A DNA stretch of 64,000 nt, taken from assembly GCA_018001015.1 (NCBI GenBank), contig JAGNIV010000009.1:62001-126000 (forward strand). Reading direction: 5' to 3'. This stretch comes from Phenylobacterium sp. Lineage in GTDB: Bacteria; Pseudomonadota; Alphaproteobacteria; Caulobacterales; Caulobacteraceae. Of this stretch, positions 1-64,000 are shown in pieces. Numbering within the stretch: the stretch's first letter is position 1; each line of letters begins with the position of its first letter. The notes under the pieces were generated by a model. That model worked only from the letters and a program-made list of their open reading frames with translations, was not told where the DNA came from and made no database searches. Position numbers and translations under genes: made by a program.

Positions 1-14
1 CAGGGCCGTCCGGA

Positions 15-878
15 TCATGCGCCGCTCCGGGCCAACCGGGCGAGATCCTCCAGGGCCTGGGCGCGGACGGCGGAGATCCGCCGGTCGATGTCGGCCCGCG
101 TCTCGGCGGCGGCGCGCCAGGGCGCCAGGGCGTCACGGCCGGCCGGTGGCAGGCCGTCGAGGGTTCGCAGGGCATGGTCGAGGTCGCCCTCCGCCACCTG
201 GCGTTCGGCGCGGGCCAGCAGGGCGTCAATCCCCTGACCGGGCACGTCTCCCACCTGCCGCAGGGTGACCACCCGGCTGAGTGCGGCGCCCAGCCGGGTC
301 ATCAGGCCGGCGGCCTCCCCCGGGGCGCGGGCGGCGCCGGCGGCGCGGGCGACATAGTCGGGAAAGCTGGCGGCGAGGGCCGAGCGGCTGGGGGCGCCGC
401 GCTCGGCCACCCGGCGGAGGGCCCGCAGTTCAGCCGAGGGCGGCGAGACCGCGTCCAGGGCGGCCAGTTCCTCGGCGAAGGGCCGCGAGGTCTGGGCGGC
501 CTCCATCAGGGCCGCGGCGGCCAGGGCGCTGGCGGCGGCCTGGGCGGTGCGCGCCTGCTCGGCCTCCAGGATGTCGATCCGCTGGGCGAGCTGGTGGATC
601 GCCGCGGCGCCGGGGGCCGCTAGCGCGACCTCCGGCTGGGGCGGCTCATCGGCGCGATAGGTCTGGGCCGGGGCCGCGGGCCGAGGGTCGCGGAGATCGG
701 AAATGACGCTGGGCCGGGGTTTGACCGAAAAGACCTGCGGCTCGAACCGGGACAGGGCGTAGCCGGCCGCCACGCAGATCAGGCCGAACACGGCCACCAT
801 CCAGAACGTCGGGCCCGGCAGCCGCGCACGTCGGCCAGCTGGCGGCGGAGGCTCGATCAGGTCCGGCGTGACGCTCAT
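15..878 (-). CDS. Mic60/mitofilin-like inner-membrane protein (COG4223 type)
   Basis: A 287-residue protein with a short cytoplasmic N-terminus, one hydrophobic segment at about residues 26-45, an Ala/Glu-rich stretch likely to form a coiled coil (about 95-130) and a C-terminal region (about 165-285) in the style of the mitofilin signature, with a VGDVPGQGIDALLARAE run followed by helical repeats. Bacterial Mic60 proteins lie beside haem-synthesis genes in Alphaproteobacteria, and this gene starts 3 nt after the hemD stop in the same direction, so it is probably the last gene of a hemC-hemD unit. In mitochondria Mic60 shapes cristae junctions; in alphaproteobacteria it is linked to intracytoplasmic membranes and outer-membrane contact. 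The role here is inferred from context and architecture. Only 14 nt of the window remain beyond its stop. Confidence 0.72.
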   Translation of the reverse strand: MSVTPDLIEPPPPAGRRARLPGPTFWMVAVFGLICVAAGYALSRFEPQVFSVKPRPSVISDLRDPRPAAPAQTYRADEPPQPEVALAAPGAAAIHQLAQRIDILEAEQARTAQAAASALAAAALMEAAQTSRPFAEELAALDAVSPPSAELRALRRVAERGAPSRSALAASFPDYVARAAGAARAPGEAAGLMTRLGAALSRVVTLRQVGDVPGQGIDALLARAERQVAEGDLDHALRTLDGLPPAGRDALAPWRAAAETRADIDRRISAVRAQALEDLARLARSGA

Positions 879-881
879 GAT

Positions 882-1574
882 CTACCGGTCTATCAGATTC
901 AGCAGCGCCGCTTCGAGAGGAAAGGGTGCGAACACCTTGGCCGCCAGCTTGGTGCGGGCCAGCGGCTTCATCACCGCCTTGGAAAGACACAGGGCCCGCA
1001 TTCGCGGCTGGGGCGAGTCTTTCAGCAGGTCGGCCAGGGCCTGGGCGGCCTTGGGAGAATGCAGCAGGACGGCGTCGATTTCCGGCAGCACAGCCTGCTC
1101 TTCGGCCGTCAGCGGGGCGGGGCAGGTGTCGTAGAGGATCAGCCGACGGGCCTCGATCCCATGGGTTTCGAGCGCCCCCACCAGATCGCCGGCCGGTTCG
1201 GCGGCGCCCGGATGCAGGACGCAGCCCTTCAGGTCGCGCTTGCGGGCGGCGATGCCCTCGGCCAGGGCCTCGACGTCGCCATCGGCCGACAGCACGTTCT
1301 TGAAGCCCGCCGCCCGGACCGCCTGGGCGGTGGCCGCGCCGACCGCGAACACCCGCAGCGACCGTTCCGGGGTCGCCTCGATGAAGGCCCGCACGCCATT
1401 GGCGCTGGTGAAGGCGAGCGCGCAGACCCCGCGCAGATCAACCTCCACCCCGTCCACCGGCTCGACCTTGAGCAGGGGCGCGACGAAGGGCTCATGCCCC
1501 AGGGCGCGGACACGGGCGGCCGTGGCCTCGGCGGCGGGCTGGGCCCGGGTGATCCAGATCTTGCGTGCGCTCAT
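882..1574 (-). CDS. hemD: uroporphyrinogen-III synthase
   Basis: The 230-residue protein begins MSARKIWITRAQP, the usual HemD start with an ITR motif. The family cyclises hydroxymethylbilane to uroporphyrinogen III, with inversion of ring D, in tetrapyrrole synthesis. Sequence conservation in HemD is low, so the call rests on the N-terminal motif, the length (about 230-250 is typical), segments such as ALAFTSANGVRAF and FAVGAATAQAVRAAG, and the position after hemC. An in-frame start 57 codons upstream would run into hemC and is rejected. It lies 52 nt after the hemC stop and 3 nt before the mitofilin-like gene, consistent with co-transcription. Confidence 0.9.
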   Translation of the reverse strand: MSARKIWITRAQPAAEATAARVRALGHEPFVAPLLKVEPVDGVEVDLRGVCALAFTSANGVRAFIEATPERSLRVFAVGAATAQAVRAAGFKNVLSADGDVEALAEGIAARKRDLKGCVLHPGAAEPAGDLVGALETHGIEARRLILYDTCPAPLTAEEQAVLPEIDAVLLHSPKAAQALADLLKDSPQPRMRALCLSKAVMKPLARTKLAAKVFAPFPLEAALLNLIDR

Positions 1575-1626
1575 CGTCGGGATACGGTTGAGCCAAGCGT
1601 GGCCACAACGCAACCCTGGGGGGTCG

Positions 1627-2580
1627 TCACGCCTCGTGGAGAGCGAGCAGGTCGCCGCCCTCTTCCAGCACCTGGGCGCCGAGCGACAGGCCCAGCTCCC
1701 GCGCCGCGGCCTCGTGGTCGGCGCCCAGCAGGGCCTCGCCCTCACGCCGGAAGCGGTGGACGCCGTCCGGCGACAGGGCCTCGACGATCAGGTGGATGCG
1801 GTCGCCGAGGATGCGGGCGTGGGCGCCGATGGCGGTCTTGCACGAACCTTCCAGGGCCATCAGGGCGCCGCGCTCGGCGGCCACGGCCACGATGGTCCCG
1901 TGGTGGCGCACCGCCTCCAGCCAGGGCAGGTCCACGTCGCCTGACCGGGTCTCGATGGCCAGGGCGCCCTGGCCGGGGGCCGGCGGGACCTCGACGGGAT
2001 CGATCAGGCTCTTGGGCAGGTGCCCCAGGCCCAGGCGGTTGAGGCCCGACATGGCCAGCAGGATGGCGTCGGCGTCTCCGGCCTGCAGCTTGGCCAGGCG
2101 GGTGTCGACATTGCCCCGCAGCATCTGCACGTCGAGATCGGGCCGGCGATGGAGGGATTGCGCCTGGCGACGCAGCGAGGCGGTGCCCAGGACCGCGCCC
2201 TGCGGCAGGTCCTCCAGCCGCTCGGCCTTGAAGGACAGGAAGGCGTCGCGGGGGTCTTCGCGCTCGGGGATGGCGGCGATGGTCAGGCCGTCGGGGCAGA
2301 CCGCCGGCATGTCCTTCAGCGAGTGGATGGCGCAGTCGATACGCCCCTCCAGCATCGCCTCCTCGATCTCCTTGGTGAACAGGCCCTTGCCGCCGATCTC
2401 CAGCAGGCGGCGGTCCTGCACCCGGTCGCCGGTGGTGGTGATGATGATCAGCGGGGCGACGCGCTCGGCGTCCTCCGGCGGCGCGCCAAGCGCCGCGGCG
2501 ATACGGCGCTGCATCATGCCGGCCTGGGCCAGCGAGAGCTTGGAGCCGCGGGCTCCGATCCGGACAGGTTGCGTGGACAC
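1627..2580 (-). CDS. hemC: porphobilinogen deaminase (hydroxymethylbilane synthase)
   Basis: The enzyme joins four porphobilinogens into hydroxymethylbilane. With the GTG start at 2580 it has 317 residues. Visible family features are IGARGSKLSLAQ (about 8-19), the DCAIHSLKD segment (82-90), the Arg-rich TASLRRQAQ and RGNVDTRL stretches, and the dipyrromethane-attachment Cys at residue 247 in EGSCKTAIGAHA. An in-frame ATG at 2637 would add 19 poorly conserved residues and leave only 12 nt before the divergent tsaD start, so the GTG beginning VSTQPVRIG is preferred. It is the first gene of the hemC-hemD-mitofilin-like unit, and the 69 nt up to tsaD must hold both divergent promoters. Confidence 0.95.
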   Translation of the reverse strand: MSTQPVRIGARGSKLSLAQAGMMQRRIAAALGAPPEDAERVAPLIIITTTGDRVQDRRLLEIGGKGLFTKEIEEAMLEGRIDCAIHSLKDMPAVCPDGLTIAAIPEREDPRDAFLSFKAERLEDLPQGAVLGTASLRRQAQSLHRRPDLDVQMLRGNVDTRLAKLQAGDADAILLAMSGLNRLGLGHLPKSLIDPVEVPPAPGQGALAIETRSGDVDLPWLEAVRHHGTIVAVAAERGALMALEGSCKTAIGAHARILGDRIHLIVEALSPDGVHRFRREGEALLGADHEAAARELGLSLGAQVLEEGGDLLALHEA

Positions 2581-2649
2581 GGCGGGAGGGCTACCTCGGC
2601 GGGGGACTGAGCCGTTGGCTACAGGACGGAACCCCAAGCCGCAACGCAG

Positions 2650-3738
2650 ATGACCGACCTAATCCTCCTGGGCCTCGAAACCAGCTGCGACGAAACCGCC
2701 GCCTCGGTGCTGCGCCGCGCGGCGGATGGGCGCGTGGAGGTGCTGTCGAGCGTCATCGCCAGCCAGATCGCCGCCCACGCCCCCTATGGCGGCGTGGTGC
2801 CCGAGATCGCCGCCCGGGCCCATGTGGAATCCATCGACGCCATCGCCGCCCAGGCCATGAGCGAGGCGGGCGTGACCTATGGCGACCTCTCCGGCGTGGC
2901 CGCCACCGCCGGGCCAGGCCTGGTGGGCGGGGTGATGGTGGGGCTGTCCTTCGGCAAGGCCGTGGCCCTGGCGCGCGGCCTGCCGCTGATCGCCGTCAAC
3001 CACCTGGAGGGCCACGCGGTCTCCGCCCGGTTGGCCGCCGATATTCCCTATCCCTTCCTGCTGCTGCTGGTTTCCGGCGGCCACTGCCAGCTTCTCGCCG
3101 TTGAGGGCGTCGGCGCCTGCACCCGCCTGGGCTCCACCATCGACGACGCCGCCGGCGAGGCCTTCGACAAGATCGCCAAGAGCCTGGGCCTGCCCTATCC
3201 CGGCGGTCCGGCCCTGGAAAAGCTGGCGGTCGGCGGCGATCCCACCGCCTTCACCCTGCCCCGCGCCCTGCTGGGCCGCGACGGCTGCGACTTCTCCTTC
3301 TCCGGCCTGAAAACCGCCGCCGCGCGGCTGGCCGAGACCGTCACCACCGAAACCCAGCGCAAGAACCTCGCCGCCTGCGTCCAGACCGCCATCGCCCGCC
3401 AACTCTCGGACCGCACCGACCGGGCCATGGCCGCCTATGCCCTGGCGCGAGGAAACCAGGGCCTGCGCTTCGTCGTCGCCGGCGGCGTCGCGGCCAACGG
3501 CGCCGTGCGGGCCAAGCTGATGGAGACCGCCCAGGCGCGCGGCTTTTCCTTCGACGCCCCACCGCTCGCCTACTGCACCGACAACGCCGCCATGATCGCG
3601 CTCGCCGGCGCCGAGCGGCTGGCCCTGGGCATGACCGACCCGCTGGACGCCCCCGCGCGGCCGCGTTGGCCCTTGGACGCCGCCGCCGCGTTGTCCAATC
3701 CTACCCACGCATTCGGACGCAAGGGCGCCAAGGCATGA
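2650..3738 (+). CDS. tsaD: tRNA N6-adenosine threonylcarbamoyltransferase
   Basis: TsaD (formerly Gcp) transfers the threonylcarbamoyl group to A37 of ANN-decoding tRNAs, working with TsaB and TsaE. The 362-residue protein begins [16 protein letters not shown], has the HLEGH metal-binding pair (His118 and His122), the nucleotide-binding [16 protein letters not shown] stretch and [13 protein letters not shown]. It matches the full ASKHA-fold family length. The stop overlaps the gpsA start as ATGA (3735-3738), a typical translational coupling, so tsaD and gpsA form an operon, as in other Caulobacterales. It diverges from hemC. Confidence 0.97.
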
Positions 3739-4733
3739 GCATGACGACAGCAGGCGTGATCGGCGGCGGGGCCTGGGGCACGGCGCTCGCCCTGGTCTGC
3801 GCCCGCGCCGGTCTCCAGACCACCCTCTGGGCCCGTGAGCCCGAGGTGGTCGACGCCATCCGCACCCGAAACGAGAACAGCGTCTTCCTGCCGGGCGTCA
3901 CCTTCGACAGCCCCGTCGCCGCCACGGGCGACATGGCCGACCTGGCGTCCTGCGACCTGATCCTCAACGTCACCCCGGCCCAGCACCTGCGGGCCAGCCT
4001 CGCGGCCTTCGCCCCTCATGCGCGCAAGGGCGTGCCGATCCTGCTCTGCGCCAAGGGGGTGGAGCAGGGGTCGCTGAAGCTGATGACCGAGGTGCTGGCC
4101 GAGACCCTGCCGCACGCCTGCCCCGCGGTGCTGTCGGGGCCGAGCTTCGCCGGCGAGGTGGCGCGCGGCCTGCCCACCGCCGTGACCCTGGCCTGTCCCG
4201 ACGAGGACCTGGGGCGCGACCTGGCAGAGGCTATCGCCAGCCCGCTGTTTCGGCCCTATCTCGCCACCGACATGATCGGCGCCGAGATCGGCGGCTCGGT
4301 GAAGAACGTACTGGCCATCGCCTGCGGCGTCGTCGAGGGCCGCGGCCTGGGGCGCAGCGCCCACGCCGCCCTGATCACCCGGGGCTTCGCCGAACTCACC
4401 CGCCTCGCCGAGGCCCTGGGGGGCGAGGCCGAGACGGTCGCGGGCCTCTGCGGCCTGGGCGACCTGGTGCTCACCTGTTCCAGCGCCCAGTCGCGCAACA
4501 ACCGCGTCGGCCTGGCGCTCGGCAAGGGCATGACCCTGGACGAGGCCCTGGCCAGCCTCGGCGGCGCGGTGGCCGAGGGCGTCGCCTCGGCGCCGGCCGT
4601 GCGCGGCCTGGCCGCCAAGCACGGGGTGGAGATTCCCATCTGCGACGCCGTGGCCGCCATCCTGGCCGGCGAGGCCGATATCGACACCGCCATCGCCGGC
4701 CTGCTGTCACGCCCCATCAAGACCGAATTCTGA
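3735..4733 (+). CDS. gpsA: glycerol-3-phosphate dehydrogenase [NAD(P)+]
   Basis: GpsA reduces dihydroxyacetone phosphate to sn-glycerol-3-phosphate for phospholipid synthesis. The 332-residue protein has the N-terminal nucleotide-binding GGGAWGTAL motif (about 10-18), the [10 protein letters not shown] segment, [16 protein letters not shown], and the catalytic-lysine region [18 protein letters not shown]. The ATG at 3735 overlaps the tsaD stop; a second ATG two codons on (3741) is also possible. The upstream in-frame start at 3666 lies inside tsaD and is rejected. Confidence 0.97.
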
Positions 4734-4744
4734 AGGAACCGCCC

Positions 4745-5029
4745 ATGGCCCTCTTCGTACTGATCTGCCTCGACAAGCCAGGTTCCCTGGACCTGCGGAT
4801 GGCCACCCGGCCGGCCCACCTGGCCTATGCCGGGACCTTTGCCGGCGTCGTGAAGCTGGGCGGACCGATCCTGGACGACAAGGGCGACATGGCCGGCTCC
4901 CTGCTGGTGATGGAGGGCGAGACCGAGGAGGTGGCCCGCGCCTTCAACCGCGACGATCCCTATACCCTGGCGGGCCTCTTCCAGAGCGTCCAGGTGCTGC
5001 CCTTCCGCGCGACCATCGGAACCCTGTGA
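4745..5029 (+). CDS. YciI family protein
   Basis: A 94-residue single-domain protein of the YciI-like dimeric alpha-beta barrel family. It shows an N-terminal beta strand (ALFVLICLDKPGS), an RPAHLAYAG segment with the conserved His at residue 25, GGPILDDKGDMAGSLLVMEG and a C-terminal RDDPYTLAGLFQSVQVLPF. A catalytic role is not established for most family members. It starts 11 nt after gpsA, with AAGGA upstream of the ATG, and its TGA overlaps the GTG start of the Rieske gene, so the four genes from tsaD to 5394 look like one transcript. Confidence 0.88.
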   Translation: MALFVLICLDKPGSLDLRMATRPAHLAYAGTFAGVVKLGGPILDDKGDMAGSLLVMEGETEEVARAFNRDDPYTLAGLFQSVQVLPFRATIGTL

Positions 5030-5394
5030 ACCGGGACGAGCCCGACAATCCGGCCAGGCCCGCCGCCGGCCTGCGCCTCTGCGCGCTCGCCGACCTGGCC
5101 GATCCCGGCGCCAAGGGCTTCCGGTTCCGCCATGAGCGCGCCCTGTTCGCCGGCTTCCTGGTGCGGCAGGGCGACGCCGTCACCGGCTATGTCGACTCAT
5201 GCCCGCACAATGGCTGGCCGCTGGCCATCATGGACGACCGCTATCTGACGCGCGGCGGCGACCGGATCATCTGCGCCGCGCATGGGGCGATGTTCCGCCC
5301 CGCCGACGGCCTCTGCGTGGCCGGGCCCTGCGCCGACGACCACCTGCGCCCCTGGGCCGTGGCGGTGGTGGACGGCGAAGTCCTGACGGCCTGA
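5026..5394 (+). CDS. Rieske (2Fe-2S) domain protein
   Basis: A 122-residue protein made of one Rieske domain. The ligand boxes are C59-P-H61 in SCPHNGWPL and C83-A-A-H86 in ICAAHGAMF, followed by the GxC pair in DGLCVAGPC. It has no signal peptide or membrane segment, so it is probably a soluble ferredoxin-like carrier or an oxygenase-associated subunit rather than a bc1 subunit. The GTG start at 5026 overlaps the YciI stop (GTGA). A redox partner is not encoded nearby, so the pathway is unknown. Confidence 0.88.
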   Translation: MNRDEPDNPARPAAGLRLCALADLADPGAKGFRFRHERALFAGFLVRQGDAVTGYVDSCPHNGWPLAIMDDRYLTRGGDRIICAAHGAMFRPADGLCVAGPCADDHLRPWAVAVVDGEVLTA

Positions 5395-5453
5395 CTCTTC
5401 CTTAACCCGCCAAGGCTAAGCCTCTTGTCCTCGAGACCTAAGAGGAGCCTGTC

Positions 5454-6170
5454 ATGGCTGACGCCCTTCGCGCCCTGGCGACCATGAACCACCGGTTCGC
5501 CCCGCAGTTCGCCAAGACCATGCTGGCCACGCCGCGCGCCGACGAGGACGCCGCCGCCTTCGCCGCCCACTGCAAGGCGATGAACTTCGAGTTCACCGAG
5601 GGTTGGGCCGACCAGAATATCCCCTTCGTCTCGCCGCTGCTGCGCGACTTCGCCGCCCAGCGCGGGTCGGTCCGCTATATGGAGATCGGCGCCTATGAGG
5701 GGCGCAACCTGGCCTTCATGGACTGGCTGCTGCCGGCCAAGCTGGACGTCACGGTGATCGATCCCTGGTTCGACGAGGACCTGAACCCGGAGGAGAAGTA
5801 CCACGCGGTCGAGCCGCGCTTCGCCCGCAACACCGCCAAGCTCGGCTTCTCCAAGCTCACCACCCACAAGGGCTTCTCGACCTATGAGCTGCCCAGGATG
5901 CTGGAGCGGGGCGAGACCTACGACCTGATCTATATTGATGGATCTCACACCGCCTGGGCCGTGGGCGTTGACCTGGCCTATTGCGCGGCCCTGCTGGAGG
6001 TCGGCGGGATGATGGTGCTGGACGACTACTGGCACCACGAGAGCGAGATCGGGGGTCCGGGCGTCAAGCAGGCCGTCGATCACTTCCACGGAGTCTTCCG
6101 GCATTATTTCGACATAACCGCGGTCTACCGCCAGGTGGCCTTGACCAAGATCAAAGAAATCCCGCGCTGA
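5454..6170 (+). CDS. class I SAM-dependent methyltransferase (Methyltransf_24 type)
   Basis: A 238-residue protein with a methyltransferase motif I, YMEIGAYEGRNLAFM (about 75-89), an acidic motif II (VTVIDPWFDEDL) and a DLIYIDGSHTAWAVGVDL segment typical of Methyltransf_24 proteins, followed by GGMMVLDDYWHH. The substrate cannot be inferred. A strong ribosome-binding site, AAGAGGAG, lies about 7 nt before the ATG. It stands alone, 59 nt after the Rieske gene, and is followed by a GC-rich hairpin. Confidence 0.82.
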   Translation: MADALRALATMNHRFAPQFAKTMLATPRADEDAAAFAAHCKAMNFEFTEGWADQNIPFVSPLLRDFAAQRGSVRYMEIGAYEGRNLAFMDWLLPAKLDVTVIDPWFDEDLNPEEKYHAVEPRFARNTAKLGFSKLTTHKGFSTYELPRMLERGETYDLIYIDGSHTAWAVGVDLAYCAALLEVGGMMVLDDYWHHESEIGGPGVKQAVDHFHGVFRHYFDITAVYRQVALTKIKEIPR

Positions 6171-6204
6171 TTACTGCCAAGCTCTGCTGAGCCCTTGCTC
6201 TCTG

Positions 6205-6234
6205 AGCCCGCCCCGGGACTCCCGGGCGTGGGCT
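6205..6234 (+). terminator. GC-rich hairpin after the methyltransferase gene
   Basis: AGCCC (6205-6209) pairs with GGGCT (6230-6234), enclosing a nearly continuous CCGGGA/TCCCGG stem. Only a weak T run (TGTTTGG) follows, so it may be a terminator without a proper U tract. It lies 35 nt after the methyltransferase stop. Confidence 0.4.
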
Positions 6235-6366
6235 GACTGTTTGGCGGGCCGAACCGGCCATAGTTAATCCAAAATGAATGATTCAAGGTAGCGCCCGCCC
6301 CAATTCGGGGTTATGGCGTGAGGATTGCTATTGCTGCAGTGCACTGTCCCGGGAGAGAACATCGCC

Positions 6367-7587
6367 GTGCTGAACCGCGTCCGTCACATCTTGCAGACCG
6401 CCGCCGAGCGACTGCCGCGACGCGATGCGATTCATCTCGTGGCCGTGGAGCTTGCCCTGGTGGGGGTCCTGACGGCCGGCATCGCCGCCGCCGCCGCGCC
6501 GGACGGCCGCAATGAACGCCTGGCCCGGTTGACCAAGGGCGAGGTCTCGGCCGAGGCCTTCGCCCGCCTGAAGGCCGGCATGGACCCGGCGATGCTGACC
6601 CTCGCCAGCCGCGTCGAGCCTCGCATGGGCCGCCTGATTCCCGCGAGCGAGGGCGTGCTCCCGTCTGACGCCGCAAGCCTGCCCGAAGGCGCGGCGGTCG
6701 ACGCCGCCGTCATCCGCCTGCAGGACCTCGACCCCGACCAGGCCCGCGCCTGGAACCTGGCCAATCCCACCTCGACCCTGCCCAACCCGGCGGCCCGGCC
6801 CTTCAAGCTGAAGACCGGCGGCATGCTGGACGAAGCCCGGGCCATCGATTGCATGACCGCGGCCATCTATTACGAAGCCGCCTGGGAAAGCGTCGACGGC
6901 CAGCGCGCCGTGGCCCAGGTCGTGCTGAACCGCATGCGCCACCCGGCCTTCCCCAAGACGGTCTGCGGCGTGGTCTTCCAGGGCTCCAACCGCACCACCG
7001 GCTGCCAGTTCAGCTTCACCTGCGACGGCTCGATGAACCGCCAGCCGCAGGAAGCCACCTGGCTGCGCGCCCGCAGCGTCGCCTCGGCGGCCCTGAACGG
7101 CTTCGTGATGAAAAAGGTCGGCACCGCCACCCACTATCACGCCAACTATGTCGCGGCGTACTGGAGCCCGAGCCTGGTCAAGGTCGGGACCATAGGCGCC
7201 CACATCTTCTATCGCTGGACCGGCGGCTCGGGCCTGCCCCCCGCCTTCTCCGGCAAGTATCTCGGCACGGAGGCCGAGGGCATGCAGATCGCCGCCCTCG
7301 ACAAGTACGCCACCGCCCCGAAGATCGAGGCCTCCCTGGCCAAGGACAATCTGCAGGAAGCCCTGCCGGTCGAGGAAGCCGTGCTGACCAAGGCGCCCAA
7401 GGGCGCCGATGGCCACACGCCGGCCGGCTCGCCCCAATCGGAAACCGTCAAGGCCGATGCCCTGGTCACCGTCGCCGACGCCGCCCGTGACGCCGGCGCC
7501 CTGCTGAAGGCCGAAGACCTCGACTGGACCGGCCAGCCCAAGAAAAAGGGCCCGCCGCGCCTGGCGATGCCCGGCTCGAGCTTCTAG
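6367..7587 (+). CDS. SleB-type cell wall hydrolase (Hydrolase_2 family)
   Basis: A 406-residue protein with an N-terminal hydrophobic segment (about 23-45, LVAVELALVGVLTAGIAAAAA) that anchors or exports it, a linker of about 110 residues, and a Hydrolase_2/SleB domain from about 160 to 290. The domain has the YYEAAWES catalytic-Glu motif, AVAQVVLNRMRHPAFP, TTGCQFSFTCDG and the THYHANYV motif. SleB-family enzymes cleave peptidoglycan glycan strands. The C-terminal 110 residues are Ala/Lys-rich and low in complexity. I chose the GTG at 6367 because GGGAGAGA lies 8 nt upstream; an in-frame TTG at 6325 is weaker. A sequence resembling a CtrA site lies near 6262-6276. Confidence 0.85.
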   Translation: MLNRVRHILQTAAERLPRRDAIHLVAVELALVGVLTAGIAAAAAPDGRNERLARLTKGEVSAEAFARLKAGMDPAMLTLASRVEPRMGRLIPASEGVLPSDAASLPEGAAVDAAVIRLQDLDPDQARAWNLANPTSTLPNPAARPFKLKTGGMLDEARAIDCMTAAIYYEAAWESVDGQRAVAQVVLNRMRHPAFPKTVCGVVFQGSNRTTGCQFSFTCDGSMNRQPQEATWLRARSVASAALNGFVMKKVGTATHYHANYVAAYWSPSLVKVGTIGAHIFYRWTGGSGLPPAFSGKYLGTEAEGMQIAALDKYATAPKIEASLAKDNLQEALPVEEAVLTKAPKGADGHTPAGSPQSETVKADALVTVADAARDAGALLKAEDLDWTGQPKKKGPPRLAMPGSSF

Positions 7588-7629
7588 GCCAAGCGCTAAA
7601 CGGCTTCGGGTTTCGACCCGCCAATCCCA

Positions 7630-7680
7630 TCGTTCGTCATCCCGGGCGACCCGCAAGGGAGGCCCGGGATGACGGAACGA
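7630..7680. terminator. long inverted repeat between convergent genes
   Basis: TCGTTCGTCATCCCGGGC (7630-7647) and its complement (7662-7680) differ by one inserted G, giving an 18-bp stem around a 14-nt loop. It sits between the stops of the SleB gene and the leftward creatininase-family gene, so it can terminate both. The GTCATCCCGGGC core resembles dispersed REP-like elements common in Alphaproteobacteria. Confidence 0.6.
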
Positions 7681-7684
7681 TGGC

Positions 7685-8434
7685 TCAGCCCGGCGCGACC
7701 TCCGCCGAGAAGGCGTTCACATCCTCGATCAGGCCCGCCGCGGCGGTCGCCACCAGCTCACCGCCCTTTTCAGGCGTGGCCAGGGCCGGATCGGACCCCA
7801 TGCGGCCGTCGGGATAGCGGGCGCGGAAGTCCAGCGCCTCGCGGATCGGGCCGGTCGGCGCGATCTGCGGCGCGTAGTCAGCGGTCTTGATGGCGCCCGG
7901 ATAGGCCCACTGGGTCACCGCGATCTCCGAGGGGGTCGCATGGCTGCCGTGACCCACCGGGAACTGGCGGTTGGCCAGCGCCATGACCCCCCGCAGCTCC
8001 CACCAGTTCTTCAGCTTCATCGAAAAGCCGCGCGGACGGCCGGCGAAGCTCGCCTCGGCATAGAGTTCGGAGAAGGCCGCCTCGATGGTGTGGGTATTTC
8101 CGCCGTGGCCATTGAGGAAATAGATCTTCTCAAAGCCATGGTGGCCGAGCGACCGGCACCAGTCGCCGATGGCGGCGATGAAGGTCGAGGGGCGCAGGGA
8201 GATGGTGCCCGGAAAGCCCAGGTGATGCTGGGCCATGCCGATATTGAAGGTCGGTCCCACCAGGATGTCGCCGGTCTTCTGGGCCTCGTTGGCGATGATC
8301 TCCGGGCACAGCCAGTCGGTGCCCAGCAGGCCGGTCGGCCCATGCTGCTCATTGGAGCCGATCGGGATCACCACCGTCTTGGAACGGGTGAGGAAGGTTT
8401 CGATCTCGGGCCAGGTGGAAAGGTGCAGCAGCAT
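7685..8434 (-). CDS. creatininase / creatinine amidohydrolase family protein
   Basis: A 249-residue metal-dependent amidohydrolase-like protein. Metal-ligand motifs are visible: GSNEQHGPTGLLGTD (Glu29, His31, Asp40) and FLNGHGGNTHT (His110), both hallmarks of the creatininase/ArfB/MftE superfamily. Substrates in this family range from creatinine to formamidopyrimidines and pre-mycofactocin peptide, and nothing nearby selects among them. No mycofactocin genes are present. It converges on the SleB gene, and palindromic repeats start 11 nt upstream of its start codon. Confidence 0.85.
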   Translation of the reverse strand: MLLHLSTWPEIETFLTRSKTVVIPIGSNEQHGPTGLLGTDWLCPEIIANEAQKTGDILVGPTFNIGMAQHHLGFPGTISLRPSTFIAAIGDWCRSLGHHGFEKIYFLNGHGGNTHTIEAAFSELYAEASFAGRPRGFSMKLKNWWELRGVMALANRQFPVGHGSHATPSEIAVTQWAYPGAIKTADYAPQIAPTGPIREALDFRARYPDGRMGSDPALATPEKGGELVATAAAGLIEDVNAFSAEVAPG

Positions 8435-8444
8435 GGTGGCGTCC

Positions 8445-8560
8445 TAGAGCCCTTTCCGATCTGATTGACTCAATCAGATCGGGTAAAAAGGGCTCTAATT
8501 CAAAAGTTTAGAGCATTTTTCGATCCGATAACCGTTTCACACTTATCGGAAAATGCTCTA
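8445..8560. repeat. tandem pair of intergenic palindromes with TAGAGC ends
   Basis: Two adjacent hairpin modules. The first runs from TAGAGCCC (8445-8452) to GGGCTCTA (8490-8497); its core has perfect 11-bp arms CCGATCTGATT/AATCAGATCGG (8456-8466, 8472-8482) with GACTC, a GANTC site, as the five-base loop. The second runs from TAGAGCATTTT (8509-8519) to AAAATGCTCTA (8550-8560) with inner arms CCGATAA/TTATCGG. The linker AATTCAAAAGT joins them. The same end and linker motifs recur near 42.95, 46.2 and 55.4 kb. These look like the GANTC-associated intergenic repeats described in Caulobacter. Confidence 0.8.
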
Positions 8561-8563
8561 GGC

Positions 8564-8585
8564 GGGAAGAGCAGCGTCTCTTCCC
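8564..8585. other. short perfect hairpin GGGAAGAG/CTCTTCCC
   Basis: An 8-bp perfect inverted repeat (8564-8571 and 8578-8585) with a 6-nt loop, three bases after the palindrome pair. It may end the leader side of the block. The rest of the 319-nt gap (8586-8753) shows no further gene; it must contain the acs promoter, with GGGAG just before the GTG start. Confidence 0.5.
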
Positions 8586-8753
8586 ACATAGTCGGTTCCG
8601 GCGCCGCCCGTAAGGCGGGGCCGCAGGGTGATCCGTTGTTGAACCGCCACCTCATGGCCGGCGCCTGAACTCGCCGATTTCTGGTCCAGCCTGTTGCGCC
8701 CGGCGGGCGCCCTCCGCATAACTCGCAGCCAAGTTTTGATGGGAGTGTGATCG

Positions 8754-10694
8754 GTGAGCGAGGGTGAAGTTTTCCCGGTTCCCGCGGCCTGGGCCAAGCG
8801 GGCCAAGATGAACGCGCAGACCTATGAGGCCGCGGTCGCCCAGGTCGAGACCGACCCCGACGGTTACTGGACCCAGGTCGCCGAGCGCCTGGACTGGATG
8901 ACCCCCTTCACCCAGGTGAAGGACACCTCCTTCCACAAGCACCCCTTCCACATCCGCTGGTACGCCGACGGGGTGCTGAACGTCTCGGTCAACTGCCTGG
9001 ACCGCCACCTGGACACGCGCGGCGACCAGGTCGCCATCATCTGGGAGAGCGACGAGGGCGAGCCCTGGGACAACCTCACCTATCGCCAGCTCCATGCCGA
9101 GACCTGCCGCATGGCCAATGTGCTGAAGGCGCGTGGGGTCCAGAAGGGTGACCGGGTCACCATCTACCTGCCGATGATCCCCCAGGCCGCCGTCGCCATG
9201 CTGGCCTGCGCCCGGATCGGCGCGGTCCACTCGGTGATCTTCGGCGGCTTCTCGCCGGACTCGATCGCCGGCCGCATCCAGGACTGCGACTCCAAGATCG
9301 TCATCACCGCCGACGAGGGCCTGCGCGGCGGCAAGATCGTGCCGTTGAAGCGCAATGTCGATGAGGCCTTGGAACAGTGCCCCAGCGTCACCGACGTGAT
9401 CGTCGTGCGCCGCACACGCGCCGACGTGCCGATGAAGGCCGGCCGCGACGCCTTCTATTCGGACCTCAAGCAGAGCGTCTCCGACACCTGCGCGCCCGAG
9501 CCGATGAACGCCGAGGATCCGCTGTTCATCCTCTACACCTCCGGCTCGACGGGTAAGCCCAAGGGCGTGCTGCACACCACCGGCGGCTACCTGGTCTGGG
9601 CGGCCCACACCCACGAGCTGGTCTTCGACTACAAGCCCGGCGAAGTGTTCTGGTGCACCGCTGACGTGGGCTGGGTCACCGGCCACTCCTATGTGGTCTA
9701 CGGCCCGCTCGCCAATGCGGCCACCTCGGTGATGTTCGAGGGCGTGCCCAACTATCCCACCAATTCCCGCTTCTGGGAGGTGATCGACAAGCACAAGGTC
9801 AACACCTTCTACACCGCCCCGACCGCCATCCGCGCCCTGATGCGCGACGGCGACGAGCCGGTCCTGAAGACCTCGCGCAAGTCCCTGCGCCTGCTGGGCA
9901 CGGTGGGCGAGCCGATCAATCCCGAGGCCTGGCTCTGGTACCACCGGGTAGTGGGCGAGGGCCGCTGCCCCATCGTCGACACCTATTGGCAGACCGAGAC
10001 CGGCGCCTGCCTGGCCTCGCCCCTGCCGGGCGCCACCCCGCTGAAGCCCGGCTCCTGCGCCAAGCCCCTGCCGGGGATCAAGTTCGAGCTGGTGGACGCC
10101 GAGGGCCAGACCCTGCACGGCGCCACCAGCGGCAACCTGGTGATCACCGACAGCTGGCCGGGCCAGATGCGCACCGTCTACGGCGACCACCAGCGCTTCT
10201 TCGACACCTACTTCTCCACCTATGCCGGCAAGTATTTCACCGGCGATGGCTGCCGCCGGGACGAGGACGGCTACTATTGGATCACCGGCCGGGTGGACGA
10301 CGTGATCAACGTCTCCGGCCACCGCCTCGGCACCGCCGAGATCGAGAGCGCCCTGGTAAGCAACGAGAACGTGGCCGAGGCCGCGGTGGTCGGCTTCCCG
10401 CACGATATCAAGGGCCAGGGCGTCTATTGCTTCGTCACCCTTAAGGCCGACGTCACCCCCACCGACATCCTGCAGGCCGAGCTCAAGGGCTGGGTGCGCC
10501 GGGAGATCGGGCCCTTCGCGGCTCCCGACGTGGTGCAGTTCGCGCCCGGCCTGCCCAAGACCCGCTCGGGCAAGATCATGCGCCGCATCCTGCGCAAGAT
10601 CGCCGAGAATGACCTGTCGAACCTCGGGGACACCTCCACCCTGGCCGATCCCTCGGTGGTGGACGACCTGGTGAAGAACCGCATCGGCGGCTGA
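8754..10694 (+). CDS. acs: acetyl-CoA synthetase (AMP-forming)
   Basis: Acs activates acetate with ATP and CoA through acetyl-AMP. The 646-residue protein has the canonical P-loop [15 protein letters not shown] (about 260-274), the YWQTETG motif, [22 protein letters not shown] with the hinge region, and the C-terminal [15 protein letters not shown], whose lysine (about 607) is the residue acetylated by Pat-type enzymes to inactivate Acs. The GTG at 8754 follows GGGAGTG. Length is standard. It is followed 4 nt later by an SRPBCC protein, probably co-transcribed. Confidence 0.97.
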
Positions 10695-10698
10695 GACC

Positions 10699-11289
10699 GT
10701 GGTGAGGGTCGCGGCCTTCGCCGCCGTCCTGCTGCTGGCCAGCCCCGCCTGGGCGTGGGAGCCAGATCCCCAAGTGCTGGCAGGCCTGAGGCGCGGCCAG
10801 GCCTATGTCGAGGTTCGACCCGACCCGGCCGGCGCCTCTGGCCTGATCCGCGCCGTCGAGGAGATCGCCGCGCCGAGCGAGGTGGTCTGGGCCCTGCTGA
10901 TTGACTGCGAACTCGCCCCGCGCCTGGCCGCCAGCCTGAAGAGCTGCCGCATCCTGGAGCGCGATCCCGCGGGGCGCTGGGATATCCGCGAACAAATTTC
11001 CCGTCCCGGCCTGATGCCGCGCTTCCGCAGCGTGGTGCGCAGCGACTTCGAGGCCCCGCGCCGCCTGCGCTTCCGGCGAATCGACGGTGACCTGAAGGTG
11101 CTGGAGGGCGAATGGCGACTGACCCCGGTGCGGGACGGCCGCGCCACCCGGGTCGTTTATGAGAGCCGGGCCGCAAGCCCCTATGCCGTGCCGGGCGGCC
11201 TAGCCCGGCTGGTGATCCGCCGCGACGTGGCCCTGGCCATGGCCGCCCTCAAACGGGAGAGTTTGGCGCGGACGGCGTCTCCGCGCTAA
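10699..11289 (+). CDS. exported SRPBCC/START-like protein
   Basis: A 196-residue protein with a signal peptide (VRVAAFAAVLLLASPAWA, cleavage after about residue 19) followed by a START/SRPBCC-like domain: an N-terminal strand, IAAPSEVVWALLIDCELAP, VVRSDFEAPRRLRFRRIDGDLKVLEGEWRL and a C-terminal helix. The fold binds hydrophobic ligands in a cavity; the ligand is unknown. It begins with GTG 4 nt after acs, and its ribosome-binding site must lie within the end of acs. A second GTG follows directly (10702). Confidence 0.72.
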   Translation: MVRVAAFAAVLLLASPAWAWEPDPQVLAGLRRGQAYVEVRPDPAGASGLIRAVEEIAAPSEVVWALLIDCELAPRLAASLKSCRILERDPAGRWDIREQISRPGLMPRFRSVVRSDFEAPRRLRFRRIDGDLKVLEGEWRLTPVRDGRATRVVYESRAASPYAVPGGLARLVIRRDVALAMAALKRESLARTASPR

Positions 11290-11300
11290 GGGTCTCGCCC

Positions 11301-12281
11301 ATGAGCCCCGACCTGCCCGCCCCCCTTCGCCTTGCCGCCGACCGCCTGCTGGAGGGGGTTTCCCGCAAGGGTCTGGCGGAGCGCTCGGCGAAGATCTCCA
11401 GCGGCTACCGGGGCGGGGAGACCTCCCGCATGGTTGTGACCGACGAGGCCGATGCGGTGGCCTATGTGCTGTCGCGCCTGCCGGCCACCTATGCGGCCGA
11501 CGCCTTCGTCTTGGCCGAAGCCCAGCGGATGGCCCCGGACTTCGCGCCGGCCCGCCTGCTTGACGCCGGCGCCGGTCCCGGCGGCGCCAGCTGGGCGGCC
11601 CTGGAGACCTGGCCCGGGATCACGACCGCGACCCTGCTGGACTCCAGCGGCCCCTTCCTGGCCATGGCCGCCAGGCTGGCTGCCGAGGGCGGGCCAGCCT
11701 TGCAAAACGCCAATCTTTTACGCGGCGACCTGACCGCGCCCTCGACCGACTGGCCCCAGGCCGACCTGGTCACCGCCAGCTACGCCCTGGCCGAGATCGC
11801 GCCGGCCAGGCAATCGGCGACTGTCCAGGCGCTGTGGGCCGCCACCGATGGCGTGCTGGCCCTGATCGAGCCCGGCACGCCGGACGGCTACCGGCGCATC
11901 CTGACCGCCCGCGAGACCCTGATCGCGGCTGGGGCGGAGGTTCTAGCCCCTTGCCCCCACGCCCTGACCTGCCCCCTGATCGCGCCCGACTGGTGCCACT
12001 TCGTCCAACGCCTGCCCCGGTCGCGGGATCATCGCCTGGCCAAGGGCGCCGACCTGGCCTTCGAGGACGAGAAATTCAGCTATCTGGTGGCGGTGCGGCC
12101 CGACATCCCGACGCTCAGCCGGACCTCGCGCATCCTGGCGCCGCCCCGGGTCGCCAAGCCGGCCATCACCTTCAAGCTCTGCACGCCGTCGGGGACCGCC
12201 GAACTCGCCGACGTGCCGCGTCGCGACAAGGCCGCCTATGCCTGGGCGCGGCGGCTCGATTGGGGCGACGCCCTTCCCTAG
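11301..12281 (+). CDS. Rsm22/METTL17-like small ribosomal subunit methyltransferase family protein
   Basis: A 326-residue homologue of mitochondrial Rsm22/METTL17. It has a degenerate SAM-binding motif I (LLDAGAGPGGASW, about 87-99), NLLRGDLTAPSTDWPQADLVTASYALAE, and four cysteines at residues 218, 224, 232 (CPHALTCPLIAPDWC) and 294 (FKLCTPSG). The spacing 6-8-62 closely follows the Fe4S4-binding set known from METTL17, so an iron-sulfur cluster is likely. The mitochondrial proteins act as small-subunit assembly factors. The ATG follows the SRPBCC gene by 11 nt. Methyltransferase activity is uncertain. Confidence 0.85.
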   Translation: MSPDLPAPLRLAADRLLEGVSRKGLAERSAKISSGYRGGETSRMVVTDEADAVAYVLSRLPATYAADAFVLAEAQRMAPDFAPARLLDAGAGPGGASWAALETWPGITTATLLDSSGPFLAMAARLAAEGGPALQNANLLRGDLTAPSTDWPQADLVTASYALAEIAPARQSATVQALWAATDGVLALIEPGTPDGYRRILTARETLIAAGAEVLAPCPHALTCPLIAPDWCHFVQRLPRSRDHRLAKGADLAFEDEKFSYLVAVRPDIPTLSRTSRILAPPRVAKPAITFKLCTPSGTAELADVPRRDKAAYAWARRLDWGDALP

Positions 12282-12378
12282 GGTGCGGCCGCCATGAGAG
12301 AACAGGAACCGCCACCCACCGCATTTCCGGGCCGGCGATAAAGAATTCTGTTTTTCAAATTCCAAATGGGAGGGCGCC

Positions 12379-13362
12379 ATGCCCGTCAGCCGCGAAGTCC
12401 ACCTTATCGAGCGCCCCAAGGCGATGCCCACCGTCGATCAGTTCCAGATTGTCGAAACCCATGTGCCCGACGCCGCCGACGGCGAGGTGCTGGTGCAGAA
12501 CCTCTACATGTCGGTGGATCCGGCCATGCGGCCGCGCCTCACCGCCGGCCAGGACCTGGGCGTGGCCATGATGGGCGGGGCGCTCGGCCGGGTGGTCCAG
12601 TCCAAGAATAGTGACTACGCCGTCGGCGACCTGGTCTCCAACCGCCTCGGCTTCCGCGAATACTTCACCTCCGACGGTAAGGGCCTCACCAAGCTCACCC
12701 CCGATCCGGACCTGTCGCTGACCACCCACATGCACGCCCTGGGCATGACCGGCTTCACGGCTTACGGCGGCATCCTCCACATCGGGGCCCTGAAGGAGGG
12801 CGAGCAGGTCTTCGTCTCCACCGCCGGCGGGGCCGTGGGCTCCATCGCCGCCCAGATCGCCAAGATCAAGAACTGCTATGTCGTGGGCTCCACCGGCTCG
12901 GCCGAGAAGGCCGCCTGGCTGAAGGACGAGGTCGGGCTGGACGCGGTGATCAACTACAAGGACGCTCCGATCCGCGGCCAGCTGGAGGCCGCCACCCCCA
13001 AGGGCATCGACGTCTATTTCGACAATGTCGGCGGCGATCACCTGGAAGCCGCCCTGCGCCGCATGAACACACTGGGCCGCATTCCGGTCTGTGGCTTCAT
13101 CTCCGGCTACAATTCCGGCCACTCCAGCGTCTCCAACCTGTCCAACATCATCTATTCCCGGGTGATGCTGCGGGGCTTCGTGGGCACGGACTTCATGCAC
13201 ATGTATGGCGACTTCCAGCGCGACATGGCCGGCTGGCTGAAGAGCGGTCAGGTGAAGTATCAGGAGACCGTGCTGGACGGTATCGAGAACGCTCCGGCGG
13301 CCTTGATCGGCCTGCTAAATGGTCTCAACGCCGGCAAGATGCTTGTGAAGCTGGCCGACTAG
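12379..13362 (+). CDS. NADP-dependent oxidoreductase, zinc-free MDR family (CurA/PTGR type)
   Basis: A 327-residue medium-chain reductase with N-terminal SREVHLIERPKAMPT, YMSVDPAMRPRLT, the conserved LGMTGFTAYGGI segment, nucleotide-binding VSTAGGAVGSIAAQIAK (AxxGxxG type), and YFDNVGGDHLEAAL. These match the NADPH-dependent curcumin reductase/prostaglandin reductase group, which reduces enone double bonds. No catalytic-zinc motif is present. GGGAGGG lies 6 nt before the ATG. It is separated from the previous gene by 97 nt and followed by a strong terminator. Confidence 0.92.
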   Translation: MPVSREVHLIERPKAMPTVDQFQIVETHVPDAADGEVLVQNLYMSVDPAMRPRLTAGQDLGVAMMGGALGRVVQSKNSDYAVGDLVSNRLGFREYFTSDGKGLTKLTPDPDLSLTTHMHALGMTGFTAYGGILHIGALKEGEQVFVSTAGGAVGSIAAQIAKIKNCYVVGSTGSAEKAAWLKDEVGLDAVINYKDAPIRGQLEAATPKGIDVYFDNVGGDHLEAALRRMNTLGRIPVCGFISGYNSGHSSVSNLSNIIYSRVMLRGFVGTDFMHMYGDFQRDMAGWLKSGQVKYQETVLDGIENAPAALIGLLNGLNAGKMLVKLAD

Positions 13363-13372
13363 GCTGTGACCT

Positions 13373-13399
13373 GTCCTCCCCCGCGGCACGGGGGAGGAC
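13373..13399 (+). terminator. perfect 11-bp stem after the MDR gene
   Basis: GTCCTCCCCCG (13373-13383) pairs exactly with CGGGGGAGGAC (13389-13399) around a 5-nt loop, 10 nt after the oxidoreductase stop. No T run follows, but stability and position suggest transcript-end formation. Confidence 0.6.
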
Positions 13400-13485
13400 G
13401 CCGCCGCCGCATGACAATCCCGTAAGCTTCCTTCCCGCGTCACGGGTGCTAGGTTCGACCCAACCCAGCCCTTCGAGACGCGCCC

Positions 13486-16308
13486 ATGTTCCGCACCTTC
13501 GCCTGCGCCGCCGCCCTCAGCCTGGGGATCGCCACGGCCGCCCCCGCCTTCGCCGCCGATCTGGTTCCGCCGATCGCCTACAAGGAGCGGGTCCTGGCCA
13601 ATGGCATGAAGGTCTATTCGTCCATCGACCGGACGACGCCCAATGTGACGGTGCAGGTCTGGTACGGGGTGGGGTCGAAGGACGACCCCCAGGGCCGCTC
13701 GGGCTTCGCCCACCTCTTCGAACACATGATGTTCAAGGCCACCAAGGACCTTCCCTCCGAGAGCATCGACCGCTTCACCGAGGACGTGGGCGGGGTGAAC
13801 AACGCGTCGACCTATGACGACTTCACCAACTACTACGAGGTGGTGCCGGCCAATCACCTGGAGCGTCTGCTCTGGGTGGAGAGCCAGCGGCTGGGGTCCC
13901 TCGTCGTCGATGAGGCCACCTTCAAGTCCGAGCGGGACGTGGTGAAGGAGGAACTGCGCCAAAGGGTGCTGGCCAGCCCCTATGGCCGCCTGTTCGCGCT
14001 CTACCTGCCCCAGGCCAGCTACACGACCCACCCCTACAAGCGCCCGGGCATCGGCTCCATCGAGGAGCTGGACGCCGCCACCATCGACGATGTGCGCGCT
14101 TTCCACGCCGCCTATTACCGCCCCGACAACGCCGCCCTGATCGTGGTGGGGAACTTCGACCAGAAGGCGCTGGACGCCTGGGTCGACAAATACATGGGCC
14201 CACTGAAGGCGCCGGCCGAGCCGCTGAGGCGGGTGACCGCCGTCGAGCCGCCCCGCGCCGGGCCAGGCGTCTTTACCGGGTACGGGCCCAATGTGCCCCT
14301 GCCCGCCGTGGCCATCACCTGGTTGGGCCCGAAGGCCGCCGACCCGGACGCCTCGGCGCTCAAGGTGCTGGACGCCATCCTGTCCTCGGGCAAGTCGGCC
14401 AGGCTCTACGACGCCCTGGTCTACGACCAGCAGATATCCGCCCAGGTGCTCTCCAGCGCCGACCTGCCCGAGCAGCCGGGTATGTTCGCGGTGGGCTCGA
14501 TCATGGCCTCGGGCCACACCATCGACGAGGGCGAGAAGGCACTGCTGGCCCAGGTGAAGCGTCTGCGCGACGCTCCGCCCACCGCCGCAGAGCTGTCGGA
14601 AGCCAAGAACGAGCTGGTGGCCGGCAAGCTGCGGGAGCGCGAGACCATCGACGGCCGCGCCTTCGCCCTGGGCTACGCCCTGCGCACCGAGGGCGACGCC
14701 GCCCAGGCCAATAAGGAGCTGGCGGAACTGCAGGCCGTCACCGCCGCCGACGTCCAACGGGTGGCCGCCAAGTACCTGCCCGACGACCGCCGCATGACCA
14801 TCCGCTACCTGGCTGAGAGCGACCGCCCCCAGGGTGAGGCCGCCACGGCGGTGACCGCCCCCGTGGTGGCCTCGGTAAAATACACCGGCCCGATCACCGA
14901 GTTGGCCCCTGAGGGGCAGCGCGTCGCCCCGCCGCCGCTGGCCGAGCCGGTCAGCCCGGTCCTGCCCAAGCCCGCCGAGAAGACCCTGGCCAACGGCCTG
15001 CGGGTGATCGTGGCCCAGTCCACCACCCTGCCCCTGGTCACCGCCGACCTCACCGTGAAAACCGGCGCCTGGGCCGATCCGGACGGCCTGGCCGGCGTCG
15101 CGGGCATGACGGCCGGCATGCTCACCGAGGGCACCAAGACCCGCACTTCCCCCGAGATCGCCCAGCAGACCGAAGCGCTCGGGGCGACGCTCGCCTCGGG
15201 CGGCGGCCAGGAGAGCAGCTCCGTCACCCTCAACGTCATGCCCGGCAACCTGGACGCCGCCATGGCGATCATGGCCGACGTCGCCAAGAACCCGGCCTTC
15301 GCCGCCGAGGAGCTGGAGCGCCAGCGCGCCCAGGCCCTGGACGGCCTGTCGGTCGCCTATCAGGAGCCGGGCCAGTTGGCGTCCTTCGCCGCCGGGCCCA
15401 CGATCTTCGCCGGCACCGCCTTTGGACATGTGGCCGGCGGCACCCCGGCGTCGGTGGCCCGGTTCGCCGTCGGCGACCTGGTGAAGCTGCACGCGGCCTA
15501 TTACCGGCCCGACAACGCCGTCCTGGTGCTGACCGGCAAGATCACCCCGGCCCAAGGCTTCGCCCTGGCGGAGAAGACCTTCGGCGACTGGAAGACGCCC
15601 GCCAGCCCGACCCCGGCCGCCCCCACCATCACGCCCTCGGCGAAGCCCCGCGCCATCGCCATCGACCTGCCCGGCACCGGCCAGGCGGCGGTGAGCGTGC
15701 TGAAGCCCGGCATCGCCCGGGACGACCCGGCCTACTATCCCGGCATCGTCGCCAACACCGTGTTGGGCGGGGGCTATTCCGCCCGGCTGAACCAGGAGAT
15801 CCGCATCAAGCGGGGGCTGTCGTACGGCGCGTCATCCTCCCTCACGCCGCGTCAGACCACCGGCCTGTTCCGCGCCGCGGCCCAGACCAAGAACGAGTCC
15901 GCGCCCCAGGTGCTGGACCTGATCCTGGCCGAGATGAAGGGCCTGACCACCACGCCGCCTAGCGCCGAGGAACTGAAGGCGCGCAAATCGGTGCTGATCG
16001 GAGGCTTTGGTCGCGAGCTTGAGACCACTGAAGGCCTGGCCGACATCCTGGGCAACCTCGCCCTCTACGGCGTGCCGCTGAGCGAGATGAATGCGTATAC
16101 CGGCAAGGTCGAGGCCGTCACGGGCGGCCAGGTGCAGGACTTCGCGGCCACGAGGCTCGATCCGGCCGGCGTCAGCGTGATCGTGGCCGGCGACGCCAAG
16201 GGCTTCACCGAAGGCCTGAAGGCGCGGCGGCCTGATCTAGAGGTGATCCCGGCGGCCGACCTGGATCTGGACAGCCCCACCCTGCGGAAAGCTGCTAAAG
16301 CCCCCTGA
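13486..16308 (+). CDS. M16 family zinc metallopeptidase, two-domain, exported
   Basis: A 940-residue protein with a signal peptide (cleavage after AFA, about residue 23) and two tandem M16 halves. The N-terminal half carries the inverted zinc motif HLFEH (residues 76-80) and a downstream ERDVVKEELRQRV segment supplying the third ligand Glu. The C-terminal half (from about 500) has the M16_C fold, GGGYSARLNQEIRIKRGLSYGASS, but lacks HxxEH, as is usual for fused M16 proteases of the PqqL group. It probably degrades peptides in the periplasm. The stop overlaps the start of the following small gene. Confidence 0.95.
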   Translation: MFRTFACAAALSLGIATAAPAFAADLVPPIAYKERVLANGMKVYSSIDRTTPNVTVQVWYGVGSKDDPQGRSGFAHLFEHMMFKATKDLPSESIDRFTEDVGGVNNASTYDDFTNYYEVVPANHLERLLWVESQRLGSLVVDEATFKSERDVVKEELRQRVLASPYGRLFALYLPQASYTTHPYKRPGIGSIEELDAATIDDVRAFHAAYYRPDNAALIVVGNFDQKALDAWVDKYMGPLKAPAEPLRRVTAVEPPRAGPGVFTGYGPNVPLPAVAITWLGPKAADPDASALKVLDAILSSGKSARLYDALVYDQQISAQVLSSADLPEQPGMFAVGSIMASGHTIDEGEKALLAQVKRLRDAPPTAAELSEAKNELVAGKLRERETIDGRAFALGYALRTEGDAAQANKELAELQAVTAADVQRVAAKYLPDDRRMTIRYLAESDRPQGEAATAVTAPVVASVKYTGPITELAPEGQRVAPPPLAEPVSPVLPKPAEKTLANGLRVIVAQSTTLPLVTADLTVKTGAWADPDGLAGVAGMTAGMLTEGTKTRTSPEIAQQTEALGATLASGGGQESSSVTLNVMPGNLDAAMAIMADVAKNPAFAAEELERQRAQALDGLSVAYQEPGQLASFAAGPTIFAGTAFGHVAGGTPASVARFAVGDLVKLHAAYYRPDNAVLVLTGKITPAQGFALAEKTFGDWKTPASPTPAAPTITPSAKPRAIAIDLPGTGQAAVSVLKPGIARDDPAYYPGIVANTVLGGGYSARLNQEIRIKRGLSYGASSSLTPRQTTGLFRAAAQTKNESAPQVLDLILAEMKGLTTTPPSAEELKARKSVLIGGFGRELETTEGLADILGNLALYGVPLSEMNAYTGKVEAVTGGQVQDFAATRLDPAGVSVIVAGDAKGFTEGLKARRPDLEVIPAADLDLDSPTLRKAAKAP

Positions 16309-16547
16309 TGGGATTTGAATTCGACGCCTTGTCGCTGTTTGGCCTCGGCGCCGTCAGCGCCAGCCTGCTCTGCTACGCGATGGAGAAACGGAGCTCCTGG
16401 TGGACCCTGGGCTTCGTCTTCGCCAATCTGGCCGCCGCCGGCTACGGCTTCGCCGAGGGCGCCTGGCCCTTCGGACTCATCGAGATCTTCTGGGGAGCGG
16501 CCGCCTTCTGGCGGTGGCTGGGGACGCGAAAACCCTCGTCCCTCTAG
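16308..16547 (+). CDS. small membrane protein of unknown function
   Basis: A 79-residue protein with two or three hydrophobic segments (about 7-25, 31-48, 53-70) and Trp/Phe-rich loops. The ATG at 16308 shares its A with the TGA stop of the M16 protease, so translation is probably coupled. I do not recognise a family with confidence. Being encoded with an exported protease suggests an envelope role, but that is inference from position only. Confidence 0.7.
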   Translation: MGFEFDALSLFGLGAVSASLLCYAMEKRSSWWTLGFVFANLAAAGYGFAEGAWPFGLIEIFWGAAAFWRWLGTRKPSSL

Positions 16548-16572
16548 CTCAAAGCGGCCCCTGGCATGGGGA

Positions 16573-17676
16573 TCACCGAATGACCGGCGCCGGCCGGGCC
16601 GCGACCCGTTGAACCGCGCCGCCGCGCTCGTACCAGCCCTTGGACCGGTTCACGATAGCCACGACAGAGAGCATGACCGGCACCTCGATCAGCACCCCGA
16701 CCACGGTGGCCAGGGCGGCGCCGGAGGTGAAGCCGAACAGGCTGATGGCCGCCGCCACGGCGAGCTCGAAGAAATTGCTGGCGCCGATCAATGCGGAAGG
16801 TCCGGCCACGCAGTGGGCTTCCCCCGTCATCCGGTTGAGGAGATAGGCCAGGCCGGAGTTGAAATAGACCTGAATCAGGATCGGTACGGCGAGCATCGCG
16901 ATGATCGCGGGATGGGCGACGATCTGTTGCCCCTGGAAACCGAAGAGCAGGACAAGAGTCGCCAGCAGGGCCGTGAGTGAGACCGGCCCGATACGGGTCA
17001 GAACACTCTGCAGACGAGGCTCGCCACCTTGCTTCATCAGCACGGATCGGAGCAGCTGCGCCACGATCACCGGCACGATGATGTAGAGGCCCACCGAGAG
17101 CAGCAGGGTCTCCCAGGGCACGGAGATGGCCGAAAGACCCAGCAGCAGCCCGACGATCGGCGCGAACGCCACGACCATGATGGCGTCGTTGACCGCCACC
17201 TGGCTCAGGGTGAAATTCGGCTCGCCTCGGGTCAGGTTGCTCCAGACAAACACCATCGCCGTGCACGGCGCGGCGGCGAGGATGATCAGGCCGGCAATGT
17301 AGCTGTTGATCTCTCCGGCCGGCAGGTAGGGCCGAAACAGGTAGCCGATGAAGAGGGCGCCGAGCGCCGCCATGGAGAACGGCTTCACCGCCCAGTTGAC
17401 GAACAGGGTGACGCCGATGCCGCGCCAGTGGCGGCCGACCTGGCGCATGGCCCGGAAGTCGACCTTCATAAGCATGGGGATGATCATCAGCCAGATCAGC
17501 ACCGCCACGGGCAGGTTGACCTTGGCGATCTCCGCCGAGCCGATGGCCTGGAATGCTGTCGGCAAGACATGACCCAGGGCCACGCCAACGACAATGCAGA
17601 GCGCCACCCAGACGGTGAGGAAGCGCTCGAAGCGCGACATGGGCGCCACGGCCGGGGCGGGCGGCTGGGGGGTCAT
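16573..17676 (-). CDS. acr3: ACR3-family arsenite efflux transporter
   Basis: A 367-residue integral membrane protein with ten predicted hydrophobic segments. The family motifs AAPCTAMVFVWS (with the conserved Cys of the transport site) and VNDAIMVVAFAPIV are present, as is the conserved Glu in GVLIEVPVMLS. ACR3 exports arsenite using the proton gradient. It is the third gene of the arsR-arsC-acr3 unit; its ATG overlaps the arsC stop (17673-17676). It converges on the small membrane gene 25 nt away. Confidence 0.95.
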   Translation of the reverse strand: MTPQPPAPAVAPMSRFERFLTVWVALCIVVGVALGHVLPTAFQAIGSAEIAKVNLPVAVLIWLMIIPMLMKVDFRAMRQVGRHWRGIGVTLFVNWAVKPFSMAALGALFIGYLFRPYLPAGEINSYIAGLIILAAAPCTAMVFVWSNLTRGEPNFTLSQVAVNDAIMVVAFAPIVGLLLGLSAISVPWETLLLSVGLYIIVPVIVAQLLRSVLMKQGGEPRLQSVLTRIGPVSLTALLATLVLLFGFQGQQIVAHPAIIAMLAVPILIQVYFNSGLAYLLNRMTGEAHCVAGPSALIGASNFFELAVAAAISLFGFTSGAALATVVGVLIEVPVMLSVVAIVNRSKGWYERGGAVQRVAARPAPVIR

Positions 17677-18188
17677 TGAGCGGAACTGGCCTGGTCGGCG
17701 CGCTCGCCGATCTCGCGCAGCCTGGCCTGTAGCGACATCCTGTCGAGCGACGCGAGGGGCAGGTTGAGGAAGAGCCGAATGCGGTTGCCAAGCAGGCGGG
17801 CGGCTTCAGCAAATGCGGCGCCGATCTGGGCTTCCGAGCCCTCCACCGCGGCAGGATCGGGCACGCCCCAATGGGCGGTCATCGGCTGGCCGGGCCAGAT
17901 CGGGCAGACTTCGCCCGCGGCGTTGTCACAGACCGTGAAGATGAAATCGAGCGCCGGCGCGCCGGGCTTGGCGAACTCTTCCCAGGATTTCGATCGAAAG
18001 TCGGTCAGCTGGAAGCCGCAGCTCTCGACGATGGGCCGGACATGGGGATTGACCCGCCCCGTCGGCATCGAACCGGCCGAATAGGCCTTGAAGCGACCCG
18101 CCCCCTCCTTGTTCATCAGCGCTTCGGCGATGACCGAGCGCGCCGAATTGCCGGTGCAAAGAAAGAGAACGTTGAACGGGGTGTCCAT
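17673..18188 (-). CDS. arsC: arsenate reductase, low-molecular-weight phosphatase type
   Basis: A 171-residue protein with the phosphatase P-loop C11-TGNSAR-S (C-x5-R) and a redox pair C87/C95 in [12 protein letters not shown], analogous to C82/C89 of the thioredoxin-coupled Staphylococcus enzyme, although the spacing is one residue longer. The general-acid Asp is in WGVPDPA (Asp111). It reduces arsenate to arsenite for export by the adjacent Acr3. It is longer than the 131-residue prototype because of a C-terminal helix extension. It starts 12 nt after arsR. Confidence 0.94.
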
Positions 18189-18200
18189 GGTCAGATATCC

Positions 18201-18560
18201 CTAGGCGTGGAGAGGTTCGGGGACGCAGCAGGCGGTTCGCGCCAGCACCTCGGCCAACGGCGCGCAGATCTCGGGGGAGCCGGCGCAGCAATCCTCCATC
18301 AGATAGCCCAGCAGCTGGCTCATCTGGTCGAAGCGCGCGCTGTAGATGATCGAGCGGCCGTCCCGCCGAGATGTCAGCAGGCCCGCGTGGCTGAGCACCT
18401 TCAGATTGGCGCTCAGGGTGTTGGGCGGAGCGTCAAGCCGCCGGGCGATCTCGCCCGCTGGCAGGCCCTGCGGACCTGCTTGAACGAGCATGCGAAAGGT
18501 CGCCAGGCGATTTTCGTGCGCGAGCGCGGACAAGCTGGCGATGGCGGTCTTGATTTCCAT
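18201..18560 (-). CDS. arsR: ArsR/SmtB-family arsenical repressor
   Basis: A 119-residue winged-helix regulator: [13 protein letters not shown], the recognition helix region [18 protein letters not shown], and the wing [11 protein letters not shown]. It lacks the ELCVCDL site of the classical ArsR; instead it has C91-C92 and C99 ([10 protein letters not shown]) plus C111-C112 near the C-terminus, resembling the C-terminal As(III) site of the Acidithiobacillus type. It should repress the leftward ars genes and possibly arsH. The ATG lies inside an inverted repeat, so the leader is very short or absent. Confidence 0.93.
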
Positions 18561-18582
18561 ATTTCAAAAGTAGCGGAAATAT
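18559..18582. promoter_or_regulatory. candidate ArsR operator in the arsR-arsH divergent region
   Basis: ATATTTC (18559-18565) and GAAATAT (18576-18582) form a perfect 7-bp inverted repeat with a 10-nt spacer in the 57-nt gap between the divergent genes. ArsR-family operators are typically short AT-rich dyads, and this is the only such dyad in the gap. The left arm covers part of the arsR start codon, suggesting leaderless translation of arsR or a close steric block. Confidence 0.55.
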
Positions 18583-18617
18583 ACGACAGTGTGAAGACAT
18601 GTGAGAGTTCAGTGCCG

Positions 18618-19352
18618 ATGTCCGAGTTTCCCGCCCTGCAGCCGCGGTTCCTGGCCGCGCCCGATGACGCCCTCCTCGAGCCCTCCGGGCGATCACGGCA
18701 TGCTCCGCGCATCCTGCTGCTCTACGGATCGCTGCGGGAGCGCTCCTTCAGCCGGCTCCTGGTGGAGGAGGCGGCGCGCATTCTTCAAAGGCTCGGCGCC
18801 GAGACCAAGATCTTCGATCCCCGCGAGCTGCCCCTGCCCGACGCGACCGCCGCTTCGCATCCGAAGGTGCAGGAGTTGCGCGCGCTTTCTCTGTGGTCGG
18901 AGGGCCAGGTCTGGTGCAGCCCTGAGCGGCACGGGGCGATCAGCGCGGTGATGAAGGCGCAGATCGATTGGATTCCACTTGAAGTCGGCAGTTTGCGGCC
19001 GACCCAGGGCCGCACCTTGGCGGTGATGCAGGTCAGCGGCGGCTCCCAGTCGTTCAACGCCGTCAACACCCTGCGGCTGCTGGGTCGCTGGATGCGGATG
19101 ATCACCATCCCCAACCAGTCTTCGGTGGCCAAGGCCTACACGGAGTTCGGCGACGACGACCGCATGAAGCCGTCGGCCTACTACGATCGCGTCGTCGATG
19201 TCATGGAAGAGCTGATGAAGTTCACCCTGCTGACCCGTGACCGCGCCGACTATCTGGTGGACCGCTACAGCGAACGCAAAGCGGCCGAGGGGACGACCAC
19301 CGGGACCGAGCTCGCGGCCGCCGCCATGGCTCACGAGACGCCAGGCGCCTAA
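18618..19352 (+). CDS. arsH: ArsH, NADPH-dependent FMN reductase / organoarsenical resistance
   Basis: A 244-residue flavodoxin-fold protein: phosphate-binding [21 protein letters not shown] (about 35-55), [23 protein letters not shown], and the conserved [25 protein letters not shown]. ArsH oxidises trivalent organoarsenicals and reduces FMN with NADPH. The ATG at 18618 follows GAGAG by about 10 nt; an in-frame extension into the arsC/arsR region is rejected as antisense. It completes the resistance cassette and is followed by an 11-bp hairpin shared with convergent purH. Confidence 0.95.
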
Positions 19353-19360
19353 GGCCTTTC

Positions 19361-19386
19361 AGGGTCAGATGGCGTCATCTGACCCT
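19361..19386. terminator. hairpin between arsH and purH, member of a repeated hairpin family
   Basis: AGGGTCAGATG (19361-19371) pairs perfectly with CATCTGACCCT (19376-19386) around GCGT. The same stem recurs at 46192-46215 with loop GAAT. It lies between convergent stops and followed by a CTCAAAAG, so may terminate either gene. Confidence 0.6.
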
Positions 19387-19426
19387 CTCAAAAGCCGGGG
19401 GCGGCTTGCACCCAACGTCGCCCGCC

Positions 19427-21019
19427 CTAATGGCGGAAGACGCGCACGCCCGTGAACACCATGGCGATGCCGCGCTCGTCGGCGGCGTCGATGACCTTCT
19501 GATCGCCGATGGAGCCGCCCGGCTGGATGACGGCTGTGCAGCCGGCTTCGGCGGCCTGGATCAGGCCGTCGGGGAACGGGAAGAAGGCTTCCGAAGCGCA
19601 GGCCGAGCCCTTGAGGTCCAGGCCGAAGTCGGCGGCGCGCAGGGCCGCGATGCGGGCGCTATCCTTGCGGTTCATCTGGCCGGCGCCGACGCCAAGCGTC
19701 TGGCCCGCTCGGGCATAGACGATGGCGTTGGATTTCACGTGCTTGGCGATGGTGAAGGCGAACAACATGTCGCGGACTTCGTCGTCGGTGGGCGCGCGCT
19801 TGGTGACGACCTTGAGATCGGCCGCGGTCAGGCGAGCGTCGTCGCGGCTCTGCACCAGGAAGCCCCCGGACACCGACTTGAAGGTGGTCCCGGCCGCCAG
19901 GGGATCGGGCAGGCCGCCGGTGGTCAGCAGGCGCACATTCTTCTTCTTGGCGAACAGGGCGACCGCGTCGGCGTCGGCGTCCGGGGCGATCACCACCTCG
20001 GTGAGCAGCTTGAGGATTTCGGTGGCGGTGGCGGCGTCCAGCTTCTGGTTCAGGGCGATGATGCCGCCAAAGGCGCTGGTGGGGTCGCAGGCCAAGGCCC
20101 GCTCATAGGCCTCCACCATGGTCTTGCCGGTGGCCAGGCCGCACGGATTGGCGTGCTTGATGATGGCGCAGGCAGGACCGCTCGCGGGGTCGAACTCGGC
20201 GATCAGCTCGAAGGCCGCGTCGGTGTCGTTGATGTTGTTGTAGCTGAGCTCCTTGCCCTGGAGCTGTTTGGCGGTGGCCACGCCCGGACGCGGATCGGCG
20301 AAGCGGTAGAAACTGGCCGACTGGTGGGGATTCTCTCCATAGCGCATGGTCTGGACCAGCTCCCCGCCGATGGCCTTGCGCTTCGGCGCCGTGTCGCCCA
20401 GCGCCTGAGCGAACCAGGCGGAGATCGCCGCGTCATAGGTGGCGGTGCGGGCATAGGCCCGCGCGGCCAGGGTCTTGCGCAGCGCCAGGCTGGTGGTCCC
20501 GGTGGCCTTCAGTTCGGCCAGCACCTCTTGCAGATCGGCGATCTCGGTGCAGACACAGACATAGCCGTGGTTCTTGGCCGCCGAGCGGATCATGGCCGGC
20601 CCGCCGATGTCGATGTTCTCGACGCAGGTTTCGAAGTCGCCCCCGGCCGCCACCGTCTGCTCGAAGGGGTAGAGGTTCACATAGACCAGGTCGATGCCGC
20701 CGATGCCGTGGTCCGCCATGGCCTTGGCGTGGTCAGGGGCGTCGCGAACGGCCAGCAAGCCGCCATGGACGATGGGGTGCAGGGTCTTGACCCGGCCGTC
20801 CATCATCTCAGGGAAGCTGGTGAGGTCGGAGATGTCCTTCACCGCCAGGCCGGCGGCGGCGATGGCGGCTCGGGTGCCGCCGGTGGAGACCAGTTCGACG
20901 CCAAGCTCGGCCAGAACCTTGGCGGCGTCGATGAGGCCGGTCTTGTCGGAGACGGAAATCAGGGCGCGCCGGATAGGGGCGTGGTCGGCGGGTTTGGGGA
21001 AGTCGGGGGCTGCGGGCAC
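19427..21019 (-). CDS. purH: bifunctional AICAR formyltransferase / IMP cyclohydrolase
   Basis: PurH catalyses the last two steps of IMP synthesis. The 530-residue protein has the N-terminal cyclohydrolase ([36 protein letters not shown]) and the C-terminal transformylase with [11 protein letters not shown], the catalytic KHANPCGLA motif and a C-terminal [36 protein letters not shown]. Start is GTG at 21019; the preceding AAGGA lies 6 nt upstream inside a hairpin that forms the expression platform of a ZTP-type leader. The heparinase-like gene ends 131 nt upstream. Confidence 0.98.
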
Positions 21020-21122
21020 GGCAAATCCTTCATCGTTTCAGGAATTTGCCCAGGCGAGCGGCATATGGACCCCGCGCTCCCCGGTGGTCTCCCACCTCAG
21101 TTCGCCAGTCACGCAGGTCGCG
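21020..21122 (-). promoter_or_regulatory. ZTP (pfl) riboswitch in the purH leader
   Basis: Read on the minus strand, the leader contains GACTGGCGAAC, then GGTGGGAGACCACCGGGGAG, a variable stem and CCGCTCGCCTGGGC. This order and spacing match the consensus of the pfl/ZTP riboswitch, which senses the purine intermediate ZMP/ZTP. Immediately after the aptamer, GGCAAATTCCT pairs with AGGATTTGCC, sequestering the AAGGA ribosome-binding site directly before the GTG of purH. The 5' strand of that hairpin overlaps the conserved 3' end of the aptamer (GGGC), so ligand binding should free the site: a translational ON switch. It makes sense because PurH consumes ZMP. Confidence 0.9.
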
Positions 21123-21150
21123 GTGGCTGTAGGCCCGTGGCGAGATTTCG

Positions 21151-22878
21151 TCAATGCGGCGGGGGCCAGGCCTCGGCGGCCGCGAGCTTCCAGCGCACCC
21201 GGGCGCCGGCGTCCAGGCGGGCGTTGCCGCGCAGCACGATCTGGTGGGTCCGCTTGGGCAGGCCCTCCTGGAAATAGACCGAGGTTTCCACGGCCACTTC
21301 CTGGGCATCATTGCGCAACCACCAGCCGGTCTCATCGCCCTCGGCCCGCAACAGCACGCTCTTGCCGTCCCGCGCCAGGCTGGCGCGGACGTCGGGATGG
21401 ACGTGGAAGCGGACCATGAAGGGCGTGAAACGGCGGGCTTCCGGGTCGCCGCCGGGCTCGGACACCGGCGTCAGCCGCTCCTCGCCCCGCAGTTCGTCGG
21501 CGGCCAGGTCCAGGAACAGGCGGCGCTCGTGGCGCAGGCCAAAGCGTGGAACCCAACCCTCGTGCGACATCTCCAGCCACAGGGCCTGGGGCGTCTCGTG
21601 GCGCTGGGCGGCGACCGCGTCATAGGCGTCGACCAGGCGCGGGCCCAGGGCGTTGGCCCGGAAACCGCGCAAGGGTTCACCGCAGGACGCGTCCCCAACC
21701 CCCACCGTCGAACTGGCGTCGGCCAGGCGCAGGGCCTGGGGGCCGTTGGCCTCCGGCGACCAGGCGCAGGCGACGATCATGCGGCGGCCCGCCGCGAGCA
21801 CCTCGATGGCGAGCGGCTGGGCGCAGGCGGTTACGCTCCAGGCCCCTTCGGCGGGCGGGGCGCAATCGGCGAGGATCTGCAGGCTACGGCCCTCCAGCCG
21901 CTGATAGCCGTTGCGGGCGACCGGCGCGCGCTGGACCGACGCCTCGCTGGCGCGGGCGGCGGCGACATAGTGTCGGCTGGCCGCCTCCCCGCCCTGCAGG
22001 TCGGGCAGACAGCCGTCGGCCAGGGTGAAGAAGCGCACGGCGCCGGTCAGCCGGTCCATGGCCCGCATCATTTCGTCGGGCGCCGCGATGCCACGCTGCA
22101 CCAGGGCCTCGTCCAGGGCCTGCAAATCCAGCAGCAGCTCCAACGCCGCCCGCGGACTGCGCGAGGCGTGGCCGCCGTCGGGCTGGACGGTCACGGGCAG
22201 CGCGCGTTCGAGGCGCAGGAGCCCATGATCGATGATTTTTTCCCCGGCTTCACCGGACAGGACCGTCCCGGCCAGGGTTGCGGCCACGGCGCGTTCGGCG
22301 GCCCGCACCGGACCGTCGATGCTGTCGAGCAGGTGCCGGGCCTGGCGGGCGATATCCAGGGTGATCAGGGCGACCTCGGCGTCAGAGGCCTGGGCACACA
22401 GGGTCCTCGCCGCGCAGGCCAGGTTGAAGGTTCGCCGCTCAAGCACCTCCGGCGCCCAGGAGAACCCGTTCCAGCGGCCGAACACCCGGCTCCAGTCGAG
22501 GGTCAGGCGCAGACCCTCCGCCGCGCCGGCCTCCCCGGTGGAGAGCAGGTCGGGCATCCAGTCGAAGCGGTGCAGGATCGCGGCGAACCGGCGGGTCGGG
22601 CTGGGCCGGTCCCAGGGATCGCCGCGGGTTCCCGTCTCCAGGGTCGCGCCGCCGAACACGAAGCGGCCGTCCAGGATGCGGCGGCCGGCCTCCGGATTGA
22701 CCGGGCGGGGATTGCGCGGACTCGCGGCCAGGCCCTCGGGCCGAGGACGCGCCAGCAGCCAGCGATGCAGGGGGTTGCCCGCCCACTCGCGGCGCGCCTG
22801 GCGCTTCAGGCCTTGGGCAAGCGCGAGAAGGAAGACTCGGCCGGGCAGGCGTGACAAAGCCGGAAGGCCGCCCGCCAT
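21151..22878 (-). CDS. heparinase II/III family protein
   Basis: A 575-residue protein with an N-terminal alpha-helical toroid region and a C-terminal heparinase II/III-like beta domain (from about 340: GYQRLEGRSLQILADCAPP, then LWLEMSHEGWVPRFGLRHERRLFLD). A gene of this family commonly lies between rpe and purH in Alphaproteobacteria. Substrate is unknown; an exopolysaccharide or glycosaminoglycan-like uronate polymer is possible but unproven. No clear signal peptide is seen, though the N-terminus is basic and hydrophobic. It starts 7 nt after rpe. Confidence 0.88.
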   Translation of the reverse strand: MAGGLPALSRLPGRVFLLALAQGLKRQARREWAGNPLHRWLLARPRPEGLAASPRNPRPVNPEAGRRILDGRFVFGGATLETGTRGDPWDRPSPTRRFAAILHRFDWMPDLLSTGEAGAAEGLRLTLDWSRVFGRWNGFSWAPEVLERRTFNLACAARTLCAQASDAEVALITLDIARQARHLLDSIDGPVRAAERAVAATLAGTVLSGEAGEKIIDHGLLRLERALPVTVQPDGGHASRSPRAALELLLDLQALDEALVQRGIAAPDEMMRAMDRLTGAVRFFTLADGCLPDLQGGEAASRHYVAAARASEASVQRAPVARNGYQRLEGRSLQILADCAPPAEGAWSVTACAQPLAIEVLAAGRRMIVACAWSPEANGPQALRLADASSTVGVGDASCGEPLRGFRANALGPRLVDAYDAVAAQRHETPQALWLEMSHEGWVPRFGLRHERRLFLDLAADELRGEERLTPVSEPGGDPEARRFTPFMVRFHVHPDVRASLARDGKSVLLRAEGDETGWWLRNDAQEVAVETSVYFQEGLPKRTHQIVLRGNARLDAGARVRWKLAAAEAWPPPH

Positions 22879-22885
22879 GCTCGCC

Positions 22886-23545
22886 CTACCCGCCCTTCAG
22901 GGCGGCGATATTGGCGGCGTAGGCGCTGGGCCCGCCCTTGAACACCGCGGTCCCGGCCACCAGGGCCGTCGCGCCGGCGGCCATGCAGAGCGGCGCGGTC
23001 TCCACCGTCACCCCGCCATCGACCTCAAGGTCGATGTCGCGGTCGCCGATCATCTCCCGCAGCTTCGCGATCTTGGCGAGCTGGGAATGCATGAACTTCT
23101 GGCCGCCGAAGCCGGGGTTGATGGACATCACCAGGATCAGGTCGATCTCGTCCATCATCCACTCGATCACCGAGGGCGAGGTGGACGGGTTGAACACCAC
23201 GCCGGCCTTGCAGCCCAGTTCGCGGATTCGCTTCAGCGTGCGGTTCAGGTGCGGGCCGCTCTCCGGATGGACGCTGATGATATCGGCGCCGGCCTGCGCG
23301 AAGGCTTCCAGGTAGTTGTCCGCCGGGGCGATCATCAGGTGGACGTCGAAGGGGATCGAGACGTGGGGCTTCAGCGCCTTCACGATGTCGGGACCGAGCG
23401 TGATGTTGGGCACGAAGTGGCCGTCCATCACATCGATATGCAGCCAGTCGGCGCCCGCCGCCTCAACGGCGCGGCATTCCTCCCCCAGCTTGGCGAAGTC
23501 GGACGCCAGGATGGACGGGGCGATGATCGGGGTGCGCGCGGTCAT
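22886..23545 (-). CDS. rpe: ribulose-phosphate 3-epimerase
   Basis: A 219-residue TIM-barrel protein: [17 protein letters not shown], the metal-binding [36 protein letters not shown] and [11 protein letters not shown]. It interconverts ribulose-5-phosphate and xylulose-5-phosphate in the pentose phosphate pathway. All metal ligands of the family appear conserved. It is followed closely by the heparinase-like gene. Confidence 0.97.
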
Positions 23546-23645
23546 GGTCCCGACTTAGCGGCGCCGGATGGCCGGGACAAGGCAGACCTTGGACTTGGAG
23601 GGGGATGCGGGCGGAAAGCCGGTTCCCACCTTTCCTCACCCCCCT

Positions 23646-24932
23646 CTAGACTTGGCGGATGTAGCGGGCGACGAAGAAGCCGTCCGTTCCGCCCACAAGG
23701 TGATGTGGCAGGATTCTGAGCGTGCCGTCGGACCGCAGACTGGCCTCCGGCGCTCCACCTTCGCCGGGCGTCATGGGCGCCAGGGCGAATTCCGGGTTGC
23801 GGGCCAGGAAGCCGGGGGTCTGGGCCTCGCCCTCCTCCGGCTCCAGGGAGCAGACGCAATAGACCAGGCGACCGCCCGGCTTCACCCGTTTGGCGGCGGA
23901 ATCCAGCAGCCGGGACTGGACGCCGGCCAGGGCGGCGACGTCGCCGGGCTTGGCCGCCCAGAGCACATCGGGGTTGCGACGATAGGTGCCCGTGGCGCTG
24001 CAGGGCGCGTCCAGCAGCACGGCGTCGAAGGTGCGCTGATCGGGCCAGCTTCCGGCGTCGTCGGTGGCGGTCTCGGCGGTGAGCCCCATGCGGGCGAGGT
24101 TCTCGGCGACCCGGACCAGGCGCGGGGCCGAACGATCGACGGCCACGACCGAGGCGCCGGCGGCGGCCAGTTGCAGGGTCTTGCCGCCGGGGGCGGCGCA
24201 GAGGTCCAGAGCGCTCTCGCCGGGCTGCACGGCCAGCAGTCGCGCGGGCACGGCGGCGCTGGCGTCCTGCACCCACCAGACGCCGTCGGCGAAGCCGGGC
24301 CAGGTGGAGATCTCACCGCGCAGGGCCGAGCGCAGGGTCCCACCGGAGAGTTCTTCGGCCTCCAAGGCCACGGTCAGGTCGGGCGACGACGCCTTGAGGC
24401 TGAGGTCGGTGGCCGGTTCGGCGGCGATCAGGGTGGCCATGGCGCGGGCGGCGGGCTCGCCGAAGGCCGCCGACCAGCGGCTGAACAGCCAGGGGGGGGC
24501 CAACAGCTCCGGATCGGTCATGTCCGGCGGCTCGCGGGTCAGGCCGCGCAGGATGGCGTTGACCACGCCCTTGAAGGCCCGGCCCTCCTTCAACTCGGCC
24601 ACCAGATCGACACTGGTTCCCACGGCGGCGAAGGCCGGCGTGCCCAGCACGAAGGCCTGGGCGGCGCCGAGGCGCAGGATGTTGCGCACCACCTCGGGCG
24701 GCTCGCGGGAGATGCGGCCATCCAGGGCCCGGTCGATGGGACCGAGATGGCGAAGGGTGGCCAGCACCAGGGCGCGGGCGAAACCCCGGTCGCGGGGCTC
24801 CAGGTTGCGGAAGGCCGGCGTGGCGGCCGCCTCGTCGAAGCCCGAGCGGCGGTTCAGGGCCGCGGTGAGCAGGTCGAGGGCGGCGCGGCGCGCAGGCAAG
24901 CCGGCGGCGTCAGGGGCTGAAAGGTCGGTCAC
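23646..24932 (-). CDS. rsmB: 16S rRNA (cytosine-5)-methyltransferase, RsmB family
   Basis: A 428-residue protein with an N-terminal NusB-like helical domain (about 12-140) and a C-terminal Rossmann methyltransferase. The motifs are LDLCAAPGGKTLQLAAAG, VAVDRSAPRL, the first catalytic Cys in DAPCSATGTYRRNPD and the second in YCVCSLEPEEGE. The family methylates C967 of 16S rRNA in E. coli. It starts with GTG at 24932, 190 nt from the divergent DUF1674 gene, and leads the rsmB-rpe-heparinase-purH group. Confidence 0.94.
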   Translation of the reverse strand: MTDLSAPDAAGLPARRAALDLLTAALNRRSGFDEAAATPAFRNLEPRDRGFARALVLATLRHLGPIDRALDGRISREPPEVVRNILRLGAAQAFVLGTPAFAAVGTSVDLVAELKEGRAFKGVVNAILRGLTREPPDMTDPELLAPPWLFSRWSAAFGEPAARAMATLIAAEPATDLSLKASSPDLTVALEAEELSGGTLRSALRGEISTWPGFADGVWWVQDASAAVPARLLAVQPGESALDLCAAPGGKTLQLAAAGASVVAVDRSAPRLVRVAENLARMGLTAETATDDAGSWPDQRTFDAVLLDAPCSATGTYRRNPDVLWAAKPGDVAALAGVQSRLLDSAAKRVKPGGRLVYCVCSLEPEEGEAQTPGFLARNPEFALAPMTPGEGGAPEASLRSDGTLRILPHHLVGGTDGFFVARYIRQV

Positions 24933-25122
24933 GCGGGCGGCGTGCCTGCAAACCGTCCCTTAGGCAAGCCCCGACGTCACCGCGCGCCTCAGGCCAGAGT
25001 CGGCGAGCGGGCGACGCTGAAGATGGTGACGCCGAAGATCCGCAGGCCTGAAATGGGCGGCTCACCCTGGCGACCCTTGGTCCGAACTGGCGCCGGACGC
25101 CGCGCGCGCGTAAATTCAGGGG

Positions 25123-25320
25123 ATGGAAGATGCTGATCCCCCCAACGCCGCCCCTGGCAAGCCGCTGACGGCCGCCGCCCGCCGCGCCCTGGAAGAAGCC
25201 GCCGCCCGTCACGCCGCCGAACAGGAGGCCCAGCTGGCGGCCGAGAACGGCGGCCCCGCCGGCCTCGAGCCCACGCGCTTTGGCGACTGGGAACGCAAGG
25301 GCATCGCCGTCGACTTCTGA
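25123..25320 (+). CDS. DUF1674 protein, SDHAF4-like succinate dehydrogenase assembly factor
   Basis: A 65-residue protein with an Ala/Glu-rich helix followed by the DUF1674 signature at its C-terminus, LEPTRFGDWERKGIAVDF. The family's eukaryotic member SDHAF4 binds the flavinated SdhA subunit and promotes complex II assembly. A stop codon lies in frame 12 nt before the ATG, so the start is fixed; AGGGG touches the ATG, too close for normal Shine-Dalgarno pairing, so leaderless initiation is possible. Divergent from rsmB, a common arrangement. Confidence 0.88.
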   Translation: MEDADPPNAAPGKPLTAAARRALEEAAARHAAEQEAQLAAENGGPAGLEPTRFGDWERKGIAVDF

Positions 25321-25435
25321 CATGGCCCAGCCTGTTAACCTTCGGCGCGGGAGCTTTCGCGCCTGAGGGGTGAGGTGTCGCCGCAACCGCTTATGCCGCC
25401 TAGGTTTCCGCCCACGACGTGTGGCGGAGAGCGTG

Positions 25436-26068
25436 ATGTCCTGGTTAACACGAGCCCTGTTGGGTCTGGCCCTGGCCTTCAGTGCGAGCGCGGCCCTGGC
25501 CGGATGCCCGAACCCCTGCAGCGACGGCCGCGGCGACGGCTATCGTGACGCCCGGTCCAGCTACAGCGGCGGCTACAGCCTGCGCACCTATGGCGACGTG
25601 GCCCAGCACTATGGTTCGCCCGCCTGCGGCCAATGCGCCGCCTTCGCGCACGAGCGCGCCTATGAAGACCGGCGCTATGACGATCAATATGCCGACCGCT
25701 ACGATGATCGCGGCCCGCCCCCCTGCCGCGAACCGCGCTGTGGGTCCACGTGCCGTCAGTGCGGCGAACTGATCCTCTCCAACGCCTTCAGCTACGACGG
25801 CGGCGTCGGTCCCTATCCCGAGGGCGGCTATGGCGGCGGCGGTGGCGGCTACGTTGCCGGGGGCAGGTTCGCCGGCGCGGGGTCCGGGTCCAGCGGGAGC
25901 GCCAGCGCCAGCGCCAGCGCGCGGGCCTCAGCCACGGCCAGCTCCAGCGCCAGCAGCCACGTCAGCATCAATATCGGCCGGGGCGGTGGTGGCCACAAGG
26001 GCGGCGGCGGCGGCGGGTGCAATACCTGTGGCGGCGGCTACAAGGGCGGCTACGGCGGGCACAGGTAG
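25436..26068 (+). CDS. secreted Gly/Ser-rich low-complexity protein
   Basis: A 210-residue protein with a good signal peptide (LTRALLGLALAFSASAALA, residues 4-22) then a Cys-bearing mature part (GCPNPCSDGRGDGY, CGQC, REPRCGSTCRQCGE), a Tyr/Asp/Arg-rich stretch, a Ser-Ala alternating run (about residues 150-180), a short HVSINIGRG strand-like segment and a Gly-rich tail with CNTCGGG. Eleven cysteines suggest disulfides or metal binding. No family recognised. The composition recalls surface or adhesive proteins, but that is inference. An upstream GTG (25370) would hide the signal peptide and is rejected. Confidence 0.72.
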   Translation: MSWLTRALLGLALAFSASAALAGCPNPCSDGRGDGYRDARSSYSGGYSLRTYGDVAQHYGSPACGQCAAFAHERAYEDRRYDDQYADRYDDRGPPPCREPRCGSTCRQCGELILSNAFSYDGGVGPYPEGGYGGGGGGYVAGGRFAGAGSGSSGSASASASARASATASSSASSHVSINIGRGGGGHKGGGGGGCNTCGGGYKGGYGGHR

Positions 26069-26071
26069 ACG

Positions 26072-26782
26072 TTAGATTACGCCCGCCATCTCCGCGGCGA
26101 CCCGGATCGCCGCCTCGCGGGGATCGTTGGCGGCGGTGATCGGGCGACCCACCACCAGATGCGAGGCGCCCGCCTTCAGGGCGTCGGCCGGCGTGGCGGC
26201 GCGGGCCTGGTCGTTCTTCGCCGACCAGTCGGGGCGCACGCCGGGCGTCACCACCAGGAAGCCCTTGCCGCCGATGGACCGCGCCAGGGCCGCCTCGTGC
26301 GGGCTGGCCACCACCCCGTCGCAGCCGGCCGCCACCGCCTGGTGGATGCGGCGCTCCACCAGCGAGCGGGCGGTCTCCGAGAAGCCCATCTCAACGAGGT
26401 CAGGGTCCGACAGGCTGGTGAGCACGGTCACCGCCAGGATCTTGAGGTTGGAGCGGCCCTTCCCGCGCACGGCGGCCTCCATCACCTGCGGCTCGCCATG
26501 TACGGTGAGAAAGTCGCAGCCCGAATCGGCCAGCACCGCGGTCGCGCGCTGCACCGTGGTGCCGATGTCGTGCAGTTTCCAGTCCAGGAACACCTGCTTG
26601 CCCTTGGCCTTCAGCTCACCGGCCAAGGTCATGCCGCCGCCGGTGGCGAACAGCTCCAGCCCCACCTTGTAGAAGCTGACGGTGTCGGAGAGCGCCTCGA
26701 CGATGGCGCGGGCCTCGGCCACGGTGGGCAAGTCCAGCGGGATGATCAGGCGAGGATCGGCTTTGACCAGGGTCTTGGACAT
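26072..26782 (-). CDS. pyrF: orotidine 5'-phosphate decarboxylase
   Basis: A 236-residue TIM-barrel enzyme that converts OMP to UMP. The catalytic D-x-K-x-x-D array is at Asp67-Lys69-Asp72 (FLDWKLHDIG); substrate-phosphate residues are in VVTPGVRPDW and LVVGRPITAANDP. GGAG lies 8 nt before the ATG. It ends 4 nt from the stop of the convergent secreted-protein gene. Confidence 0.97.
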   Translation of the reverse strand: MSKTLVKADPRLIIPLDLPTVAEARAIVEALSDTVSFYKVGLELFATGGGMTLAGELKAKGKQVFLDWKLHDIGTTVQRATAVLADSGCDFLTVHGEPQVMEAAVRGKGRSNLKILAVTVLTSLSDPDLVEMGFSETARSLVERRIHQAVAAGCDGVVASPHEAALARSIGGKGFLVVTPGVRPDWSAKNDQARAATPADALKAGASHLVVGRPITAANDPREAAIRVAAEMAGVI

Positions 26783-26857
26783 GGCTTAGCTCCGGGCAGG
26801 CGCGCGGGCCCTCTCACAGAGGTCGGCGCGGGAAACGAATTGGGCTAAGACGCTGCA

Positions 26858-27544
26858 ATGAGCCCGGCAGACTTCGCGGTCAACTTCTTCGTCGCCCTTT
26901 TCGCCCTGATCGATCCGATCGGCACGGTGCCGCTGTTCGCGGCGGCCACGGTGGGGGTGAAGAGCAAGGATTCGCGGCTGATCGCGGTCTATATCGCCTT
27001 TTTCATCCTGTTCTTTCTGACCTTCTTCTACTTCTCGGGCCTGTCTCTGCTGGCCTTCTTCGGCATCTCTCTGCCGGCCTTCCGGATGGCCGGCGGCATC
27101 ATCCTGTTCCTGCTCGGCCTCGACATGGTGCGCGGCACCATGGCGGGCAGCGTCGAAGCCGACGAGGAGACCGTGGCCGGCGAGGGCCGCGCCCACGCCC
27201 GCAAGCGCTTCGAGCGGATGATCGTGCCCTTCGCCATGCCCCTGTTGATCGGGCCGGGCGCCATCTCCACCGTGATCATCTACGCCAGCGAGGCCAAACG
27301 CTTCGGCCTGGTGGGCGCCGCGGTCGGCGTCTGCGTCATCGCGGCCACCGCGCTCTCCACCATGCTGGCCTTCTGGGCGAGCCCGCTGATCACCCGGATG
27401 CTGGGCAAGATCGGCCTGACCATCGTGGTCCGGGTGCTGGGGCTGATCCTCTGCGCCCTGGCGGTGCAGTTCGTGATGATCGGCATCGCCGACAGCACCC
27501 ACGACGTCATCCTGCGCAAGGCCGCGGCGCCCTACGCCCACTAG
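26858..27544 (+). CDS. MarC family integral membrane protein
   Basis: A 228-residue protein with six hydrophobic segments. Family features are the N-terminal FFVALFALIDPIGTVPLFAA, the RMAGGIILFLLGLDMVRG segment and the second-half repeat PFAMPLLIGPGAISTVI. MarC/NAAT-type proteins are uncharacterised or linked to small-molecule transport; the earlier association with multiple antibiotic resistance was not upheld. It diverges from pyrF and shares its stop tetranucleotide CTAG with the convergent SDR gene. Confidence 0.92.
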   Translation: MSPADFAVNFFVALFALIDPIGTVPLFAAATVGVKSKDSRLIAVYIAFFILFFLTFFYFSGLSLLAFFGISLPAFRMAGGIILFLLGLDMVRGTMAGSVEADEETVAGEGRAHARKRFERMIVPFAMPLLIGPGAISTVIIYASEAKRFGLVGAAVGVCVIAATALSTMLAFWASPLITRMLGKIGLTIVVRVLGLILCALAVQFVMIGIADSTHDVILRKAAAPYAH

Positions 27545-28341
27545 ATCTTTCTGAAGCGCGGCCCCTGAGCGGCCATCAGGGCCAGCGCCCACTCGTCCGG
27601 AACCAGCTTCACCAGCCCGGCGATGGCCTTGTTGGGCGCGCCCGGCACCGCCACCGCGCGGTTGGCCTCCACAGCCTCATAGCCGGCCGCGGCCACCTCG
27701 TCGGCGCCCAGCCATAGCCAGGGCGGGGTGGAGGCGCTGATCTTCTCCCGCGTGCCGTTGGCGTCGTGGAACTCGGAATAGGTGAAGCCGGGGCACAGCG
27801 CGCTGACATGGACGCCGGTGGCCAGGTTCTCCAGATGCAGGCTCTGGGAGAACTTCACCAGGTAGGACTTGGTGGCGCCGTAGAGGGTATGGCCGGCGGA
27901 GCCGGGAATCAGGCCCGCCAGAGAGGCGACGTTGACGATGCGCCCGAACCGGCGATCCACCATGCCCGGCAGCACCCTGTGCGCCAGTTCGCTGGGCGCC
28001 GTCAGCATCACCTGCAGGACGGCCGCCTGCTGTTCCCAGGTGGTGTCGGCATAGGTTCCGGGCTGACCGTAGCCGGCGTTGTTGACCAGGGCGTCCACCC
28101 CCCGGCCATGGGCGGCGAGGTGATCCAGGATCGCGGCCGGCGCCGCGGGATCGGCCAGGTCGGCGGCGAAGGTCAGGGTCTCCACCCCGTGGCGCAGGCC
28201 GATGTCCTCGGCCAGGCGCTCCAGGCGGTCGGCGCGCCGCGCGGTCAGGGCCACGTCATAGCCATGGCGAGCGTAGATCTTGGCGAAGGCCGCCCCGATC
28301 CCGGCCGAAGCCCCGGTGATCAGCGCCAGTTTGCGGTCCAT
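27541..28341 (-). CDS. short-chain dehydrogenase/reductase
   Basis: A 266-residue classical SDR: cofactor motif TGASAGIG (9-16), RRADRL suggesting NADP preference (Arg after strand 2), NNAG (87-90), catalytic Ser140 (NVAS), Tyr154 and Lys158 (YGATK). Substrate unknown. The sequence resembles the DltE/SadH-type group of bacterial SDRs. Its TAG stop overlaps the MarC stop on the palindrome CTAG (27541-27544). Confidence 0.93.
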   Translation of the reverse strand: MDRKLALITGASAGIGAAFAKIYARHGYDVALTARRADRLERLAEDIGLRHGVETLTFAADLADPAAPAAILDHLAAHGRGVDALVNNAGYGQPGTYADTTWEQQAAVLQVMLTAPSELAHRVLPGMVDRRFGRIVNVASLAGLIPGSAGHTLYGATKSYLVKFSQSLHLENLATGVHVSALCPGFTYSEFHDANGTREKISASTPPWLWLGADEVAAAGYEAVEANRAVAVPGAPNKAIAGLVKLVPDEWALALMAAQGPRFRKI

Positions 28342-28368
28342 GGAAAACCCCTCATCCCCACCGGCGGC

Positions 28369-28842
28369 TTAAGCCAGATCAGCGATCTCGTCGTCGGTGA
28401 GATCGCCGGGGACGATGGTGACCGGCGCCTTTCGGTCGCCCCACTTCAGCCCCTCCTTGGCGATGGCCGTCACCAGGGGGCCGGCGCCCCGCCCCCCCAC
28501 GGCGGCGGCCAGGACCAGGATCTTGATGGCCGAGTCCTCGCTGATCACCTTGCGCAGGGCCGCGCGCGTGTTGTCGGCATGCTCGATGATGAATTCCGGG
28601 GCCATGCCGGTCTCGGCGATGACGAACTCGGCCATCTTCTGCAGCGCGGCCTCGGCCTCCTCGCGGGCCTGGCGCTCGATCTCTTCGCGCACACCCGACC
28701 AGTGCTCGAAGACGGCCGGCTCGATCACCCGCAGCAGGGCCACATGCCCACCGGTGGAGCGGGCGCGGCGGCAGGCGAACTTCAGCGCGGCGTGAAACTC
28801 CGGACTGTCGTCGGCGATGACCAGGAACTTGCGTTGGCTCAT
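28369..28842 (-). CDS. universal stress protein (UspA family)
   Basis: A 157-residue single Usp domain: FLVIADDSPEFHAALKFACRRAR at the N-terminus, HVALLRVIEP and a C-terminal ATP-binding loop AAAVGGRGAGPLVTAIAKEGLKWGDRKAPVTIVPG. The loop resembles GxxGxGxxxxGS(V)xxxxx but is imperfect, so nucleotide binding is possible but not certain. It follows trpS by 55 nt in the same direction. Confidence 0.92.
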   Translation of the reverse strand: MSQRKFLVIADDSPEFHAALKFACRRARSTGGHVALLRVIEPAVFEHWSGVREEIERQAREEAEAALQKMAEFVIAETGMAPEFIIEHADNTRAALRKVISEDSAIKILVLAAAVGGRGAGPLVTAIAKEGLKWGDRKAPVTIVPGDLTDDEIADLA

Positions 28843-28897
28843 GGGCGGACGGTGGCTTGCCTCGCACGCGGACGCAAGCCAACTCCGCGACGGGGGA

Positions 28898-29935
28898 TTA
28901 CGCGCCCCAGAAGCCGACGATCTTCTTCACCTCGGCCAGGGTGGGGGCCGCGGCTTCGCGGGCCTTTTCGGCGCCGGCCGCCAGGATGGCGTCGATCTCG
29001 TCAGGCTGGCTCATCAGGCGGCGCATCTCACCGCTGATGGCGCCGAACTTGGCCACCGCCAGGTCGGCCAGCATCGGCTTGAACGACTGGCCAAAGCCCT
29101 GGCCGGTGAACTCGGCCAGCACATCGGCGGCGGTGCGTTCGGCGAGCGCCGCATAGATGCCGATCAGGTTCAGGGCCTCGGGGCGGTCCTTCAGCTCCTC
29201 CAGCGTCTCGGGCAGGGGATCGGGATCGGTGCGGGCCTTGCGGATCTTCTGCGAGATGGTGTCGGCGTCGTCCATCAGGTTGAGCCGGGAATTGTCCGAC
29301 GGATCGGACTTGCTCATCTTCGCCGAGCCATCGCGCAGGGACATGATCCGCGCGCCCGGCCCCTCCGTCAGGGCCTCGGGCAGCGGGAAGAAGCCGGGCG
29401 CGTCGAAGTCGTGGTTGAACTTGGCGGCGATGTCGCGAGTCAGTTCCAGGTGCTGGCGCTGATCCTCCCCCACGGGCACGTGGGTGGCCTTGTAGATGAG
29501 GATGTCTGCGGCCTGGAGCACCGGATAGGTGTAGAGCCCGACGCTCTCACGTTCCTTGTGCTTGCCGGCCTTGTCCTTGAATTGGGTCATCCGGTCGAGC
29601 CAGCCGAGGCGGGCGACGCAGTTGAAGATCCAGGCCAGCTGGGCGTGCTCGGGCACCGCCGACTGCGGGAAGATGGTGGCCTTGGCCGGGTCCAGTCCCG
29701 AGGCCAGATAGGCCGCGGCGATCTCGCGGACCTGGGAGGTCAGGAGCTTCGGGTCCTGCCACACCGTGATGGCGTGCATGTCGGCCACGAAGATGAAGGT
29801 CTCCATCTCGTTCTGCAGCCGGGTGAACTTCACCAGGGCGCCGAGATAGTTGCCCAGGTGCAGGGCCCCGGAGGGCTGGACGCCGGAGAGCACGCGTCGT
29901 TGGCCGGCATAGGCGGCGGCAGCTTGTTCGGTCAT
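28898..29935 (-). CDS. trpS: tryptophanyl-tRNA synthetase
   Basis: A 345-residue class I synthetase. The HIGH-type motif is in [18 protein letters not shown] (about 18-35) and the KMSKS motif in [14 protein letters not shown]. It also has VADMHAITV and the [15 protein letters not shown] segment. It charges tRNA-Trp. It is the third gene of a leftward glnD-murJ-trpS run, a common Caulobacterales order, 147 nt after murJ. Confidence 0.97.
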
Positions 29936-30082
29936 GGGATCAGGCTTTGAAACAGAGGACGTGGGGGCGCGTCATCGCGCGCCGTTGGAGCGGGATCAGG
30001 CGCTGCGCCATCGCCAGGAGTTGCGTCCGAGACAAGCCATGGCCGATGCGAATAGTCCGCCAGGCGCCATTGGGCAAGTCCG

Positions 30083-31714
30083 TCAGAGATCGGGGACGGA
30101 GACGGCCACATCGCCCTTGCGCCGCTTGAACGCGCCGCGCACCTCGGACGGGGTGACGCCGCCGAAGGCGAACAGCAGCACCGGGTAGAGCAGGCCCCCC
30201 ACCAGGCAGACCGCCAGGACGGTGATTTCCTTGGCCCCGCCCATGCCGGCCAGCGGCGCTTCGATGAGCGCGCGGAAGTGGGTGGCGAGGGCCAGCAGGA
30301 CCCCCAGGACCACGCTGGCGGCGATGACGCGCGCGATCTTGCCGGTCGCCCTGGCCGAGGGGCGATAGATCCTCTCGCGCCAGAGCAACAGCGCCATCTG
30401 GGCGACGGTGCCCCAGGAGGCGATAGCCGTGGAGATGGCGATGCCGGGGAAGCCGATGGTGTAGAACAGGGCCACCCCCAGCACGATATTGACCGCCACC
30501 GAGATCAGCGAAAACCGCATCGGGGTCTTGGTGTCGCCCCGGGCGAAGAAGGCCGGCTGCAGGATCTTGATCAGGATGAAGGCCGGCAGGCCCCAGCCGT
30601 AGTGGAAGAGCAGCGCGCCTGAGGAGGCGGCGTCGGCGTAGGTGAACTCGCCGCGGGCGAAGAGGCCGTCGGTGAGGTAGACCGGCATGGCCATCAAGGC
30701 GGCGGCGGCGGGCAGGCTGAGGGCCAGGGCGAAGACGATGGCCTGGTCCATCGCCCCTTGGGTGTCCTCGTGATCCTTCAGCTGGAAGGCGGTGGAGAGG
30801 CGCGGCAACAGGGCCACGCCGATGGCGACCCCCACCAGGCTCAGCGGCAACTGGTAGAACCGCTCAGCGACGTTCAGCCAGACCCGCATGCCGGCCACCT
30901 GGGAGGCCAGGATGGCGGAGATGAAGAGGTTGATCTGCACCGCGCTCGAGGCGATCACGCCCGGCACGGCGCGCTTGACCAGCGCCTTGATCTCCGGCGT
31001 GAACCGCAGGGCCTTCAGGCGCACCCGGGCGCCGGTGCGATGCGCGCCCCACCAGCAGATGGCGGCCTGGCCGACGCCGGCCACCAGCACCGCGACGGAG
31101 GCCGCGAAGGCCGCCCGGGTGGGGTCGGTCTGCGGCAGCACCGCCACCAGCATCACCAGGTTGAGAATGGTGGGATAGAGGCCGTAGATCACGAACCGTC
31201 CCCGCGCCGTCAGGATGCCCGCGAACAGCGAGGCGATCGAGATGCAGACCAGGTAGGGCATGGTGATCTGGGTGAGCAGCACCGCCAGCTTGAACTTGGC
31301 CGGGTCGCTCATATAGCCGGGGCTGTAGGCCATCATCAGCCAGGGCATGGCCAGTTGGCACAGCACCGTCACCGCCACGGTGGCGGCGGCCAGGGTCGCC
31401 AGGCTGTCGGCGGCGAAAGCGTCGGCGGCCTCCTTGCCGTCGCTGGCCAGCCGGCGCGAATAGTCAGGCACAAAGGCGGCGGCGAACGCGCCCTCGGCGA
31501 AGATGCGGCGGAACAGGTTGGGGAAGGCCTGCGCCGTGAAATAGGCGTCGGCGGCGATGTTGCTGCTGCCCCCCAGCCGCGCGGTGATCACCAGATCCCG
31601 CGCCAGGCCCATGAACCGGCTGACCAGGGTCAGGGCCGAATAGATCATCGACGAGCGGATCATCCCGCCGGACTTGGCGGGGACGGGCGTCGGGGGCACG
31701 GCGGGTTCGCTCAC
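30083..31714 (-). CDS. murJ: lipid II flippase MurJ
   Basis: A 543-residue MOP-superfamily membrane protein with 14 hydrophobic segments. The N-terminal SRFMGLARDLVITARLG, AYFTAQAFPNLFRRIFAEGAFAAAFVPDYS and charged cavity residues match MurJ/MviN. It flips lipid II across the inner membrane for peptidoglycan synthesis. The start is GTG at 31714; an internal Met at residue 18 is an alternative. It is 39 nt downstream of glnD. Confidence 0.96.
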   Translation of the reverse strand: MSEPAVPPTPVPAKSGGMIRSSMIYSALTLVSRFMGLARDLVITARLGGSSNIAADAYFTAQAFPNLFRRIFAEGAFAAAFVPDYSRRLASDGKEAADAFAADSLATLAAATVAVTVLCQLAMPWLMMAYSPGYMSDPAKFKLAVLLTQITMPYLVCISIASLFAGILTARGRFVIYGLYPTILNLVMLVAVLPQTDPTRAAFAASVAVLVAGVGQAAICWWGAHRTGARVRLKALRFTPEIKALVKRAVPGVIASSAVQINLFISAILASQVAGMRVWLNVAERFYQLPLSLVGVAIGVALLPRLSTAFQLKDHEDTQGAMDQAIVFALALSLPAAAALMAMPVYLTDGLFARGEFTYADAASSGALLFHYGWGLPAFILIKILQPAFFARGDTKTPMRFSLISVAVNIVLGVALFYTIGFPGIAISTAIASWGTVAQMALLLWRERIYRPSARATGKIARVIAASVVLGVLLALATHFRALIEAPLAGMGGAKEITVLAVCLVGGLLYPVLLFAFGGVTPSEVRGAFKRRKGDVAVSVPDL

Positions 31715-31753
31715 GCTCGCTCTGTGGGCAGGGCCGGGCGCGCCGTCAAGCGA

Positions 31754-34582
31754 TCAGCGCGCGACGCTGGCCCGGGCCCGCTGCAGGTTGGACCGCGACT
31801 TCGACGAGGCCGAGGCCTCGGCCTCGTCCAGGGCCAGCATCAGGTCGGCCTTCAGGCTGGTCATGGCCTTGGGATCGGTGAGCTTCTTGCCCTCGGCGTT
31901 GACCACATAGAAGGCGTCGACGGCGCGCTCGCCATAGCCGTCGATATGGGCCGAGAGGATCGAGAGACCGGCGTCCGAGATCGGCTGGGCCAGGGCCACC
32001 AACAGGCCGGGGCGGTCGCGGCCCGAGGCCTCCACCACCGTCGAGACCTCCGAGGCGTCATTATCCAGCATCACGGTGGGAATGATGGAGAAGGCCGCCG
32101 CGCGGCCGAGATCGCTCAACCGCTTGGCTTCGGTCTTGAGGGGCTCGCCGCGGGCGGCGGCCTCCAGGGCGGCGGCCAGGCGGGTCAGGGCCTTGGAATT
32201 GTCCGAGCCATAGGCCGCCCCGGTGACGTCCTGCACGTAGAAGACGTCCAGAGCCTGGCCCTGGCGGGAGGTGAAGACCCGGGCGCCCACGACATTGGCC
32301 CCGGCGGCGGTCACCGCCTGGGCGATATCCACGAACAGGCGGGGCCGGTCGGGGGCGGCCACCACCACCTCCGACGCGTTGAGGCCGGGTCGAATGTGCC
32401 CTTCCGCGGCGGCGCCGCTCTCTTCGGCGCGGCGGGCCAGGGCGGCGTGGCCCTTGACCTCGCTCTCGGCGAAGGACGTGAAATAGGCGTCTTCCATGGC
32501 CTGGGCCCAGGCGGTGGCGGCCGGATCGGCGGCCACCAGCCGCATGCGGGCGTCATAGGCGGCGTTCTCGTGATAGCGCCGCACGGCGGCCGCGGCGTCC
32601 GAGCCCCGGCCACCGCGGAACACGGCTTCCGTGGCCGCATAGAGTTCGCGCAGCAGCTGGCCCTTCCAGCCGTTCCAGACGCCCGGGCCGACGGCGCGGA
32701 TGTCGGCGACCGTCAGCACCAGCAGCAGGCGCAGGCGTTCCGGCGTCTCCACGATGCGAGCGAAGTCCACCACCGTGCGCGGGTCCGACACGTCGCGCTT
32801 CTGGGCGTAGTCGCTCATCACCAGGTGATGCTCCACCAGCCAGGCCACCAGTTCGATGCGCTTGCGGTCCTGGCCCAGCCGTTCGCAGGCCTGGCGCGCG
32901 GCGCGGGCCCCGGCCTTTTCCTGGCCGCCCGCCCCGCCCTTGCCGGTGTCGTGCAGCAGCATGGCCAGGAACAGGGCCTCCGGATCATCGATCAGCGGCA
33001 TGATCGCCGTCGACAGCGGATGATCCTCGGCGAAGCGGCCGGCCTTGATCTCGGCGATCACGCCCACCGCCCGCAGGGTGTGCTCATCCACCGTGTAGGA
33101 GTGGTACATGTTGAACTGCATCTGGGCGACGACCCGGCCGAATTCCGGCAGGAAACGGCCCAGCACGCCCGCCTCGTTCATCAGGGTGAGCGTCCGCTGC
33201 GGGTCGCGCCCCCGGGCGAGGATGTCCAGGAACACCTTGGCCGCGCGGGGATCGCGCCGGGTCTTCGAGGTGATCAGCGGCAGGGACCGCGTGGCGGCGG
33301 TGAAGGCGTCGGGATGCAGGTCCAGGTCGCGCCGGTCGGCGGTGCGGAACAGACGCAGCAGATTGATCGGGTCGGCCTGGAATATCTCCGGGGTGTCGAT
33401 GTTGAGCCGCCCGCCCTCCTCATGGAAGCCGGCCTCCAGCAGGGTCTTGCGCGGCTTGCCCCGGCCCGGCAGCAGGCGGGAGATGCCCTTGGGCTGTTGC
33501 TTGACCCGCTCGGACTCCAGCTTGGCGGCGAAGACGCGGGTAAGCGCGCCCACCTCCTTGGCGATCAGGAAGTAGCGCCGCATGAAACGCTCGACGGCGG
33601 GCGCGTCGCCGCGGTCGCCATAGCCCATGCGCCGGGCGATCTCCGGCTGCAGGTCGAAGGTCAGGCGCTCTTCGGGGCGGCCGGTGGCGAAGTGCAGGTG
33701 GCAACGCACCGCCCACAGGAAGTCGAAGGCGCGCAGGAAAGCGGCCACCTCGCGGCGCTCGAACATCTCCAGGTGGACGATGCCGTCCATGCGGGCCTGG
33801 GCGGAGGGGTTCAGGTACTGGGCGATCCAGAACAGGGTGTTGAGGTCGCGCAGGGCCCCCTTGCCCTCCTTGACATTGGGCTCCACGAGATAGCGGCTGG
33901 CGCCGGCCCGAGCGTGGCGCTCGTCGCGTTCCTTCAGCTTGGCGGCGACGAACTGGGCGCCGGAGCCCTTCACCACCTCGGCGGCGAACCGCCGTGTCAG
34001 CTCGTCGGCCAGCTTCTCATCGCCGGACAGCCGCCGCGCCTCCAGGATCGAGGTGCGGATGGTGAAGTCTTCCTTGGAGAGCCGGATACACTCCTCGACC
34101 GTGCGCGAGGCGTGGCCGACCTTGAAGCCCAGATCCCACAGCGCATAGAGCATGTACTCGATGACGCTCTCGGCGTGGGCGGTCTGCTTGTAGGGCCGCA
34201 GGAACAGCAGATCGAGGTCGGAGAAGGGCGCCAAGGTGCCGCGTCCGTAGCCGCCGACCGCCATCAGGGCCAGGCGCTCGCCCTCGGTGGGATTGCGCGC
34301 GCGGAACACGTGGACGGTGGTGAAGTCATAGAGGGCGGTGACCACCTCGTCGGTCACGCCCGATAGGAGCCGCGTGGTCTCGATACCGCCGGCCCCGTTC
34401 TCCAACCGCTCCTTGGCGATCATCCGGCCCCGGAACAGGGCCTGTTTGAGGATGTCCAGGGCGCGCCTGCGCTGCTCGGCCTCGTCGCCCGCGGCGTCCA
34501 GGGCCGCGGCCGAGAGCTGGGCGCGCAGTCGGATGCCATCGACGACATATTCCAGGCGCGTGGGGCGCAGACGTGGCGGCAT
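31754..34582 (-). CDS. glnD: bifunctional PII uridylyltransferase/uridylyl-removing enzyme
   Basis: A 942-residue nitrogen sensor. The nucleotidyltransferase site is GGYGRGTLAPFSDLDLLFL (about 94-112), followed by the GlnD domain, an HD domain (MLLHDTGKGG and HHLVMSDYA) and two C-terminal ACT domains (RPRLFVDIAQAVTAAGANV and RPGLLVALAQPISDAGLSI) that bind glutamine. It uridylylates PII proteins under nitrogen limitation. I start at ATG 34582 because GAAGG lies 6 nt upstream; an ATG at 34612 has no ribosome-binding site. Confidence 0.97.
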   Translation of the reverse strand: MPPRLRPTRLEYVVDGIRLRAQLSAAALDAAGDEAEQRRRALDILKQALFRGRMIAKERLENGAGGIETTRLLSGVTDEVVTALYDFTTVHVFRARNPTEGERLALMAVGGYGRGTLAPFSDLDLLFLRPYKQTAHAESVIEYMLYALWDLGFKVGHASRTVEECIRLSKEDFTIRTSILEARRLSGDEKLADELTRRFAAEVVKGSGAQFVAAKLKERDERHARAGASRYLVEPNVKEGKGALRDLNTLFWIAQYLNPSAQARMDGIVHLEMFERREVAAFLRAFDFLWAVRCHLHFATGRPEERLTFDLQPEIARRMGYGDRGDAPAVERFMRRYFLIAKEVGALTRVFAAKLESERVKQQPKGISRLLPGRGKPRKTLLEAGFHEEGGRLNIDTPEIFQADPINLLRLFRTADRRDLDLHPDAFTAATRSLPLITSKTRRDPRAAKVFLDILARGRDPQRTLTLMNEAGVLGRFLPEFGRVVAQMQFNMYHSYTVDEHTLRAVGVIAEIKAGRFAEDHPLSTAIMPLIDDPEALFLAMLLHDTGKGGAGGQEKAGARAARQACERLGQDRKRIELVAWLVEHHLVMSDYAQKRDVSDPRTVVDFARIVETPERLRLLLVLTVADIRAVGPGVWNGWKGQLLRELYAATEAVFRGGRGSDAAAAVRRYHENAAYDARMRLVAADPAATAWAQAMEDAYFTSFAESEVKGHAALARRAEESGAAAEGHIRPGLNASEVVVAAPDRPRLFVDIAQAVTAAGANVVGARVFTSRQGQALDVFYVQDVTGAAYGSDNSKALTRLAAALEAAARGEPLKTEAKRLSDLGRAAAFSIIPTVMLDNDASEVSTVVEASGRDRPGLLVALAQPISDAGLSILSAHIDGYGERAVDAFYVVNAEGKKLTDPKAMTSLKADLMLALDEAEASASSKSRSNLQRARASVAR

Positions 34583-34660
34583 GGGAAACCTTCGGAAACC
34601 GGTCCCCGCCATATAGGGCCGCGCCGTCCTGGGCGCGAAGCCCGCAGGTTGGCGCAGGCA

Positions 34661-34693
34661 AAGAAAAAGGCCGGCGCCTGGGGCCCCGGCCTT
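34661..34693 (-). terminator. intrinsic terminator of the UrcA-like gene
   Basis: On the minus strand AAGGCCGG and CCGGCCTT pair around an 11-nt GC-rich loop (34667-34693), followed by TTTTTCTTT. This is a canonical intrinsic terminator 26 nt after the stop of the small secreted-protein gene. Confidence 0.85.
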
Positions 34694-34718
34694 CGTCGTC
34701 TGGTCGAAAGTTCGGCTC

Positions 34719-34958
34719 TTAGAGCGAGGCGAGCTTTTGCTGGGTGACCTGCACGGTATCCCGCACGCAACGGCCGTAAGCGCCCAGGATCATGGTCTCG
34801 CCGACGACGTCCTTGGCGCAGACGGTGCGCGCGGCGTGCTGGATGTCGGCGTTGATCTGGTCGGCGGACTTACCCACCAGCGAGACGCGGACTTCGGAGG
34901 CGCTGGCCGAGGAAGCGGCGAAGGCGGCGACGGCGGCGATAAGGGCGATGCGGATCAT
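34719..34958 (-). CDS. small exported UrcA-like protein
   Basis: A 79-residue protein with a signal peptide (IRIALIAAVAAFAASSASAS, cleavage near residue 20) and a mature part with two cysteines (AARTVCAKDV and YGRCVRDTV) likely forming a disulfide. Length, the helix-Cys-helix layout and the AARTVC motif resemble the UrcA family, abundant in Caulobacterales and of unknown function. It is monocistronic between glnD and mutS, with a strong terminator. Confidence 0.72.
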   Translation of the reverse strand: MIRIALIAAVAAFAASSASASEVRVSLVGKSADQINADIQHAARTVCAKDVVGETMILGAYGRCVRDTVQVTQQKLASL

Positions 34959-35041
34959 GTTCTAATCTCCAGCGGCGCGGGAAAATGGGGAGGAGAGGGC
35001 CGCGCTCGTCGGAGCTGTTTTTGTACGTCCGCGCTTAAAAT

Positions 35042-35080
35042 ATTGTGCAGCGCGATGGTTTACATTTTGCGTCGCACAAT
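35042..35080. other. AT-rich inverted repeat ATTGTGC/GCACAAT
   Basis: ATTGTGC (35042-35048) and GCACAAT (35074-35080) are perfect arms 25 nt apart, in the gap upstream of the UrcA-like gene and downstream of mutS. It may be an operator for the small gene; no regulator can be named. Confidence 0.35.
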
Positions 35081-35085
35081 TTCCG

Positions 35086-35106
35086 CCTGCGGCAGGACGC
35101 CGCAGG
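35086..35106 (-). terminator. hairpin abutting the mutS stop codon
   Basis: CCTGCGGC and GCCGCAGG (35086-35093, 35099-35106) form a perfect 8-bp stem with a 5-nt loop directly after the mutS TGA. It lacks a strong T run (GGAAATTG follows on the minus strand). Confidence 0.5.
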
Positions 35107-37797
35107 TCATGTCACCAGGCCCTTCAGCCTGTAGAGCGCCGCCATGGCCTCGCGAGGGCTCATGCTGTCGGGGTCGAGTTCGGCGACGGCGAGGTCCACC
35201 GCACTGGGGCCCGAGCGCTCGGCGACGCCCGGCGCGGCGGCGGCGAACAGCGGCAGGTCGTCGAGATGGGCCGGCGCGCCGGTCTCCCGCTCCAGGCGCT
35301 CCAGCACCTCGCGGGCGCGGATCACCACCGGGGCGGGCACGCCGGCCAGCTTGGCCACCTGGACGCCATAGGAACGGTCGGCGGGGCCAGGCCCGGCCTC
35401 GTGCAGGAAGATCAGGTCGCCGTTCCACTCCTTGGCCTTCAGCGACAGGTTGGCGACATGGGCCAACCGGCCCTCCAAGACCGCCAGCTCGTGGTAGTGG
35501 GTGGCGAACAGGCCCCGGCAACGGTTGGTCTCGTGCAGGGCCTCGGCGCAGGCCCAGGCGATAGCCAGGCCGTCATAGGTGGCCGTACCCCGGCCGATCT
35601 CGTCGAGGATCACCAGCGACCGCGGCGTGGCCTGGGTGAGGATGGCGGCGGTCTCCACCATCTCGGCCATGAAGGTCGAGCGGCCCCGGGCCAGGTCGTC
35701 GCCCGCGCCCACTCGGCTGAACAGCCGGTCCACCACACCGAGACGCAGGCGCTTGGCCGGCACGTAGCAGCCGGCCTGGGCCAGCACCGCCAGGAGTGCG
35801 TTCTGCCGCAGGAAGGTGGACTTGCCGGCCATGTTCGGCCCGGTCACCAGCGCCAGGCGCGGCCCCACGGCGCCCGCGCCGTCCAGGCGGCAGTCGTTGG
35901 GGGTGAAGGGTTGGCCGGTGCGCTTGACGGCGGCCTCCACCACCGGATGGCGGGCGGCCTCGGCCTCGAAGGCGGTGGAACGGTCGAGGATCGGCCGTGT
36001 CCCGCCGACATCGTCGGCCCATTCGGCGAGCCCTGCGGCCACGTCCAGGCGCGCCGCGCCCTCGGCGGCGGCCTGGATGGCGGCGGCCACGCCAATCGCG
36101 GCCTCCCGCCAGGCTTCGAAGGTGGCGACCTCGATGGCCAGGGCGCGCTCGGCGGCCTGGGCGATCCTGGCGTCCAGCTCCGCCAGCTCCACGGTGGTGA
36201 AGCGGACCTGGTTGGCGAGCGTCTGGCGGTGGATGAAGGTGGCGTTCAGCGGCGGGGCCATCAGCGGCTCGGCGGCCTTGGCCGTGCACTCGACAAAGTA
36301 GCCCAGCACGGCGTTGTGGCGGATCTTCAGGGCGACGCCCGAGTCAGCCAGCAGCTGGGCCTCCAGCTGCAGGATCACCCGGCGGCTATCGTCGCGCAGG
36401 GCGCGGGCCTGGTCCAGCTCGGAGCGGACACCCGCGGCCACGAAGCCGCCGTCGCGGGCCTGGGCCGGCAGCTCGTTCCCCAGCCCCTCGGCCAGCATCT
36501 GGCGGAAGGCGCCCAGAGCGAAATGGTCGTCGGCGTGGAGGACGGCCAGCGCGCTCTTCACCTCGGTGGGGGGCGGCGGCTCCAGCGGGGCCGGGGCGCC
36601 GGAGAACAGTCCGGCGATGGCCTCGCCGCGCGCCAGACCGTCGCGCAGGCAGCCGAGGTCGCGGGGACCGCCCCGGCCCAGCGCCAGGCGCGACAGGGCC
36701 CGCGCCATGTCCCCCAGTCCCTTCAGTTCCTCGCGCAACTTCTGGCGCAGGGGTCGGCGCTCGACGAACCAACCGACGGCGTCCAACCTGACCTCGATAG
36801 CGGCGGGGTCCAGCAGGGGGCGAGCCAGCCGGGCGGCCAGCAGCCGGGCGCCGGGCGCGGTGATGGTGCGGTCGATGGCGCCCAGCAGGGAGCCCTCGCG
36901 GGAGCCCGACAGGCTCTTGTCGATCTCCAGGCTGGTGCGGGTGGCCGGATCGATGGCCATGACATCGGCCTCACCGGCCCGGCGCGGGGCGGTCAGGGCC
37001 GGCAGGCGTCCAGCCTGGGTGGTTTCCAGATGGGCGGCGATCAGGCCCAGCGCCGAGATCTCGGCCCCCGAGAGGGTCCCGAAACCGTCCAGGGTGTCCA
37101 CGCCATAGAGCCGCTTCAGCCGCGCCTCCGAGGCGGCGGGCTCGGCCAGGGCCGAGGGCATGGGTTGCACCACTCCGCCGGCGCTGCGCAGGGCCGCGTT
37201 CATCCCCTCGTCGGCGAACAGGCGGTCCGGGACCAGGATTTCGGAGGGACCCAGCGCGGCGAGCGCCGAGGCCAGGTTCTCGCGGGCCACCGCCCAGCAC
37301 TCCACCTCACCGGTGGACAGCTCGACGCTGGCCACGGCGGCCGCCCCGGCCCGCACCGCCACGGCGGCCAGGCGGTTGGCGCCGCGGGCGTCCAGCAGGC
37401 CGTCCTCGGTCAGGGTGCCCGGCGTCACCACCCGCACCACGTCGCGCCGCACGATGGATTTCGAGCCGCGCTTGCGGGCCTCGGCCGGGTCCTCCATCTG
37501 CTCACAGACGGCGACCTTGAAGCCTGCGCGGATCAGCTTGGCCAGGTAGGCCTCGGCGGCGTGGACCGGCACCCCGCACATGGGGATCGGCGCGCCACCA
37601 TGATTGCCCCGCGCGGTGAGGGTGATGCCCAGGGCGGCGGCCGCCTTCTCGGCGTCCTCGAAGAACAGCTCGTAAAAGTCGCCCATGCGGAAAAAGACCA
37701 GCGCGTCCGGCTGACGGGCCTTGGCCTCGAAATACTGGGCCATGACCGGCGTGGCGCCGGCGGCCGCATCAGGCGGGGTGGGGATCTGGGCGTTCAT
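35107..37797 (-). CDS. mutS: DNA mismatch repair protein MutS
   Basis: An 896-residue MutS with all domains: mismatch-binding N-terminus with FFRMGDFYELFFEDA (Phe-x-Glu motif), connector, lever/clamp, and ATPase with Walker A TGPNMAGKSTFLRQ, Walker B LVILDEIGRGTATYDGLA and the ALFATHYHELAVLE region. It recognises mispairs and recruits MutL. Normal length. It diverges from a GNAT gene across 106 nt with three copies of a GAGGTCC motif. Confidence 0.97.
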   Translation of the reverse strand: MNAQIPTPPDAAAGATPVMAQYFEAKARQPDALVFFRMGDFYELFFEDAEKAAAALGITLTARGNHGGAPIPMCGVPVHAAEAYLAKLIRAGFKVAVCEQMEDPAEARKRGSKSIVRRDVVRVVTPGTLTEDGLLDARGANRLAAVAVRAGAAAVASVELSTGEVECWAVARENLASALAALGPSEILVPDRLFADEGMNAALRSAGGVVQPMPSALAEPAASEARLKRLYGVDTLDGFGTLSGAEISALGLIAAHLETTQAGRLPALTAPRRAGEADVMAIDPATRTSLEIDKSLSGSREGSLLGAIDRTITAPGARLLAARLARPLLDPAAIEVRLDAVGWFVERRPLRQKLREELKGLGDMARALSRLALGRGGPRDLGCLRDGLARGEAIAGLFSGAPAPLEPPPPTEVKSALAVLHADDHFALGAFRQMLAEGLGNELPAQARDGGFVAAGVRSELDQARALRDDSRRVILQLEAQLLADSGVALKIRHNAVLGYFVECTAKAAEPLMAPPLNATFIHRQTLANQVRFTTVELAELDARIAQAAERALAIEVATFEAWREAAIGVAAAIQAAAEGAARLDVAAGLAEWADDVGGTRPILDRSTAFEAEAARHPVVEAAVKRTGQPFTPNDCRLDGAGAVGPRLALVTGPNMAGKSTFLRQNALLAVLAQAGCYVPAKRLRLGVVDRLFSRVGAGDDLARGRSTFMAEMVETAAILTQATPRSLVILDEIGRGTATYDGLAIAWACAEALHETNRCRGLFATHYHELAVLEGRLAHVANLSLKAKEWNGDLIFLHEAGPGPADRSYGVQVAKLAGVPAPVVIRAREVLERLERETGAPAHLDDLPLFAAAAPGVAERSGPSAVDLAVAELDPDSMSPREAMAALYRLKGLVT

Positions 37798-37843
37798 GCT
37801 CGCGCGAGAGGTTAACGGCGCCCGCCGCCCGCGTCATCCCCAC

Positions 37844-37899
37844 GGACCTCTTGAACAAATGCCCGCGAGGTCCAAGCTGTGGTTAAGTTCGGGAGGTCC
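37844..37899. promoter_or_regulatory. three copies of GAGGTCC between mutS and the GNAT gene
   Basis: GGACCTC at 37844-37850 and GAGGTCC at 37867-37873 form a perfect inverted repeat with a 16-nt spacer; a third copy, GAGGTCC, lies at 37893-37899 and includes the ribosome-binding site of the GNAT gene. The second and third copies are 26 nt apart. This could be an operator or chance in GC-rich DNA. Confidence 0.35.
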
Positions 37900-37903
37900 G
37901 CCC

Positions 37904-38422
37904 ATGCATGTCGTCTTCCCCGCCGGCCCCCGGGACGCCCAGGCCCTGGCGGAGGTTCATGTGACCTCCTGGCGGGAGACCTATCGCGGCCTGCTGCCCG
38001 ACAGCTTCCTGGACCGGATGAGCGTCCCGGTGACCGCCCGGCGGTTTTCCAAGTCCCTGGTCAGCCCCGCCGAGCACGAGATCACGCTGGCCGCCGCCGA
38101 CCGTTCGGGGATTGTCGGCTACGCGGCCGGCGGCGCGTCGCGGACCCGGCTGACGGGCGAGGCGGAGATCACCACCCTCTACGTTCTGCGCGCGCACCAA
38201 GGCCATGACCTGGGGCGGCGCCTGCTGACGGGAGCGGCGCGGGTCTTCGCCGACCAGGGCGCCAGGTCGCTGATGATCTCGGTCCTGCGCGACAACTTCC
38301 CGGCGCGCGGTTTCTACGAACATCTGGGTGGGCAGGCCGACACGCCCCGCAAGGAGCCGGGTCCCGGCGGGCTGATGTACGAGGTCAGCTACAGGTGGCC
38401 GGATATCAGCGCTCTGATCTAG
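37904..38422 (+). CDS. GNAT family N-acetyltransferase
   Basis: A 172-residue GNAT domain: AEVHVTSWRETYRGLLPDSFLDRM at the N-terminus, ITTLYVLRAHQGHDLGRRLL (acetyl-CoA-binding motif A, Q/R-x-x-G-x-G/A) and SVLRDNFPARGFYEHLGG. The acceptor is unknown. The ATG at 37904 follows GGGAGG by about 7 nt. Its TAG stop overlaps the dnaJ stop on CTAG (38419-38422), so the two genes converge with no spacer. Confidence 0.9.
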   Translation: MHVVFPAGPRDAQALAEVHVTSWRETYRGLLPDSFLDRMSVPVTARRFSKSLVSPAEHEITLAAADRSGIVGYAAGGASRTRLTGEAEITTLYVLRAHQGHDLGRRLLTGAARVFADQGARSLMISVLRDNFPARGFYEHLGGQADTPRKEPGPGGLMYEVSYRWPDISALI

Positions 38423-39570
38423 ACGCCCGTCACGTCTTCCCAGAAGCGCTTGGCCTTGCCGATGAAGCTGGCGGACTTCGGGTGCTGCTGCTCGCCGCAG
38501 AGGTCCGAGAGTTCACGCATCAGCTCTTTTTGCCGGGCGCTGAGCCGGGTGGGCGTCTCGACGAACAGTTCGACGATCAGGTCGCCACGTTCGCGGGACC
38601 GCAGGGACGGCATGCCGCGGCCCTTGAGGCGCACGGTGCGGCCGGTCTGAGAGCCTTCCGGCACCTTGACCTCGATCTTGCAATTGCCGTCGCAATTCTC
38701 GCCCCCCAGCAGGCAGGGGGCCTCGATGTCTCCGCCCAGCGCCGCCACCGTCATCGGCACCGGCACGGTGCAGAGCAGGTCCAGGCCATCGCGGTCGAAC
38801 AGCTCGTGCGGTTTCACCGACAGGAAGATGTAGAGGTCGCCGCGCGGGCCGCCCCGGGCGCCGGCGTCGCCTTCGCCGGCCAGCCGGATGCGGGCGCCGT
38901 CGTCGACACCCGCCGGGATCCGGACCTGCAGGGTGCGTTCCTTGCGCAGCTGGCCATGACCGCGGCACTCGACGCAGGGGTCGAGGATCAGCTGACCCGA
39001 GCCGCCGCAGCGGGGGCAGGCCCGCTCGACGGAGAAGAAGCCCTGGCTGGCGCGAACCCGACCGGCCCCGCCGCAGGTTCCGCAGACCGTGGGGCTGGTG
39101 CCGGGCTTGGCGCCCGAGCCTTCGCAGGCCTCGCACTGGATGGAGGCGGGAACCACGATCTCCACCTCCGAGCCGGCATAGGCCTGCTCCAGGGTGATCT
39201 CGAGATCGTAGCGCAGGTCCTGGCCGCGGGCGGGACCGCCACGCTGGCGTCGGCCGCCGAACATGTCGCCGAAGACGTCGCCGAACACCTCGTTGAAGAT
39301 GTCGTTCACGTCGTGGAACTGGCCGTTGCCCCCGCCGCCACCGCCGCCATTGACCCCGGCGTGGCCGAACTGGTCATAGCGCGCGCGCTTCTGCGGATCC
39401 GACAGGATTGAATAGGCTTCGTTGATTTCCTTGAACCGGCCCTCGGCCTCCTCGCAACCGCCATTGCGGTCGGGGTGGTGCTCCATGGCCAGCTTGCGGA
39501 AGGACGACTTCAGCGCGGCTTCGTCGCAGCCGCGGGTCACGCCCAGGATCTCGTAATAGTCCCGCATCAA
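38419..39570 (-). CDS. dnaJ: chaperone protein DnaJ
   Basis: A 383-residue class I J-protein: J domain with HPD at residues 32-34, a Gly-rich linker (about 74-85), four zinc-binding CxxCxGxG repeats (CEACEGSG, CGTCGGAG, CPRCGGSG, CVECRGHG) and the C-terminal substrate-binding domains. It stimulates the DnaK ATPase. The start MMRDYYEILGV gives a slightly shorter N-terminus than usual. It is 165 nt downstream of dnaK in the same direction. Confidence 0.97.
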   Translation of the reverse strand: MMRDYYEILGVTRGCDEAALKSSFRKLAMEHHPDRNGGCEEAEGRFKEINEAYSILSDPQKRARYDQFGHAGVNGGGGGGGNGQFHDVNDIFNEVFGDVFGDMFGGRRQRGGPARGQDLRYDLEITLEQAYAGSEVEIVVPASIQCEACEGSGAKPGTSPTVCGTCGGAGRVRASQGFFSVERACPRCGGSGQLILDPCVECRGHGQLRKERTLQVRIPAGVDDGARIRLAGEGDAGARGGPRGDLYIFLSVKPHELFDRDGLDLLCTVPVPMTVAALGGDIEAPCLLGGENCDGNCKIEVKVPEGSQTGRTVRLKGRGMPSLRSRERGDLIVELFVETPTRLSARQKELMRELSDLCGEQQHPKSASFIGKAKRFWEDVTGV

Positions 39571-39735
39571 ATCATCAGGCGTTCAAATTGATCTTAAACT
39601 GAGGTGGGAACACCCTGCCCCGGCTGCAAGGCTTGCGCCAGTCGCGCCGGGCCGAGGGGGCGTTCGCCCGCGAAGGTGCGAAACCCCACGGCGATTCCCC
39701 GCAAGGGCTGCAGGAAACCGCCATGGGGCGCAACG

Positions 39736-41643
<1,908 letters not shown>

Positions 41644-41786
41644 GTTCGAGTCTCTTGCTCGCTCCACTAGTGGCGGACGGTGCTTAAGGGGCCTCGTTGC
41701 CAAGCGCCCGACTTCTTTTGTCACCGTCCCCGGTTCGATCAGGGTCTCGGGCGGTTAACCTGTGCGGAAACCGCCGTCGAGTCGCG

Positions 41787-41816
41787 ATATGGGATGGCGG
41801 CGCGTCCCCGCAAGGG
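41787..41816 (-). promoter_or_regulatory. sigma-32 (RpoH)-type heat-shock promoter of dnaK
   Basis: On the minus strand CCCTTGCGG is followed, after 14 nt, by CCCATAT. This matches the heat-shock consensus (CTTGAAA, 13-15 nt, CCCCATNT) except in the last bases of the -35 box. It lies about 145 nt upstream of the dnaK ATG, leaving a long 5' leader. Confidence 0.65.
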
Positions 41817-41825
41817 CGAATGCCC

Positions 41826-42347
41826 TTAAAGTGTGCGGGGTCTTGTGGCGCCTGCCGCCCACCAAGTCTCTAATATCCTTGCATAAGCTTCACCGTCATA
41901 GGGCGCGGAGCCGCCCCGCGCGGCCAGGAATGCGTGCTGCACGACCATGGCCTGCTGCTCGATATTGAGCCTTGAGAAATCGCAGGTTTCTGAAAGTTCG
42001 TAGGCATAGGCCTCCCGGCCGTCCCCCGCGCGCAGCTTGGCGGCCAGCAGATTGACGCCGCTCTGGGCCTGCCAGACGTGGGTGAGCTCGTGGACGAAGA
42101 CACCCTGGAGCATGAGCGACGCCTGGCTGAAATCGCGTGCGGCCTGCCCCGCCGGCCAGACCAACAGCCGTCCGCCGGGGACGAAGGCGCGGGGCCAGAC
42201 CGGAATGGCGAAGATCCAGACCCGAGCCGAATCCAGGGTCTCACCGAACATCTCGTGGGCCAGGCGTCGCTCGCCGGCCGTCAAGGTCCGGAAAGCGCCG
42301 GGCCGCATGGGTGCGGGAAGGTCCATCGGGTCTATATGGCGGGTCAT
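41826..42347 (-). CDS. uncharacterised protein with an HExxH zinc-peptidase-like motif
   Basis: A 173-residue protein without signal peptide. Its one strong feature is VFVHELTHVWQAQSG, HELTH at residues 86-90, a gluzincin-like zinc motif; a possible third ligand is Glu in YAYELSETCDF. The HELTHVWQ form is shared with DUF4157-type and phage/T6SS-associated domains, but this protein is short and stands alone. The ATG at 42347 shares CATG with the divergent alkB start; an internal ATG at 42326 is an alternative. It ends in dnaK's upstream region. Confidence 0.7.
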   Translation of the reverse strand: MTRHIDPMDLPAPMRPGAFRTLTAGERRLAHEMFGETLDSARVWIFAIPVWPRAFVPGGRLLVWPAGQAARDFSQASLMLQGVFVHELTHVWQAQSGVNLLAAKLRAGDGREAYAYELSETCDFSRLNIEQQAMVVQHAFLAARGGSAPYDGEAYARILETWWAAGATRPRTL

Positions 42348-42951
42348 GACCGTTTCGACGACCACAGGCTTCCGGCTCTGGCCCGGAAAACTCAGCGCCG
42401 AGAGCCAGGCGGCCCTGGTCGCCGAGGTGCTGGCGCTGAGCGAGGCCGCGCCGTTCTATAAGCCGATCGCGCCGGGCGGTAAGGCCATGAGCGTGCAGAC
42501 CACCAATCTCGGACCACTGGGCTGGTTCACCGACGCGGCGGGCTATCGCTATCAGGCCACCCATCCACAGACCCATCTGCCCTGGCCAGCCATCCCCCAG
42601 CGGCTGCTGGACCTCTGGGCGGAACTGGCCGATCCGAGCACGCCGCCGGACGCCTGCCTCGTCAACCTCTACCGAGGCGACGCCCGCATGGGGTTGCATC
42701 AGGACCGGGACGAGGCCGATTTTTCCTTCCCCGTGCTGTCGGTCTCGCTCGGCGACACCGCGGTGTTCCGGCTGGGTGGCCTGAAGCGCAACGATCCGAC
42801 CCGCTCCCTGCGGCTGTCATCAGGCGATGTCTGCGTCCTGGCCGGTGAGGCGCGGCTGTTCCATCACGGGGTCGACCGCATCCTGGCCGGCTCCTCGCGC
42901 CTGATCCCTGGCGGCGGGCGGCTCAATCTGACCCTGAGACGCGCCGCCTAG
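42346..42951 (+). CDS. alkB: AlkB-type alpha-ketoglutarate-dependent DNA repair dioxygenase
   Basis: A 201-residue enzyme that removes alkyl lesions such as 1-methyladenine from DNA by oxidative demethylation. Iron ligands are His118 and Asp120 (GLHQDRDEADF) and His174 (FHHGVDR); the ketoglutarate-binding Arg is 192 in GRLNLTLR. The MSVQTTNLGPLGW segment matches the nucleotide-recognition lid of AlkB. The start codon overlaps that of the divergent HExxH gene, and its TAG stop is the first three bases of a palindromic repeat. No adaA/ada neighbour. Confidence 0.95.
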   Translation: MTVSTTTGFRLWPGKLSAESQAALVAEVLALSEAAPFYKPIAPGGKAMSVQTTNLGPLGWFTDAAGYRYQATHPQTHLPWPAIPQRLLDLWAELADPSTPPDACLVNLYRGDARMGLHQDRDEADFSFPVLSVSLGDTAVFRLGGLKRNDPTRSLRLSSGDVCVLAGEARLFHHGVDRILAGSSRLIPGGGRLNLTLRRAA

Positions 42952-43052
42952 AGCCGGATGGCTTCTCACGAAGCCTGAATCCGGCTCTATGACTTTGAAA
43001 TCAGATCACGATTCAACGCTCAGCCGACTCCGTCCAAGCGCATCGTGATCTA
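42949..43052 (-). repeat. 104-bp composite palindromic repeat, copy 1
   Basis: Two hairpin modules. Module C: GAGCCGGAT (42951-42959) pairs with ATCCGGCTC (42979-42987), with inner arms GGCTTC/GAAGCC around TCAC. Module D: GATCACGAT (43004-43012) pairs with ATCGTGATC (43042-43050). Three GANTC sites lie at 42977, 43010 and 43026. The reverse complement aligns without gaps to 55466-55569 with about 16 mismatches (about 85% identical). One end supplies the alkB TAG and the other end the stop of the chemoreceptor gene. Confidence 0.85.
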
Positions 43053-44948
43053 GAACTCCTCCCAGCCCTCCGGCGCGACGGAAGGCGCGGCGGCGGCCTG
43101 GCGGCCGCCCACCGTTCGGAGTTGCGCCACCGGCTTGGCTGGGGCCGTCGCGCGGGACGGCGCCAGGGCGCTGGTCTTGAAGCGCCGGATCTGGCCGGCC
43201 AGTTCGCCGGCGTTGCCGCGCATGGCGTGGGCCGCCGCGGTGGTCTGTTCGACCATGGCCGCGTTCTGCTGAGTCATCTGATCCATCTGGTTGACCGCGA
43301 CATTGACCTCGGAGAGGCCGGTGGCCTGTTCCTGGGCCGAGGCCGCGATGCCCCCCACCAGCTCGTCGATGCGCGTCACCTGTTCCATGATGCCGCCCAG
43401 GGCGTGGCCGGTCTTGCCCACCAGAGCCACTCCGGTTCCGACCTGGGCCGAAGAGGCGCTGATCAGGGCCTTGATCTCCTTGGCCGCATCCGCGGAGCGC
43501 TGGGCCAGGGCCCGCACCTCGGAGGCGACGACGGCGAAGCCCCGGCCCGCCTCTCCCGCGCGCGCCGCCTCGACCCCGGCGTTGAGGGCCAGCAGGTTGG
43601 TCTGGAAGGCGATCTCGTCGATGACCCCGATGATTTGACTGATCTGGGTGGAGCTCTGCTCGATCTGAGCCATGGCCTCCACCGCCTGGCGCACCACATC
43701 GCCGGACTCCTGGGCGCCGTCACGGGCGCTGGCGACGAACTGCCGGGCCTCCTTGGCGCCCCCCGCCGTCTGGCGGACCGTGGCGGTGAGCTGGTCGAGG
43801 GCCGCGGCGGTTTCCTCCAGGCTGGCCGCCTGCTGCTCGGTGCGGCGCGACAGGTCGTCAGCGGCGCCTGCGATCTCACCGGCGCCGACGTCAACGCTGG
43901 AGATGGCGGAGCCGATCGCGCCGACGACGGAATCCAGGGCCTCGACCGCCCCATTGAAGTCGTGGCGCAGCTGTTCGTATTCCGGTGGGAAGGCCTCCGA
44001 GAGACGGGTTGAGAGCTGGCCCTCGGCGACTTCGGCCAGGGCATGGGCCAGGCGCCGGGTGACGTCGGCCCGCTGCGTCTCGGCAAGCCGGCGCTCGTTC
44101 TCGTTGCGGCCGCGTTCGGTTTCCGCCTCCCGGCGGCTGGCCTCCTGCTCCTCGCGCAGGGTCCTGCGCTCAAGGGCAGCCTGGCGGAAGATTTCCACCG
44201 AGCGGGCCATGTCCCCGATCTCGTCCTGGCGCGTCGTGAAGGGAACCTCGGCCTCATACTCGCCGGTGGCCAGTTTCTCCATGTAGTTGGAGATCGCCTC
44301 AATGGGCGTCACCACCCGCCCGGTCAGCAGGCGCAGGGCCAGCAGGGCGCCGATGCCGATCAGCCCGGCGACGCCCAGCAACAGGACCCGGTTGAACACA
44401 ACGCTCTGCTCGGCGGCGCGCTCGGCGGCCTTGGTCTTCCCGTCCATAAGAGGAATCAAGGCGTCCACGGCGGCGCGTTGCTGCTCGTAGGCGGTATCGA
44501 TCGCATCCTCCGCCGCCTTCAGCGCCACGGGATCGTTGGAGGCCAGGGCGGGATAGAGATGACCTTCGATGGCGGCCCAGAAGGCCTGGGCCGCAGGGTC
44601 CACCTTTTCCACCAGCATGGCCTTTTCCTGGGCGTCCAGGGGCGCGGCCTTCCAGTGGGCCATGCGCTGGTCGTAGGCCTTGTGCAGCGCGTCGAGCTTC
44701 GGCTGCACCTCGGCCAGGGCCCCGGGGTCGTTGGTCAACTCCATGCTCTGCAGATGCGCCTCCACCAGATAGAGCGGCGGCGGCAGCACATCTGCGGTCA
44801 GGTCCAACTGCTGGCGGATTTCGTCATAGGCGGCGCTGCCGATCCGCACATGGTCCATGGCCACCCAAGCGGCGCCGGCCAAGGCCAGCACGGCGATGAT
44901 CAGGAAAGCGCCGAAGATGCGGGTGGCCTGGGCGATGCGGATATTCAT
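43050..44948 (-). CDS. methyl-accepting chemotaxis protein
   Basis: A 632-residue chemoreceptor. TM1 (about 9-29), a periplasmic domain of about 160 residues, rich in helices (four-helix-bundle type), TM2 (about 189-209), HAMP, a second HAMP-like stretch, and a cytoplasmic signalling domain with the hairpin tip [37 protein letters not shown]-type region. The C-terminus EGWEEF resembles the NWETF pentapeptide that tethers CheR, implying adaptation by methylation. The ligand is unknown. Its TAG stop lies in the end of the composite repeat. Confidence 0.95.
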
Positions 44949-45053
44949 CTTCTGTCCTGCACTGGCGAATGGAGGCTCGCGTTGTACAGATGACGTACTA
45001 CGGCGGAAGTTAATATAACGTCGATGTGGGAATATACATTCATGTGACCCGGA

Positions 45054-45116
45054 CTATACTCGAATCGAGTAGCTTATGTACACGGATCGGGTAGGCTCTA
45101 TACTCAACTCGGGTAG
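45054..45116. promoter_or_regulatory. array of three 19-bp operator-like units, 22-bp period
   Basis: Units start at 45054, 45076 and 45098: CTATACTCGAATCGAGTAG, ATGTACACGGATCGGGTAG and CTATACTCAACTCGGGTAG. The spacing is exactly 22 bp, close to two helical turns, so the same DNA face is presented. The first unit has a perfect TACTCGA-A-TCGAGTA dyad. A weaker TATAC in register lies at 45033. The array sits in the 325-nt gap between the divergent chemoreceptor and hydrolase genes. Confidence 0.65.
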
Positions 45117-45197
45117 GGTGTCTTTCCGCGCGAACGACATGGTCTGCATTGGCGCTTGGTCCAGATCGATTTTCCGGTCGATGGGCCTATTCTTCGT

Positions 45198-45236
45198 GCG
45201 GCGAGCCGCTTTGACTCCTCGCGCGGCGAGCCGCTT
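45198..45236. repeat. 14-bp direct repeat GCGGCGAGCCGCTT
   Basis: Identical copies at 45198-45211 and 45223-45236, 25 nt apart, each containing the palindrome GCGGC-GA-GCCGC. They lie 38-76 nt before the hydrolase start, in its probable 5' leader. The rest of 44949-45273 shows no gene. Confidence 0.5.
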
Positions 45237-45273
45237 AATCACCTGGAACGACGGCGTGGGAGACGCAGCATCC

Positions 45274-46182
45274 ATGATCACCTTGACTCGTCCCGAGGGG
45301 ACCAAGCCCGAAGACCTCAACCTGTCGCGCCGGGCCCTGGCGGGCGCCGTGTTCGGCGGCTACGCGGTCTATGCCCTGTCGGCCAGCGCCGAGCCCATCA
45401 CCACCCCGGCCGACGGCCTGGTCACCGAGACCGTCCAGGTGGCGGCCAGCGACCGCGCGATCCCGGCCTTCGTCGCCCGCCCCGCCGCCAAGGGCCGCTT
45501 CCCGGTGGTGGTGGTGGTCTGCGAGGTGTTCGGGGTGCACGAATACATCCGTGACACCTGCCGCCGGCTGGCCCGCCTCGGCTACGTCGCCATCGCCCCG
45601 GACTTCTTCGTCCGCGCCGGCGACGCCTCCAAGGTCAGCGACTTCTCCGAGATCCGCCGCATCGTCTCCACCGCCAGCGACGGTCAGGTCATGGGCGACC
45701 TGGACGCCACCGTGGCCTTCCTCAAGGCTCAGAAGTACGCCGACAAGGGCCACATGGGCATCACCGGCTTCTGCTGGGGTGGCGCGGTGGCCTGGCTGGC
45801 CTGCGAGCGCCGCAAGGACTTCAAGGCCGGCGCGGCCTGGTATGGTCGGCTCTCGGCCCCCAAGCCCACCGAGTTCCTGGGCGAGCCCGGCCGCCAATGG
45901 CCGATCCAGCTGGCGGGCGACCTGAAGGCTCCGGTCATCGGCCTCTACGCCGGCAAGGACGCGGGCATCCCCCTGGCTGACATCGAGGCCATGCGCGCGG
46001 CCCTGCTGGCGGCCCGGAAGAAGGGGAGTGAGATTATCGTCTATCCGGACAGCCAGCACGGCTTCCACGCCGACTACCGCGCTTCCTACGACCCCAAGGC
46101 CGCAGCCGATGCCTGGTCGCGCATGCTGGCCCACTTCGCCGCCCACGGGGTTAAGCCGAAGGCCTTCAAGCCCACGGCCTAG
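45274..46182 (+). CDS. dienelactone hydrolase family protein
   Basis: A 302-residue alpha/beta hydrolase with the DLH triad Cys167 (GFCWGG), Asp229 (YAGKDAGIP) and His262 (SQHGFH), and Glu84 in CEVFGVHEY. The N-terminus has LSRRALAGAVFGGYAVYALSASA (about 17-39), which could be a Tat-type signal. Substrates may be lactones or esters. GGGAG lies about 12 nt before the ATG at 45274; an upstream in-frame extension crosses the operator array and is rejected. Confidence 0.9.
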   Translation: MITLTRPEGTKPEDLNLSRRALAGAVFGGYAVYALSASAEPITTPADGLVTETVQVAASDRAIPAFVARPAAKGRFPVVVVVCEVFGVHEYIRDTCRRLARLGYVAIAPDFFVRAGDASKVSDFSEIRRIVSTASDGQVMGDLDATVAFLKAQKYADKGHMGITGFCWGGAVAWLACERRKDFKAGAAWYGRLSAPKPTEFLGEPGRQWPIQLAGDLKAPVIGLYAGKDAGIPLADIEAMRAALLAARKKGSEIIVYPDSQHGFHADYRASYDPKAAADAWSRMLAHFAAHGVKPKAFKPTA

Positions 46183-46191
46183 GGTCCTCTA

Positions 46192-46215
46192 GGGTCAGAT
46201 GGAATCATCTGACCC
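46192..46215. repeat. hairpin family copy (GGGTCAGATG stem) with GAATC
   Basis: GGGTCAGATG (46192-46201) pairs perfectly with CATCTGACCC (46206-46215) around GAAT, making a GANTC site at 46202-46206. The stem is the same as at 19361-19386, where the loop is GCGT. It lies just after the dienelactone hydrolase stop. Confidence 0.7.
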
Positions 46216-46308
46216 GGGGCTCTCATTCAAAGTGATATAGCGCGCAGGACAGGTTGACCGGCTTCCACTTAACCCTGGCGCGCACTAGCCCCCACAGGAG
46301 CTAGTGCG
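46216..46308. repeat. repeat linker and GCGCGC palindrome, ending in a terminator-like hairpin
   Basis: GGGGCTCTCATTCAAAGTGATATAGCGCGC (46216-46245) repeats the linker found at 8491 and 55436; the segment CTTCCACTT..ACCCTG..GCGC resembles 54600-54624. CGCACTAG (46281-46288) then pairs with CTAGTGCG (46301-46308), which contains the stop of the leftward gene. Confidence 0.6.
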
Positions 46309-46726
46309 GTGGTTCGTCGGCGGGGATGATGCCGTCCAGCAGGTCACCGACCCGGTCCTCGGCCACCGGCGGGGTGACCGGCCTCGGCGGCGCGGGCTTC
46401 GCCGGGGTCACGGTGGCCACGGCGACCGGCGGGGCCTGGTCGGCGGCGAGGTCCAGCGGATCGGCCGCGGCTTTCTTTTCTTCCGGCTTCTTCTCTTCCT
46501 CGGCCTTCTCGACCACCACGGGGGGCGGCGGGGCCAGGGCCGTGTCGTCGAGGGGCTTGGCTTCGGTGGCCTGCAGCTGCACACCGGCCGCCGCGCCCGG
46601 GGCGCCCTCGCCCGGCAATCGCGCCTTTTCCGGCGCGCCACGCACGCCCAGGACAAAGCCGCTGACGGCGCAGAGGCCGATGATCACGGCCACAACTCTC
46701 AAGACGCTGCGCGGCATGCTCCACAT
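46301..46726 (-). CDS. single-pass membrane protein with Pro/Ala/Lys-rich tail
   Basis: A 141-residue protein: one transmembrane segment (about 8-27), then a low-complexity tail of Pro, Ala, Glu and Lys (EEEKKPEEKKAAADP, APPRPVTPP). TonB-like proline-rich periplasmic spacers look similar, but no TonB C-terminal domain follows. No family recognised. AGGA lies 9 nt before the ATG. It diverges from ftsK. Its TAG stop is part of the CTAGTGCG palindrome. Confidence 0.6.
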   Translation of the reverse strand: MWSMPRSVLRVVAVIIGLCAVSGFVLGVRGAPEKARLPGEGAPGAAAGVQLQATEAKPLDDTALAPPPPVVVEKAEEEKKPEEKKAAADPLDLAADQAPPVAVATVTPAKPAPPRPVTPPVAEDRVGDLLDGIIPADEPPH

Positions 46727-46877
46727 GTCGCAACGTCCTAATGCGGATCGCCCGAAAGTGGAATTGCGATTGCGCGCGCCTCGCCCACGGAAATCGCGAT
46801 CGGTCGCAGCCGAGGTAAACGCCTCTTAACCACCTGACGCCCATAGACTGACACTTCCAGAATGGGAGCGTAGGCGT

Positions 46878-49265
46878 ATGGCGCGGGCGGCGCGAAAGAC
46901 GGGTTTGGAGTTGGGGCTGCACATTGCGGGCCTGGCCTGGACTCATCCGACCACCGCACGCCTTCGAGGCGGCGTGATCGCGGCCTCCGGCGCGGCCTTC
47001 GCCGTGGCGCTCGCCACCTACAACGCCGCCGACCCCAGCCTCAACGCCGCCTCGCCCTTCGTCGCCACCAACGCCCTCGGCGGCCCCGGCGCCACCGCCG
47101 CCGACATCGGCATCCAGTCCTTGGGCCTGGCCGCCGGGGTCGCGGCCCTGCTGATGGTGCTGTTTGGCCTCTATCGCGCGGTTTCCGCGCGGCCGGATGA
47201 GACTCGCGGCCAGGTCCGGCTTCGCGCCGCCATCGGAACGCTCGGCCTGCTGGCCCTGGCCGGCCTGTTGGCCGCCCCGCCGGCCCCCGCCGCCTGGCCG
47301 CTCGCCAAGGGTCTGGGCGGATTTTGGGGTGACGGCCTGCTGCACGGCGTCGCCGGGGTCCTGGCCTTCGCCCGCCTGCCCGCCGCGACCCTGATCGCCG
47401 CCCTGCTGCTGGCCGCGGGCGCGGTCGGGGGCCTTGGTTATGCCTTCGGCCTGCGTCGCCTGGACCTGGGCGCCACCGCCCAATGGCTGGCGGTCGCCCT
47501 GCAGCCCAAGGCCCAGCCCGAGCCCAAGCCTGTGCGCCCCTCCGTGGCCCGGCGCGCCAACGCCAAGGCGACGCCTGAGGAGCGGATTCCCGCCGCCGCC
47601 CTGCCCGGCGCCCCTAAGGTCGCCCCCCTGCCCGACCCGGAGCCCATGCCGGTCATCGCCCCGGAACCCTTCGCCGCCCCGGTGGCCGTGAAAATTCCCA
47701 AGGCGGCGCCCAAGGAATCCGGCCGCGAACTGCGCGAGGCCCAGGGCGCCTTCGACTTCGTCAAGACCGGCGGCTTCGCCCTGCCCGAGCTCTCCATGCT
47801 GGCCAAGCCCAAGCCCCGCGCCAGCCAGTTCGACGAGGGCGCCCTGCGCCAGAACGCTCAGCTGCTGGAAAGCGTGCTGGCCGAGTTCGGGGTCAAGGGC
47901 GCCATCGATCAGATTCGCCCAGGTCCGGTGGTCACCCTCTATGAACTGGTGCCGGCCGCAGGTGTGAAATCGGCCCGCGTCGTGGCCCTGTCGGACGATA
48001 TCGCGCGCTCCATGTCCGTCGCCGCCTGCCGCGTCAGCGTGGTGCCCGGCCGCAACGCCATCGGCATCGAGCTGCCAAACGCCCGGCGCGAGACCGTCTA
48101 TCTGCGCGACCTGCTGGGCAGCAGCGAATACGAGAAGACCAGCTCAGCCCTGCCCATGGCGCTGGGCGAGACCATCGGCGGCGAGCCCTATATCGCCGAC
48201 CTGTCGAAGATGCCTCACCTGCTGATCGCCGGGACCACCGGATCGGGCAAGTCGGTGGGGGTCAACGCCATGATCCTGTCGATCCTCTACCGGCTGCCGC
48301 CCGAGCAGTGCCGGTTCATCATGATCGACCCGAAGATGCTGGAACTCTCGGTCTATGACGGCATCCCGCACCTGCTGGCGCCCGTGGTCACCGACCCCAA
48401 GAAGGCCATCGTCGCGCTGAAGTGGACCGTGCGCGAGATGGAGGACCGCTACCGGCGGATGTCGAAGATCGGGGTGCGCAACGTCGCCTCCTACAACGAG
48501 CGCGCCCGCGAGGCCGCCGCCAAGGGCGAGCACTTTGAGCGCACCGTCCAGACCGGCTTCGATGACGCCGGCCGGCCGATCTACGAGAGCGAGAAGATCA
48601 ACCCCGAGGCCATGCCCTATCTGGTGGTGATCATCGACGAGGTCGCCGACCTGATGATGGTGGCCGGCAAGGACGTCGAGGGTGCGGTGCAACGCCTGGC
48701 CCAGATGGCCCGGGCCGCCGGCATCCACCTGGTGATGGCCACCCAACGCCCCTCGGTGGATGTCATCACCGGCACCATCAAGGCCAACTTCCCCACCCGG
48801 ATCTCCTTCCAGGTCACCTCCAAGATCGACAGCCGCACCATCCTGGGCGAGCAGGGCGCCGAACAGCTGCTGGGCCAGGGCGACATGCTCTACATGGCCG
48901 GCGGCGGCCGCATCACCCGCCTGCACGGGCCCTTCGTCTCCGACGGCGAGGTGGAGGCCGTGGCCAAGTTCCTGCGCGAGCAGGGCCAGCCGCAGTACCT
49001 GGAGGAAGTCACCGCCGGCGCCGACGACGAGGATGGCGACGAGGGCGGCTTCGACGAGGGCGGTGGTTCGGGGGACGATCTCTACGACCGCGCCGTGGCC
49101 GTGGTGACCCGCGACAAGAAGGCCTCGACCTCCTACGTCCAGCGCCGCCTGCAGATCGGCTACAACCGCGCCGCGTCCCTGATCGAGCGGATGGAGAACG
49201 AGGGCGTCGTCAGCCCCGCCAACCACGCCGGCAAGCGCGAAGTCCTGGCCGGCCCGCCGCCCTAA
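46878..49265 (+). CDS. ftsK: DNA translocase FtsK
   Basis: A 795-residue septal translocase: four N-terminal membrane segments (up to about residue 200), a Pro-rich linker, the RecA-like motor with Walker [12 protein letters not shown] (about 451-461), Walker [13 protein letters not shown] and [15 protein letters not shown], and a C-terminal winged-helix gamma domain ([41 protein letters not shown] region) for KOPS-like sites. It segregates chromosome termini at division. ATG follows GGGAGCG. Confidence 0.97.
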
Positions 49266-49382
49266 ACTCCGCTCATTCCGGCGAGGGCCGGGACGAGCGG
49301 GGGACAGACCGCCGCTGATCAGACAGCCGCTTTCCCTCACCGCGCGCCCGTGTATCTTCCGCCTCCACGAAAAGAGGCGCCC

Positions 49383-50561
49383 ATGATCATCGAGCCCCGT
49401 ATCCGCGGTTTCATCTGCACCACCGCCCATCCAGAGGGCTGCGCCATGAACGTCCACCAGCAGGTGGGCTATGTGGCGGGCAAGGGCGAGGTCCCGGGCA
49501 TGGCCAAGCGGGTCCTGGTGCTGGGCTGCTCGGCCGGCTACGGCCTGGCCTCGCGGATCGTGGCGACCTTCGGCGGCGGGGCCGACACGGTCGGCGTCTC
49601 CTTCGAGAAGGCGCCCAGCGAGACCAAGACCGCCTCGGCCGGCTGGTACAACAACCGCGCCTTCGAAGCCGAGGCCGCCAAGGCCGGCCGCAAGGCGGTC
49701 ACCCTGGACGGCGACGCCTTCTCCGACGAGATGAAGGCGCAGACGATCAAGGCGATCGCCGACATTCTCGGCCAGGTGGACCTGGTGATCTATTCCATGG
49801 CCGCGCCGGTCCGCACCCATCCCAAGACCGGCGAGACCTTCCGCTCGGCCATCAAGCCCCTGGGCGCCCCGGTCACCGTCAAGACGCTCAACACCGACAA
49901 GGGCGAGGTCTTCGAGACCGAACTGCAGCCCGCCACACCTGAAGAGACCGCGGGCACCGTCGCGGTCATGGGCGGCGAGGACTGGGAGATGTGGATCGAC
50001 GCGCTGTCGGCCGGCGGCGTCCTGGCCCCCGGCTTCAAGACCCTGAGCTACACCTATATCGGTTCGGAACTGACCTGGCCGATCTACTGGAAGGCCACCC
50101 TGGGCAAGGCCAAGGAAGACCTCGACCGCGCCGCGGCCGCGATCCGCGCCGGCCATGGCGCCAACGCCGCTCGGGTCGTGTCCCTCAAGGCGGTGGTGAC
50201 CCAGGCCTCCTCGGCGATCCCGGTGGTGCCGCTCTACGGCGTGGTGCTGTTCAAGGTGATGAAGGAGATGGGCCTGCACGAGGGCTGTATCGAGCAGATC
50301 GACCGCCTGTTCCGTGCAGTCCTGCCCGGCCCCGAGGATCTGGACGACGCCGGTCGTGTGCGGCTGGACGACTGGGAGCTGTCGGAGCCTGTCCAGGCCG
50401 AGGTCAAGCGCCGCTGGGCGCGGATTTCCACCGAAACCCTGCCGGATCTCGCCGACCTGGCGGGCTTCCGGTCCGACTTCCTGAAGATCTTCGGGTTTGG
50501 CCTGGCCGGCGTCGACTATGCCGCCGAACAGGACCCGCAGGTGGTTCCGGCGGTCGGTTAG
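49383..50561 (+). CDS. fabV: trans-2-enoyl-CoA/ACP reductase (NADH), FabV type
   Basis: A 392-residue FabV enoyl reductase: IIEPRIRGFICTTAHPEGC at the N-terminus, VLVLGCSAGYGLASRI for NADH binding, VYS-type LVIYSMAAP and the Y-x8-K catalytic motif in PIYWKATLGKAKEDLD. FabV reduces enoyl thioesters in fatty acid elongation and is less triclosan-sensitive than FabI. ATG at 49383 with AAGAGG upstream. Its TAG stop overlaps the stop of the convergent lpxA. Confidence 0.96.
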   Translation: MIIEPRIRGFICTTAHPEGCAMNVHQQVGYVAGKGEVPGMAKRVLVLGCSAGYGLASRIVATFGGGADTVGVSFEKAPSETKTASAGWYNNRAFEAEAAKAGRKAVTLDGDAFSDEMKAQTIKAIADILGQVDLVIYSMAAPVRTHPKTGETFRSAIKPLGAPVTVKTLNTDKGEVFETELQPATPEETAGTVAVMGGEDWEMWIDALSAGGVLAPGFKTLSYTYIGSELTWPIYWKATLGKAKEDLDRAAAAIRAGHGANAARVVSLKAVVTQASSAIPVVPLYGVVLFKVMKEMGLHEGCIEQIDRLFRAVLPGPEDLDDAGRVRLDDWELSEPVQAEVKRRWARISTETLPDLADLAGFRSDFLKIFGFGLAGVDYAAEQDPQVVPAVG

Positions 50562-51352
50562 GCGGCCATCTTGGGGCGGCTGCGGGATGTCGAGATGCAC
50601 CCCCGGCCGGAGCTTTCCAGGAACGCCACCAGGGCTGTCGTGCGCGCGCCCGCGCCCAGGCGCGCGGCGGCCAGGCGATCGGCCATGGGACCGGTCCCGA
50701 GAAACAGCGTCCGATAGGCCCGCCGCAGTTCTGCGATCTCGACGGCGCTGAACCCGGCCCGCTTCAGGCCCACCGAATTCAATCCCGCGAGACGGGCGCG
50801 ATCCCCCTGCACCAGACAGTAGGGCGGCACGTCCTGGGTGACGATGGAGCCTCCGGCTACAAAGGCGTGGGTTCCGATCCGGCTGTGCTGGTGGATGGCT
50901 GTCAGCCCGCTGACCTGGGCGAAGTCGGCGATCTCCACATGGCCCCCCAGGGTCGCGGCGTTGGCCAGCCGGATGTCGTCCCCCAGAGCGCAGTCATGCG
51001 CCACGTGCGCGCCGGTCATGATCATGTTGCGCGACCCGATCTTCGTGGGCTCCGGCCCCGTCGAGGCGTGGACGGTGACGAATTCGCGAAAGATGTTGTT
51101 CGAACCGATCACCAGGGCGCCGGCCTCACCCGCCCAGCCATCGACCTGGGGCCCGGCGCCGATGGCGCAGAACTGCAGGAAGCGGTTGGCCTCACCGATC
51201 TCCGTGGCGCCCTCGATCACCACGTGCGGCCCCACCACGTTGCGGGAGGCCAGTCGCACCTGCGGCCCGATCACCGCATAGGCGCCAATCTCCACATCGG
51301 CGGCGATCTGCGCGCCCGAGGCGATGACGGCGGTGGGATGGATCCGGCTCAT
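50558..51352 (-). CDS. lpxA: acyl-ACP-UDP-N-acetylglucosamine O-acyltransferase
   Basis: A 264-residue left-handed beta-helix protein with LpxA hallmarks: IHPTAVIASGAQIAADVEIGAYAVIGP, REFVTVHAST, catalytic His in TGAHVAHDCALGDD, and ALKR-type GLKRAGFS after QDVPPY. It starts lipid A synthesis by acylating UDP-GlcNAc (or a diamino analogue). It is isolated from lpxD/fabZ/lpxB, so it may be a second copy. It is followed convergently by fabV. A palindrome lies just upstream. Confidence 0.92.
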   Translation of the reverse strand: MSRIHPTAVIASGAQIAADVEIGAYAVIGPQVRLASRNVVGPHVVIEGATEIGEANRFLQFCAIGAGPQVDGWAGEAGALVIGSNNIFREFVTVHASTGPEPTKIGSRNMIMTGAHVAHDCALGDDIRLANAATLGGHVEIADFAQVSGLTAIHQHSRIGTHAFVAGGSIVTQDVPPYCLVQGDRARLAGLNSVGLKRAGFSAVEIAELRRAYRTLFLGTGPMADRLAAARLGAGARTTALVAFLESSGRGCISTSRSRPKMAA

Positions 51353-51360
51353 GATCGAGC

Positions 51361-51381
51361 CATGGTCCCTGGGAGACCATG
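51361..51381. promoter_or_regulatory. CATGGTC/GACCATG inverted repeat upstream of lpxA
   Basis: Perfect 7-bp arms at 51361-51367 and 51375-51381, 9 nt upstream of the lpxA start and 89 nt before the divergent kinase gene. It could be an operator or an mRNA hairpin near the lpxA start. Confidence 0.35.
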
Positions 51382-51469
51382 CGGCAATTCAACTTGCGTG
51401 ACCGTTTGCGACCGGTAACTCCGCTGAAAGGGGCCTAAGTATAGGAATATACGAGGATTCGGGGCTCAC

Positions 51470-53590
51470 ATGCGCGCATTGCTCGATGACGGCCTCGATG
51501 AGCTGGCCGCCAAAACCTACCAGGGGTTTCCCCAGCGGATGGCCACGACCGCCATCGTCGCAGCCCTGGCGTCAAACCTGCTGGCCTGGCAGGCCTGCGC
51601 GCTCTTCCTCCTCGCCCAATCCATTTCCGAGGGGGTCTGCCTGCTGGCCTCGCGCCGGCAGTTCCTGGGCTTCAAGGCCAGCCCCCGGCAGCGGCTGCTC
51701 CAACTCTCCACGGTCGGCTTCGGCTGCATCTCCTGGATGACGCTGGGCGCCCTGCTGTGGAGCAGCGGCACGGCCGCGGGCGCGGTCACCGGGATGACGC
51801 TGTGGCTATCGGTGATCTTCTTCGCCCAGAGCCACGCCTACCAGTCTCCCCTGGGCTTCGTGGTGGGGGGCGCCTTGCCCGGCGCCGGTATCCTGATCTG
51901 GTGCCTGGCCTTCGCCCCCAATCCGCTGAACATGCCCAAGTTCCCGGTGTTCGGCCTGATGATCATGTCCCTGGCCTTCGCCAGCGACGCGGTGGTCCGC
52001 ACCCTGGCGGCCCGTCGCAAGTTCGAGGACGCCGTCGCCCGCCTACGGACGTCCGAGGTTCATTACCGGGTGCTGGCCGACAACATTACCGACGTCATCG
52101 CCCTGAACGACCTCGACGGCCGGCGGCTCTATCTTTCGCCATCCATCGAACGGGCCATGGGCTATTCGGTCGAAGAGCTGTTCTCCACCCAGAACTACAC
52201 CTTCCTGCACCCTGACGACGCCGCCTGGGTGCCCGGCGAGTTGGACGCCATGGTGCAGCGTGGCGGCGAGATGACCCTTCAGTACCGCATCGTCCACAAG
52301 GACGGACACTCGGTATGGGTTGAGACCAATTTCGGGCTGATCCAGGTCGGCGACGCGACCCAGATCATCTCGGTGTCGCGCCTGATCGACGCCCGCAAGG
52401 CCCTGGAGACCGAGCTGGTGGAGGCCCGCCGGCGCGCCGAGGACGCGGCTGCGGCCAAGTCCGACTTCCTGGCCAACATGACCCATGAGCTGCGCACGCC
52501 GCTCAACGCCATTGTCGGGTTCTCCGGGATCCTGCGTCGCTCACCGCGCCTGGAGGCGGAGGACGCCCATCATGCGGCTCTGATCCACGACGCCAGCACC
52601 ACCCTGCTGGAACTGGTCAACAGCGTGCTGGACTTCTCCCGCCTGGAGGCCGGCGCCGTCGAGGTGGAGGCCCGGCCCTTCGATCCCGAGACCCCGCTCC
52701 GGGCCATCGCCGAGCTGATGGCCGAGCAGGCGCGGGCCAAGGGCCTGACCCTGGCCGTCGAGACCCGCGGCGAGGTCGCGCCCCTGCTGGGGGACGCCTC
52801 GCGCATCCGCCAGGTGCTGCTGAACTTCGTCTCCAACGCCATCAAGTTCACGGCGGAGGGCGGCGTCACCCTGACCCTGCTCCAGCAGGAGGCCGATAAC
52901 GACTGCGGCCGGATGCGGGTGGAGGTGGCCGATACGGGGATCGGCGTCACGCCACAGCAGATCGAACAGCTTTTCGAGCGCTTCACCCAGGCCGACGCCT
53001 CGGTCTCTCGCCAGTACGGGGGCACGGGTCTGGGATTGGCCATCTGCAAGCGCACCGTCGAGCTGATGGGCGGGACGATCGGGGCCAACTCCGCTCCCGG
53101 CCAGGGCTCCACCTTCTGGTTCGAGCTGGTCCTGCCGCGCACCGACGTCTTGGAGGACGAGACCGAGGCCGAACTGGAGACCCTCGATCTGGAGGAGCCG
53201 CTGCGCCTGCTGGTGGTGGAGGACGTGGCGGTGAACCGCGAGCTGATCGCCGCCCTGCTGCGCCCCTTCGACGTGGCCATCGAGACCGCCGAGAACGGCG
53301 AACAGGCGCTCGCCAAGGTCCAGGACCAGGCCTTCGATCTGGTGCTCATGGATGTGCAGATGCCGGTGATGGACGGTCTGACCGCCACCCGCGCCATCCG
53401 CGCCCTGGATCTGCCGCACCTGAAAGGGCTGCCGATCATCGCCATGACCGCCAATGTGCTGCCCGATCAGGTCCAGAAATGCCTCGACGCCGGCATGGAC
53501 GACCACCTCGGCAAGCCCATCGAACCGGCCCGCCTGCTGGCCGTGCTGTCGGAGTGGCCCAATCGCGCCGCCGAGACCCCCGTCACCTGA
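51470..53590 (+). CDS. hybrid sensor histidine kinase/response regulator
   Basis: A 706-residue protein: N-terminal membrane region with several hydrophobic segments (about 20-190), a PAS domain (about 195-310), HisKA with phospho-acceptor His in [17 protein letters not shown] (about residue 339), HATPase ([37 protein letters not shown]) and a C-terminal receiver with Asp in [13 protein letters not shown] (about 627). No sequence ties it to a partner regulator. It is divergent from lpxA and followed by lolA. Confidence 0.95.
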
Positions 53591-53677
53591 GGGAACGACC
53601 AGGCTCCGCCGCCGTTCTTCCGCCCTATTGACGCCGCGCCCGGCCTATAGGTTTCTGCGCGAAATGGAGCCTGGTTG

Positions 53678-54322
53678 ATGACCCGACTGACCCGCCGCGC
53701 CCTGGCGCTGGGCCTGGCCGCCCTGCCGCTGCCGGCCCTCGCCGCGCGCCCGGCCATAGCGCCGCTGACCGCCGACGACCGCCTGCTGGTGGACAAGGCC
53801 GCGGCCTATCTGCAGGGGCTGACCGAAGCCAAGGGACGCTTTGTCCAGACGGACGCCCGAGGGGTCAGCACCCAGGGGACCGTCTATCTGAAGCGCCCCG
53901 GCAAGGCCCGTTTCGCCTATGAGGCCCCCTCGGGCCTGCTGGTGGTGGCCGACGGCGCCAATGTGTCGGTGGCCGACTCGCGCCTGAAGACCTTCGACCG
54001 CTATCCGCTGATGGCGACGCCGCTCTCCATCTTCCTGGCGCGTCAGATCAAGCTCGACCGGGGCGTGGTGATCAGCGACGTCACCCGCCTGGCCGACGGC
54101 TTCACCATCACCGCCCGGGACGGCAAGAAGCAGGCGGAGGGCCAGATCACTCTCACCTTCTCCAACAGCCCCATGGCCCTGATCGGCTGGACCGTGAGCG
54201 ACGCCCAGGGACAGGCGACCCGCATCCGCCTTACCGGTCTGCAGCGCGCACCCGGCCTCGCGCCCACCCTGTTCGTGCTCAACGACCCTCGGCCCAAGTC
54301 CGTTGGCCGTGCCAAAATGTGA
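53678..54322 (+). CDS. lolA: outer membrane lipoprotein carrier protein LolA
   Basis: A 214-residue protein with a signal peptide (TRRALALGLAALPLPALAA, cleavage about residue 23) and a LolA beta fold: YLQGLTEAKGRFVQTD, GTVYLKRPGKARFAYEAPSGLLVVADGANVSVAD. It ferries lipoproteins across the periplasm to the outer membrane. ATG at 53678 is preferred to the adjacent TTG, with GGAG 8 nt upstream. In many alphaproteobacteria lolA directly follows ftsK; here fabV, lpxA and a kinase are inserted between them. Confidence 0.93.
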   Translation: MTRLTRRALALGLAALPLPALAARPAIAPLTADDRLLVDKAAAYLQGLTEAKGRFVQTDARGVSTQGTVYLKRPGKARFAYEAPSGLLVVADGANVSVADSRLKTFDRYPLMATPLSIFLARQIKLDRGVVISDVTRLADGFTITARDGKKQAEGQITLTFSNSPMALIGWTVSDAQGQATRIRLTGLQRAPGLAPTLFVLNDPRPKSVGRAKM

Positions 54323-54358
54323 CAATCAGACAACAGGCAACCCGCCTCGTGAATCTGG

Positions 54359-54387
54359 TTGACATTTCTGTTCGTCGTTGCATTAAT
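54359..54387 (+). promoter_or_regulatory. sigma-70-type promoter in the lolA-xthA gap
   Basis: TTGACA (54359-54364) with a 17-nt spacer and ATTAAT (54382-54387). The -35 box is a perfect consensus, and the -10 matches four of six positions. Transcription would start near 54394, 112 nt before an intrinsic terminator. Confidence 0.6.
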
Positions 54388-54393
54388 GACACG

Positions 54394-54507
54394 CATGACG
54401 CCTGTGCGAGCGGGCGTGTTCCGTGCCGGAACCTATCCCCTCCCGGCGGCGGCATGAGAGACATCACTACGCCCGGGCTTTCTCCAGTGCCCGGGCGTTT
54501 TCTTTTC
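54394..54507 (+). ncRNA. candidate small RNA (or leaderless 20-codon ORF)
   Basis: The predicted transcript has a hairpin GTTCC/GGAAC (54418-54432), a C-rich single strand (CTATCCCCTCCC) that could pair with Shine-Dalgarno sequences, and an intrinsic terminator. This layout resembles alphaproteobacterial regulatory RNAs. An alternative reading is a leaderless ORF of 20 codons from ATG 54395 to TGA 54455-54457, which starts at the expected transcription start. The two are not exclusive. No relative is named. Confidence 0.45.
54469..54507 (+). terminator. strong intrinsic terminator
   Basis: CGCCCGGGC (54470-54478) and GCCCGGGCG (54489-54497) form a perfect 9-bp stem around a 10-nt loop, followed by TTTTCTTTT. 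It ends the candidate small RNA and possibly also the lolA transcript. Confidence 0.9.
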
Positions 54508-54583
54508 CCCCGCAAGCCCGCCAGAGCCGTTTCGGATCGGCCGAAAATCGGATCCCCTCAAAGGGTCTTCCCCCAAGGTGCTG

Positions 54584-54624
54584 GAGCGCGTCGGGCGGGG
54601 CTTCCACTTCACCCTGACGCGCTC
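54584..54624. repeat. GAGCGCGTC palindrome repeat upstream of xthA
   Basis: GAGCGCGTC (54584-54592) pairs with GACGCGCTC (54616-54624), ending in GCTCTA, the end motif shared by the other palindromes. The loop contains GCTTCCACTTCACCCTG, also found at 46260-46275 with one change. It lies 12 nt before the xthA start. Confidence 0.65.
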
Positions 54625-54636
54625 TAAGTCCCGCGC

Positions 54637-55443
54637 ATGCGCCTCCGTCTCTGCACCTGGAATGTGAACTCCGTCCGCCTGCGCGCCGAGCAGGTCGCCC
54701 GCTTCGTGGACGAGCAGGCGCCCGATGTCCTGGCCTTGCAGGAGATCAAGTGCCAGGAGGGCGAGTTCCCCCGCCAGGCCTTCATCGACATGGGCCTGCC
54801 GCACCTCAAGATCGCCGGCCAGAAGGGCTGGCATGGCGTCGCCATCGCCTCGCGCCTGCCCTTCGAGGAGGTCGCGCCCCTGGACGTCTGCCGCGAGGGC
54901 CACGCGCGCTGCGTCTCGGCCAAGGTGGCGGGCGTCGAGATCCAAAACTTCTACATCCCGGCCGGGGGTGACCTTCCCGACCGCGCGATCAACACCAAGT
55001 TCGACCACAAGCTGGACTTCTACGAGAAGCTCACCGCCGAGATGGCGCGCCGCGACCCCAAGGCGCCCCTGGCCGTCGTCGGCGATCTGAATGTCGCGCC
55101 CGGCGAGTTCGACGTCTGGAGCCACAAGCAGATGTCGAAGATCGTCAGCCACACCCCCATCGAGCTGGAGGCCTTCGCCAACCTGATGGCCGCGGGCCAA
55201 TTTACCGACCTGGTGCGGGAAGCCATCCCCGATCCGCAGAAGCTGTTCTCCTGGTGGAGCTATCGCGCCGCCGACTTCCGCGCGTCGAACCGCGGCCTGC
55301 GCCTGGACCACGTGCTGATCTCGCCGGGCCTACGTGAAGCCGCGTTCCGGCAAGGGGCCGCCGCAGCCCGGGTCCACGACGACGTGCGGGAATGGGAACG
55401 CCCCAGCGACCACGCGCCGGTCAGCGCGGACTTCGGGCTCTAA
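54637..55443 (+). CDS. xthA: exodeoxyribonuclease III (AP endonuclease)
   Basis: A 268-residue endonuclease/exonuclease/phosphatase-fold enzyme: CTWNVNSVRLR with the first catalytic Asn, LALQEIKCQEGEFP with the Glu, NFYIPAGGD, VVGDLNVAPGEFDVW with the Asp-Asn pair and SDHAPVSADF with Asp-His. It cleaves abasic sites in base-excision repair. Its TAA stop is within GGGCTCTAATTCAAAG, the linker motif of the palindromic repeats. Confidence 0.96.
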   Translation: MRLRLCTWNVNSVRLRAEQVARFVDEQAPDVLALQEIKCQEGEFPRQAFIDMGLPHLKIAGQKGWHGVAIASRLPFEEVAPLDVCREGHARCVSAKVAGVEIQNFYIPAGGDLPDRAINTKFDHKLDFYEKLTAEMARRDPKAPLAVVGDLNVAPGEFDVWSHKQMSKIVSHTPIELEAFANLMAAGQFTDLVREAIPDPQKLFSWWSYRAADFRASNRGLRLDHVLISPGLREAAFRQGAAAARVHDDVREWERPSDHAPVSADFGL

Positions 55444-55569
55444 TTCAAAGCGTTAAGGCGCGGACGAGGTCACGATGCGCTTAGACGGAATCGTCTACGC
55501 GTTGAATCGCAATCCAATTTCAACGTCCGAGAGCCGGATTCAGGCTTCGAGAGACGCCATCCGGCTCTA
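55436..55569 (+). repeat. composite palindromic repeat, copy 2
   Basis: After the linker GGGCTCTAATTCAAAG (55436-55451), positions 55466-55569 align to the reverse complement of 42949-43052 over 104 bp without gaps (about 16 differences). The module D stem is TAGACG/CGTCTA around GAAT (55482-55497). Module C has GAGCCGGAT/ATCCGGCTC (55531-55539, 55559-55567). All three GANTC sites are conserved. The ends hold the xthA TAA and the response-regulator TAG. Confidence 0.85.
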
Positions 55570-56253
55570 AGGCGCCAGTCGGTAGCCGCCGGCTTCCGTC
55601 AGCAACAGCCGCGCATTGCCGGGATCGGGCTCGATCTTCTGGCGCAGGCGGTAGACGTGGGTTTCCAGGGTGTGGGTGGTGACCCCGGCGTTGTAGCCCC
55701 AGACCTCGGCCAGCAGCTCCTCGCGGCTCACCGGCTTTTCGCCGGCCCGGTAGAGGTACTTCAGGATGTTGGTCTCTTTTTCGGTCAGCCGGATCTTCTT
55801 CTGGTTGGCGTCCACCAGCATCTTGGCCGACGGCCGGAACTCGTAGGCGCCCAGGTGGAAGACCGCCCCCTCCGACTGCTCATGACTGCGCAGCTGGGCG
55901 CGGATGCGGGCCAGCAGGACGGCGAACTTGAAGGGCTTGGTGACGTAGTCGTTGGCGCCGGAATCCAGCCCCCGGATGGCGTCGTCGTCGGTGTCGGCGG
56001 CGGTCAGCATGATCACCGGCGAGGTCACCCCCTTGGCGCGCATCTGCTTGCACGCCTCGCGGCCATCCATGTCGGGCAGGTCGACATCCAGCAGGATCAG
56101 GTCCGGGCGCGCTTCCACCGCCTGCCGAACCCCGTCCCCGGCGGTGGCTGCCTGGATGGCGGAGAATTCTTCGTGCAGTTCCAGCTGCTCGGCGAGTTCG
56201 CCGCGCAGATCATCATTGTCATCGACGACGAGTAGGGTCTTGCGTTGGGCCAT
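55567..56253 (-). CDS. OmpR/PhoB-family response regulator
   Basis: A 228-residue regulator with a receiver domain (acidic pair in LLVVDDNDDLR, phospho-acceptor Asp in LILLDVDLPDMDG, Lys in YVTKPFK) and a C-terminal winged helix (RLTEKETNILKYLYRAGEKPVSREELLAEVWGY, THTLETHVYRLRQKI). No kinase gene is adjacent. The start at MAQRKTLLVVDD (56253) is preferred; an ATG 12 nt upstream is possible. Its TAG stop falls in GGCTCTA, the end of the composite repeat. It diverges from the L,D-transpeptidase-like gene. Confidence 0.93.
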   Translation of the reverse strand: MAQRKTLLVVDDNDDLRGELAEQLELHEEFSAIQAATAGDGVRQAVEARPDLILLDVDLPDMDGREACKQMRAKGVTSPVIMLTAADTDDDAIRGLDSGANDYVTKPFKFAVLLARIRAQLRSHEQSEGAVFHLGAYEFRPSAKMLVDANQKKIRLTEKETNILKYLYRAGEKPVSREELLAEVWGYNAGVTTHTLETHVYRLRQKIEPDPGNARLLLTEAGGYRLAP

Positions 56254-56309
56254 GGACGCGAACATGCACCGTGTTGGCGTCCTGCGCCAACCGCTCAGGG
56301 GAATGAAGC

Positions 56310-56909
56310 GTGCTGTTCACGGCGATGTCAGACGGCCGGTTCGATCTCGCGGGCCGCGAGACCCGATGCGCGCTGGGCAAGGGCGGGGTGATCGCCGCCG
56401 CCGACAAGCGCGAGGGGGACGGCTGTTCGCCGCTCGGGGTCTGGCCGATCCGCCACGTCCTGTACCGGCCCGACAGGATGCCGCAGCCGGCGACCCGCCT
56501 GCCGATCCAGGCTCTCAAGCCCAATGACGGCTGGTGCGACGCCCCGGGCGATCCCAACTACAACCGCCCCGTCGCCCTGCCCTACCCGGCCAGCGCCGAA
56601 ACCCTCTGGCGGGAGGACAAGGTCTACGACTTCATCCTGGTCCTGGCCCACAACGACGATCCAGTCGTGCCGCTGGTGGGCTCAGCCATCTTCCTGCATG
56701 TGGCGCGGCCCAACTGGGAGCCCACCGAGGGCTGCGTCGCGCTGCAGGCCTGGGACGTGCTGGAGCTGATCGGCAAGGCCGAGCCGGGATCGGCGGTCTC
56801 CATCGTCGACGTCAATCCGCACCCGTTCCTGGACGCCATGGAACAGATGGACGAGGCGCGAAAGCCGACGCGACCGACCCTGAACGTCCTAACCCCGCGG
56901 TCCAAATAG
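56310..56909 (+). CDS. L,D-transpeptidase family (YkuD-like) protein
   Basis: A 199-residue protein of the COG3786-like YkuD group: the active-site motif AIFLHVARPNWEPTEGCVAL holds His and the nucleophile Cys (within TEGCVAL). Family enzymes form 3-3 peptidoglycan crosslinks or attach lipoproteins. No obvious signal peptide is seen, unusual for a cell-wall enzyme, so the location is uncertain. GTG at 56310 has AGGGGA 7 nt upstream. Its end overlaps the convergent YggS gene by 21 nt. Confidence 0.87.
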   Translation: MLFTAMSDGRFDLAGRETRCALGKGGVIAAADKREGDGCSPLGVWPIRHVLYRPDRMPQPATRLPIQALKPNDGWCDAPGDPNYNRPVALPYPASAETLWREDKVYDFILVLAHNDDPVVPLVGSAIFLHVARPNWEPTEGCVALQAWDVLELIGKAEPGSAVSIVDVNPHPFLDAMEQMDEARKPTRPTLNVLTPRSK

Positions 56910-57554
56910 GGCCGAGCCCACCCGCACGCTGGTGGCCCCGAACTGCACCGCGGTCTCGAAGTCATCACTCATCCCCATGGACAGCCTTTCGACCCCGTTG
57001 CGGGCGGCGATCTTGGCCAGCAGGGCGAAGTGCGGCCCCGCCGGCTCTTGGGCGGGCGGAATGCACATCAGGCCCTCGATCGTCAGACCATGGACGTCGC
57101 GGCAGGCGGCGATGAAGGCGTCGGCCTCGGCAGGGATCACCCCGGCCTTCTGATCTTCCTCGCCGGTGTTGACCTGCACATAGAGGCGCGGCGCCTTGCC
57201 CCGCCGGGCGATCTCTTCGGCCAGGGCGGCGGCCAGCTTCTCACGGTCCAGGGTCTCGATGACGTCGAAGAAGGCCACGGCCTCCTTGACCTTGTTGGTC
57301 TGCAGCGGCCCGATCAGCCGCAGCTCGACGCCCTCGCGGTGAGGGCCCCAAGCCGCCATGGCGTCCTGCACGCGGTTCTCGCCGAACACCGCCTGGCCGG
57401 TCCGCAGGATCGTCGCCACCCGCTCCCAGGGCTGTTGCTTGGACACCGCCACCAGGGTCACATCCCCGGGTTCACGCCCGCAGGCCTTCGCCGCGGCGGC
57501 GATACGCGCCAGAATGTCGGCGCGGGCGGCGGCGGGATCGAAGGAGCGGGTCAT
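56889..57554 (-). CDS. YggS/PLPBP pyridoxal-phosphate homeostasis protein
   Basis: A 221-residue alanine-racemase-like barrel. The PLP lysine is in VTLVAVSKQQPWE; GENRVQDAM, LRLIGPLQTNKVKEAV and SMGMSDDFETAVQFGATSVRVGSALFG are family signatures. It binds PLP without known enzymatic activity and keeps vitamin B6 pools balanced. The ATG at 57554 is chosen because an upstream start would overlap the divergent TenI-like gene. Confidence 0.95.
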   Translation of the reverse strand: MTRSFDPAAARADILARIAAAAKACGREPGDVTLVAVSKQQPWERVATILRTGQAVFGENRVQDAMAAWGPHREGVELRLIGPLQTNKVKEAVAFFDVIETLDREKLAAALAEEIARRGKAPRLYVQVNTGEEDQKAGVIPAEADAFIAACRDVHGLTIEGLMCIPPAQEPAGPHFALLAKIAARNGVERLSMGMSDDFETAVQFGATSVRVGSALFGPRG

Positions 57555-57570
57555 AGCTGGGTTCTGGACA

Positions 57571-58182
57571 GTGGCGCGGACGGGGGCCTGCTTACGGCGG
57601 TGCGCGCTCACGCGAAAGCCCCTGCCCCACCTGCTCTATTTCACCGATCCGGTGCGCACCCCCGATCCTGAGGCCGTCGCAGGCCGACTGCCCAGGGGTT
57701 CGGCTATCGTCTACCGGACCTTTGGCGCAGCGGACGCTGAGGCCGTGGCCCTGCGCCTGAAGGCGATCGCGCGCCGGCGTGGCCTCAAGCTACTGATCGG
57801 CGCGGACGAGGCGCTGGCCGCAAGGGTCGGCGCCGATGGCGTCCACCTGCCCGAGCGCTCGGCCGCGCAAGCCGCTCGCATCGGCGCGCGTCGTCCGAAT
57901 TGGCTGATCACGGCCGCCGCCCATAGTCCCCGCGCGGCCCGCGCCCCGGTCGACGCCGTCGTGGTCTCGGCGATCTTCCCATCGAACAGCCCCTCGGCGG
58001 GAAGGCCCCTAGGGGCGATGCGGCTGGCGCAGATTGTCCGTCTAGGCGGGCCGCCAGTCTATGCCCTCGGCGGTGTGAACCAGGCCACCGCAGCGCGGCT
58101 GTTGGCCACAGGCGTCGTGGGGATCGCGGGGGTGGAGGTGTTTCTTTCCTCCCCTCTGGCGAAGCGTAGGGGAGAGAGGTAG
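57571..58182 (+). CDS. thiamine phosphate synthase/TenI-like protein
   Basis: A 203-residue TIM-barrel-like protein with LYFTDPVRTPDPEAV, LLIGADEALAARVGADGVHLPE, DAVVVSAIFPSNSPSAGRPLGAMRL and YALGGVNQATAARLLATGVVGIAG. These match the ThiE/TenI fold, including the HLPE and phosphate-binding loops, but the pyrophosphate loop K/DS pair of true ThiE is not clear, so it may be a TenI-like paralogue. No ATG suits; the GTG at 57571 is the first usable start. It diverges from the YggS gene by 16 nt. Confidence 0.82.
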   Translation: MARTGACLRRCALTRKPLPHLLYFTDPVRTPDPEAVAGRLPRGSAIVYRTFGAADAEAVALRLKAIARRRGLKLLIGADEALAARVGADGVHLPERSAAQAARIGARRPNWLITAAAHSPRAARAPVDAVVVSAIFPSNSPSAGRPLGAMRLAQIVRLGGPPVYALGGVNQATAARLLATGVVGIAGVEVFLSSPLAKRRGER

Positions 58183-58241
58183 GGGCGGCCGGAATCAAAA
58201 AGCCGCCCGAAGGCGGCTCATTTGGTGGAGGATGAAAACCC

Positions 58242-58625
58242 TTAGAACTTGAAGGCGGTCTCAAGGCGGACGCGCGGGGCGCCTTCCTGCGGCTCAGTCT
58301 TCTTGTACATGGGGGTTTCCTTCTCCCCGAGGGCGACAGCGCCGCCCACCCGAAGCGACGGCGTCACACGGAAATAGGCGCCCGCCTGAACATCGTTCCA
58401 CTGCCGGTCGCGGCCATCCGGTTCCTGCAGGTTGAGCGTGACCCCCCAGCGCCCCTTGCGCGCATCGAACTTCAACGCCTTGGCCGCCTGAGGCGACGCC
58501 AGCGCCGAAGTCTCGCTACGCACGGAAAAGTCGGTGGTCTTCTTCGTCGTCTGGGCATGAGCCATCGATCCGGCGCTCGAGATGAGAGCCGCGCCGACCA
58601 GCGCCATGACCGTCCGATTGAACAT
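58242..58625 (-). CDS. NtrZ-like periplasmic protein
   Basis: A 127-residue protein with a signal peptide (residues 1-22, ending GSMAHA) and a short beta-rich domain: KFDARKGRWGVTLNLQEPDGRDRQWNDVQAGAYFRVTPSLRVGGAVALGE, ending VRLETAFKF. This pattern matches Caulobacter NtrZ, a periplasmic protein that affects the NtrY kinase and stalk/nitrogen regulation. No ntrY is in the window. A GTG 6 nt upstream (58631) is another possible start. Confidence 0.7.
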   Translation of the reverse strand: MFNRTVMALVGAALISSAGSMAHAQTTKKTTDFSVRSETSALASPQAAKALKFDARKGRWGVTLNLQEPDGRDRQWNDVQAGAYFRVTPSLRVGGAVALGEKETPMYKKTEPQEGAPRVRLETAFKF

Positions 58626-58787
58626 AACCACCTATATGGCCCCTAAGCCCCGGCCCCGCCATGAAGAGCGAGACCGTTGATGCGATTAAAGTCGCCCTGT
58701 GAGTGAGGTCAACACGCCAAGGCGCCGCAGGCCGCCTCTGTGGGCAGATGGTTGGCGCCTGTGGCGGCAGAGCCACGCGATTCCTGT

Positions 58788-58814
58788 TTGGCGCCGCTTT
58801 GGGCGTTGCTATAG
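58788..58814 (+). promoter_or_regulatory. housekeeping-type promoter of the DUF3576 gene
   Basis: TTGGCGC (58788-58794) with a 13-nt spacer and GCTATAG (58808-58814) match the Caulobacter sigma-73 consensus (TTGACGS, 10-14 nt, GCTANAWC) at most positions. It lies 68 nt before the ATG at 58882. Confidence 0.6.
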
Positions 58815-58881
58815 AGGCATCCGGCGCGGGGGCGGCGACGCGGCGAGATACCGACGCGAAACAGCGACTGGGAGCGGATAT

Positions 58882-59385
58882 ATGCCGTTTGTGCGTGGAG
58901 TTTGGATGCGTGGCGTGGCGACGGGGGTCTTGGCCCTCAGCCTTTCGGCGCTCGCGGCCTGCTCGAGTAGTGGCCCGAAGACCTTCCAGACCCAGGAAGA
59001 GGGCGGCGGCGTGTTCGGCCTCGGACGCTCTAAGTCGGCTGCGGCCGCCGAGCAGCCGACCATCGGCGTCAACGGCTACCTGTGGCGGGCGACCCTCGAC
59101 ACCCTGGCCTTCATGCCCCTCGCCTCGGCCGACCCCTACGGCGGTGTGGTGATCACCGACTGGTACATCAATCCGGAAAAGGCCGACGAGCGCTTCAAGT
59201 GCACGGTCTATATCCTGGATGCGCGCCTGCGCGCCGACGGCCTGAACGTGGCGGTCTTCAAGCAGACTCGCGACGCCTCGGGGACCTGGGTCGATGCGCC
59301 CTCGGCCAGCCAGACCGAGACCGACATCGAAAACGCCATCCTGACCAAGGCGCGTCAGCTTAAGCTCTCGAACATCCGAGGCTGA
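58882..59385 (+). CDS. DUF3576 lipoprotein
   Basis: A 167-residue protein with a lipoprotein signal (LSLSALAAC, lipobox Cys at about residue 27) and a conserved domain GVNGYLWRATLDTLAFMPLASADPYGGVVITDWY, typical of DUF3576. Function unknown; probably anchored in the outer membrane. The ATG at 58882 follows GGGAG by about 7 nt. It precedes leuS by 119 nt, the common alphaproteobacterial order. Confidence 0.88.
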   Translation: MPFVRGVWMRGVATGVLALSLSALAACSSSGPKTFQTQEEGGGVFGLGRSKSAAAAEQPTIGVNGYLWRATLDTLAFMPLASADPYGGVVITDWYINPEKADERFKCTVYILDARLRADGLNVAVFKQTRDASGTWVDAPSASQTETDIENAILTKARQLKLSNIRG

Positions 59386-59504
59386 CGCCTCCGACGCGTT
59401 CGGGGATCTGACAAATACCGGGCGCGCCGAACACATCAGGTCGGCGCGCTCTCGGCGTGTCCGGCCGCTTCCCTTCCCCAGTGAAAGCGCGCTAAGCCCC
59501 CGCC

Positions 59505-62090
59505 ATGGCCCGGTACAATCCCAAAGAAGTCGAACCCAAGTGGCGTAAGGCCTGGGCCGACGCTGACGTGTTCCGCGCGGAGATCGATCACGCGCGTCCG
59601 AAATACTATGCGCTGGAGATGTTCCCCTATCCGTCGGGGAGCCTGCACATGGGCCATGTGCGCAACTACACGCTGGGCGACGCCAACGCCCGGTTCAAGC
59701 GCGCCCGGGGCTTCAACGTCCTGCACCCGATGGGCTGGGACGGCTTTGGCCTGCCCGCCGAGAACGCCGCCATGGAGCGCGGCGTCGATCCCCGCGCCTG
59801 GACCTACGCCAATATCGACAAGATGCGCGCCGAGCTGAAGCAGCTGGGCCTGTCCATCGACTGGTCCCGTGAGTTCGCCACCTGCGACCCGGCCTATTAC
59901 GGTCAGCAGCAGGCCTGGTTCATCGACCTGATGGCGCGCGGCATGGTCTATCGCCGCGAGGGCGTGGTGAACTGGGACCCGGTCGACCAGACCGTCCTGG
60001 CCAATGAGCAGGTGGTGGACGGCCGCGGCTGGCGCTCGGGCGCGGTGGTGGAGAAGCGCAAGCTGAACCAGTGGTTCATGCGCATCACCGACTATGCCGA
60101 CGACCTGCTGGAGGGCCTGAAGACCCTGGACCGCTGGCCCGACAAGGTCCGGCTGATGCAGGAGAACTGGATCGGCCGCTCCAAGGGCCTGAAGTTCAGC
60201 TTCAAGTTCGCCGACGCCGCGCCCGATGGCTTCGACGCCGGCCTGGAGGTCTACACCACCCGTCCCGACACCCTCTACGGCGCGAGCTTTGTCGGCGTGG
60301 CGCCCGATCACCCGCTGGCCCAGCAGATCGCCGCCGCCGATCCCAGGGCTGCGGCCTTCATCGAGGCCTGCCGCAAGGGCGGCGCCTCGGAGGCCGAGAT
60401 CGAGACCGCCGAGAAGATCGGCTTCGACACCGGCCTGACCGTGGCCCATCCCTTCGATCCCACTTGGCGGCTGCCGGTCTGGATCGCCAACTTCATCCTG
60501 ATGGACTACGGCACGGGCGCGATCTTCGCCTGCCCGGCCCACGACCAACGCGACCTGGATTTCGCGCGCAAGTACGACCTGCCGGTCACCGCGGTGGTCC
60601 TGCCCCCTGGCGAGGATCCTGAGACCTATCGCGTGGACACTGAGGCCTATACCGGCCCCGGCGTCATCTTCCACTCCGACGATCTGGACGGGTTGGAGAT
60701 CGAGGCCGCCAAGGCCGCGGCCATCGCCAAGATTGAGGCCCAGGGCCTGGGCCAGGGCGCCACCGTCTTCCGCCTGCGCGACTGGGGCGTGGCCCGCCAG
60801 CGCGGCTGGGGCTGCCCGGTGCCGGTGGTCCATTGCGACAAGTGCGGCGTCGTGGCCGTGCCGAAAAGCCAGCTGCCCGTGGCCCTGCCCGAGGACCTGG
60901 ACTTCTCCAAGCCCGGCAACGCCCTGGCGCGCCATCCCACCTGGAAAGAGACGAGTTGCCCCGAGTGCGGCGGCCCCGCGACGCGGGAGACCGACACCCT
61001 CGACACCTTCGTGGACTCGTCCTGGTATTTCGCCCGCTTCACCGACCCCACCGCCGCCGACCCCATCGACAAGGCGGCCGCCGACTACTGGATGCCGGTG
61101 GACCAGTATGTCGGCGGGATCGAGCACGCGGTCCTGCACCTGCTCTATGCCCGCTTCCTGAACCGCGCCCTGTCGGACGCCGGCATGCTGGAGGCCAAGG
61201 AGCCCTTCGCGGGGCTGTTCACCCAGGGCATGGTGACCCACGAGACCTATCGCCTGCAGAACGGCGACTGGGTCGAGCCCAAGGACTTGGAGATCACGAC
61301 GGAGGGCAATACGCGCCGCGCCGTGCGCATCTCCGACGGCCAGCCGGTGATCATCGGCGACATCGAGAAGATGTCGAAGTCCAAGCGCAACACCGTGGCG
61401 CCGGGGGATATCTTCGAGGTCTACGGCGTCGACGCCGCGCGGCTGTTCGTGCTGTCCGACAGCCCGCCCGAGCGGGACTCCATCTGGTCCGCCTCCGGGG
61501 TCGAGGGCGCCTGGCGCTTCGTCAACCGGGTCTGGGCCGAGTTCGACGCCCAGCCCGAAACGGTCGCGGCGGCCGACATCGCCGCCGACCCCAAGGCCGT
61601 GGCCCTGCGGGTCATCACCCACCGCACCGTCAAGGCGGTCACCGAGGCCGTGGAGGGCTTCCGGTTCAACTCCGGCATCGCCCGCCTGTACGAGTTCCTG
61701 AACGCCCTGAAGGCCGCTCCGGCGGAGGGCGCCTCGCCCGCCCTGCTGGCCGCCCGCTCCGAGGCCCTGTCGGTCTTCGCCCGCCTGGTCTCCCCCTTCA
61801 CGCCCCACCTGGCCGAGGAGGCCTGGGCTCGCATCGGTGGGGACGGCATGGTGGTCTCCGCCCCCTGGCCCGACTTCGATCCGGCCCTGACCGAGGACGC
61901 CGTCCGCATCCTGCCGGTTCAGGTCAACGGCAAGCGCCGGGGCGAGATTTCCGCGCCCGCAGGGGCCGAACCGGCCGACGTCGAGAAGATGGTGCTTGAC
62001 GATCCGGAGATCGCACGGCGCCTTGAGGGCCTCACCATCCGCAAGGTCATCGTGGTGAAGGACCGTATCGTCAACATCGTGGCAAGCTGA
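59505..62090 (+). CDS. leuS: leucyl-tRNA synthetase
   Basis: An 861-residue class Ia synthetase: HIGH motif in [19 protein letters not shown] (about 42-60), editing domain with [10 protein letters not shown]-type [11 protein letters not shown] and [15 protein letters not shown], and KMSKS in [12 protein letters not shown]. It charges and edits Leu-tRNA. The stop is followed 5 nt later by lptE; leuS, lptE and holA form one unit. Confidence 0.98.
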
Positions 62091-62095
62091 GGCAC

Positions 62096-62587
62096 ATGGC
62101 TCGCATCGCAAGCATCGGCGCCCTGGCGCTCGCCGCCCTCGCCCTGGCGGGCTGCGGCTTCACGCCGCTCTATGGCCGCCCCGGTGTGGGAACGACCCTG
62201 TCCTCCGTGCAGGTCTCGGCGCCCACGGGTCGGGCCGGACAGTTGATGCGCGAGCACTTGGACGACGCGCTCTCCCGCGACGCCGGCCTCAAGCCGCAGT
62301 ACCGCATGGACCTGCAGATCTCCGAGCAGCGCTATCCCCGCGGGATCCGGGTCGACAATGTCGCCACCCGTTACGAATACGTGCTGACGGCGGCCTACAC
62401 CCTGGTGTCCACCGCCACCAACATGACGGCCAAGGTGGGGCGCGTCCGGGTCGAGGTGACCTACGACTCGGCTGACCAGCCCTATGCCTCGGTGGCCGCC
62501 CAGCAGGACGCCCAGGACCGCGCCGCCGGCGAAGCGGCCCGCAAGATCGAGCTCGAGCTCGCCACCTGGCTGGCCGGCAAATCCTAG
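62096..62587 (+). CDS. lptE: LPS assembly lipoprotein LptE
   Basis: A 163-residue lipoprotein (lipobox ALAGCGFTPLYG, Cys at residue 20) with a small alpha/beta domain. LptE plugs the LptD barrel in the outer membrane to insert lipopolysaccharide. Sequence conservation is low; the GCGFTPLYG motif after the lipobox and the location between leuS and holA make the call. Length is typical. Confidence 0.93.
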   Translation: MARIASIGALALAALALAGCGFTPLYGRPGVGTTLSSVQVSAPTGRAGQLMREHLDDALSRDAGLKPQYRMDLQISEQRYPRGIRVDNVATRYEYVLTAAYTLVSTATNMTAKVGRVRVEVTYDSADQPYASVAAQQDAQDRAAGEAARKIELELATWLAGKS

Positions 62588-62597
62588 GGCTGGCGCG

Positions 62598-63650
62598 ATG
62601 ATCCTCGCCAAGCGGCCGGACATCGAGCGCTTCCTGGGGTCGCCGGACAAGACCATCCGCGCCGCCCTGATCTATGGCCGCGACATGGGCGTGGTGCGCG
62701 AGCGCGCCAACCAGCTGTCGAAAAAGGTCTGCGATCGCCCCGACGACCCCTTCGACGTCGCCCTGCTCACCGACGGTGACCTGGACGGCGACGGCGCGCG
62801 GCTGGAGGGGGAACTGGCGGCCCAGTCCCTGATGGGTGGCCGCCGCCTGGTGCGGCTGAAGTTCGCCACCGAGAAGGCGGCGCTCGACAAGATGGCCGCC
62901 GAGGCCCTGACCCGCCACGCGGCAGGCGAACTCAACCCCGACGCCTTCCTGCTGATCGAGGCGGGAAACCTCGACCGCAACTCCGCCCTGCGCAAGGCCG
63001 CCGAGAAGGCGCCGGGCGCGGCGACCATCCCCTGCTACGAGGACGAGCCCGGCGACATCGCCCGCCTGGTGCGCGAAGCCCTGGCCAAGGACGGGGTAGG
63101 GCTGACCAGCGAGGCGCTGCAGGTCTTCGTCGGCCGCATGCCCAAGGAGCGCGGTGTCGCCCGCCAGGAGATCGAGCGGCTGGCCCTGTTTCTCGGCCCC
63201 GGCAGCGGCATGACCGCCACGCCCAAGGATCTGGAGGACTTCCTCGGCGTCGAGCCGGAGGCCTCGCTCTCCGACGCCGCCGCCGACGCCTTCGGCGGAC
63301 GCCTGGCTGAAGCCCAGGCCGGCCTGCGCCGCGCCGCCGCTGAAGGGGAGGGCGGTCCCGCCGCCGTCCGGGCGCTGGGCATGTATCTCGGCCGCATGCG
63401 CCGCACCCTGACCCTCGCCAAGTCCGGCGCCGGCCTGCAGGAGGCCGCCAAGGCCTCGGGCGTGTTCTGGAAGAGCGAGCGGGAGTTCCTGCGCCAGGCC
63501 CGCACCTGGACCCTGCCCGAGCTCGACCGCATCCAGCCCGAGGTGCTGGCCGCCGACAAGGCCTGCAAGACCGCCGGCTCCCCCGACGCCCTGATCGCCG
63601 AACGCCTGGCCCTGCAGATCGCCGGCCGCGCCAAGCGGCTGGGCCTCTAA
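62598..63650 (+). CDS. holA: DNA polymerase III subunit delta
   Basis: A 350-residue clamp-loader subunit: IRAALIYGRDMGVVRERANQL, FFDVALL-type DPFDVALLTDGDL, SLMGGRRLVRLKF and a C-terminal helical domain with AEACKT-like DKACKTAGSPDALIAERLALQIA. It opens the beta clamp. ATG at 62598 lies 10 nt after lptE. Its TAA stop overlaps the ATG of the next gene by one base. Confidence 0.95.
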   Translation: MILAKRPDIERFLGSPDKTIRAALIYGRDMGVVRERANQLSKKVCDRPDDPFDVALLTDGDLDGDGARLEGELAAQSLMGGRRLVRLKFATEKAALDKMAAEALTRHAAGELNPDAFLLIEAGNLDRNSALRKAAEKAPGAATIPCYEDEPGDIARLVREALAKDGVGLTSEALQVFVGRMPKERGVARQEIERLALFLGPGSGMTATPKDLEDFLGVEPEASLSDAAADAFGGRLAEAQAGLRRAAAEGEGGPAAVRALGMYLGRMRRTLTLAKSGAGLQEAAKASGVFWKSEREFLRQARTWTLPELDRIQPEVLAADKACKTAGSPDALIAERLALQIAGRAKRLGL

Positions 63651-64000
63651 TGCGGGGACTCCTCCTCGCCGCCGCCCTGCTGGCCACGCCGGCCGCCGCG
63701 CAGACGGATCTGCTGGCGGCCTATGCCACCCCGCAGACCCTGGTCACCCTGCCGGACGGCCGAAAGCTGCACTTCCACTGCTCGGGCCTCGGTGGGCCTC
63801 TGGTGATCCTCGACGCCGGCTGGGGCGCGTCCAGCCTGGCTTGGCGCAGCGTCCAGCCCCAGGTGGCCACCCTGACCCGGGTCTGCGCCATGGACCGGGC
63901 GGGAATGGGCTTCAGCAGCCCCGGCCCGCTGCCGCGGGACACCGCCTCCATCGTCGATGACCTGCATGCGGCCCTGCAGACACCGGCGTTCCCCAGCCCC
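63650..64000 (+). CDS. exported alpha/beta hydrolase, 3' end beyond window
   Basis: At least 117 codons with no stop up to the window edge. A signal peptide (RGLLLAAALLATPAAAQ, about residues 2-18) precedes an alpha/beta hydrolase start: LPDGRKLHFHCSGLGGPLVILDAGWGASSLAWRSVQPQVATLTRVCAMDRAGMGFSSPG, which carries the HG-like oxyanion strand and the DRAGMGFS turn. The nucleophile elbow lies outside the window, so activity cannot be judged. The ATG shares its A with the holA stop. Confidence 0.8.
   Translation, partial: MRGLLLAAALLATPAAAQTDLLAAYATPQTLVTLPDGRKLHFHCSGLGGPLVILDAGWGASSLAWRSVQPQVATLTRVCAMDRAGMGFSSPGPLPRDTASIVDDLHAALQTPAFPSP

Follow-up and report, generated by a model that had tools for sequence, protein, structure and literature searches.

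A ZMP/ZTP riboswitch in front of purH in Phenylobacterium and a candidate translational switch by exchange of a P3 strand

The leader of purH in this Phenylobacterium genome raises the question whether a ligand-sensing RNA placed directly ahead of a start codon could control translation by sharing one strand of its aptamer with a hairpin that hides the Shine–Dalgarno sequence (SD), as was proposed in an earlier note on this DNA.

The aptamer and its genomic setting

Within the window, by which we mean the whole stretch of 64,000 nucleotides (64 kb) analyzed, cmscan places a match to the Rfam model RF01750 (ZMP/ZTP riboswitch, pfl motif) at positions 21122–21041 of the minus strand, with a score of 62.2 bits against a gathering score of 39, an E-value of 1.1e-07 for the 64 kb window and full coverage of the model (positions 1–86 of 86). 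A search of the 4.0 Mb genome returned this match only (E 1.6e-9). The earlier note had named the lack of a covariance-model hit as grounds for giving up the assignment; with this match, the aptamer is clearly beyond chance in the window. The conserved pfl/ZTP blocks listed there, GACTGGCGAAC, GGTGGGA..CCACCGGGGAG and CCGC..GCCTGGGC, are all present on the minus strand and in the expected order. The domain layout of the class, P1–J1/2–P2 and a P3 hairpin joined by a linker, is borne out by the structure line and by a pair check. It comprises, all on the minus strand, helix P1 with an inner two-pair extension (21069–21119; 5′ strand 21119–21111, 3′ strand 21077–21069; cmscan pairs checked base by base), the P2 hairpin with its GTGG/CCAC core (21084–21095; cmscan structure line and RNAfold) and helix P3 (21047–21063; cmscan structure line, pairs checked), in which TGCC (21063–21060) pairs with GGCA (21050–21047). 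Both halves of the pseudoknot are present and complementary in the sequence, the 5′ half being GGCG in J1/2 (21103–21106) and the 3′ half CGCC in the P3 loop (21053–21056, facing 21106–21103). The pair check also revealed three non-standard model pairs in this copy, the two outer ones of P1 (C–C and A–G) and the outermost one of P3 (A–A), as might be expected of a degraded aptamer that has lost ZMP binding. We regard such decay as extremely improbable, since the match is full length and well over threshold, the pseudoknot halves and four P3 pairs are intact, and RF01750 is found, whatever the gene downstream, in 53 of the 55 other genomes of the same genus among those listed.

The aptamer ends 21 nt before the GTG start codon (21019) of purH (19427–21019, minus strand), which encodes a bifunctional AICAR transformylase/IMP cyclohydrolase of 530 amino acids with Pfam domains AICARFT_IMPCHas (E 2.5e-120) and MGS (E 3.7e-24), and whose closest relatives among the best 80 of 571 matches are from Phenylobacterium (95–96%). 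The RF01750 match and these domains together uphold the placement of a ZTP-type riboswitch before purH. The class is found upstream of purine or one-carbon genes, and the leader, a rather typical though well-conserved member of the known ZMP/ZTP riboswitches, sits in its expected gene context. Upstream lies a gene of the Hepar_II_III_C family (21151–22878, minus strand; ORF with Pfam PF07940, E 1e-35), the stop codon of which is only 28 nt before the aptamer, so that the purH promoter would be situated at least partly inside this gene or further upstream. A search restricted to promoters of the sigma-70-like type found none in 20900–21500. The genes from 19427 to 24932 lie on the same strand in the order RsmB/F, ribulose-phosphate epimerase, heparinase-like and purH. 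At 16573–19352 the window contains the Pfam families HTH_20, LMWPc and SBF, with FMN_red on the other strand, which we take to be ArsR-, ArsC-, ACR3- and ArsH-like, respectively, and probably an arsenic-resistance cluster.

The hairpin over the Shine–Dalgarno sequence and its conservation

The aptamer was said to be followed by a hairpin able to mask an AAGGA 6 nt before the GTG, and we recovered this element as described. The SD, AAGGA (21026–21030, minus strand), lies 6 nt 5′ of the GTG, and RNAfold pairs a 5′ arm, GGCAAATTCCT (21050–21040), with a 3′ arm, AGGATTTGCC (21029–21020), into a hairpin (21050–21020, minus strand) of ten pairs and one bulged T, GGCAAAT-T-CCT/AGG-ATTTGCC, in which AGGA of the SD is paired. 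Its energy is −12.3 kcal/mol (RNAfold, 35-mer), its z-score against shuffles −2.8 and the pairing probability of the SD 0.98. The overlap of the 5′ arm with the last aptamer block likewise stands: the strand GGCA (21047–21050, minus strand) would belong to P3, as its 3′ strand, when the switch is ON and to the 5′ arm of the hairpin when it is OFF, so that an alternative helix having a strand in common with the aptamer sequesters the SD. These four P3 bases are the whole of the overlap with aptamer helices; past GGCA the hairpin runs only into unpaired positions at the 3′ end of RF01750.

Taken singly, the hairpin at purH is unremarkable in GC-rich DNA and constitutes weak evidence. We assembled the SD-bearing ORF starts of the window (ORFs of at least 200 codons, first start with an SD, as predicted and with starts unverified as genes; n = 57, purH included) and found hairpins of −12.3 kcal/mol or lower at nine of the 57, purH being one of the nine (8/56 without purH), and the SD mostly paired at 23 of the 57. 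Stability of the whole leader was uninformative and was dropped as evidence, with a z-score of −0.29 and 73 of 200 shuffles folding as well. The hairpin gains its significance because both arms are conserved and co-vary in relatives.

The purH relatives comprised the best 80 of 571 loci, of which 78 were usable, the contig ending before the leader in two (L079 and L080). The block of P3 loop and 3′ strand, CGCCTGGGC, was recognized by motif and by eye, rather than by covariance model, in front of purH at 74 of the 78 loci. The same motif search and inspection recognized no ZTP block in the purH leaders of the other four (L067, L068, L074 and L075), so that some Caulobacteraceae lineages appear to have lost or to lack the switch. 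The 74 loci and the window yield 75 leaders with 73 distinct tails. For 71 of the 73, the probability that the SD four-mer pairs within the 5′ arm (the first 16 nt) exceeds 0.5, the exceptions being L069 (0.44) and L062, where no SD four-mer was recognized and the value is meaningless. GGGC is paired with the 3′ half in all 73 tails, and at least three of its four bases are used in 72 of the 73 minimum-energy folds, window included. The mean z-score against GGGC-keeping shuffles is −2.1, with 62 of 73 tails below −1. As to co-variation, summed pairing energies amount to −899.5 kcal/mol for each tail's own arms versus −753.5 kcal/mol (sd 19.5) for permuted arms, and none of 10,000 permutations equals the own arms, a statistic that ignores the relatedness of the loci.

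The arms fall largely into two registers. In the first (33 tails), the 3′ arm directly abuts the start codon; these tails were picked partly for ending in GCC, a choice that dictates the first three pairs (GGC of the aptamer with GCC). Standard pairs occupy 257 of 297 cells, versus 165–174 of 297 when the arms are slid by one to three bases, a gap stemming in part from the selected pairs, and the fourth pair is A–U in 24 tails, G–C in three, G–U in one and mismatched in five. The second register (27 tails, picked by the 5′ arm GGGCUCC) has as partner GGAGUCC in 18 tails, GGAGCCC in two and another sequence in seven. The remaining 13 of 73 tails fit neither rule. Caulobacter vibrioides (L038, L041) has the same design before purH, and by sequence comparison almost all examined Caulobacteraceae purH leaders with a P3 block retain the predicted hairpin with its use of the P3 3′ strand. 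The overlap platform, put forward earlier as special to this purH, is instead the rule among the relatives examined.

These data bear on the reading that the aptamer senses ZMP while the hairpin is incidental GC-rich structure, with the folded aptamer sterically blocking the ribosome. Hairpins as stable as that of purH do occur at the eight non-purH starts mentioned above, and individual relatives (for example L069, L072 and L081) display no real gain over shuffles, both of which speak for this reading. We nonetheless consider it very unlikely, as the arms co-vary in two registers and beat every permutation, as 16 nt separate the end of P3 from the SD, and as ZMP would then be an OFF signal, contrary to the logic of the class. 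The aptamer, its location, the hairpin, the conservation of these elements and the co-variation of the arms are what the data support directly.

Measured in 73 relatives, the GGGGAG-like block and the CGCC of the P3 loop lie 19–119 nt apart (median 21). Both pseudoknot halves are present in 73 of 73 relatives by construction, since both are in the search motifs, and this count lends no covariation support. Four relatives (L031, L045, L049 and L052; 4/73) have linkers of 76–119 nt with partly self-complementary inserts. Linker inserts, partly shared between Caulobacter species, occur also in L097, L099 and L101, with the aptamer blocks intact in all of these leaders. An exact 17-mer of a Caulobacter insert was found once in genome G126 and was absent from the five other genomes queried, and the 83-nt insert of L049 was found as itself in its own genome (G630), once in G631, not in G197, and twice each in G126 and G632, the places in the latter two being identical, so that these may be one genome. 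By both searches the inserts are not high-copy, and an origin from a dispersed repeat was set aside.

Proposed strand exchange and release of the Shine–Dalgarno sequence

Folding of the aptamer and masking of the SD had been described as mutually exclusive, and our models support competition but not strict exclusion. With GGGCA withheld from pairing, the calculated cost of opening the SD in the window falls from 7.2 to 2.9 kcal/mol, and over the 73 tails with GGGC(A) withheld the mean falls from 7.5 to 3.9 kcal/mol, the decrease being 2 kcal/mol or more in 55 tails and less in 18, of which three rise. In the same energy model a UUCC/GGAA hairpin of about −3 kcal/mol remains over the SD when P3 is held, and in a 143-nt model with the aptamer helices forced the SD stays paired (mean unpaired 0.23, versus 0.21 when free). 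A nested energy model never picked the aptamer fold as minimum at any of ten transcript lengths, the aptamer alone included, because the pseudoknot and the ligand are not represented in it; apart from the SD opening costs, this model of the switch was therefore set aside. The modeled aptamer and hairpin states thus appear to compete, with exclusion partial rather than absolute, and in view of the residual hairpin SD release is probably partial as well, with kinetics or the ribosome needed to complete it.

In our view the leader is highly likely to be a ZMP/ZTP riboswitch, switching purH translation ON through exchange of the P3 strand. When ZMP (AICAR)/ZTP is scarce, the GCC before the GTG together with the SD would displace the 5′ strand of P3, and the displacing bases would pair with GGCAAAUUCCU, whereby AGGA is hidden. 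When ZMP accumulates, for instance when 10-formyl-THF is short, the aptamer would form during transcription and ZMP would lock the P1/P3 pseudoknot, so that GGCA stays in P3. The SD would then be left in a weak hairpin that ribosomes could open, and more PurH would be made and would consume ZMP. In this scheme we infer that this copy binds ZMP, in which direction control runs, that its main level is translation and not the stability of the transcript, and that switching is kinetic, in the course of transcription.

Masked, untranslated messages are open to Rho, and a working aptamer could act chiefly on elongation or stability of the transcript, through access of Rho or RNase, with SD masking as the first step only. 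The leader, placed 28 nt after the upstream gene, would in its masked, untranslated form be exposed to Rho, and the UUCC/GGAA remnant that covers the SD with the aptamer held may leave SD release alone with a small effect, so that this alternative has something to recommend it. We judge it unlikely, for no terminator-like site (GC-rich stem followed by a U run) is present in 20900–21500, and a TTTTT within 51 nt after P3, found at seven of the 74 P3-block loci, always precedes the SD, within the 5′ arm or the loop of the hairpin. At two of these seven loci (L016 and L017), though, TTTTT follows the short stem of P3 by one base. Lacking any such site in 20900–21500, control by way of an intrinsic-terminator platform was rejected. 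A leader peptide, running from an ATG at 21063 through P3 to a TGA by 21037, was likewise discarded; the ATG is in place in only 12 of 74 relatives and was taken as chance. Strand exchange that acts on translation is the reading we retain in what follows.

Known ZTP riboswitches and further copies in the family and class

Some ZTP riboswitches reportedly act on translation, as Kim et al. are said to have described in 2015. The literature searched, with subscription journals mostly outside it, held no prior account of a translational ZTP platform in Caulobacteraceae. As far as the available portions of the cited papers go, the riboswitch class, its link with purH and competition for P3 (with terminators) are already published. 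In the 2010 paper on pfl RNA (Weinberg et al., PMC2864571), the accessible text names purH first of five genes and infers ON control by way of overlapping transcription terminators; the leader described here matches that RNA in its aptamer, its position before purH and its expected ON logic, and differs in that the overlapping strand masks the SD, with no terminator found. For a transcription-acting ZTP riboswitch, what is available of PMC10085676 and PMC10907184 gives a downstream strand competing with P3 as the mechanism, so that in this respect too the overlap is not particular to the Phenylobacterium leader. In the Clostridium beijerinckii pfl riboswitch, the accessible part of PMC10085676 has an invader displace P3 to form an intrinsic terminator unless ligand is bound, and it reports invaders of purH-linked Clostridium versions tested as chimeras. 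There, as is proposed for Phenylobacterium, a downstream strand competes for the 3′ strand of P3, and ligand blocks the invasion; the product in Phenylobacterium, however, would be an SD-hiding hairpin ending at the start codon. By analogy, the purH leader would employ the same P3 competition, but to form an SD-masking hairpin where the Clostridium RNA makes a terminator. The available text of PMC10117056 describes the ZTP leader of rhtB in Pectobacterium carotovorum (83 bp plus 17 nt of coding sequence in a translational lacZ fusion), the reporter of which rises with trimethoprim and requires a ligand-binding aptamer. It resembles our leader in being proteobacterial, short and located directly before the coding sequence, and differs in its gene, rhtB instead of purH.

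The spread of RF01750 was surveyed with stricter filters, by which weak matches are lost. In the family sample a match at E 0.001 occurs in 136 of 249 genomes, 131 of which reach the cut-off, and in 11 of 22 genera; in the class sample 21 of 385 genomes have one. Ten genomes with two matches were opened, and the targets of the second copies assigned by reading frames and by eye. In three the second copy precedes glyA (L082, L084 and L094) and in six a LysE/RhtB-type transporter gene (L089, L091, L093, L096, L098 and L100), rhtB being a known ZTP target in Pectobacterium (PMC10117056, available part). The downstream fragment of L089, the sole one of these six scanned, matches Pfam LysE with 45.4 bits; as guesses, the exported substrate may be AICA-riboside or an amino acid. 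In the tenth genome (G175), the second match (L087; 53.2 bits) is odd in its P3 region, has no target gene clearly in view, and is perhaps a decaying or chance copy. Both LysE-type leaders folded (L089 and L093) form a GGCGC/GCGCC clamp with the SD inside, while neither of the two glyA leaders folded gives a clean purH-like clamp, the SD lying outside the clamp in L082 and being partly paired in L084.

In the class sample, the 22 loci other than that of the window were assigned by eye to glyA (nine), DJ-1/PfpI-type (four), purH (three), LysE-type (three) and folD (two), and one is cut by a contig end. ZTP aptamers were observed before glyA-like frames in L105, L106, L108, L111, L112, L114, L117, L120 and L121 (by eye, class and family) and before DJ-1/PfpI-type genes in L104, L107, L113 and L119 (L107 scanned, the rest by eye). 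Three fragments of this sample were scanned, giving DJ-1_PfpI at 40.1 bits for L107, LysE at 54.4 bits for L115, and LysE at 19.6 bits, below the cut-off of 25.6, for L109. With starts as predicted, a GGC...GCC clamp precedes the start in, for example, L103, L106, L110, L114 and L123, and was not seen before the predicted starts of L112, L113, L118 and L119 in the class sample.

The purH leader leaves knowledge of the class and of purH control unchanged. The re-coding of the arms around a P3 strand that stays fixed is useful for comparison, but does not amount to a new kind of system. On balance we favor the view that the ZTP riboswitches of Caulobacteraceae constitute a coherent branch acting on translation, with the SD and start-proximal bases as the invader of P3 and the anti-SD arm re-coded at least twice (GGCAUUU and GGGCUCC types) around a fixed GGGC, and that in the family and class a similar GGC...GCC clamp recurs at some, but not all, of the copies before purH, folD, glyA and LysE/RhtB. 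The folding studies PMC10085676, PMC7337938 and PMC7484762 used, in their available portions, terminator versions, and the purH leader offers a compact ZTP case that is expected to act on translation, with the natural arm re-codings around the fixed strand providing a ready data set for the energetics of strand exchange.
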